Source: a virus. Taken from it: a stretch of 25,506 nt of DNA. How positions within the stretch are numbered: position 1 is the stretch's first letter; each line of letters opens with the position of its first letter. The notes beneath the pieces were generated by a model. That model was not told where the DNA came from, ran no database searches, and saw only the letters and a program-made list of their open reading frames with translations. The position numbers and the translations under genes were made by a program. Location of the stretch: positions 1 through 25,506 of IMG/VR virus record IMGVR_UViG_3300050821_000535; one strand, 5' to 3'. Of the stretch, positions 1 to 25,506 are shown one piece after another.

Positions 1-573
1 AAGGCATTCGAGCAAGCCTTTGCTGATTTCAAGGCCGAAGCTCCAAAACTAGAAAAGACCAAAGAGGTCGGCTATGAAGGCCGAAACGGAGGAAGTCGAA
101 CCTCTTACAAGTTCACGCCGCTGGATGTCATCGCAAACACGTTAGGCCCGATCTTGGCGAAGCATGGATTGTCCTATAACTGGAGGCAGGAGTGCTCCAA
201 GGACGGGATCAGCGTCACATGCGTATTGCGGCACACGCAGGGACACTCCATAGAGAATGCGCTTGGGCCTACCGGCGCCGACACTAGCGGATCGAAAAAT
301 GCAATCCAGGCTATTGGCTCCGCTGTGAGTTATTTGCGTCGCTACACCCTGCTCGGTGTTTTGGGCATGGCGACCAGCGATGAGGATTCAGATGGGATGA
401 CAATGGGGAACGCCGCGGATTGCCTAGAAAACATCAACCTCGCCTCCAATAAGGACGAACTGGAGCATGCCTACAAGGAGGCCATCAAGCAAGGTTTGCG
501 CGAATCCGATCCCAAAGCTATCGGCATATTTATGAAGGCACGCGAGAAGCGGGAGAAGGAGTTGAGCGCGTGA
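1..573 (+). CDS. ERF-family single-strand annealing recombinase (5' end missing)
   Basis: The frame is open from base 1, so the N-terminus lies outside the window; 190 residues remain. ERF-type proteins bind single-stranded DNA and anneal complementary strands during phage recombination and genome circularisation. The family signature is the core 'IGSAVSYLRRYTLLGVLGM' (window residues about 104-122), preceded by a segment with the TPLD.I motif ('KFTPLDVIANTLGPILAKHG'). The C-terminal tail is charged and probably helical. An internal TTG at 154 is not the start, because the conserved TPLD region lies upstream of it. The stop overlaps the GTG of the next gene by 4 bases. The partner exonuclease is two genes downstream, which supports the role. 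The family call is fairly sure; biochemical function is inferred from the family. Confidence 0.85.
   Translation, partial: KAFEQAFADFKAEAPKLEKTKEVGYEGRNGGSRTSYKFTPLDVIANTLGPILAKHGLSYNWRQECSKDGISVTCVLRHTQGHSIENALGPTGADTSGSKNAIQAIGSAVSYLRRYTLLGVLGMATSDEDSDGMTMGNAADCLENINLASNKDELEHAYKEAIKQGLRESDPKAIGIFMKAREKREKELSA
9..26 (+). repeat. 18-base exact repeat, copy 1 (partner 17726-17743)
   Basis: CGAGCAAGCCTTTGCTGA occurs at 9-26 in the ERF gene and again at 17726-17743 in a small head-region gene. Both copies are read in the same frame and encode EQAFA. An 18-base exact match is not expected by chance in a sequence of this length. Confidence 0.7.
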
Positions 574-1034
574 AAAGAGCCGAGGCAGCAGCGATTGCGC
601 GAGCGGTAAAGAAGTCAGGCGTTAAATTACACCGGAATATAGGGCTATACCGCATTTGGTGCCAGATGCGCAGACGTTGCGATGAGCCAACGCATCGGCA
701 ATTCCCAGATTACGGCGGGCGCGGCATCACGGTGTGCGAACGATGGCGCAACTTCCATAATTTCGTTGCTGATGTTGGCCCGAGACCGCCCGGTGGATTG
801 CTGGACCGCACGGACAACAATCGCGGATATGGACCTGACAACTGCCGTTGGGCGACTAGGACCGAGCAGAACAGTAATCGCCGCAACTGCATCTTCGTAA
901 TCCTTGGCGGTGAGCGCGTCACTCTCAAAGAGGCGTGCCGCCGAAAGGGACTGTCTTACCGCCCCATCCATAAGAGGGTATATCGCGGATGGTCTATTGA
1001 TCGGGCATTGGCTGTGCCGGTAGGTGAAGCATGA
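570..1034 (+). CDS. HNH-type phage protein with C-terminal HTH-like segment
   Basis: 154 residues starting at GTG 570, overlapping the ERF gene by 4 bases. It has the pattern common to phage HNH-like proteins: YGGRGI at 48-53, VCERW at 55-59, LDRTDNN at 78-84 and NCRWAT at 91-96. The histidine expected in a classical HNH core is not obvious, so nuclease activity is uncertain. Residues about 118-147 (LKEACRRKGLSY through YRGWSIDRAL) resemble a small helix-turn-helix that follows such domains in related phage proteins. It sits between the two recombination genes, which fits either a mobile endonuclease inserted in the operon or a DNA-processing helper. Family recognition is good; role unknown. 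Confidence 0.7.
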   Translation: MKRAEAAAIARAVKKSGVKLHRNIGLYRIWCQMRRRCDEPTHRQFPDYGGRGITVCERWRNFHNFVADVGPRPPGGLLDRTDNNRGYGPDNCRWATRTEQNSNRRNCIFVILGGERVTLKEACRRKGLSYRPIHKRVYRGWSIDRALAVPVGEA

Positions 1035-1720
1035 ACATTGTGGATTGTGGAGGCCAGCGAACTCAGGAATGGTTCGACGCCCACCTTGGGATGCTCACAA
1101 GTTCACGGATTGCAGACGCCATTTCCAAGCGTAAGCGTGATCCCCACCAACCCTTGCAGGCATACCTTGATCTGCGCTTGGAACTCGCTGTCGAAAGGAT
1201 CACAAAGAAGCCGAGCGCTCACTTCGTCTCTTATTGGATGGAGCGGGGAATTGAACTAGAGCCACTAGCCCGCGCCGCATATGAACTTCGCTCCGATATT
1301 AACGTAAAGCTAGTCGATTTTGTCCTTCATCCCAACAGAGACAGTTTAGCTTGGGCTGGATGCTCACCAGACGGACTCGCTGGAGATGAACTCATCGAGA
1401 TAAAGGTTCCAAAGCCGGAAACCCACGCCGAGTACCTACTTGCTGAAGTTGTGCCGGCAGAATACCTGCCTCAAATGCACTGGCAAATGGCGTGTACCGG
1501 ATGCATCGCTAATACATTCGTGAGTTACTGCCCAGACTTCCCCGAACCTCTTGACCTATTCATCTGCCGGCTGCCACGCGACGACAAGCGGATCGCGGAA
1601 ATGGAGGCGGAGGCAGTCAAGTTCCTTGCGGAAGTTGAGACGGTAGTGGTGCAACTGAAAAGCGGACTGGAAGGCGTGCTGCGTAAGAGCCTAGATGCAG
1701 TCGAGCATATTCCCTACTAA
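1031..1720 (+). CDS. YqaJ-like / lambda-exonuclease-type viral recombinase nuclease
   Basis: 229 residues from ATG 1031, which overlaps the preceding stop (ATGA). It belongs to the PD-(D/E)XK exonucleases that resect double-stranded DNA ends 5'-3' and load an annealing protein. Visible motifs are TQEWFDAHLGMLTSSRI near the N-terminus, ERGIELEPLA at 71-80, the catalytic block CSPDGL...ELIEIKVP with D114, E123 and K125, and the later YLPQMHWQMACTG. Length is typical of the family. With the ERF gene it forms a two-gene exonuclease/annealase system of the Red type. The stop is followed by a strong AAGGAGG that serves the next gene. Confident call. Confidence 0.9.
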   Translation: MNIVDCGGQRTQEWFDAHLGMLTSSRIADAISKRKRDPHQPLQAYLDLRLELAVERITKKPSAHFVSYWMERGIELEPLARAAYELRSDINVKLVDFVLHPNRDSLAWAGCSPDGLAGDELIEIKVPKPETHAEYLLAEVVPAEYLPQMHWQMACTGCIANTFVSYCPDFPEPLDLFICRLPRDDKRIAEMEAEAVKFLAEVETVVVQLKSGLEGVLRKSLDAVEHIPY

Positions 1721-1731
1721 GGAGGTGCGCC

Positions 1732-1926
1732 GTGGAACCTGAGAAGCCACTACGAGCCGTGGATGTTTCCCACGCCATTACTGAGATCGTTGCAGGTGTA
1801 TGCGACCAACAGGCCGTATGGAGTGGAGATGCGATCACGCTTGAACAGGTATGGGAGATTTATGACCACGTGGATCTTTATCTACGGGCCTTGGATTGCA
1901 AACTTGTTGGTGCGGTGAAAGCGTGA
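1732..1926 (+). CDS. small hypothetical phage protein
   Basis: 64 residues from GTG 1732, with an AAGGAGG ribosome-binding site 5 bases upstream that fixes the start. The sequence is mildly acidic and predicted helical (ALRAVDVSHAIT-like beginning, then EIYDHVDLYLRALD). I recognise no domain. Its stop overlaps the GTG start of the next gene by 4 bases, so it is part of the early operon. Function unknown. Confidence 0.6.
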   Translation: MEPEKPLRAVDVSHAITEIVAGVCDQQAVWSGDAITLEQVWEIYDHVDLYLRALDCKLVGAVKA

Positions 1927-2117
1927 CTCTCTGCACCTACTGTCTGGAAAGGGACCACCGCGAGGTTGAAGCGCACCGCATCGTGGCTGGAACGCCTATG
2001 TGTCGGGAATGTTGGTCAGGAAATAGCAGGTTCGACAAGGAAGCCCTCTCGGAGTCACGGCGTGAGGGTTGGAGCCATAGTGACTATACCCACCGTGGCG
2101 CCAAGGTGCTGAAGTGA
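1923..2117 (+). CDS. small zinc-ribbon-like protein
   Basis: 64 residues. I chose GTG 1923 because it overlaps the preceding stop by 4 bases, as elsewhere in this operon; a longer form from TTG 1896 is possible. It has two CxxC pairs (CTYC near the N-terminus and CREC about 25 residues later), which suggests one structural zinc site. The C-terminal half is charged (SESRREGWSHSDYTHRG). It is one of a series of consecutive tiny cysteine-rich proteins. Function unknown; nucleic-acid or protein binding is only inference. Confidence 0.55.
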   Translation: MTLCTYCLERDHREVEAHRIVAGTPMCRECWSGNSRFDKEALSESRREGWSHSDYTHRGAKVLK

Positions 2118-2290
2118 ACTACGAGCGCCCCTTTTGCCTGGATTGCCTGATCTATGTGGACCTGACCAAGCACGGGCGCTGCTCGCATTGCGATGGGGAT
2201 GGCATCGCCCCACCTACGGTTCGCACCAAGACCGAGGCTGATTGTGAGATAGAGCTACTTGAGCGCCTTTATCAGAGGTCCGAGGAATGA
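2114..2290 (+). CDS. tiny zinc-ribbon-like protein (58 aa)
   Basis: 58 residues from GTG 2114, overlapping the upstream stop (GTGA) and itself overlapped by ATG 2287. The two pairs CLDC and CSHC are separated by about 11 residues, a compact zinc ribbon. The C-terminus is helical and acidic (CEIELLERLYQRSEE). Both flanking overlaps are of the operon type, which supports it as a real gene despite its size. Function unknown. Confidence 0.55.
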   Translation: MNYERPFCLDCLIYVDLTKHGRCSHCDGDGIAPPTVRTKTEADCEIELLERLYQRSEE

Positions 2291-2472
2291 TCTGCTGGCA
2301 TAAGTGGGAAAGGTGGAAAGTGACTAAAGAGGGCTCTGTGCAAGAGACGGGAGACCGCCTTACGGGAACGATGCTGCCTCCAGAACAGCGCTACACCATA
2401 GGCTCTTTCATAGAACAGCGGCGTGAATGCGGGAAGTGTGGCCTACTTCAAGTGCGGCGGGACAGAGTATGA
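2287..2472 (+). CDS. small phage protein with C-terminal CxxC
   Basis: 61 residues from ATG 2287, coupled by ATGA to the gene before it. It begins MICWHKWERW and ends with RRECGKCGLLQVRR. The spacing of C3, H5 and the CGKC pair would allow a zinc site built from the two ends of the chain, with a variable loop between. Short phage proteins of this 'C-W-H-x-W ... R-x-C-x-x-C-G' type are common and uncharacterised. The stop overlaps ATG 2469. Confidence 0.6.
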   Translation: MICWHKWERWKVTKEGSVQETGDRLTGTMLPPEQRYTIGSFIEQRRECGKCGLLQVRRDRV

Positions 2473-2684
2473 GGATCTGCTCAAGATGTGGAATGCACCT
2501 GCACAAGCCAGATGGCTCGGTGGACTACAAGCGCCGCTTCTGTGGGTCAGAGTGCAAGAAAGAGGATTTGCGGGAGAAGATGCGAGCTAAGCGACTACAG
2601 GCCAAGGGCGCTGCGCAGGGTAGTGTTGTTTCGCGTAACAAAGCGCATAGCGCGCCGTACCAGGCAGTCGAAGGGGATTGGTAG
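2469..2684 (+). CDS. small zinc-finger protein, basic C-terminus
   Basis: 71 residues. ATG 2469 overlaps the upstream stop by 4 bases, so I prefer it to an in-frame ATG at 2427. CSRC near the N-terminus pairs with CGSEC about 22 residues later, a C2-C2 zinc site like that in small phage finger proteins. The rest is strongly basic (KKEDLREKMRAKRLQAKG), consistent with nucleic-acid binding. It lies immediately before the replication gene. Function unknown. Confidence 0.6.
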   Translation: MRICSRCGMHLHKPDGSVDYKRRFCGSECKKEDLREKMRAKRLQAKGAAQGSVVSRNKAHSAPYQAVEGDW

Positions 2685-2690
2685 CCAAGG

Positions 2691-3470
2691 GTGCCTAGGC
2701 CCGAGTTTCTAGCGATTTCGTCCCGTAATGAAAGTAGGGTTTTTGTCTGTGGGCCAGAAGTGCAGTGTCAGTGGTACAGGATGCGCTTGCTTATGAGTGA
2801 ATCGGTAAGGTACGGCTACTTGTGCGGAACCTCCGGGACTGCTCTGACCGACTCCATGGCTGCACGCGGATGCGGCTTTGAAGAGGCGGCCTACAGACTT
2901 GGCCTCTGTCAACTAGACGAAGCTGGAATCATTCACAGAAATAAGCAGGGCGTAATCTACGATCCAGAGATGGTTGCCTTTGAGCGCTGCTGGAATGAGC
3001 AAGCATCAGAACTGCAAACCATCCAGAAACACAGAGATAAAGACCGCCTTCGAAAACAAAATGAGCGCATGTCCGTGGACAAATCGCGGACAAATGAGGC
3101 AAACCACGTATTTGTATTAACTCCTAATTCTTTAAGTTCTAAAGAATTTAATACCAGTGAAGTCTTACTTCCAGACTGGCTCCCTCTCGAAGCTTGGGAG
3201 GAGTACACGAAAAAGGTGCGCCCGAAGTTGAAGGCGCCCAACACACCACTTGCCCATAAGCGGCTAATAAATCAACTCAACGAGTTTCGCTTAAAAGGGC
3301 TCGACCCGAAACTAATCATCGAAAACGCGATTCTGTATGGCTGGAAAGGATTCTGGGAGCCGAAGGAAATCGGAGGGCAAGATGATCCGCTCGGAAGAGG
3401 AGAACGAGAAGCTGCCGCCACTCGTGCAGAAGCTGTTCGCAGGCTGGGCCAAAAAAGCAACAGTCGATGA
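2691..3470 (+). CDS. phage replication initiation / replisome organiser-like protein
   Basis: 259 residues from GTG 2691, six bases after the preceding stop. The N-terminal half (QWYRMRLLMSES ... LCQLDEAGIIHRNKQGVIYD) resembles the winged-helix-like N-domain of phage replication proteins, which ends in a 'GVIY.r.Mv' strand. Residues about 100-150 are charged and probably a flexible linker. The C-terminal part (LPDWLPLEAWEEYTKKVRPK, then IIENAILYGWKGFWEP) matches the DnaT/replisome-organiser C-domain, which ends in 'gWkGf'. Such proteins bind the origin or recruit the helicase loader. No helicase or polymerase is in the window, so the phage may use host enzymes. Start choice is moderately sure, because the ribosome-binding site is poor. 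Confidence 0.75.
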   Translation: MPRPEFLAISSRNESRVFVCGPEVQCQWYRMRLLMSESVRYGYLCGTSGTALTDSMAARGCGFEEAAYRLGLCQLDEAGIIHRNKQGVIYDPEMVAFERCWNEQASELQTIQKHRDKDRLRKQNERMSVDKSRTNEANHVFVLTPNSLSSKEFNTSEVLLPDWLPLEAWEEYTKKVRPKLKAPNTPLAHKRLINQLNEFRLKGLDPKLIIENAILYGWKGFWEPKEIGGQDDPLGRGEREAAATRAEAVRRLGQKSNSR

Positions 3471-3774
3471 GGTTGTGGCCTATGCGACCAGTTGGCGGGA
3501 GTTGACCTTACCGCAAATTGAAGCGGCGGTAGACCGAGCCTTAACGGAGTGGCATGGAGACTTCCCTCCATGCGCCTCGCACGTGAAAGGACTAGCTCCC
3601 ACAGTAGCGGCTCTGGGCGAAGAGTCTAAGCGGACTAGGGACTGCAGGGAATGCTCAGGAACAGGCTACCGCATCGTCCAGCAAGGAACCATTCGCAAGG
3701 CTACGCTCTGTGAATGCGTGAGCGCGGAAGGGCAAGCCAAGTATCAGGAGTGGCTAGGAAAGAAGGCATCGTGA
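3382..3774 (+). CDS. zinc-knuckle protein, possible replication accessory
   Basis: 130 residues from ATG 3382, with GGAGGG upstream; a 15-residue longer form from ATG 3337 is less likely. It begins inside the 3' end of the replication gene in another frame, an overlap of about 90 bases. The first 85 residues look helical (LPPLVQKLFAGWAKKATVDE). Residues near 90-112 hold a DnaJ-like CRECSGTGY...LCEC zinc knuckle. In some phages a similar knuckle precedes a helicase-loader ATPase, but no ATPase motif follows here. Position next to the replication gene suggests an accessory role. Function unproven. Confidence 0.65.
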   Translation: MIRSEEENEKLPPLVQKLFAGWAKKATVDEVVAYATSWRELTLPQIEAAVDRALTEWHGDFPPCASHVKGLAPTVAALGEESKRTRDCRECSGTGYRIVQQGTIRKATLCECVSAEGQAKYQEWLGKKAS

Positions 3775-3983
3775 ATAGCGAAGATTACCACTTCTACATC
3801 GCTCACGGACTATGTGGTAGTTGCGGTAAGCGGCCATTAGTGCCCGGATCCAAGGCGAGTTGTGCCCAATGCCTGCTGGCTAGGCGCAAGGCGATGCGTA
3901 GGATTACAGGCTACAAGAGCTGGACCCCCGGCAGTGCAGGGGCATATCCCGCTGAGGTTCGCGTGGAAGCGGAGAAGCGCTAA
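3771..3983 (+). CDS. small zinc-ribbon-like protein
   Basis: 70 residues. GTG 3771 overlaps the upstream stop (GTGA), so I use it rather than an upstream in-frame ATG at 3714. CGSC and CAQC are separated by about 14 residues and are followed by basic residues (LLARRKAMRR), typical of tiny phage zinc-binding proteins. The tail GYKSWTPGSAGAYP looks unstructured. It continues the run of cysteine-rich genes. Function unknown. Confidence 0.6.
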   Translation: MNSEDYHFYIAHGLCGSCGKRPLVPGSKASCAQCLLARRKAMRRITGYKSWTPGSAGAYPAEVRVEAEKR

Positions 3984-4280
3984 TTGGCGACCTCCCTGCA
4001 CTCCCGCGAAGAGGCGCTTGAACTACTCCGCAGCGTGTCGGCGGATCAATGGCGCGAAGGGATTCTTATCTGGAGCCCGACGCGCGAGCGGGCGGTTCGC
4101 AAGGAAAAGGGCAAGCGGATCATTTTTCGGGAATGGCCACCGGATCTAGCGGAGCGATTCGTAAATGTCACAACGTACCTGAAAAAGAGGTTCGGCACTC
4201 CGATGGGCTTCGATGTTGCTTGCTATCGGTTGGAGAACGCGGCACCGCATCCAGAAGAGAAAGAACAGGAGGAAGCATGA
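3984..4280 (+). CDS. hypothetical protein, TTG start
   Basis: 98 residues. TTG 3984 directly follows the TAA of the previous gene, with GGAGAAG 8 bases upstream. The protein starts with an alpha-helical region (REEALELLRSVSADQWREG), continues basic (RAVRKEKGKRIIF), and ends in a Glu-rich tail (HPEEKEQEEA). I recognise no domain. Its stop overlaps ATG 4277 by 4 bases. Confidence 0.55.
   Translation: MATSLHSREEALELLRSVSADQWREGILIWSPTRERAVRKEKGKRIIFREWPPDLAERFVNVTTYLKKRFGTPMGFDVACYRLENAAPHPEEKEQEEA
4245..4259 (+). repeat. 15-base exact repeat upstream of ATG 4277 (partner 4635-4649)
   Basis: CCGCATCCAGAAGAG lies 17 bases before the ATGAGC start of the gene at 4277, and an identical copy lies 11 bases before the ATGAGC start at 4661. 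The flanks diverge. The shared leader-plus-start could mark a cassette duplication or a point of gene exchange. Confidence 0.5.
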
Positions 4281-4621
4281 GCTTAAATGCCAATGCAAAG
4301 GAATGGGTACAAGCGCTTAGAAGCGGTAAATATGCACAAGGTTGGTATCAGCTCAAGAGAGACGATGACCGCTTTTGTTGCCTCGGAGTTGCGTGTGAAC
4401 TAGCCATGAAAGCCGGAGTAATTAAACGCTACGAGCCTTCAAATGGCGCACTACCTAGATCGGTACGCCTGTGGCTTGGGCTTAAACATGAGAATGGTGA
4501 CTACGGCACCGCGTCCCTTGCTAATGACAACGACCATGGGAAATCATTCGGTGATATAGCGGACATCATCGAGTCAGAGCCAGATGGATTGTTTCGCAGA
4601 CGCCCACGGAAGAGAAAATGA
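4277..4621 (+). CDS. 'CCLGV' family small phage protein
   Basis: 114 residues from ATG 4277, preceded by AGGAGG and overlapping the upstream stop. The N-terminal signature WVQALRSGKYAQGWYQL, then FCCLGVACELA (residues about 34-44), marks a widespread phage family of unknown function. The later LANDNDHGKSFGDIADIIE is its usual end. A basic tail (FRRRPRKRK) follows. Two other genes in the window (6384 and 6846) share the same C-x-G type core. Function unknown; family recognition from the motif is good. Confidence 0.75.
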   Translation: MSLNANAKEWVQALRSGKYAQGWYQLKRDDDRFCCLGVACELAMKAGVIKRYEPSNGALPRSVRLWLGLKHENGDYGTASLANDNDHGKSFGDIADIIESEPDGLFRRRPRKRK

Positions 4622-4634
4622 CTCTCGGCGGACG

Positions 4635-4649
4635 CCGCATCCAGAAGAG
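4635..4649 (+). repeat. 15-base exact repeat upstream of ATG 4661 (partner 4245-4259)
   Basis: Second copy of CCGCATCCAGAAGAG, here followed closely by a GGGGGAG ribosome-binding site. The repeat is not within a coding part of the downstream gene, which favours a shared leader rather than a shared peptide. Confidence 0.5.
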
Positions 4650-4660
4650 GGGGAGATGGA

Positions 4661-4879
4661 ATGAGCAGACGTTACATCGTGCAGTATCAAACTCCGTGGA
4701 AGAGACATTGGCCCTTGAATGCTGGCTTTCGGCTAGATGTTCTCAGCGCTGGGTTTTATCGCTATGCGGGCGGAGGTATCGGCCTCTCGCTGGCAATTCT
4801 CAGCTTCGAGATTGCCATACAGATTTGGCCCGCGCATTTAGACTTGTCGCAACCCATAGCGATGAGCAAGACAAGGTAG
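4661..4879 (+). CDS. small hydrophobic-core phage protein
   Basis: 72 residues from ATG 4661, with GGGGGAG 6 bases upstream. This frame reads more like protein than the competing frame that extends the HNH gene upstream to 4618: it has many aromatic residues (RRYIVQYQTPWKRHWPL) followed by a hydrophobic stretch (GGGIGLSLAILSFEIAIQIW, about residues 37-56). The stretch could be a membrane helix or beta-strands. The HNH gene begins two bases after its stop. Function unknown. Confidence 0.55.
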   Translation: MSRRYIVQYQTPWKRHWPLNAGFRLDVLSAGFYRYAGGGIGLSLAILSFEIAIQIWPAHLDLSQPIAMSKTR

Positions 4880-4881
4880 CC

Positions 4882-5223
4882 ATGCGCGGCGGAGGCCACA
4901 AAGACCCGGCAGCAACCGCAGCGGCTAAGTTCACCGACCCTCGCAGCTACGTGCGGCTCGACGGTAAGCGGTTCTTGTTCGGGCGAGACATCGAGATATT
5001 GCGCGCGCAGGTTTTCTTGCGCGATGGCTCTCGCTGTACTGGTGAAGGTGAGGATGGCGAAAGGTGCGATCGGCAAGTGGACTGGTACACCGGGCATTTA
5101 CACCATGTCATCCCGAGAGGCCGCGGAGGGTCGGACGAAATGAGCAATACCGTAACTTTGTGTGGCGCCTGTCACGCGAAACTGCATCCGCGGGTACGAC
5201 TGCGGTGGATGGGGGCAGCATGA
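4882..5223 (+). CDS. HNH endonuclease
   Basis: 113 residues from ATG 4882; the same frame is open back to 4618, but the upstream part overlaps a better gene. The HNH core is clear: LRDGSRCTGEG, then HLHHVIPRGRGGSDEMSN with H74/H75 and N89, then CGACHAKLH with H98. C94 and C97, probably with upstream cysteines C52 and C62, would bind structural zinc. HNH enzymes cut DNA with one metal ion. In phages they can assist terminase or act as mobile endonucleases; this one is far from the terminase genes, so its role is open. Domain call is confident. Confidence 0.8.
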   Translation: MRGGGHKDPAATAAAKFTDPRSYVRLDGKRFLFGRDIEILRAQVFLRDGSRCTGEGEDGERCDRQVDWYTGHLHHVIPRGRGGSDEMSNTVTLCGACHAKLHPRVRLRWMGAA

Positions 5224-5360
5224 GCGACAAGCGGCGGCCTATAGATACAACGTGGCGCACGCTCGATGTGTGGCGAAATGGCATTTATCACATTGGGCGA
5301 TGGTATGGCGAATGGTGTAGGTATTGCTGTTGTTACCACTACTTGCGGGGCAAGCCATGA
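5220..5360 (+). CDS. tiny aromatic/cysteine-rich protein (46 aa)
   Basis: 46 residues from ATG 5220, with ATGA overlaps at both ends (5220 and 5357), which is the main support. The sequence is Trp/Tyr/Cys-rich (TWRTLDVWRNGIYHIG, then GEWCRYCCCYHY). The cluster CRYCCCYHY could bind zinc, but the spacing is not a known finger. Function unknown. Confidence 0.45.
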   Translation: MSDKRRPIDTTWRTLDVWRNGIYHIGRWYGEWCRYCCCYHYLRGKP

Positions 5361-5590
5361 CCGCCGACGAGATTTACGAACTACTCCACCAAGTCCTAGA
5401 GCCCTTCAATCGTGGCCTCGACCTAGACCGCAAGACCGCCCTGGATGGCTTACTTGATATTGCCAGCCGGAAGATTGCGGCCAACGTGGAAGTGGCGATG
5501 GTTCGTTGTCAATGGTGTGACACGGTACAGCCGTGTATTTCGGGGCGTTCTTGCGATTGCGGCAGTAATGCATTCAGGTCTCTGGCATGA
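5357..5590 (+). CDS. small protein with helical N-terminus and C-terminal zinc ribbon
   Basis: 77 residues. ATG 5357 overlaps the upstream stop by 4 bases; an in-frame ATG at 5324 is less likely. Residues 1-48 look helical (TADEIYELLHQVLEPFNRGL). The end holds CQWC, then CISGRSCDCG, enough cysteines for one zinc site. The next gene starts inside its stop (ATGA at 5587). Function unknown. Confidence 0.55.
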   Translation: MTADEIYELLHQVLEPFNRGLDLDRKTALDGLLDIASRKIAANVEVAMVRCQWCDTVQPCISGRSCDCGSNAFRSLA

Positions 5591-5847
5591 GTTATTCCTA
5601 CGAAAAAGAGAAGCCCTACATCTTCACCGAAGAGGGGCAACGCGATTTCCTCAAGGTGCGCGACCATGCCAACAAACTCGCACGAATAGCCGGAGCCTTT
5701 ACGGTAGAGCACGCAATGGAAGCCATCAGTGGCGATTCTTGGGCGATGCTGGCCTGTGTAGATCGACTCGTTGAACTGAAAGAATTTCGCTACGTCTACA
5801 CCGACACGGCAACTCAATTTCACGTTCTTGTGAAGTGTGGCGCATGA
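5587..5847 (+). CDS. small phage protein, possible winged-helix-like
   Basis: 86 residues from ATG 5587, overlapping the stop before it. The layout is IFTEEGQRDFLKVRD, then AGAFTVEHAM, then SGDSWAMLACVDRLVELKEF, followed by a short beta hairpin (RYVYTDTATQFHVLV). The order helix, helix, helix, hairpin resembles a winged helix, and I have a sense of similar phage orphans with 'SGDSW.MLACVDRLVELGEI'. DNA binding is inference only. It is coupled to the resolvase gene by ATGA. Confidence 0.65.
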   Translation: MSYSYEKEKPYIFTEEGQRDFLKVRDHANKLARIAGAFTVEHAMEAISGDSWAMLACVDRLVELKEFRYVYTDTATQFHVLVKCGA

Positions 5848-6299
5848 CAGCCACGATTCTCTGTTTCGATGTGCTTGGCAAGCCGCAGCACCAGGGCTCG
5901 ATGCGAGGCTTCACTCCGAAAGGTTGGAAGCGTCCAGTTCTCACGAGCGATAATGCGAATCTGAAGCCTTGGCGTCAGGAAGTGGCAGCAAATGCCCACG
6001 CAGCCATGGTGGAGTCTTTCATAGAGGGCTGCATTGAAGGTCCCGTTCGAGTTGAGGCAGGGTTCTACTTCACGCGACCTAAAAGAGGCAAAAAGAGGGA
6101 TATACACAAGACCACGCGACCGGATCTGGACAAGCTCGCACGAGCCCTGCTAGACGCAATGACCGGAACCGTGTTCGCAGACGATTCGCAGGTATCTCAA
6201 TTGTGGGTCAGTAAGTTCTTTGATGGAAGCGCGCGGACGTGGGTTCGAGTAACCATGTTGGAAGAGTCCGTGATCCCCCGCGATCGGAGGACGGCGTGA
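5844..6299 (+). CDS. rusA: RusA-family Holliday junction resolvase
   Basis: 151 residues from ATG 5844 (ATGA overlap with the previous stop). RusA enzymes are dimeric nucleases that cut four-way DNA junctions formed during phage recombination and replication, which would clear branches before packaging. The family signature is present: FDVLGKPQHQGSMRGFTP at the N-terminus, RPDLDKLARALLDAMTG with D94, D96 and K97, and VFADDSQV with D113/D114. These correspond to the acidic metal-binding residues of E. coli RusA. Length is slightly above the usual 120-130 residues. It would complete the recombination set made with the ERF and YqaJ proteins. Confident call. Confidence 0.9.
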   Translation: MTATILCFDVLGKPQHQGSMRGFTPKGWKRPVLTSDNANLKPWRQEVAANAHAAMVESFIEGCIEGPVRVEAGFYFTRPKRGKKRDIHKTTRPDLDKLARALLDAMTGTVFADDSQVSQLWVSKFFDGSARTWVRVTMLEESVIPRDRRTA

Positions 6300-6397
6300 A
6301 GCGTCTTTTGGACCGACCTATTACGTTTTATCCAAACCCGCGCGCAGCAAACGCTGTGGTGCGGATCAAAAGGAGCGTTGAACATGCGATTAAGTGA
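6296..6397 (+). CDS. putative micro-ORF (33 aa)
   Basis: 33 residues from GTG 6296, whose GTGA overlaps the resolvase stop. It is basic (VKRLLDRPITFYPNPRAANA, then VVRIKRSVEHAIK) and overlaps the first 14 bases of the next gene. Size and lack of a good ribosome-binding site make it doubtful, but it fills an otherwise empty 80-base gap in the same coupled style as its neighbours. Confidence 0.3.
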   Translation: MKRLLDRPITFYPNPRAANAVVRIKRSVEHAIK

Positions 6398-6800
6398 AGC
6401 TATTTTATTGGGGAGCTCGATAATCAAGGCAAAAGGCGGGGCAATCTTCTATCCCGATGGCTCTGGTTGTGCTCTCGGTATGGGGCTCGCGGCCAATGGC
6501 TACACGTGCAATCCGTTTGCTGGCGATGGTGATGCACTTCACCTGTGGCCCTGGCTGAAACAGGCAACGGTCCTTCCTTGCTGTCCGACGTTACTTTCAG
6601 AGGACGGCACAACAGACGTAATGTCCGCCATCGTTCACCTGTTCGACTTTCATGTTTCCGAAGAAAGAGACTGGACGATTGAAGAATTATGCCAATGGTT
6701 GGCCTCAATCGAACCACCAGAACCGGAGTTGCAACGCTCCCAACCATCCCCGGCACAGATGCCTGACCGAAGTGTTTTGCATGAGCTAAAAGTTACATGA
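6384..6800 (+). CDS. hypothetical phage protein with C-A-L-G core
   Basis: 138 residues from ATG 6384, with AGGAG 9 bases upstream; a TTG at 6378 is an alternative start. It begins MRLSEAILLGSSI, then has GCALGMGLAANGY (about residues 31-43), and ends its folded part with WTIEELCQWLASIE before a Pro-rich tail. The opening 'LSEAI.LG' and 'CALG.a...G' resemble a phage orphan family of unknown function. The C-x-G core, followed later by a helix, recalls the genes at 4277 and 6846. A 15-codon ORF (6797-6844) overlaps its stop but is too short to call. Confidence 0.65.
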   Translation: MRLSEAILLGSSIIKAKGGAIFYPDGSGCALGMGLAANGYTCNPFAGDGDALHLWPWLKQATVLPCCPTLLSEDGTTDVMSAIVHLFDFHVSEERDWTIEELCQWLASIEPPEPELQRSQPSPAQMPDRSVLHELKVT

Positions 6801-6845
6801 GACTTCTAGAGCAACGCGCTTTGGTAATCGGGAAGGAAGGATGAG

Positions 6846-7193
6846 ATGACGCCCAAGCCTAAATTGTCGCTCAAGTTTCTGAAGGAGAAGTATCCGCGAC
6901 CACTGCGAGCCATAGATGGATGCAGCATTGACGACCACTATTGCGTGGGCGGGGCGCTCTGCCGCGAAGCAGGGATGCAGGACAAGTCATTCCCGAACGA
7001 TACAGAGATCATGGACGCCCTTTATCGAGTCAACCCACACATTGAGCGCTACGAACTTAACGACAGAGACTACGTAAACCTGATGGGCCAAATTAAAAGC
7101 CTCACGAAGGCCAATGATGCAGGAGACTTCGATTTAGCTTGGCACATCCTCGGAGACTTACTTAAGTGGCGGTCAGGTGGAAGCGCTAGCTGA
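6846..7193 (+). CDS. hypothetical phage protein with Y-C-V-G-G-A core
   Basis: 115 residues from ATG 6846, with GGAAGGATGAG upstream providing the ribosome-binding site. Core motif DDHYCVGGALCREAGM is at about 27-42; the rest is helical (YELNDRDYVNLMGQIKSLTK) and ends FDLAWHILGDLLKW. The pattern 'cysteine strand with small residues, then helix' matches the genes at 4277 and 6384. Function unknown. Confidence 0.65.
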   Translation: MTPKPKLSLKFLKEKYPRPLRAIDGCSIDDHYCVGGALCREAGMQDKSFPNDTEIMDALYRVNPHIERYELNDRDYVNLMGQIKSLTKANDAGDFDLAWHILGDLLKWRSGGSAS

Positions 7194-7223
7194 TGCCGAT
7201 CACCGAGAACTCGGTTTGGGAAA

Positions 7224-7541
7224 ATGGGCTACGGACGATCTGAAACGCCTTGCTACCAGTTTAAGGTTTGGCCCGCGAATCCAGGACTATGCGGCAGGTG
7301 TGCATGGCCTGAGCGCGAGCATAAGGAGAGAGCGATGCAACCACATCAGGAACGGGTAGTAGCTGAGTTGAAAGACCTCACCTCAAAGCGCGAAAGGCTC
7401 GGAACCTTTATCAGTAATCCAACGAACTCAACCTATGCTGCATTGCCCGATGCCGAGAAAACTAGACTGCGCAGGCAGTTCGACATCATGGTTCAGTACG
7501 AAGGCGTGCTTCAAGAGCGAATCGACAACTTCGCGGCGTAG
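7224..7541 (+). CDS. phage protein: Cys/Trp motif joined in frame to 'MQPHQ' helical domain
   Basis: 105 residues from ATG 7224. Residues 1-37 carry CYQF...PGLCGRCAWPEREHK, a small cysteine motif. From M38 (ATG 7335) comes MQPHQERVVAELKDLTSKRE, then LPDAEKTRLRRQ and MVQYEGVLQERIDNF, which looks like a common stand-alone phage protein of about 65-70 residues. A strong site, AAGGAGAG, precedes ATG 7335, so the second part may be made alone, or both forms may exist. The start at 7224 has a weak site and overlaps a 16-codon ORF (7193-7243). Function unknown. Confidence 0.6.
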   Translation: MGYGRSETPCYQFKVWPANPGLCGRCAWPEREHKERAMQPHQERVVAELKDLTSKRERLGTFISNPTNSTYAALPDAEKTRLRRQFDIMVQYEGVLQERIDNFAA

Positions 7542-7568
7542 GTCGGGGAAGGATAGGAACGTGAAGCC

Positions 7569-8648
7569 ATGACACCTAACCCAGACGGGGCAAGCAAGCT
7601 GCGGGAAGAGCTGTGGGCTATGCGTAAGCGTTTGGGACACAATGGAATCGTGCTGGACATTGATGAACTTATTGTGTTCATCGAATCCTCACGCCACGAC
7701 GCCATCGCGGCGACCAAAGAGGCGTGCGCACAGGCCCTTGATGGCTTAGGAGTCACGGAGAACGAGATTACGTTACGCCAGTGGTGCCAAGAAACCATCC
7801 GCGCACTACCCGGCCCCGACCTCTCGGCTGCGAATTGCGGTCAAGGCGGTCACGAATATGGCGATGGCTGCGCGGATTGTAGGGATGCCAAAGCGGCACT
7901 CGCGCTGTTCGCGGGGCAGGTGGCTGGGCACATGTTCGTCGGCTGTCGCGATCCATTCCACGATGGCCGCGTACTATGTGCCTGCAACGCTGTCCTCAAA
8001 GAGGATTACCGCACGAGTAACACTACAGATCAGCAAGCATGGCAGCAACACATCCTCGCCCTCGTTCCGAACCCAAACGCACTCGCGGAGCATGATGCGG
8101 CGCTGGTGGCTCCGTTGCGTGAATTACTGGAGCACGACCGCAGCCAAGTTGCCTTGCACATAACCGCAATTATAAAGGCTGTAAAGTCACGCGATTGGCT
8201 GACGGAAGGCCGCGGACCCTACGAGTGGAACGACGACAACTGGCACAAAGAGTTTGCTGCCGCCGCGACGGAAATATTGGAAGCCGCTGAACCTCTTGAA
8301 AGAATTGCCGCCGACTGGACGGAGTGCTCGCGAAAGAATGAAGATGTAGTTCAAGCGCGCATCAACCTGAAAGCCGACAACGCCGCACTCCGCTTAGAAC
8401 TTGAGCGAGAGCGTAATCCAGCCAAGGTGCAAGCCGTACTAGATTTGCTAGCCGAGCGAGACAAACTCAAGGCGCAGATCGCCAGCGCGGAAGCGAAGGC
8501 GGCACGCGATGGATTTAGCGCTGGTGTTATGCTGGCGCAACTTTATGAGTGCCCCACTTTCGAGTTGGCCTTGAAGGAAACAACGCTAGGCGAAAAGCCG
8601 TGGGCCAAAGCGGAGCAGCAGGCCGAAGCCAAGGAGGGTGCGAAGTGA
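7569..8648 (+). CDS. large hypothetical protein with C-terminal coiled coil
   Basis: 359 residues from ATG 7569, the longest early gene. No domain is recognised. The N-terminus is helical (SKLREELWAMRKRLG); the middle has cysteine/histidine clusters (NCGQGGHEYGDGCADCRD at about 97-114 and CRDPFHDGRVLCACNAVL at about 127-144) that could bind zinc. The last 120 residues form a probable coiled coil (ERIAADWTECSRKNEDV through LLAERDKLKAQIASAEAK). It ends with an Ala/Glu/Lys-rich tail. The stop overlaps GTG 8645. The mosaic look suggests several short phage modules joined together. Function unknown. Confidence 0.65.
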   Translation: MTPNPDGASKLREELWAMRKRLGHNGIVLDIDELIVFIESSRHDAIAATKEACAQALDGLGVTENEITLRQWCQETIRALPGPDLSAANCGQGGHEYGDGCADCRDAKAALALFAGQVAGHMFVGCRDPFHDGRVLCACNAVLKEDYRTSNTTDQQAWQQHILALVPNPNALAEHDAALVAPLRELLEHDRSQVALHITAIIKAVKSRDWLTEGRGPYEWNDDNWHKEFAAAATEILEAAEPLERIAADWTECSRKNEDVVQARINLKADNAALRLELERERNPAKVQAVLDLLAERDKLKAQIASAEAKAARDGFSAGVMLAQLYECPTFELALKETTLGEKPWAKAEQQAEAKEGAK

Positions 8649-8917
8649 TTCCAGTTGACCCAGCAATCGAAGAATTGGAGCTTGTCACCTATGCAAAGGA
8701 TCAGCCCGAGTATATTCCTCTTCCAGTTAGGCGCGATGTGCACGGGGCGGTAGTGACTTGCTGGAAACTTTCATCCATCGAGCGAGTGCGGATGCTATTG
8801 CAGGGACGCTTCTATCTAACGATCCTGACGTTCAATAGTCCGCTGCAACCCATTCGTATCGAAATGGACAAGCCAGAGGCAAGCGCAAGCGGAGGCGGGG
8901 ATACCGAAAGGAGTTAG
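8645..8917 (+). CDS. small phage orphan, 'LTF.sPLQPI' family
   Basis: 90 residues from GTG 8645 in a GTGA overlap with the upstream stop. The recognisable part is VTCWKLSSIERVRMLLQGRF, then YLTILTFNSPLQPIRIEM at about residues 59-76. This Trp-Lys-Leu-Ser ... Glu-Arg ... Gly-Arg ... PLQPI pattern recurs in small phage proteins of unknown function. The tail is disordered (SASGGGDTERS). No catalytic motif is seen. Confidence 0.65.
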   Translation: MIPVDPAIEELELVTYAKDQPEYIPLPVRRDVHGAVVTCWKLSSIERVRMLLQGRFYLTILTFNSPLQPIRIEMDKPEASASGGGDTERS

Positions 8918-8920
8918 CGA

Positions 8921-9394
8921 ATGGCGGAGCGCTGTCCTTGGCACACATTGCATGAACGCTGTAGTCAGCAAAAAGATCATGACGGTCCATGTACGATGGT
9001 TGCTAGAGAAGTGAAGAAGTACATCGAATTGCCTTTCAGTCCTGAGGACGTGAAGAGGGGAGTTAACGAAGTGAGAGAGCTTTGCGGATTCGTAATTGGT
9101 CAAGGTTGCGGCTCTGAGACTCTGCGCTGTAATGCCGCCAAAGGTCACGATGGCTTCCATAGCTATACTTGGGTACAGACCTACGGCGATACTCGCGGTA
9201 CTTACGCCGAGAAAAACTACACCCAGCGCGACCTGGACCTCGCGGTACTGGAGGCGAGGAGTGAGGAAGCGAAACATGCGCGCCAACGTAAGGAGTGGCT
9301 AGAACGCGGTTATGGCGTAGCCTCAGACGAGGAATACATCGCCAACTTGGAGGCCGACCTCCAGAAGCAGAAAGCGGCGATGGGGAAGGCATAG
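8921..9394 (+). CDS. hypothetical protein with two C..H..C knuckles and coiled-coil tail
   Basis: 157 residues from ATG 8921, with AAAGGAG 8 bases upstream. Two similar knuckles are seen: CPWHTLHERCSQQKDHDGPC at residues 5-24, and CGSETLRCNAAKGHDGFH at about 63-80. Both follow the pattern C...C....HdG.(C/H), as in small phage zinc proteins. The C-terminal 50 residues (AVLEARSEEAKHARQRKEW and YIANLEADLQKQKAAM) look like a coiled coil. It may bind nucleic acid or protein; function unknown. Confidence 0.65.
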   Translation: MAERCPWHTLHERCSQQKDHDGPCTMVAREVKKYIELPFSPEDVKRGVNEVRELCGFVIGQGCGSETLRCNAAKGHDGFHSYTWVQTYGDTRGTYAEKNYTQRDLDLAVLEARSEEAKHARQRKEWLERGYGVASDEEYIANLEADLQKQKAAMGKA

Positions 9395-9395
9395 C

Positions 9396-9557
9396 GTGCG
9401 CTGCCCTCACTGTAAGTCGCCTAAGAGCAAGATCGTAATGAGTTCTTACGTCGATTGGGTCATTCTGAGGCTGCGCAGGTGCTTGGACTGTTGCAAAGAA
9501 TATGAGACACAGGAGAAACTAGTACCAAAAGCGGACAAAGTACACCGCATACCTTGA
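9396..9557 (+). CDS. small zinc-ribbon protein, NrdR/Ogr-like finger (53 aa)
   Basis: 53 residues from GTG 9396, one base after the preceding stop. CPHC at residues 3-6 and CLDCC at 29-33 frame a segment with IVMSSYVDWVILRLRR, followed by EYETQE. The spacing, 'RRC.dC..eyeTqE', resembles the zinc ribbon of NrdR and of phage late activators of the Ogr/Delta type, which bind DNA or RNA polymerase. It is the last early gene before the non-coding gap, so a role in switching to late transcription is possible but unproven. Confidence 0.6.
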   Translation: MRCPHCKSPKSKIVMSSYVDWVILRLRRCLDCCKEYETQEKLVPKADKVHRIP

Positions 9558-9583
9558 CTAACCTACATCGAATACCGTATAGC
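9554..9583 (+). promoter_or_regulatory. candidate sigma70-type promoter
   Basis: TTGACT (9554-9559) and TATAGC (9578-9583) are separated by 18 bases, close to the -35 TTGACA and -10 TATAAT consensus. It overlaps the stop of the last early gene and faces the terminase genes, a sensible place for a late promoter. Two mismatches in the -10 keep this uncertain. Confidence 0.3.
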
Positions 9584-10036
9584 TAAGATCAGTTAGGCGC
9601 TCACCGTCAGAGCTGATGTGACGAGGCCACCGAGCTATTAGTCAGATACCCGCTTCCCAAGTCCCACTTAGCAAAAGACAGCAACGCAAAGCCAACTTTG
9701 ACCGTATTCGTGTGCGCGGATTTGAGAGATGGGAATGGCGTGCAATGAGTTCGCCGGCCAGCCGCAAGAAAGAACCTGCACACATGATGGTGATGCAGTT
9801 AACATGACCTTGCAAAGACTAATCAGACCATCCTATCACTTAGGAGAGCAAGGCGAGATCCTCGAGGTAATCTGGGCCGGTGGACCGCTATTGCCGAATT
9901 ACTTGAGGAAGGACGCATTGGCCGGCGATAACATTGGCTCAAACCATTTCGGTGGCAGTCAGCTCTTGAACCCAGGCAAGCACAAACGGTGCAGAGCAAA
10001 GCGCAAGCGATTGGAAGCAGCGCAGACTGAGGGCGA
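9558..10036. other. about 480 bases without a confident gene
   Basis: No frame gives a convincing protein. Short stretches look coding in different frames: 9622-9807 (with SKRQQRKANFDRIRVRGF and FERWEWRAM, but no good start), 9804-10100, and 9803-9928 in a third frame (RRARRDPRGNLGRWTAIAEL). This frame-hopping could reflect decay, a sequencing or assembly indel, or a true leader RNA. A weak structure, GCTC-N7-GAGC, lies near 9600. Confidence 0.5.
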
Positions 10037-10100
10037 GTGCGAGACCTCACTAAGCTATCCGATGAAGTACTCGAACAGACCCATGCCACGGCTGGCGTGA
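9804..10100 (+). CDS. doubtful ORF before terminase small subunit
   Basis: 98 codons from ATG 9804, which overlaps a TGA in another frame (ATGA); the frame is open back to 9729. The product (MTLQRLIRPSYHLGEQGEIL, later HKRCRAKRKRLEAAQTEG) resembles nothing I know and is patchy in composition. It overlaps the small gene at 10037. It could be genuine or an accident of the degraded region. Confidence 0.25.
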   Translation: MTLQRLIRPSYHLGEQGEILEVIWAGGPLLPNYLRKDALAGDNIGSNHFGGSQLLNPGKHKRCRAKRKRLEAAQTEGECETSLSYPMKYSNRPMPRLA

Positions 10101-10174
10101 CCGATATATTGCTCTATGTCGAGACTGGCAAAGAGATTGAACGAAGGGCGCAGTTGAGGGCAGCAAGAGCTTAA
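10037..10174 (+). CDS. tiny protein coupled to terminase small subunit (45 aa)
   Basis: 45 residues from GTG 10037, with GAGGG just upstream. It is helical in character (RDLTKLSDEVLEQTHAT, then DILLYVETGKEIERRAQLRA). Its TAA shares a base with the ATG of the terminase small subunit (TAATG), a classic coupling signal and the main support. Function unknown. Confidence 0.45.
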   Translation: MRDLTKLSDEVLEQTHATAGVTDILLYVETGKEIERRAQLRAARA

Positions 10175-10689
10175 TGCCTGGAGTGAGCAATAAGGCAAGA
10201 GATCGCAGGCTCATCAAGCGTAAGGTTAATGGTGAAACCCTGCCTGAGATAGCAGCTCAAGAAGGCATGACCAAGAATGGCGTGTTCTTAGCCCTTAAGC
10301 GATTGGAGCCGCAACTACTTACAGCACTCAAGCGAGCAGATTACGGATTGGATAAGGCTGTGATGAAGATGGTCGAGCTTGCCGATGCGGAGAAAACAGA
10401 ATTCTTCGCCAAGGATGGAGTTGTAACGCAACAGGTAAATGTAAGGGATAATGGCACATGCTTCAAGGCTCGCGAGACCTTATTGAGACTGCATAGAGGT
10501 TACGGAGACGATAAGGCAGCTCCAACCAACGTATTCGGGAATGGCCCAGTAATGGTGATCGTTGGCGCATCGAACGACAGAATTAAGAGACTTAGGACTG
10601 GAAATATGCTTTCTGCTACGTTAACGCAAGCAGACGAAACAAGTCAGGAAGATACGCAATCAGGCGAAACAAATGAGAGCGCCTCGTAG
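10174..10689 (+). CDS. terminase small subunit (putative)
   Basis: 171 residues from ATG 10174, within a TAATG junction. The small subunit recognises the packaging site and stimulates the large subunit. Residues about 20-46 form a helix-turn-helix (LPEIAAQEGMTKNGVFLALK). A central helical and beta part follows (VMKMVELADAEKTEFFAKDG, VTQQVNVRDNGTCFKARETL), similar in layout to small subunits in which a conserved strand pair precedes 'R.e.L.rL.g.yg'. The C-terminal 40 residues are polar and probably disordered. The call rests on HTH, size and position before the large subunit; another HTH regulator is the alternative. Confidence 0.6.
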   Translation: MPGVSNKARDRRLIKRKVNGETLPEIAAQEGMTKNGVFLALKRLEPQLLTALKRADYGLDKAVMKMVELADAEKTEFFAKDGVVTQQVNVRDNGTCFKARETLLRLHRGYGDDKAAPTNVFGNGPVMVIVGASNDRIKRLRTGNMLSATLTQADETSQEDTQSGETNESAS

Positions 10690-10698
10690 CCAACGAGG
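10682..10698 (+). terminator. hairpin over terS stop, no T-tract
   Basis: CCTCG-TAGCCAA-CGAGG forms a 5-base-pair GC-rich stem with a 7-base loop that contains the stop codon of the terminase small subunit. No run of T follows, so an intrinsic terminator is unlikely; mRNA stabilisation or a Rho-type pause is possible. Confidence 0.2.
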
Positions 10699-10754
10699 AG
10701 GCCTGTGGTGTCAAGTCTCATCTTTTGTTGATTATATGTATGGCGACCGAACGC

Positions 10755-10776
10755 TAGGGGTAACAATAGGGGTAAC
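10755..10776 (+). repeat. tandem TAGGGGTAAC direct repeats (period 12)
   Basis: Two exact copies of TAGGGGTAAC, at 10755-10764 and 10767-10776, are separated by 2 bases. A weaker third copy, CCGGGATAAC at 10803-10812, starts 36 bases after the second, so all three share a 12-base phase. They lie in the 196-base gene-poor leader (10690-10885) before a possible ribbon-helix-helix gene, and look like an operator. Otherwise I see no gene in this leader. Confidence 0.5.
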
Positions 10777-10885
10777 GCAGCGTTTAGGATGGTCAGAAAC
10801 AACCGGGATAACCCCTCGGAGGGACTCCCGCGGCTTGAACCGGGTTCTCGTTGGTTGAAGCGCACGCACTACCGGGGTGTTTTTA

Positions 10886-11332
10886 ATGTTGGAGTCCCAC
10901 ATTCATACATCACATACTCCAGTATCTACGGTAGAAACAGAGGCGCCCGTATTAACTACAGCACAAAAGGGTAGACCTAGAAAATTCGACAAGCGCAAGG
11001 CGGTCACGATTTACGTCTCAGAGGCCGATTGGAAGTGGATTCGATTGCAGTCTGGTGAGCTTTCAGTGTCTGAGTGGTGTGGTGAAGTCCTATTGAGCAA
11101 GGTTCGCGGACAGCAAGGCACAGAGGCGATTCTCGCGGAGTACGAAAAGAACCACCCAGAGCACGCAGAGATTGACCGTGCCGCTTTATCTATGACTAAG
11201 GGTGTCGCTGAGCAACTTCATGCGATTATCAAAGAAGCCGTGAAGCCTGTAAAGAAAGTAAAAACCTGCGCCCACGGCAAAGAGAAGGGCTATCACTGCT
11301 GGCAATGCCGGGGATTGGCGAACGTCGAATGA
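10886..11332 (+). CDS. possible ribbon-helix-helix DNA-binding protein with C-terminal zinc motif
   Basis: 148 residues from ATG 10886; GTG 10877 is an alternative start. After a disordered N-terminus comes GRPRKFDKRKAVTIYV (29-44), in which KAVTIYV would be the DNA-contacting strand, then helix SEADWKWIRLQS (45-56) and helix SVSEWCGEVLLSKVR (60-74). This order fits the Arc/CopG fold. Residues 127-142 (TCAHGKEKGYHCWQCR) carry C128, H130, H137, C138 and C141, a likely zinc site. The tandem direct repeats about 110 bases upstream could be its operator. The RHH assignment is from pattern only. Confidence 0.5.
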   Translation: MLESHIHTSHTPVSTVETEAPVLTTAQKGRPRKFDKRKAVTIYVSEADWKWIRLQSGELSVSEWCGEVLLSKVRGQQGTEAILAEYEKNHPEHAEIDRAALSMTKGVAEQLHAIIKEAVKPVKKVKTCAHGKEKGYHCWQCRGLANVE

Positions 11333-11601
11333 GCCACAAGTACCCGCTTTCCAAGGCTGGCTTCCTGAATTCCATCTCCAAGCTCAATTTGCAGCAAGGC
11401 GACGTAATCGTGTGTAAGGACTTCGAGACGCTAAATTACCTCTCGAAGGTCCATATGCCGCTGCCTTTCACGGTTCCACTGGTTTTCTCGCCGCAAGGGG
11501 TCAATAAGCTCAGCCGGCAGGATTTGATGAATCTCATCGAACAGTTAGACCAGACGACCGAAACGCCTGCTTCTGTGGAGATGCCCTCAGCTCCGCTATG
11601 A
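11329..11601 (+). CDS. hypothetical protein between regulator and terminase
   Basis: 90 residues from ATG 11329, overlapping the previous stop (ATGA). It has a regular alpha/beta look (FLNSISKLNLQQGDVIVCKD, then PFTVPLVFSPQGVNKLSR), ending in a helix (QDLMNLIEQLDQ) and a disordered tail. I know phage orphans of similar character near terminases, but cannot name a family. It is coupled to the next gene by ATGA. Confidence 0.6.
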   Translation: MSHKYPLSKAGFLNSISKLNLQQGDVIVCKDFETLNYLSKVHMPLPFTVPLVFSPQGVNKLSRQDLMNLIEQLDQTTETPASVEMPSAPL

Positions 11602-11756
11602 AAGATACCTTGAAGTCAGTGCTCTCCCTTTCGCAGCAAGACAAGGATGAAGTGATGTACCGGCTCATGTTTGGTAAGGGTTGGAAGTTTTGTCCCAGAT
11701 GTGGGGAGGGACTTCCAAGATTGCCAAAGATTCACAAATGCCACGAAGTTGACTAA
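11598..11756 (+). CDS. tiny zinc-finger protein overlapping terL start (52 aa)
   Basis: 52 residues from ATG 11598 (ATGA overlap). The helical N-half, LSLSQQDKDEVMYRLMFG, is followed by FCPRCGEGLP and KCHE, a three-cysteine-plus-histidine zinc site. It overlaps the proposed TTG start of the large terminase gene by 8 bases, so the two may be translationally coupled. Function unknown. Confidence 0.55.
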   Translation: MKDTLKSVLSLSQQDKDEVMYRLMFGKGWKFCPRCGEGLPRLPKIHKCHEVD

Positions 11757-13335
11757 AGCCGCTGCTCAACAAATCGTATTTGAGCCATCCTCTCCAGTAG
11801 CCGATTCCTACATCTGGAACACCAAGCGCGAGTCGATGTTCGATGGCGGGGTGGGAAATGGCAAAACCACTTCCGGCATCCAAAGACTGCTTATCCTGGC
11901 AAAAGAGTTCCCCGGCTCCCGCTGGGCTGTAGCGCGTCAAACCTACAAGAGCCTGGTTAACACGACTCGCAAGACCTTTGACAAGCTTTGCCCTCCACAC
12001 TGGATCAAGCGCGACGTTAAAGAAGAAATGACGCTCCAGAACGGCGCTCAGATCCTCTGGATGCACCTCGACGACATGAGCGAAGGCGATCTCCGGTCAC
12101 TTGAAATTAACGGAGCATTCGTTTCACAGGCAGAAGAAATCGCTCCCGAGATGTGGGAATACATGGACTCCCGCATCGGACGATGGTCGAGGCCGGAATG
12201 GAAGCAGCCCTGCCCTCCGTATCTTTGGGGGGAGTGCAACGTCAACGGGCACGATTGGGTGTACTTCCGGTTCCATCCCGAAGTGTTTGGGAATAACGAC
12301 GTGAAGCACTACGCGGATGGCGGGCTCACCTGGGAGGGCCACCCAGACCGCTTTTACTGTTTCGGCTCGAGCGCAATCAATAAGCCCATGCTCGATAAGT
12401 ACGCTCCTGGCTATTACGACATGCTGATGCGTAAGCCGGAAGCCTGGAAGCGCAGATGGGTTTACGGGTCAAGGGACATATTCGAGGGAGCTATCCACCC
12501 CGACTTCAGGAGAGAGATACACGTTTATGACGCTGATAAGTTCGATCCCTTTGAGTGTATGGACGTTAAGTCTTGTTGGGGATGGTTTGATTACGGCTTA
12601 TCTGCTCCGACGTGTCTTTTGCTCTCGGCGTCCACGAGCGATAACTACCATTTCATCACTCATGAATACTACAAACGATCCACTCCCGGACGAACGATCA
12701 CGATTAGAGAGCATGCAAGCGCAATACTTAAACTCATGCGCGACAACCGGTATTCAGTCAGGGGAGTTTACGCCGACCCAAGCGTTTTTTTCGAGTCTAC
12801 TCGGGACCGCAGGACTCAAGTAACCTCCACCGCTCAGGAGTACCGCGAGTGCGGGCTCTACCTTATCAAGGCCGATAACAATGAAATCGCTTCTATCTCC
12901 AACCTGCAAGAACTTATGCATGTCAACCCTGTACTGCGGAATCCTCTTACTAAGGCTAGCGGTTCGCCGCGCCTATTTATCTCTTCCCGCTGCGAGAACC
13001 TGATCGACCAGATCCAACTCCAGCGCCATGCGGAAACACGTAACCCCTTAACCGGAGAGAAAGAATTCACAGAAGAACGGGCTGCAGGTATTCCCGACCA
13101 CGCTTACGATCCGCTGCGATACTTCGCCAACTCGTCGGTATGGCAAGCAATTCGAGTCAGGGAGCAGCCCCCGGCTCCGCAGTACCGCACCACGCCTGTA
13201 AACACGCAGCCTGTAAAGGGCTATGCAACTCCCAGTCAAATGCCACGAACGAGAACAACCGAATGGCGACAGCTACAGAAGCCTCCCATGCCCAACAGGG
13301 TAGAGCAGAAACAGGCATGGTGGAGCGGAGAGTGA
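11749..13335 (+). CDS. terL: terminase large subunit
   Basis: 528 residues. The motor packages DNA into the procapsid with an N-terminal ATPase and cuts it with a C-terminal RNase H-like nuclease. The Walker A motif GGVGNGKTT is at 33-41; the Walker B-like NGAFVSQAEEI at 121-131 has E129/E130 as the likely catalytic carboxylate region. The nuclease shows WFDYGLSAPTCLLL with D281, VYADPSVFF with D343, and GIPDHAYDPLRYF with D450 and D454. The frame is open to 11671, but TTG 11749 gives the usual short lead before Walker A and overlaps the previous gene by only 8 bases; its ribosome-binding site is weak. The last 60 residues are Pro/Gln-rich. Confident call; start uncertain. Confidence 0.92.
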   Translation: MTKAAAQQIVFEPSSPVADSYIWNTKRESMFDGGVGNGKTTSGIQRLLILAKEFPGSRWAVARQTYKSLVNTTRKTFDKLCPPHWIKRDVKEEMTLQNGAQILWMHLDDMSEGDLRSLEINGAFVSQAEEIAPEMWEYMDSRIGRWSRPEWKQPCPPYLWGECNVNGHDWVYFRFHPEVFGNNDVKHYADGGLTWEGHPDRFYCFGSSAINKPMLDKYAPGYYDMLMRKPEAWKRRWVYGSRDIFEGAIHPDFRREIHVYDADKFDPFECMDVKSCWGWFDYGLSAPTCLLLSASTSDNYHFITHEYYKRSTPGRTITIREHASAILKLMRDNRYSVRGVYADPSVFFESTRDRRTQVTSTAQEYRECGLYLIKADNNEIASISNLQELMHVNPVLRNPLTKASGSPRLFISSRCENLIDQIQLQRHAETRNPLTGEKEFTEERAAGIPDHAYDPLRYFANSSVWQAIRVREQPPAPQYRTTPVNTQPVKGYATPSQMPRTRTTEWRQLQKPPMPNRVEQKQAWWSGE

Positions 13336-13466
13336 GAAGCTCTTACTGCATGAAGGCTAAGCCGGATGAAGGGAATTGCGATCTCTGCCGACTCTGCGGA
13401 CGATGCTTCACCCACGACATGCGGAATGGTTCAGCGCATTGCCCCTGCTTGAGGATTAGGCCATAG
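13332..13466 (+). CDS. tiny cysteine-rich protein (44 aa)
   Basis: 44 residues from GTG 13332, in a GTGA overlap with the terL stop. Six cysteines after the first (CDLCRLCGRCFTHDM, then HCPCLR) make one or two zinc sites likely. Gene size and coupling match the other small finger proteins of this phage. It sits between packaging motor and portal, which is unusual for such a protein. Function unknown. Confidence 0.5.
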   Translation: MRSSYCMKAKPDEGNCDLCRLCGRCFTHDMRNGSAHCPCLRIRP

Positions 13467-13492
13467 CTACTAACTTCGTTTCATCTTTCGGG

Positions 13493-15496
13493 ATGCCTCC
13501 AGGTCCTCCGACCTCCGTTTCTCCTGACACCGGACCGGCTGAACGTGACTCCGATCAGGGAACAACGCACAGCGATGATTCTAATCAAGCTAAGACACGA
13601 GTCGCGGGTCTCTCGGATGCTGAGATTGTTTCTCAGATCGAACGCTACCGCAACGAAGCGTTCATGCGCGAATACATCATCCGAAATACCTGGCTCGACT
13701 GCTATGGCCAGTACCGTAACAAGCAGGATTTCGATGATAAGGCTCCCTGGCAATCCCGGCTCACTTATGCCAAGGCTCACTCCGCTGTTAAGAACTTTGC
13801 CGCAAATATCATTAGGCTATTACTACAGTCCGAACAATGGGTAACTGTCGATCCGGGATCGTCCTATAACCCGACTATCGACATCAAGCACATCTCCCCA
13901 CTGGTTGAAAAGGTCGTACTAAAGCTAGCCAACAACGCGCATTTCAGAAGCCAGTTCCGAGACGCTTTGGAGTTCGGGGCGGCTTGCGGGTTGGGAGTAT
14001 TGAAGGTTGGCTGGGGCTATCGCAACGTATTCGACTTGTCGGTTAAGGGCGACGATACCGGACCGCTACTCATCCAGAAGAAGCGGAAGGAGGGCCAACT
14101 CTATGTTCAATCGATTGATCCTTTTCATATCTGGTTTGGCCCTCGTACTCGGGACAATAACCGCCTTGATTTTATCATCGAAGAAACCCTGGTGGACGTG
14201 GACGAGCTCAAAGCCCAAAAGGGATTCGAGAATACGAGCGAACTCGAACACGTTGACCGCATTGCCGACCAGATGTACTTCGCGGACCAGGTATACACTC
14301 GTGATTTCGCCCGCTACGATAAGCGGCTCATCCCCGCAGAGCACTACAGAAAGCAAGCATTGCTCTGGGAGTATTGGGGCGACATCATCGACGTACATAC
14401 CCAACAAGTCGTTAAAGCCAACCAGCACATCTTGATTGCCAACCGAACCACCATCCTGAAGTTTGAAGATAACCCTTACTGGGATGGACTACCTCCGTAC
14501 ATCGTGTTCTCTCCGCTGGTAGTGGCCGGCCGGTTTCCCGGCCAAGGCTTGCTGGAAATGAATCTTAGCGTAAAGGATGCCGCCGATCGGACCGCACAGA
14601 AACAGGAAGATCACCTAAGTTTTAGCGTAGTTCCCATGCTGGAGGTGGAAGCAAGTGCCCTGGAGAATCCCGAAGGCGACATGCAGACCGGCGTCCAGCC
14701 GGGGAAGGTCTTCTATAAAAGGGCTGGTGCTGGTCCTAATGCTGTCCAAGGCGTTCAATTCCCCCAGCTTGGCAACTCTTCGTTCAACTTTCTCCAATCA
14801 CTCAACAAGGAGTACGAACGAGGAACTTTCATCACCGAGCAAGCGCAGGGCTTACTTGATGTCAAAGGTGAGACTACTGCTACAGAGATTCAGCAAACCC
14901 AACTCCAGTCCACGCTGATCCTGGCCGACATAGCCGTAATCATCGAGGACAACTGCCTGTCATTTGTTGCTGAAAAGATGTGGAGCAGAGCCTTCCAGTT
15001 TGTCGATGCTACCAGCAATCCGACTTGGACAATGCTGCTTGGAGATGCGGGTAAAGTTCTCGACCAGCTACCCATCCAGACACGGCTTAACCTGATTTGG
15101 GGACGCTACTACTTTGAGGCTCGTGGACTTTCCCGAACCATCGAGCGCCAGCAGAATCTTTCCAAGTACAAAGACCTACTGATGACGTTAGCACAGTTCG
15201 GACCGCAAGCTATCAGCGCAGTAGGGATGAGACTGAACAAGATGTTGAGGCGCGTCGCAGATGCCTATCATCTTCCCGATCCTGATGAGCTATTCGATCC
15301 CAGCGCAGATGATATGGAAGAGCAGTCTAGGCAAGCCGCACTAGCTCAGCAGAATCCTTTCCTTACCGAGATGGCGCGAGCGCATGGCCAGATCGCATCT
15401 TCCCGAGAAGCGAACGATCAGCAGACCTTACAGAAATTGCTGGATGCGGCCATGAGTCTAGGGCAACCCCCATCCGCCCCTGGGCCAGCAGCGTGA
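13493..15496 (+). CDS. portal protein
   Basis: 667 residues from ATG 13493. Portals are dodecameric rings at one capsid vertex through which DNA passes and to which terminase docks. The first 35 residues are disordered, followed by DAEIVSQIERYRNEAFMREY. Then come a conserved-looking APWQSRLTYAKAHSAVKNFA, a predominantly alpha/beta body, and the region KQEDHLSFSVVPMLEVEA through EYERGTFITEQAQGLLDVKG near residues 380-460, typical of wing and stem segments. The C-terminus is Ala/Gln-rich and disordered. Length is near that of P22-type portals. Position right after the terminase and before the scaffold and capsid supports the call. No clear ribosome-binding site precedes the ATG. Confidence 0.82.
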   Translation: MPPGPPTSVSPDTGPAERDSDQGTTHSDDSNQAKTRVAGLSDAEIVSQIERYRNEAFMREYIIRNTWLDCYGQYRNKQDFDDKAPWQSRLTYAKAHSAVKNFAANIIRLLLQSEQWVTVDPGSSYNPTIDIKHISPLVEKVVLKLANNAHFRSQFRDALEFGAACGLGVLKVGWGYRNVFDLSVKGDDTGPLLIQKKRKEGQLYVQSIDPFHIWFGPRTRDNNRLDFIIEETLVDVDELKAQKGFENTSELEHVDRIADQMYFADQVYTRDFARYDKRLIPAEHYRKQALLWEYWGDIIDVHTQQVVKANQHILIANRTTILKFEDNPYWDGLPPYIVFSPLVVAGRFPGQGLLEMNLSVKDAADRTAQKQEDHLSFSVVPMLEVEASALENPEGDMQTGVQPGKVFYKRAGAGPNAVQGVQFPQLGNSSFNFLQSLNKEYERGTFITEQAQGLLDVKGETTATEIQQTQLQSTLILADIAVIIEDNCLSFVAEKMWSRAFQFVDATSNPTWTMLLGDAGKVLDQLPIQTRLNLIWGRYYFEARGLSRTIERQQNLSKYKDLLMTLAQFGPQAISAVGMRLNKMLRRVADAYHLPDPDELFDPSADDMEEQSRQAALAQQNPFLTEMARAHGQIASSREANDQQTLQKLLDAAMSLGQPPSAPGPAA

Positions 15497-15526
15497 AATA
15501 CGATAGACAATTTCCGGTGAGGGCAA

Positions 15527-15874
15527 ATGAAAGAACCAGTTAAGGCTCATGCCGGATCAGTCATTGGAGGTGACAGGAACAGCAAGATTAACAATTTCCT
15601 TAATCGCTCTGAGTACACAACCGAGATGCCGGTTGACAACATGGTGTATTCCAGCCGCGTCGTCCCTCAGCAGGAGGTGAAGGAGCAACCTATTCCCGCC
15701 ATGGATGCCCCGCGCCTTGTGGATATTCTCGCAAGACTCAAGACGGACGAAGAGGCGTCGGGGTTAAAGATCACCATCGAGCGGGCCGAACCTCAAAGCG
15801 ATTTACAGAGCGACTTCGATGGATATTTAGGACCAGATTCACAATCCAAATCTAAAGGAGACAGCAATGCCTGA
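15527..15874 (+). CDS. hypothetical protein, portal-scaffold interval 1
   Basis: 115 residues from ATG 15527, with GTGAGGG 5 bases upstream. It is polar (SVIGGDRNSKINNFLNRSEY), with one helical part, RLVDILARLKTDEEASG, and a disordered C-terminus. Nothing is recognised. It lies in a block of unknown genes between portal and scaffold, so a virion or assembly role is likely by position only. Confidence 0.6.
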   Translation: MKEPVKAHAGSVIGGDRNSKINNFLNRSEYTTEMPVDNMVYSSRVVPQQEVKEQPIPAMDAPRLVDILARLKTDEEASGLKITIERAEPQSDLQSDFDGYLGPDSQSKSKGDSNA

Positions 15875-16151
15875 CATCAAACCAATCCCAGGTTCTGCAA
15901 CGGAGAAAGCTATCCCGCAGGCCGGTCAAGCAATGGTTGTGCCGGCAGTAGAAGAGATCCCCGGAACGTCTGAGGAAAACGCACGGCAGGGTGGGCGCAT
16001 CGAGACCAAGGCTTACGAAGGTTCCGAGACTCGCCCGCAGGAGCTGCACGGCGCGGTGGAGTATCAGCGGCAGACTGCCGATCCAGGTGGGGTGCCCAAG
16101 TTCTACGATTACACGGAACTCACGAAGCCTCGCGAAACCGTCCGAGGGTAA
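15867..16151 (+). CDS. hypothetical protein, portal-scaffold interval 2
   Basis: 94 residues from ATG 15867, preceded by AAAGGAGA. The composition is Gly/Pro/Glu-rich and probably extended or disordered (KPIPGSATEKAIPQAGQAMV, then AYEGSETRPQELHG, VEYQRQTADPGGVPKFYDY). No domain is visible. The next gene begins at the very next base after the stop. Confidence 0.6.
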   Translation: MPDIKPIPGSATEKAIPQAGQAMVVPAVEEIPGTSEENARQGGRIETKAYEGSETRPQELHGAVEYQRQTADPGGVPKFYDYTELTKPRETVRG

Positions 16152-16367
16152 ATGCATAAGCCTATCCAGATAATCTGCACCCAAGAGAAGATCATCGCCC
16201 TTCGTGAGGACGGCAGTATGTGGGAGAAACCACTAGAGAGCTTCGTGACTTGGTGGAACGAAATTCTCAGTCCTCACAAACAGACAGATGATGAAGTGAA
16301 GCGAGAAACAGAAGCGCTTGAGCGTCTTAGTAGGGCTGTTGGTAAGGCTGCTTTCGGAGGCAAGTAA
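16152..16367 (+). CDS. small hypothetical protein, portal-scaffold interval 3
   Basis: 71 residues from ATG 16152, directly abutting the previous stop. A beta-like start (IQIICTQEKIIALREDGSMW) resembles a strand-turn-strand unit that binds or folds around a Trp; helices follow (EVKRETEALERLSRAVGKA). Function unknown. The next gene abuts at 16368. Confidence 0.6.
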   Translation: MHKPIQIICTQEKIIALREDGSMWEKPLESFVTWWNEILSPHKQTDDEVKRETEALERLSRAVGKAAFGGK

Positions 16368-17045
16368 ATGGCACGCACAAGAGTACCAGCACACATCACC
16401 GAATCGGTAAGCCAGAACTTTGGGTTGGATGTGACTATCAATCGCTCACCACAGCCTAAAGTCAATCTCCTAGCCAACGGTGATACCAAGGATGGCAAAT
16501 TATCGCCTGTCTATAAGGGCTATCGAGAAGTTATCCCTCCCGGCTCTTTCGGTTCACGCGAAGGAGTAGACAAGTTGGAGCCGGCACCGCAGCGCGTGGA
16601 TACGGTAGCGCACTATGAAACCGAACAAGCCGATCCCACGCTGCACGGTCCTATGGCTGCAATGCGATCAGCAGATCAGTCTGTAGCGTTTCAAACCTAT
16701 CCTAGCTTCCAGCCACGTACTGCGCCATTGCCCCGCAACGCTTCTGATGAACTCTACCTAAGAGGCTACGGTGTGAATGCTGCCGATCCTCGCATGAGCG
16801 ATTACGATTCCGACACCATGTTGACGGACCGCGACAGACCTGACCGGCTGGACCTGTACGGCAATAACCGGGACGGCGTGTTGCACAACGACAACGGCCA
16901 TTCCGGCTTCAAGGCTGTGCAGGGCAAAATAGCTGCGAAGGAAGGCGTATCGCAGCAAGCGGCAGGAGCAATACTTGCCAACTCCACGCGACACGCTTCC
17001 GGGGCGGCTAAGCGCAGCAACCCGCGCCTCAAGAGGGTGAAATAG
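16368..17045 (+). CDS. hypothetical protein, likely virion-associated
   Basis: 225 residues from ATG 16368. Rich in Asn, Asp, Pro and Arg with few hydrophobic runs; begins TRVPAHITESVSQNFGLDV and ends with KEGVSQQAAGAILANSTRHA plus a basic tail (AKRSNPRLKRVK). The C-terminal helix and basic tail could bind DNA or another head protein. No family recognised. Position between portal and scaffold suggests assembly or an ejected internal protein, but this is inference. Its TAG shares a base with the next start. Confidence 0.6.
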   Translation: MARTRVPAHITESVSQNFGLDVTINRSPQPKVNLLANGDTKDGKLSPVYKGYREVIPPGSFGSREGVDKLEPAPQRVDTVAHYETEQADPTLHGPMAAMRSADQSVAFQTYPSFQPRTAPLPRNASDELYLRGYGVNAADPRMSDYDSDTMLTDRDRPDRLDLYGNNRDGVLHNDNGHSGFKAVQGKIAAKEGVSQQAAGAILANSTRHASGAAKRSNPRLKRVK

Positions 17046-17281
17046 TGGACAGGCGGAAGTTTCTTGGTTCGTTGTTAATGGCGGTCCCGGCAGCGTCAAT
17101 TGCCACAAGTCAGGTACTAACTAAAACAGAAGGCCAGCCAATTAAGGGCACTGACGTGTTATGCACGGAAGGCTCGTGTTCATTTGAACGACCGTGCGGA
17201 TTCCATCAGCACTATGGCTTTCAGACAACCACCCAGGCCTACGTGTTTGCTCCGTGGCGCGGCGGCCCAATCTATAAATAA
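17045..17281 (+). CDS. small exported protein with twin-arginine-like signal
   Basis: 78 residues from GTG 17045, overlapping the preceding TAG by one base. The N-terminus MDRRKFLGSLLMAVPAASIA has the Tat pattern: R3-R4, then K-F-L-G, a moderately hydrophobic stretch and an Ala-rich end. The mature part has a cysteine cluster (CTEGSCSFERPCGFHQHYGF, three cysteines and two histidines) that could bind a metal or form disulfides. An exported protein in the middle of a head-gene operon is unusual. It might act in the periplasm during infection, or the stretch might simply be a membrane anchor. Function unknown. Confidence 0.6.
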   Translation: MDRRKFLGSLLMAVPAASIATSQVLTKTEGQPIKGTDVLCTEGSCSFERPCGFHQHYGFQTTTQAYVFAPWRGGPIYK

Positions 17282-17706
17282 TGCCCACCCAAGAGCAACT
17301 CGACTCCCGTAAGAAGCTCAAGGAATTCGTTGAGGCTGCGGGGGCCACGCTCGACCGGATCAAGGGCGGCTTAAAGTCGAAATGGTTCAGCAGGCCCAAC
17401 ACTGAGCTGCAAGGCTGGATCGAACGGGGAAGGGCCATTGAGGAAATCAAAGACTCGATGGGCTATCAGCTAATCGTTACACAGGCAGACCGGGAAATAC
17501 TTTGGGCTCAGCAACAGCTTGAAATCTGCGATGAGAAAGTAGTGTCGGAATTAAGGCTTTACCTGAGAGCGCTTCGCTTCTTGCATGACTTCATCCTGAC
17601 CACGGATCGCAATGCGGATATAGCGTCGGGAGTCTTAGCGGGAAGAGAAGCGGCAATTGGGAGAGATGCAACTACATTCGTGAAAAACGCACAGGTACGA
17701 AGTTGA
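17281..17706 (+). CDS. helical hypothetical protein
   Basis: 141 residues from ATG 17281, within a TAATG junction that shares a base with the previous stop. It looks largely alpha-helical: EQLDSRKKLKEFVEAAGATL, then EEIKDSMGYQLIVTQADREI, WAQQQLEICDEKVVSELRLY and LRALRFLHDFILT. No signal or membrane segment is seen. By size and helicity it could be a small assembly or connector protein; unproven. Confidence 0.6.
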   Translation: MPTQEQLDSRKKLKEFVEAAGATLDRIKGGLKSKWFSRPNTELQGWIERGRAIEEIKDSMGYQLIVTQADREILWAQQQLEICDEKVVSELRLYLRALRFLHDFILTTDRNADIASGVLAGREAAIGRDATTFVKNAQVRS

Positions 17707-17903
17707 TCTCACCGCCGAATATGAGCGAGCAAGCCTTTGCTGAGTACGTTAACTCTCTGCCGAAACCCAAGCTAGGAATTTGCGTGCCGTGTGGGATGTC
17801 TACTGATCTCACTGTGGCTAATTACATTCCCAGACATCGTTCGTGGTGCCACACCGTTACCGACCCGCACCGCACTTACGAAATAGAAATAGTGGAGGAT
17901 TGA
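17703..17903 (+). CDS. small Cys/His protein before scaffold
   Basis: 66 residues from TTG 17703 (4-base overlap with the previous stop), or 60 from ATG 17721. It has CVPCGMSTDL, then HRSWCHTVTDPH, consistent with one zinc site. The start region shares an 18-base exact match with the beginning of the ERF gene in the window, both encoding EQAFA. Its TGA overlaps the scaffold ATG (TGATG). Function unknown. Confidence 0.5.
   Translation: MISPPNMSEQAFAEYVNSLPKPKLGICVPCGMSTDLTVANYIPRHRSWCHTVTDPHRTYEIEIVED
17726..17743 (+). repeat. 18-base exact repeat, copy 2 (partner 9-26)
   Basis: Second copy of CGAGCAAGCCTTTGCTGA, directly after the ATG AGC at 17721 of the small Cys/His gene. Flanking bases differ on both sides, so the match is exactly 18 bases. 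Confidence 0.7.
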
Positions 17904-18865
17904 TGCCAGCAGCCGGAACCACCAGTGAGCTTTATCTAAACGAGAACGAAAGCGGACAGCATCTAGGAGCGCCACCCAGCTCTCCGACTCCTACCCCTCC
18001 ACCTACCAAGGTGGAAGTCTCTCAGCCCGTAGTAACGAAGTCTCGCATGGCGGATCAGAAGCCAGATGGCTCTATCCGCGATACTTCAATGGAGGCATTG
18101 GAACCAGGTAGAGACCTTGGATTCCGAAATATAAGTGATGAAGAAAACACCCCCAAGCCGGTAGAGGCAAAGCCAGAAGAGAAGCCCGCGGAAGCCACCA
18201 AGGTTGAAGTGCCTCCCGTAGTAGAACAGCCGAAAGTTTACGCCGGGAAGTACAAATCCGTCGAAGAGTTAGAGAAGGCTTATGACGAAGCGCAAAAGCT
18301 CATTACCAGGCAGGGGCAAGAGAAAGCGGAGCTTGTAGCGAAAGCCCAAGCTACTCCGCCTCCAGCGCCAGCTCCTAAGACTCCCGCACAGATCGCAGAG
18401 GAGCAGGCGGAAAACAATCGCATCATCAACGACTTTGCAACTAACCCTAAGGAGTTCATCGAAAAGAATTTAGTGCAACGGGTTCAGACTGCGTTAACCG
18501 CTCAGCAAGTTGCTGAGAATTGGCGCACGAACAACCCGGATTTGAAAGAACATGAAGTGCGTGTGGCTTTCGAGGCTACCCTGCTCGCACAATCGGACCC
18601 TGAGCTTGCACGGAATCCCGCAGCCCTTTTAACCAAGGCTACGGACACCTTCCGTCAATTCACCGGGAGACTCCGAACAGAGGGTGCCAAGGAAGCACTC
18701 ACGCAAGAGACGCGGACCATTCCGCTTCTCAGTAACTCCGCTCCAGCCGCAGCAACGGAACACCCTTCTACGAAGGCTCCGCTAACCGCCGATGCCGCAT
18801 TCGACAAGCATATGGCGATGCTGAAGGAACAAGAGCAAAAGTCCCATCGCGGATTACGTCGCTAA
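17903..18865 (+). CDS. scaffold-like capsid assembly protein
   Basis: 320 residues from ATG 17903, with GGAGG upstream and a TGATG overlap. Scaffolds guide coat assembly and leave or are digested. Typical traits: a long Pro/Glu/Lys-rich disordered first third (PPSSPTPTPPPTKVEV), the motif AGKYKSVEELEKAYDEAQKL at about residues 113-132, which often occurs in phage scaffolds, a Gln/Ala-rich helical middle, and a charged C-terminus (HMAMLKEQEQKSHRGLRR) of the sort that contacts coat. It lies directly upstream of the capsid gene. Good call by composition and position, no catalytic motif. Confidence 0.72.
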   Translation: MPAAGTTSELYLNENESGQHLGAPPSSPTPTPPPTKVEVSQPVVTKSRMADQKPDGSIRDTSMEALEPGRDLGFRNISDEENTPKPVEAKPEEKPAEATKVEVPPVVEQPKVYAGKYKSVEELEKAYDEAQKLITRQGQEKAELVAKAQATPPPAPAPKTPAQIAEEQAENNRIINDFATNPKEFIEKNLVQRVQTALTAQQVAENWRTNNPDLKEHEVRVAFEATLLAQSDPELARNPAALLTKATDTFRQFTGRLRTEGAKEALTQETRTIPLLSNSAPAAATEHPSTKAPLTADAAFDKHMAMLKEQEQKSHRGLRR

Positions 18866-18884
18866 GGACTTCGGTTCGATCAGC

Positions 18885-18904
18885 AGGCAGCAATCTAGCT
18901 GTCT
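18885..18904 (+). promoter_or_regulatory. hairpin in capsid gene leader
   Basis: AGGCAGC-AATCTA-GCTGTCT gives a 7-base-pair stem (one G-T pair) with a 6-base loop in the 53-base gap before the capsid gene, just 5' of its AGAGGAG ribosome-binding site. No T-run follows. A stem here could stabilise the capsid message or mark a processing site. Confidence 0.3.
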
Positions 18905-18918
18905 AGAGGAGTCTGTCC

Positions 18919-19875
18919 ATGCCTTCACAGTTGTTCGGTACGAACAGCTTGGGCGGCTTTTTCACTAACAATGAACTGTCGCTCCAGTTGCGCATCAAGG
19001 CCCAACCCCTAAAGCGGTTCCGGCAATTCGTTCAGATCAAAGGAGCCAAGGGAGCACGTCGCGGTAATAAAGTCTACTTCGACAAGCTTCAGCCCATCGT
19101 CACTGCCGGTAGCACTTCGGGCCTCAACGAAACCGCCACCATCCCTGAGAGCAACTTTACCATCAACCAGGGAACCCTAACCATCAGCGAGTATGCGAAC
19201 GCTATCCCGTTCACCAATCAGCTCGTGGCATTGTCTGAGTTGGATGTCGATAACTCGGTCGTGCAAACACTGATGAACGATATGGCGATCACGCTCGACT
19301 CCGTTGCTGGGGCGCAGTTCCAGTCTAGCGATCTCACCTATGTTTGCTCGTTGTCAAACTCGGTGAACATCACTACGAATGGCACCGCATCGACCACAGC
19401 CAGCTCGAACCTCAACGGTACGAACTGGCGTGCGATTTGCGATGACATGCGCAAAAAGAACATCCCGTTCTATGACGGGCAATCCTACGTTGTGATTTGC
19501 AGCGTGGGCGCATTGTCTGGCTTCTTCTCCGATACCCAGACGGGCGGCTTCGTGGACGTGACCAAGTATTCCGAGACGCTTTCGGAGTACCTGTATCGCG
19601 GTGAGGCTGGCCGGTACTACATGGGCCGGTTCGTGGAAGAGACCAACGTCCTGTCTAACGCCCCCGGCACCACCACCACCGCAGGAGAGGCCGTAGCTAT
19701 CGGCTTTGACGCCGTGATGGAAGGTGTTGCCATCCCCGAGGAACTGCGCGAGAAAGTGCCGACTGATTACGGTCGGTCGCAAGGTATCGCGTGGTATGCG
19801 CTTTTGGGATTTCAAAAAATTTGGAACCAGCAAACGGATGGGAGCGAACGAATCGCTCACATCACAAGTAAATAA
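18919..19875 (+). CDS. major capsid protein
   Basis: 318 residues from ATG 18919, with AGAGGAG upstream. It forms the icosahedral shell. The protein begins MPSQLFGTNSLGGFFTNNEL, then has GNKVYFDKLQPIVTAGSTSG, LNETATIPESNFTINQGTLT and ISEYANAIPFTNQLVALSEL, the 'LnEtatiPe...qgtltisEy.n.ipfT..l' pattern of a coat group found in short-tailed and other phages. The later LTYVCSLSNSVNIT and the C-terminal RSQGIAWYALLGFQKIWNQ fit the HK97-like shape. Length and position after the scaffold agree. Confident as capsid; exact coat family is less sure. Confidence 0.85.
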   Translation: MPSQLFGTNSLGGFFTNNELSLQLRIKAQPLKRFRQFVQIKGAKGARRGNKVYFDKLQPIVTAGSTSGLNETATIPESNFTINQGTLTISEYANAIPFTNQLVALSELDVDNSVVQTLMNDMAITLDSVAGAQFQSSDLTYVCSLSNSVNITTNGTASTTASSNLNGTNWRAICDDMRKKNIPFYDGQSYVVICSVGALSGFFSDTQTGGFVDVTKYSETLSEYLYRGEAGRYYMGRFVEETNVLSNAPGTTTTAGEAVAIGFDAVMEGVAIPEELREKVPTDYGRSQGIAWYALLGFQKIWNQQTDGSERIAHITSK

Positions 19876-19890
19876 GGAGGCCGAAAACTA

Positions 19891-20313
19891 ATGGCATACA
19901 CAGATTCCAGAAGTTACGTCGGTCCCTTCACCATCGCAGCGCAGAACGCTGTTTGTACCGCTTCCGGCCAGATCATAGCCGGAGGCACCACGCAGCTTCT
20001 GCCTGTGGCTGAGCCTACTTTCCTATGCAGTATCGCAGGGGTTGTCACCGCAACTCCTACCACCCCACCCGCTGGCGTGAAATTCTTCGTTGTGGTTGGG
20101 ACAAACACCACGACGGGACAGATCACGCCTTCACCGGCTAGCACGCTGGCGCAGTCGTCTGCGTCGGCTGCTTACAACACGTTCATTCCTTCAGTGGCTC
20201 TTGCTGGAGGATCGGCGTTTACCATCGGCCTCGTTTGTACCGGAACCGCATCTGCGACCGAGACAATCGGAGCCATAACCGGATCGGTGGGGCTTGCACC
20301 GCAGTTTGTCTAA
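19891..20313 (+). CDS. small structural protein, possible head decoration
   Basis: 140 residues from ATG 19891, with AAGGAGG 10 bases upstream. Ala, Thr, Ser, Gly and Val dominate, with almost no charge (ATPTTPPAGVKFFVVVGTNT, then SASAAYNTFIPSVALAGGS), suggesting an all-beta virion protein such as a decoration or stabilising protein that follows the coat gene in many phages. Two to three cysteines. No catalytic motif. The call rests on position and composition. Confidence 0.55.
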   Translation: MAYTDSRSYVGPFTIAAQNAVCTASGQIIAGGTTQLLPVAEPTFLCSIAGVVTATPTTPPAGVKFFVVVGTNTTTGQITPSPASTLAQSSASAAYNTFIPSVALAGGSAFTIGLVCTGTASATETIGAITGSVGLAPQFV

Positions 20314-20491
20314 AGGAACAGGGGCGGTTGTCGTTGTGGCAATCGCCCTTCTCTTTCAAGGCTGTACGGCAGTCAGGTATAACCCGCAATCCACATTGCC
20401 TCTTGATTGTTTCGTTAGACGGATTGGCGATCAATTACACGAAGTCTGTTGCTGGGAGGACAACGAAGTGCATTGCGTGATCGAGGAATGA
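20306..20491 (+). CDS. small predicted lipoprotein
   Basis: 61 residues from TTG 20306 (or 65 from TTG 20294), overlapping the previous gene by 8 bases. SKGTGAVVVVAIALLFQGC is a lipoprotein signal: a hydrophobic core and a lipobox-like FQGC with Cys20. The mature 40 residues are acidic with further cysteines (LHEVCCWEDNEVHC). Phage lipoproteins of this size include Rz1-type outer spanins and superinfection-exclusion proteins, but no Pro-rich Rz1 feature or inner partner is seen. The stop overlaps ATG 20488. Function open. Confidence 0.6.
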   Translation: MSKGTGAVVVVAIALLFQGCTAVRYNPQSTLPLDCFVRRIGDQLHEVCCWEDNEVHCVIEE

Positions 20492-21123
20492 CGCAGATCA
20501 CCCAGACCATGCTTGGGGCGCTCTCCGACAAAGTAGAAACCCTACATCACTGCCACGTCAAAGAAGAACGCGCCTGGATGTTTACTTCCGAGGATACCCA
20601 AACTACCGAACACGAATACCTGAACCTGCTACACGCATTGGTCTATTGCTTGAAGCCGCTAAGCGTTCTCGAAACCGGAACCTTCAAAGGCTACGGCACT
20701 ACAGCCATGGCGAAGGCATTGAAGCGCAACGGAGTCGGCAGGATTGTAGGCGTGGAAATAGAGATGAAAGCCGCGATGTGGGCAGGAGAGATGCTGCGAG
20801 TTAACGGCGTGGCGGATTGGGCCGACATCGTTGTGTCTGACTCTATCCACTATCTCAGTACCACGGGCCGCATCTTCGACTTCGCGCTATTCGATTCACA
20901 GATCCCACTACGCTGCAAAGAGTTGAAGATTTGCCTAGAACGAGGGCTGCTTCGTTCAGGATCTATGGCTTGTCTACACGATACCTCAAGACTTAGGACG
21001 ACCACGCCGGGAGAACCTGACCAACAAGCCAAGGCGCATTGGGACGAGTTCCTTTCGATACCAGGGATTCGCTTTGTGGAGTTTCCGCTAAGTCGCGGAC
21101 TTACCTTGCTACAGGTGGAATGA
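20488..21123 (+). CDS. class I SAM-dependent methyltransferase
   Basis: 211 residues from ATG 20488, in an ATGA overlap with the lipoprotein gene. Motif I is VLETGTFKGYGTTAMAKAL (about residues 62-80), followed by RIVGVEIEMKAAMWAGEML with an acidic end of strand 2, and later FDFALFDSQIPLRCKE, SGSMACLHDTSR and a final strand, LTLLQVE. The pattern is like small-molecule or sugar O-methyltransferases (the CmcI / Methyltransf_24 type) rather than DNA methylases, as no DPPY/NPPF motif is present. The neighbouring spike and glycosyltransferase suggest methylation of a surface sugar or virion glycan. Fold is confident, substrate unknown. Confidence 0.75.
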   Translation: MTQITQTMLGALSDKVETLHHCHVKEERAWMFTSEDTQTTEHEYLNLLHALVYCLKPLSVLETGTFKGYGTTAMAKALKRNGVGRIVGVEIEMKAAMWAGEMLRVNGVADWADIVVSDSIHYLSTTGRIFDFALFDSQIPLRCKELKICLERGLLRSGSMACLHDTSRLRTTTPGEPDQQAKAHWDEFLSIPGIRFVEFPLSRGLTLLQVE

Positions 21124-21629
21124 AGCCCAACGGGGAACTCAAGAAATTCTCGGCAGTAACCTCCGGTCGATCCTCCATTATCAGCGGGGCGAAGTTTACT
21201 CGTGGCTTTGTGATCCGGCCCGAGCAGATGCTTTCGCTTCTTCACGATACTCATCCCAACTTACCGATCCCCCACGATGCGCACTTTCAGGGAATCGGGT
21301 TCGAGGATGAAGGGGTAGACAGTCTGATCCAATTCTTCTTCACCTCACAGACGGCTCCGTGGGAGCACTGCGTCGCCCTAAAGCCGCAACTATTCTTTGG
21401 CCTGTTGGTCGATTTGGCTGATGGGCTCTTGCCGAAAGATTCAGAGCTAGACGGAATCGAGATCAGCAAGAACTTTACCGTGTTGATGCTGAGAGTCAAA
21501 TCGTCCCACTGGCCTCCAGCGCCAACGGATGCAATGCCGCTTTATCACCTCAGATACGACCTAGGGAGACTTACACTTGTCGATCCATCGAAAGCTATTG
21601 AAGGCGATAGGCGCATTAGGATTAATTAG
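21120..21629 (+). CDS. hypothetical protein in surface-modification module
   Basis: 169 residues from ATG 21120, overlapping the methyltransferase stop (ATGA). No domain is recognised. It has mixed alpha/beta features (FTRGFVIRPEQMLSLLHDTH, then HFQGIGFEDEGVDSLIQFFF, KNFTVLMLRVKSSHW) and ends VDPSKAIEGDRRIRIN. Its last 53 bases encode the signal peptide of the spike gene in another frame. Position suggests a spike- or glycan-related role, unproven. Confidence 0.6.
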   Translation: MKPNGELKKFSAVTSGRSSIISGAKFTRGFVIRPEQMLSLLHDTHPNLPIPHDAHFQGIGFEDEGVDSLIQFFFTSQTAPWEHCVALKPQLFFGLLVDLADGLLPKDSELDGIEISKNFTVLMLRVKSSHWPPAPTDAMPLYHLRYDLGRLTLVDPSKAIEGDRRIRIN

Positions 21630-24012
21630 CCTTCTGCCAGTTCTGGCAATGGCGCAAGGCAACACCTACCAGCCACAACTGATTACCGGCAACGGCGCAC
21701 CTGGTACGGGAGCTTTTCAAACCTGCGCGATCTACCAGGAATACATCGACGTATCGACGGGGAACAAATGGCACTGCCTGCCTGACAATAGCGGGCAGCA
21801 TGGATCATGGGTAGCCAATCTCAACCCCTCTTCCCTCAACTCCATCATCTTCGTGGATGGAGTGACGTACCCGCTCAACTCCACGGGATTGACCAATGCT
21901 TGTACGGCAGCAGGAGCAAGTGGAACGGTAGGGATTAGCAAGCCTATTGTGATGACGGCGAATGTAACGTGTAGTTCTGCCATTCAATTCTTTGCTGGCG
22001 GAACTATCACCACAACAGGTTGGACACTCACGCTTAATGGCACGATCTTCTCTCCTGACGTGCAGATTTTATTGGGTACGGGAAGTATTGTTCTCGGGTC
22101 GAATGGTGCCGGGCCGATCATGGCAACGTGGTTTCCAGGTTCCGATTGTGGAGCACGCATCAATACCGCCGATGTAGCAACCGGAAACACCCCGCGTGAA
22201 ATTTGGGTGGATCAAGCGTGCGGTTCTGTTTGGACAACCGCTGTCGTGATTGGAGCAAGCGCCCACAATTACCATACCTTGCGGTTTATTCAAGGGGGAA
22301 CGTATACGACCTCAGCGGGTATCTCCTCCGCATCAGTAGGTGGAACGATACTTGGCGTGGCCCAATCAATCGCAGGCGGCTCAGGCATCAAAGCTGGGCC
22401 TACGGTATTGCAGGCTGCAAATGGCAGCAATTTAGCAGCGCTCGTATCAGTCAACGGCGTGGCTGAGCTATCAGTACGTGACCTCATCCTAGATGGGAAC
22501 AAAAGCAACAATCCCACTGGGGGAGTCTGCCTTCTTGTCACTGGAGGAGCTTTCCGGTACGACTCCGAAAGTGTCGTATACCAGAATTGCTCGACTCATG
22601 GCGCTTGGCTTAATTCCTCTTGCTGTGCGTCGTTCCGGTCGTCGTTTTTCGGCAATAACAGCATAGACGGTATCTTTGCCAATGCCAGTGCGGATATTTT
22701 CGTTGGGGAAGCTACGCAGTTCAACATCCAAGGGATTGCTCCCACGGTCAACACTACTTCCACGACAATCACGGCGACGAGCGGAAGCTGGAGCACGGAT
22801 TCCTCGCTCGTCGGCACTACGGTACGGGTGAACAACGCTTTCAACTGCACCGTGGCGGCTATTCCCAGCACCACGACGATTACGATTGGCCAATGCTGGA
22901 ACTATCCTGCAGGAACGGCGGCAACTCTCAGTACACTCACAGGCGTATCGATGGCGTGGGGCGACAACATCGAGTTGGTGAACTCGCCCACCATGCGAAT
23001 CAATCATGCCGATATAGCACAGGCTCAGATGGATGGCATCTTCGCTCGTGGGACTTCGGGCGGCTCTGCCAACCTAATCAATGAAGAAATGATCGGTCCT
23101 GCAATCGAGATGGGCAACTATCAGAACGATATCGAAATTGTCGGATATGACACGGTAGGCGCGGCCACAACGTCAATCCTAAACAACATTCAGGGGATCA
23201 CTTTCATTGGCGACACCAACCGCACTAATAATATCTATAGCTCAATCAAGATGGTGGATGGTGGTCTAAGCAATATCTCCGGGCTTTCTTGCGGCGCTGG
23301 TCCGGTAGGGCATCTATCGAAAGCGTGCCTAGAGTTCACAGAAACAGCCGGTGGCCGAATGACGGCCAATCAGGTTTCCGCAAATATGATAAATTCAGCG
23401 GCCTTTGGAACTGCCGGGATAATTGACTCTACCGCAAACGGCGCAACGGGACTGCAAATCGCAGTTCATGGCGGCGGCAGTTCGGGCGCAACACTAGACC
23501 TGTTCGACCAAACAGCAGCGGCAGCGAACCCACACAAATTCTTCCGTGTGGCGGGTGGAACTCTTCAGATTGTGAATAGCTCTTTCGGGGCCGTGATCCA
23601 GCAGTTAACCGATAGCGGTAATTTGATGCCGGTAGTGATCGCCGCGAATCAAGGCACCGCACTGAGCAATGGAGCCATTTCTCTCGGCACTGGTTGGGGA
23701 ACTGGCGCAAGCGCGGCGGTTTGCACAGGACCGGGATGGACGAATACTGGCTGCTTCACGATTACGTCTGGTAGCGCGTCATTCTCAGCGGCTCCTACTG
23801 TTACGGTAACTCTTCCAAATACGATTCCGTCTGCGAGCACCCCTTGCACGCTTGATGTCCACGCAATCACCGGAGCAGGCGGCGCAATCATCTTCGATGA
23901 GACGACATACTCATTCTCGGCTCCGGTTTTCACGGCCACGACTTCTACGGGTGCGGCTTTCACTCCAGCAGTAACCGAGACTTACAAAGTAGTGCTGCGG
24001 TGCGGACCATGA
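21577..24012 (+). CDS. tail-spike-like parallel beta-helix protein with N-terminal signal peptide
   Basis: 811 residues from TTG 21577, with GGGAG 7 bases upstream, beginning 53 bases inside the previous gene. Residues 1-26 look like a Sec signal: MSIHRKLLKAIGALGLISLL, then PVLAMA with cleavage after A26. Next is TCAIYQEYIDVSTGNKWHCL, and a long Ser/Thr/Gly/Asn-rich region with repeated short strands, including AELSVRDLILDGNKSNN near 300, the hallmark of pectate-lyase-type beta helices. The last 130 residues (TVTLPNTIPSASTPCTLDVH, then ETYKVVLRCGP) look like a beta-sandwich. Spikes bind or degrade surface glycans. A secretion signal on such a protein is unusual. Alternative: a secreted, host-derived surface protein. 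Confidence 0.7.
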   Translation: MSIHRKLLKAIGALGLISLLPVLAMAQGNTYQPQLITGNGAPGTGAFQTCAIYQEYIDVSTGNKWHCLPDNSGQHGSWVANLNPSSLNSIIFVDGVTYPLNSTGLTNACTAAGASGTVGISKPIVMTANVTCSSAIQFFAGGTITTTGWTLTLNGTIFSPDVQILLGTGSIVLGSNGAGPIMATWFPGSDCGARINTADVATGNTPREIWVDQACGSVWTTAVVIGASAHNYHTLRFIQGGTYTTSAGISSASVGGTILGVAQSIAGGSGIKAGPTVLQAANGSNLAALVSVNGVAELSVRDLILDGNKSNNPTGGVCLLVTGGAFRYDSESVVYQNCSTHGAWLNSSCCASFRSSFFGNNSIDGIFANASADIFVGEATQFNIQGIAPTVNTTSTTITATSGSWSTDSSLVGTTVRVNNAFNCTVAAIPSTTTITIGQCWNYPAGTAATLSTLTGVSMAWGDNIELVNSPTMRINHADIAQAQMDGIFARGTSGGSANLINEEMIGPAIEMGNYQNDIEIVGYDTVGAATTSILNNIQGITFIGDTNRTNNIYSSIKMVDGGLSNISGLSCGAGPVGHLSKACLEFTETAGGRMTANQVSANMINSAAFGTAGIIDSTANGATGLQIAVHGGGSSGATLDLFDQTAAAANPHKFFRVAGGTLQIVNSSFGAVIQQLTDSGNLMPVVIAANQGTALSNGAISLGTGWGTGASAAVCTGPGWTNTGCFTITSGSASFSAAPTVTVTLPNTIPSASTPCTLDVHAITGAGGAIIFDETTYSFSAPVFTATTSTGAAFTPAVTETYKVVLRCGP

Positions 24013-24015
24013 CAG

Positions 24016-24089
24016 GGAACCGCCGATCCAAATCCCGGACTGGATACCGGTCTCCCCGCATTTCTGCAGGTATGTGAAGGGGCGGTTCC
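24016..24089 (+). repeat. 9-bp inverted repeat between spike and glycosyltransferase
   Basis: GGAACCGCC (24016-24024) and GGCGGTTCC (24081-24089) are perfect complements around a 56-base loop that contains a smaller stem, GACTGG-ATA-CCGGTC. The structure fills the 106-base gap (24013-24118) before the next gene. No T-run follows, so a leader or attenuator RNA is as likely as a terminator. Confidence 0.35.
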
Positions 24090-24118
24090 GATGAAATTCT
24101 ACCATCAGGAGAAACTGA

Positions 24119-25506
24119 TTGACTTGGAGAATTGACGCAAGCGAAGGCAACGAGACGGCGAAGATTCACGACAGAATAGCCCCATTTGTTTACGGCCACG
24201 GTGTAGATCTTGGCTGCGGCTGCTGGAAGCTGAAGGTTGAAAAGAGCAGAGACCATTCCTGTATAGGCGTGGATATGGGCATGTCCACGTTCGCCTGTAA
24301 GGAGGCAGATGTTATCGCGGACGTGTCTAACCTTCCCTTCAAGGATGAGCTATTCGATTACGTCTACTCCTCCCATACGCTTGAGGATATGCACTATAGC
24401 GAAGCTGTGCTTATCGAGTGGTGGAGGATTCTCAAGCCCGGAGGCCGGCTGATCCTCTATCTGCCGCTGACAAAGAAAGTAGCTAAGGAATTGGGCCGCG
24501 AGGATTGGGAGAATTTCTATCCCAACAAAGGAGAAGAGGGCGCAAACGTCTACCATGCCAAAGATTTCTATCCCCAAGAGATTCGAGATGCGATAGGCAA
24601 GATCGGGCACGCGGAGGTACTAGCCGATGAAATCAGGGGCGACAAAGACGAGTACAGCTTCCTGCTCGTATTCCTAAAGTGCGCATCTACTGCAAGTCCT
24701 GTTAAGGGTATAGCTACTCAATCTCTCGGAAAGCGAGCTTTGGTGGTTCGCTACGGAGCTATCGGCGATTTCATACAAACTGTTCCAGTGCTTAAAAAGC
24801 TCAAGGAAGAGGGCTATCACGTCACTGTCAACGGTTCGGAAACGGCCAAAGACGTTCTGAAATACTGCCCCTACGTCGATGAAATAGCCGTACAGATCAA
24901 GGACTACGTTCCCAACAGGGGCGTGGTGTCAGGACCGCTATTCGATTACTGGGTTGAATTGGCAAAGAAGTACGACAAGTTCATTAACCTGACCGGGGCA
25001 GCGGAAGAGACGCTGCTGGTCCCCGATAACAGACTGATGCACATGATGGAGCACATTCGGACGAAGCACCCCGAACTGAACGAAGAGAGCGTGTTCTATA
25101 ACGCGGTACGGACGGTGCAGCAGCAAGTGGGGGAGACCAATTACTATGACAACCACCTTGCCAAAGCCGGATATGCCGACAGGGGACTTAACGGGGAGCT
25201 GTTTTTCAGCGAGCAGGAAGAAGTCATGGCCCAAGGTTTTAGGGACAAATATCCGGGCCGCTTTATTGTCATGTGGGTACTCTCAGGTTCGAGTTACCAC
25301 AAGCGGTATCCTTACTTTCAACAGGTCGCCCAAGAGCTCGTAATCAAGAATCCCGATGTGTTACTTATCTCTGTAGGAGATGCCGAATGTGCGCTGATCG
25401 AGAGAAGCGAATCGAACCGCTATCTACCCAGGGCGGGGAAGTGGCAACTCAGAACCAGTTTAGTGATGACCAAATATGTAGACTTAGTGATTGGTCCAGA
25501 GACTGG
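24119..25506 (+). CDS. methyltransferase-GT9 glycosyltransferase fusion (3' end outside window)
   Basis: Open frame of 462 codons from TTG 24119 (AGGAGA six bases upstream) to the window edge; no stop is seen. Residues 1-190 are a class I methyltransferase: GVDLGCG at 28-34, DVSNLPFKDELFDYVYSSHT at 68-87 and WWRILKPGGRLILYLP at 101-116. From about 206 a family 9 glycosyltransferase starts: RALVVRYGAIGDFIQTVPVL, later FIVMWVLSGSSYHKRYPYFQ and, at the edge, DLVIGPET, matching the nucleotide-sugar-binding half of ADP-heptose transferases. The protein would add and methylate a sugar, on host LPS or on the virion. Domain calls are confident; partner and substrate are unknown. Confidence 0.82.
   Translation, partial: MTWRIDASEGNETAKIHDRIAPFVYGHGVDLGCGCWKLKVEKSRDHSCIGVDMGMSTFACKEADVIADVSNLPFKDELFDYVYSSHTLEDMHYSEAVLIEWWRILKPGGRLILYLPLTKKVAKELGREDWENFYPNKGEEGANVYHAKDFYPQEIRDAIGKIGHAEVLADEIRGDKDEYSFLLVFLKCASTASPVKGIATQSLGKRALVVRYGAIGDFIQTVPVLKKLKEEGYHVTVNGSETAKDVLKYCPYVDEIAVQIKDYVPNRGVVSGPLFDYWVELAKKYDKFINLTGAAEETLLVPDNRLMHMMEHIRTKHPELNEESVFYNAVRTVQQQVGETNYYDNHLAKAGYADRGLNGELFFSEQEEVMAQGFRDKYPGRFIVMWVLSGSSYHKRYPYFQQVAQELVIKNPDVLLISVGDAECALIERSESNRYLPRAGKWQLRTSLVMTKYVDLVIGPET

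Follow-up and report, generated by a model that had tools for sequence, protein, structure and literature searches.

How does a protein of the tail spike or fibre class come to carry an export signal, when tailed phages package in the cytoplasm and textbook tail assembly is cytoplasmic as well? The question is raised by the gene at 21577-24012 (+) of the window analysed here, a 25,506-base linear IMG/VR record from a podovirus-like soil phage that encodes an SU10-like portal protein (13493-15496, +; PF23899, E 3.9e-22), a terminase and an HK97-type capsid (major capsid protein at 18919-19875, +; Pfam PF25209, phrog_1357). A preliminary description of this DNA had taken the product for a spike-like beta-helix protein with a Sec signal, a combination that it called unexpected on the premise that virion spikes have no such signals. 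Our analysis upholds the signal, both by rule and by its presence in relatives, and the assignment to the spike class, but a beta-helix fold was not confirmed, and the premise itself is now called into question by a wider survey of related phages. With a confidence just above even, we read the gene product as a Sec-exported, disulfide-bonded protein of the tail spike/fibre class that would dock to virions when the cell lyses.

The gene and its signal peptide

The gene is an uninterrupted ORF of 811 codons (811 aa) that begins with TTG, with the Shine-Dalgarno match AGGGAG (21563-21568, +) read from the sequence 8 nt 5' of the start codon. The N-terminus of the product, MSIHRKLLKAIGALGLISLLPVLAMA|QGN, consists of a basic n-region, a hydrophobic core and the site AMA|Q, and by our heuristic rule residues 1-26 (21577-21654, +) form an n-h-c signal peptide with a signal peptidase I site that is retained by the relatives in records G001, G002, G003 and G004. 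The rule was calibrated on a stretch of E. coli K-12. A capsid profile run against the genome collection, with the host of the window phage in view, found one distant Desulfobacterales contig only, and an acidobacterial host, considered at first, was dropped. In E. coli K-12 the rule was positive for 9/13 secreted, 1/17 cytosolic and 4/8 inner-membrane proteins, with the classes assigned by us from annotation, and it was positive for none of the 59 ORFs of phage Bas95; it also flags some glycosyltransferases. A stricter first version singled out 21577-24012 among the 33 window genes, and the relaxed version adds one doubtful positive, 6378-6800. Since the relatives retain it, the signal is not a chance resemblance, and on sequence evidence it is genuine and of the classic Sec type.

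Little else in the protein could be recognised directly. Pfam, PHROGs and PDB sequence searches with it gave nothing usable, the phage and plasmid collections held no match, and two AlphaFold models made without an alignment had mean pLDDT values of 34.5 and 34.2, too low to judge whether the protein has the elongated, usually trimeric beta-structure of tail spikes and fibres. An identical protein is present in a second metagenome (IMGVR_UViG_3300021168_000103).

As the preliminary description had pointed out, the TTG start lies inside the upstream gene (21120-21629, +), which encodes a 169-aa protein of the 'GELKKF' family; its ORF ends at 21629, giving an overlap of 53 nt. In the window and in G003 the first 18 signal codons overprint, in another frame, the conserved 3' end of this gene, and in G001 fewer signal codons are overprinted and the start is ATG. 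Across 21577-21629 the alternative frame supplies the n-region and half of the h-region, making this a partly overprinted signal peptide. The signal is nevertheless independent of the overlap, because the carriers of the same N-terminal module in G002 and G004 have ordinary ATG-started signals with Shine-Dalgarno-like matches. In an alignment of the 'GELKKF' family from 8 loci, some with the spike cassette and some lacking it, the C-terminus is kept either way, least in L012/G004. The insertion point of the cassette is the stop codon of the upstream gene; in phages that have no cassette, an upstream gene with a similar C-terminus is followed directly by a methyltransferase/GT9 gene.

In the window, that gene (24119-25506, +), a methyltransferase joined to a GT9-like glycosyltransferase with a homologue in L004, lies downstream of the cassette and runs off the end. 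The same fusion occurs at L004:14443-16314, also adjacent to capsid genes, and distant relatives carry separate glycosyltransferase- and methyltransferase-like genes there, which suggests glycan modification of the capsid or of the host surface.

A constant N-terminal module with interchangeable bodies

Relatives were located through capsid and portal searches. Two of them, G003 and G001, encode a protein at the same place whose first 98 residues are 83% and 64% identical to those of the window protein, and beyond residue 98 their bodies are unrelated to the window's. A profile of the 98 residues matched in 5 of the 15 records searched, once in each, with single remote copies in G004 (E 3e-10) and G002 (E 1e-5) that follow the capsid gene at a distance of ~12 kb. 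Whether relatives keep the signal had been proposed as a check, and all four relatives that share the module do; signal and invariant Cys pair occur together in all five distinct module carriers, at two genomic positions.

The module proper spans residues 27-98 (21655-21870, +) and includes the invariant pair C50/C67 (alignments A2 and A4). Over codons 28-98, dN between the window and G003 is 0.18 and dS 1.22, so that purifying selection acts on the constant module. DNA homology to G003/G001 ends at 21869/21873 and resumes at 24120/24116, and since the break falls at the border between module and body, the body (21871-24012, +), which holds 16 of the 18 Cys and is presumed to be the receptor-binding or glycan-binding part, is a swapped cassette. 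The window protein thus has the constant N-terminal part and variable C-terminal body that mark tail spikes and fibres. Its gene is flanked by capsid-module and connector-type genes, placing it among the virion genes of a tailed phage. The slot that it occupies adjoins the capsid genes, and the slot after the ejection-type proteins lies past the end of the window.

The module matched none of the solved head-binding domains, Pfam or PHROG families. An hhalign comparison of A4 with the head-binding domain alignment A8 gave a probability of 9.7 over 16 columns, and we do not equate the two; A7, considered for the same role, gave a probability of 1.5 against A8, and its profile found nothing significant in the PDB. 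The whole proteins G001a, G004a, G002c and G002a had no match among phages, and two weak Burkholderia phage matches to the C-terminus of G001a, considered as a common fibre end, were not used.

Cysteine content of the signal-bearing proteins

Beyond the assigned cut, the number of Cys residues is even in 29 of 31 signal-bearing proteins, against a baseline of 73/130 (~56%) among non-signal ORFs with at least two Cys (p about 5e-6). This set of 31 omits near-identical copies (L003/L072, L096, L105, L119), adjacent genes that are cut short in L107, L115 and L122, and small signal-bearing genes of non-fibre type. With the signal included, the total is even in 22/31; leaving out the signal's Cys turns each of the nine odd totals even. 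The two odd mature counts belong to G002c and L122b, and for the latter the cut assigned by the rule is probably too late.

The signal-bearing proteins are also richer in Cys. In the motif survey described below they exceed the signal-less ones (Mann-Whitney p 0.0025, for 11 signal-bearing and 8 signal-less proteins, with L105 and two open loci left out), and ten virion proteins of G004 have 9 Cys in 3,679 residues (0.24%), a fraction that reaches about 2% in the exported set. The signals themselves differ in sequence yet keep the n-h-c pattern, mostly with (A/G)|Q sites. Parity and richness together fit extracytoplasmic, disulfide-paired chains, and the prediction that such proteins are exported, cleaved and folded with disulfides is well supported by their sequences.

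Relationship to tail fibres and tailspikes

Several signal-bearing proteins can be tied to known virion proteins. The G002 relative that carries the window's module (L065:7331-11755) ends in tail-fibre sequence, matching phrog_22682 (E 8.4e-5) and phrog_4209 (2e-4) when a 130-aa fragment is searched, the whole protein giving no PHROG at E 0.1. Among more distant capsid relatives, G009 has signal-bearing genes in a slot that its sister G011 fills with a PHROG tail fibre gene lacking a signal (E 2.2e-15), and G009a matches the structural protein family phrog_697 (E 5.5e-12), with parts of it matching proteins in 208 phage records, several of them annotated as structural or tail fibre.

In three further soil phages, L107, L108 and L115, the residues directly after the cleavage site form a tailspike head-binding domain. 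L107 matches PDB 7eeq (E 5.5e-6) and L115 matches 9vyg (2.8e-4), and the domain of L108 was recognised through alignment A8, whose profile matches 7eeq at E 6e-17. The L107 domain matches 36 phage records, including the tail spike of PBR31 at 55% identity. Ten of the 36 were checked, of which nine carry a coding gene at that place; in 9/9 of these genes the head-binding domain begins near Met1, with no signal and 0-0.9% Cys. Met1 of the known domains aligns with the cleavage site of L107/L108/L115. Since known phages have the domain near Met1 with no signal before it, the signal of L107/L108/L115 is a clean addition, and its cleavage would restore the canonical N-terminus.

Distribution of signals in related phages

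In the window and G001-G004, where 230 ORFs of at least 90 aa were called and those found in three or more records were counted as conserved, none of the 87 conserved genes was signal-like. Among the record-specific genes of the late cassettes, 13/14 were; these 14 were delimited by us after inspection, and in this and the other counts N-terminal homology leaves the proteins less than fully independent. The exception, G001d, has no signal, and its L011 homologue has one. Of two homologous small late proteins (35% identity over 108 aa, E 3e-13), L062:15980-16618 (-) lacks a signal and L011:7388-7828 has one, which makes them a natural gain/loss pair.

In G002, G003 and G004 the signal-bearing genes come after Cys-free ejection-type proteins, mostly with 4-nt overlaps, and their products are the sole large record-specific proteins there. 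G002 and G004 encode no other evident receptor-binding candidate, and G003 has a short, signal-less one of 226 aa elsewhere. Among the 42 capsid loci, the fibre slot was read in part of them; G009 genes bear signals in the slot where the genes of G010, G011 and G014 do not, the slot in these distant records being argued from position only because their ejection-type proteins show no homology to those of the clade.

A survey with motif A6, seeded from two signal-bearing proteins that share it (G004a and L010b), found 22 viral loci, 2 of them open at the 5' end. A signal is present in 12 of the other 20 and absent in 8; the 12 include the near-identical L104 and L105, as well as L119, which is G004a again. 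In several of these loci the signal-bearing genes stand in tandem arrays after Cys-free proteins. L122:1937-6007 and L115:2315-6242 each hold two or three consecutive signal-bearing genes of fibre type, the last ones cut by the ends of the stretches. The signal of L108a could be of the lipoprotein type. L010 encodes a propeller-like protein with no signal, at 6728-9595, which has a propeller/glycosidase-like character and appears to be an in-frame fusion to a connector-type gene that is separate in relatives.

Small signal-bearing proteins were also seen outside the fibre class. A 96-aa protein of record G003 (L068:8563-8871, -), encoded opposite the late genes and directly before signal-bearing fibre genes, has an HNH-nuclease-like motif and is possibly a periplasmic nuclease. 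L068:2097-2465 (-) and L063:3497-3832 (+) are small, signal-bearing, moron-like proteins opposite late genes.

Alternative explanations

The main rival, unlikely in our estimate and still a serious contender, has the protein exported and kept off the virion altogether. Made late, it would either act in the envelope or outside the cell, covering or cutting back glycans or receptors of the host surface, or leave the lysing cell as a free depolymerase or decoy; in both cases it would prevent superinfection or adsorption to debris. Such a protein would have just the real Sec signal and disulfide signature seen here, and the adjoining methyltransferase/GT9 gene would suit it. Two papers offer parallels: lambda lom, a signal-bearing gene between the spike and fibre genes (PMC12309495), and the signal-bearing, tail-hydrolase-like esterase encoded by PBR31 (PMC10975493). 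However, this explanation leaves G002, G003 and G004 without an evident receptor-binding protein other than the 226-aa candidate of G003, and in L107, L108 and L115 a signal stands in front of a head-binding domain, in G002 in front of tail-fibre repeats. The window protein, which has 811 aa and lies in a late-type region, may or may not be of the superinfection-exclusion or lysogenic-conversion kind, whose members are small and expressed early or from prophages. Masking of the host surface, one option of the preliminary description, is possible but less economical than a role on the virion.

It is improbable that the hydrophobic N-terminus goes unused for export, the spike being assembled in the cytoplasm as textbooks have it and the segment being tolerated or aiding tail attachment. 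The signals vary in sequence and hold to their pattern and cleavage sites, Cys parity becomes even only when the signal is removed, and the cleavage site falls where canonical spikes have their Met1. A merely tolerated signal, which had been suggested earlier, also sits poorly with its retention in 5/5 module carriers and with even mature Cys counts, which fit real cleavage and oxidation.

Capture of a host gene for a secreted protein, likewise suggested earlier, or of a lysogenic-conversion gene, is more improbable still. Bacterial secreted tailspike-like proteins do exist, as PMC7949094 describes for WceF with its Tat signal. Against such an origin, the module profile found 47 pattern stretches in contigs of the genome collection, of which none was confirmed as a cellular relative; the window protein had no match in the plasmid collection; the GC content of the gene is 0.536 against 0.535 for the rest of the window; the relatives lie in phage late operons with 4-nt overlaps; bodies are swapped behind a constant module; and some relatives contain phage tail-fibre or tailspike sequence.

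A true start after residue 24, at Met25, which would do away with the signal peptide, is scarcely credible, as this in-frame ATG of the window and G003 is missing from G001, G002 and G004, inspection of the window sequence found no Shine-Dalgarno before it, in the relatives of G002 and G004 the signal plainly starts at ATG, and a search for homologues that lack the first 26 residues and share a later start found none, no later start being conserved.

Proposed pathway and implications

Our preferred reading, a spike exported through Sec and joined to virions at lysis, agrees with the earlier suggestion that the phage exports this protein, which fits because the signal is genuine and the protein is of the spike class. 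Expressed late, the gene would supply a Sec signal, a constant N-terminal module and an interchangeable body. The protein would cross the inner membrane via Sec, be cut at AMA|Q and fold in the envelope with paired disulfides; at lysis it would meet virions assembled in the cytoplasm, and the conserved module would dock it there as a receptor- or polysaccharide-binding spike. P22 tailspikes attach to heads in vitro. Given cytoplasmic packaging, the presence of virion-docking or fibre sequence behind the signals, and the lack of another evident receptor-binding candidate in G002 and G004, docking at lysis or later requires the fewest assumptions. For the window protein itself we infer a virion location and post-lysis docking by analogy, since no known docking domain was recognised in its module and its slot adjoins the capsid genes.

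More tentatively, and with somewhat less than even confidence, we propose that several lineages of tailed soil phages send their receptor-binding spikes and fibres through Sec, have disulfides formed in them in the periplasm or envelope, and finish building the virion only when the cell lyses or later. In this scheme the signal would be a bolt-on to canonical head-binding domains, and the bodies would be freely swapped behind it. If this is true, assembly would take place in two compartments: capsid and tail would come from the cytoplasm and spikes from a compartment with oxidising conditions, and the two would be joined at lysis. Spikes could be hardened by disulfides, and those of co-infecting phages could be exchanged in the lysate. 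Signal absence has been taken as support for the phage origin of diversity-generating retroelement proteins (PMC6199706), and annotation rules that use it as a mark of phage origin would reject real receptor-binding proteins. Conversely, a signal peptide, an even Cys count and a position after ejection-type proteins would together be a simple mark for receptor-binding proteins in uncultured soil phages.

Comparison with known systems

Our literature search, which covered few subscription journals, found no tail fibre or spike of a tailed phage with a Sec signal. Among the closest counterparts are podovirus tail spikes with a head-binding domain (7eeq, 9vyg and that of Xanthomonas phage PBR31), which resemble the window protein in late-region position, conserved N-terminal part and variable body. 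With L107/L108/L115 they have even the head-binding domain in common, a homology that our comparisons did not find for the window module. These spikes differ in starting at Met1 with no signal, in the nine genes checked, and in being poor in Cys. The pIII protein of inoviruses binds the receptor as part of the virion and is produced with a Sec signal and with disulfides, features that we propose for the window protein as well; inoviruses, however, assemble at the inner membrane, whereas the window phage is tailed, with portal, terminase and HK97-type capsid, and the C-terminus of the window protein (..TYKVVLRCGP) is not a membrane helix and provides no anchor.

WceF of Pantoea stewartii (PMC7949094), the product of an exopolysaccharide gene, shares with the window protein the combination of a tailspike-like class and an export signal, but it is encoded on a bacterial chromosome and bears a Tat signal, in contrast to the Sec type and phage late region of the window gene. 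The window gene, which lies in a virus record and whose module found no confirmed cellular relative in the genome collection, is not of the WceF type. Lom of lambda (PMC12309495) comes like the window protein from a signal-bearing gene beside spike and fibre genes; it is, however, an outer-membrane beta-barrel expressed in lysogens, whereas the window protein is large, Cys-paired and of a modular fibre type.

Follow-up and report, generated by a model that had tools for sequence, protein, structure and literature searches.

In the chlorovirus PBCV-1, the end of the capsid glycan is built and methylated by A064R, a GT-GT-MT protein (PMC9614988). In the mycobacteriophage Corndog, gp35-gp38 comprise an O-methyltransferase and glycosyltransferases inside the virion operon, which were proposed to add both methyl and glycan groups to the capsid (PMC4351075). 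Furthermore, capsid glycans are reported for the mycobacteriophages Che8 and Rita (Freeman 2023, as cited in PMC11256854). Within the literature covered, phage virion glycosylation is documented mainly for mycobacteriophages. TibC, one of the BAHT enzymes, carries an iron finger built of C339, C342, C358 and C370 (PMC4358343).

Here we describe a gene in which a SAM-dependent methyltransferase (MT) is fused to a glycosyltransferase of family 9 (GT9). It lies at the end of a viral DNA stretch of 25,506 nucleotides (IMG/VR: IMGVR_UViG_3300050821_000535), a linear IMG/VR fragment that we call the window (Table 1). Such a fusion was not described in the open-licence papers that we searched.

Table 1. 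Features of the window, with coordinates in related loci where a locus is named.
Feature	Position	Strand	Remarks
Terminase large subunit	11671..13335	+	phrog_2, 1.6e-17
SU10-type portal protein	13493..15496	+	PF23899, 3.9e-22
Major capsid protein (MCP)	18919..19875	+	phrog_1357, 7.6e-19
140-aa Ser/Thr-rich (25.7%) protein	19891..20313	+	adjoins capsid gene; candidate decoration protein, candidate acceptor
Second methyltransferase, O-methyltransferase type	20449..21123	+	same slot; PF13578/PF01596
ORF196 (cluster c19)	21039..21629	+	directly upstream of fusion in spike-less relatives; conserved from about residue 28
Putative spike, 811 aa	21577..24012	+	named from sequence appearance and the first-pass annotation; no family match
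Shine-Dalgarno-like AGGAGA	24107..24112	+	6 nt before TTG start; from sequence
MT-GT9 fusion gene, 5' part	24119..25506	+	462 of 625 codons; stop past the window, from sibling contig (L002/L104)
Class I SAM methyltransferase domain	24131..24688	+	residues ~5-190; VDLGCG, D52, D80, H86; PF08241, with invariants in 68 members
Variable low-confidence linker	24689..24730	+	residues ~191-204; pLDDT < 50 at 192-201
GT9-type GT-B domain	24731..25504	+	residues 205-462 in window, on to ~590
GT9 domain motif residues			D217 (GAIGD), K395 (GSSYHK), E461 (GPETG)
Relatives with decayed SAM motif, part 1	L196:8054-9721, L201:7171-8874, L204:11996-13516, L211:2441-4045
Relatives with decayed SAM motif, part 2	L213:3152-4663, L222:12219-13865, L225:4263-6293, L250:11194-12696

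One reading frame for two domains

Positions 24119-25504 form a single uninterrupted frame of 462 codons, open at its 3' side at the window end, and the translation reads as a methyltransferase followed by RYGAIGDFIQTVPVL. The first-pass annotation, made from the sequence alone, had joined an MT and a GT9 domain in this frame, which the PF08241 match and the GT9 profile and structure matches described below bear out. It had also advised extending the contig to find the stop. The sibling contig IMGVR_UViG_3300021168_000103 overlaps window positions 16119-25506, differs there at 15 of 9,388 bases (99.84% identity) and provides this stop, giving a complete fusion protein of 625 aa. In the sibling contig a 319-aa gene follows the fusion gene with a 4-nt overlap.

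The TTG start proposed at the same time is credible, since an AGGAGA ribosome-binding site lies 6 nt upstream, no codons separate the TTG from the preceding in-frame stop, and the relatives have an ATG at the equivalent place.

No stop or frameshift interrupts the junction of the two domains in the sibling contig, and relatives carry the same fusion. Nearly all loci of a dereplicated set of 71 have both domains in one frame; this set was assembled by similarity, not at random. Moreover, purifying selection is strong on both domains in the window clade, with dN/dS of ~0.03-0.1 where dS is not saturated. The junction is therefore not an artefact, and a fusion by chance or by frameshift was ruled out by the sibling contig, the fused relatives and the purifying selection. 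The two domains are also inherited together (Mantel r 0.74, with none of 500 permutations reaching as high a value).

There are natural exceptions. In one locus (L021) the MT and GT9 parts are encoded as overlapping genes. In two others (L010:2690-2720 and L011:2660-2690) the fusion is split by 7 inserted nucleotides between RYG and AIGD of the first GT9 motif, which leave an overlapping ATG (TATGGTTGA). As the split is present in two contigs from different samples, a single sequencing error does not explain it. In these two loci the GT9 part would be predicted to lose its first strand unless the reading shifts or the fragments pair.

The methyltransferase domain

The MT domain is matched by Methyltransf_11 (Pfam: PF08241) above the cut-off (E 1.3e-12). 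SAM-binding motif I (DxGxG) and the acidic residue after the second strand, which characterise class I SAM methyltransferases, are both present. D30, G32 and D52 are invariant in 68 members of the family, and G34 is found in 66 of the 68. The fold of the domain in the AlphaFold model matches SAM methyltransferases with Z ~16, and up to 16.8 with 3dli (VIA).

Eight relatives have kept the N-terminal domain with a decayed SAM motif (e.g. LAFGVGDD or LEITNG). The sequences suggest a non-catalytic or acceptor-recognition role for the domain in those relatives, and methylation is therefore not essential everywhere in the family. The 'add and methylate' chemistry is plausible for the clade of the window, judging from its intact SAM motif.

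The GT9 domain

The GT9 domain is more divergent at the sequence level. For the truncated protein of the window, Pfam reports no GT9 match. The completed protein matches Glyco_transf_9 (Pfam: PF01075) with an E-value of 9.5e-4 and 19 bits, just under the Pfam cut-off of 22, and 11 of 13 members match this family at E <= 0.1, the best with 5.8e-9. TIGR02193 matches with 2e-8 and is found in 19 of 68 members. A single-sequence phmmer search against the PDB returned methyltransferases only; the glycosyltransferase side surfaced only with a profile. The profile alignment of the domain to WaaF is significant and that to WaaC is insignificant.

An AlphaFold model built from 68 homologues has a mean pLDDT of 82.5 and a pTM of 0.80; an earlier model from 13 sequences (pLDDT 68) was set aside. 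The closest structure to the GT domain is 3tov_B (VIA Z 23.9, rmsd 3.9, 290 aligned residues), next to E. coli WaaF (PDB: 1psw; Z 23.2, rmsd 4.5, 283 aligned), TibC (Z 21.2, rmsd 9.5) and WaaC (Z 20.1), and Foldseek supports a heptosyltransferase-type GT-B fold with an E-value of 3.3e-13. The GT-B fold that had been expected in the second half of the protein is thus confirmed by the model and its 3tov and WaaF matches. The catalytic-type residues D217, K395, R445 and E461 as well as four C-terminal cysteines are invariant in the 68 members. D217 and K395 align with D13 and K195 of E. coli WaaF, and E461 sits in GPETG, which is aligned with the NDSG of WaaF. The heptosyltransferase-type GT-B fold, the GT9 profile match, the catalytic Asp and the donor-binding Lys together place the domain in GT9.

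A GT-B fold is also possible in phage DNA glucosyltransferases. The gene lies inside the head module and the MT motif has decayed in some members, so that the protein might hypermodify DNA bases or have a non-catalytic role in head assembly. We consider this very unlikely, given the GT9-specific similarity and the invariant catalytic-type residues; for DNA modification in particular, the Pfam matches obtained for two relatives included no base-modification family.

Distribution of the family

By profile scan, at least 491 stretches in viral contigs encode the family. Full-length or nearly full-length relatives also occur in about a dozen bacterial genomes, among them Paraburkholderia, Polaromonas, Accumulibacter and Aromatoleum, and one family record is a 57.5-kb provirus with an integrase at its edge. 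In a tblastn search of 50,697 phage records with four family proteins the fusion was absent, with at most weak matches to the MT domain. Prophages of Betaproteobacteria do carry it, such as those of Paraburkholderia sp. C35 and P. rhynchosiae (L024, L025). Likewise, plasmids gave MT-domain matches only and the fusion was not found there.

Some relatives carry further gene content of interest. A Paraburkholderia provirus with an MT-GT9 gene encodes a reverse transcriptase (L277, G011:C1:5958-6623), and a bAvd-like protein was detected in the two genomes that were scanned together; the sequences suggest a diversity-generating retroelement in this prophage. In the protein set of the two relatives scanned together (A4, L274-L279), a GARS-type ATP-grasp protein, a PP-binding phosphopantetheine carrier and an Asp/Asn beta-hydroxylase were detected.

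A fixed place between capsid and adaptor

In the dereplicated loci, the gene order is SU10-type portal, a ~95-aa protein, a ~340-aa protein, MCP, a ~130-aa Ser/Thr-rich protein, a ~80-aa protein, MT-GT9, adaptor, head closure Hc3 and DNA ejection. Neighbourhood ORFs came from a simple greedy caller, and the key counts were redone by a six-frame profile search with profiles from the same loci. By this search, 53 of the 55 loci that extend at least 5 kb upstream of the fusion have the MCP on that side (median distance 1.1 kb), and a head-tail adaptor is downstream in 54 of 61 loci, mostly overlapping or within a few nucleotides. MCP upstream and adaptor downstream are found together in 41 of 48 loci, and the median gap between the fusion gene and the next gene is -4 nt.

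We also chose loci by their capsid protein, taking the 80 best matches to the MCP alignment from fusion-bearing loci. Where at least 6 kb of downstream sequence was available, a family GT9 was nearby in 30 of 38 loci, a fraction that this choice biases upward, and a one-frame fusion was present in 15 of 38. Such a gene is missing from a cultured Vibrio phage whose head module is the same. Other enzymes are often found in the same slot, namely GT2, a TylF-type MT, an FkbM-type MT and a second GT9. With glycan-modifying genes set within its structural operon, the family has the gene arrangement of a phage virion glycosylation module. In one relative (L182:6998-7630) the slot protein is weakly similar to the C-terminal domain of BclA, the tip of an exosporium glycoprotein, and is possibly a capsid-attached fibre, as judged from this similarity.

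The first-pass annotation had described the fusion as following a spike gene and had asked if this holds in other phages. It does not: a spike precedes the fusion only in the window and in two loci of its subclade (L105, 6174-7970, and L113, 5926-7980), which makes it a clade-specific insertion, and we rejected the spike-linked context in favour of the MCP/adaptor context of the family. The three putative spikes share ~100 N-terminal residues with a hydrophobic, signal-like segment, and their C-terminal parts are unrelated. A signal-peptide-like start would be unusual for a virion protein such as the putative spike.

It is improbable for the same reason that the enzyme acts solely on the neighbouring spike or on a tail protein, in the way a TibC-like protein heptosyltransferase would on a beta-helix protein: most of the family has no spike at this place. 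In the window itself the spike is adjacent and Ser/Thr-rich (21.6%), TibC is matched in fold (Z 21.2, rmsd 9.5), and the four conserved cysteines resemble the TibC iron finger; such a finger is, however, also present in an ordinary host WaaF.

Both LPS remodelling, with a block of superinfection, and decoration of the virion had been proposed from the start. In the former, the enzyme would add a heptose or another sugar to the host LPS core (and methylate it), and would thereby block superinfection or the re-adsorption of progeny to debris. This agrees with GT9 being the LPS heptosyltransferase family and with the identified prophage hosts, which are mainly Gram-negative Betaproteobacteria. 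Moreover, in 8 of 57 bacterial loci a relative of the MT domain has a GT9-like gene beside it on the same strand. However, the gene is within the head operon, with its stop overlapping or touching the adaptor, and not beside lysogeny genes, and of 16 contigs, which include fragments, just 3 had a detected integrase. The head-morphogenesis site, the coupling to the adaptor and the mostly integrase-less contigs therefore make a role in LPS remodelling rather unlikely, and of the two proposals we prefer virion decoration.

Proposed glycosylation and methylation of the virion

The simplest role for a sugar-transferring and methylating enzyme whose gene lies within the head operon, and whose stop overlaps the adaptor start, is tailoring of the virion. 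We therefore favour late glycosylation of a virion protein combined with O-methylation by the fusion enzyme, to which we give a probability of roughly 60%. The placement between capsid and connector genes points to methylated sugars being put on the phage's own particle, and not to a change made to the host.

We infer the time of expression, the acceptors of the sugar and of the methyl group, the sugar, the order of reactions and the benefit, as follows. The bifunctional enzyme would be a late product of infection, made when the head and connector proteins are. Through its GT9-type GT-B domain it would move a host-made nucleotide sugar onto a protein of the virion; the capsid, or a decoration protein of the capsid whose gene is adjacent, is the probable acceptor. 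The N-terminal SAM methyltransferase would next O-methylate the transferred sugar. The methylated glycan may mask the particle, or alter its adsorption or stability.

The donor is probably host-made, since the Pfam matches (E <= 1e-8) obtained for two relatives, whose ORFs came from a crude caller, included no family for nucleotide-sugar synthesis. It may be ADP-heptose, the usual donor of the GT9 family to which the domain belongs. More tentatively, a broad, as yet uncultivated lineage of SU10-portal phages might possess a near-core GT9-MT step that uses host ADP-heptose and leaves methylated heptose on capsid or decoration proteins. If true, this would be protein heptosylation by a virus.

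Across a broad group of environmental phages, a fused enzyme for sugar transfer and methylation has come close to fixation in the head operon. Its presence in prophages of cultured Paraburkholderia means that phage protein glycosylation would be testable in Gram-negative hosts. GT9 genes in viromes should also not automatically be taken for LPS-modifying auxiliary genes.

Comparison with known systems

The phage enzyme shares with the GT9 LPS heptosyltransferases (WaaF, WaaC and 3tov) the GT-B fold, the Asp in G-x-GD, a donor-binding-type Lys and an acidic residue in a (D/E)(S/T)G motif. It differs from them in its MT fusion, its place in a head operon and an identity of only ~13-18% in structural alignments. 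The C-terminal Cys4 finger is absent from E. coli WaaF and WaaC, whereas the own WaaF of a Paraburkholderia host carries a Cys4 motif (CSPCFQRECPLGHLNC) at its C-terminus. The finger can therefore not tell protein from LPS heptosyltransferases and, as GT9 is an LPS family, the sequence by itself gives no preference for a protein acceptor.

For this reason we downgraded the BAHT membership that the Cys finger had pointed to. TibC and AAH have the GT-B fold and four conserved cysteines in common with the phage enzyme, but the Cys spacing is merely similar, the identity is 11-12% and the finger is not unique to BAHT. In place of the N-terminal beta-barrel of BAHT, residues 5-190 of the phage enzyme form the MT fold.

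PBCV-1 A064R, together with A061L, resembles the window in that a single viral polypeptide both transfers sugars and methylates, and in having a second, separate MT (PMC9614988). A064R differs in the GT-A type fold of its domain 1, its GT then MT order, its algal virus and its target, a capsid-protein N-glycan, and we claim no homology. Corndog likewise has O-MT and GT genes inside the virion operon; in Corndog, Che8 and Rita the genes are separate and the hosts mycobacterial, and tblastn with the GT9-MT fusion gave no match to mycobacteriophage enzymes in the phage collection. Corndog, Che8 and PBCV-1 A064R are precedents for the virion tailoring that we propose for the fused MT-GT9.
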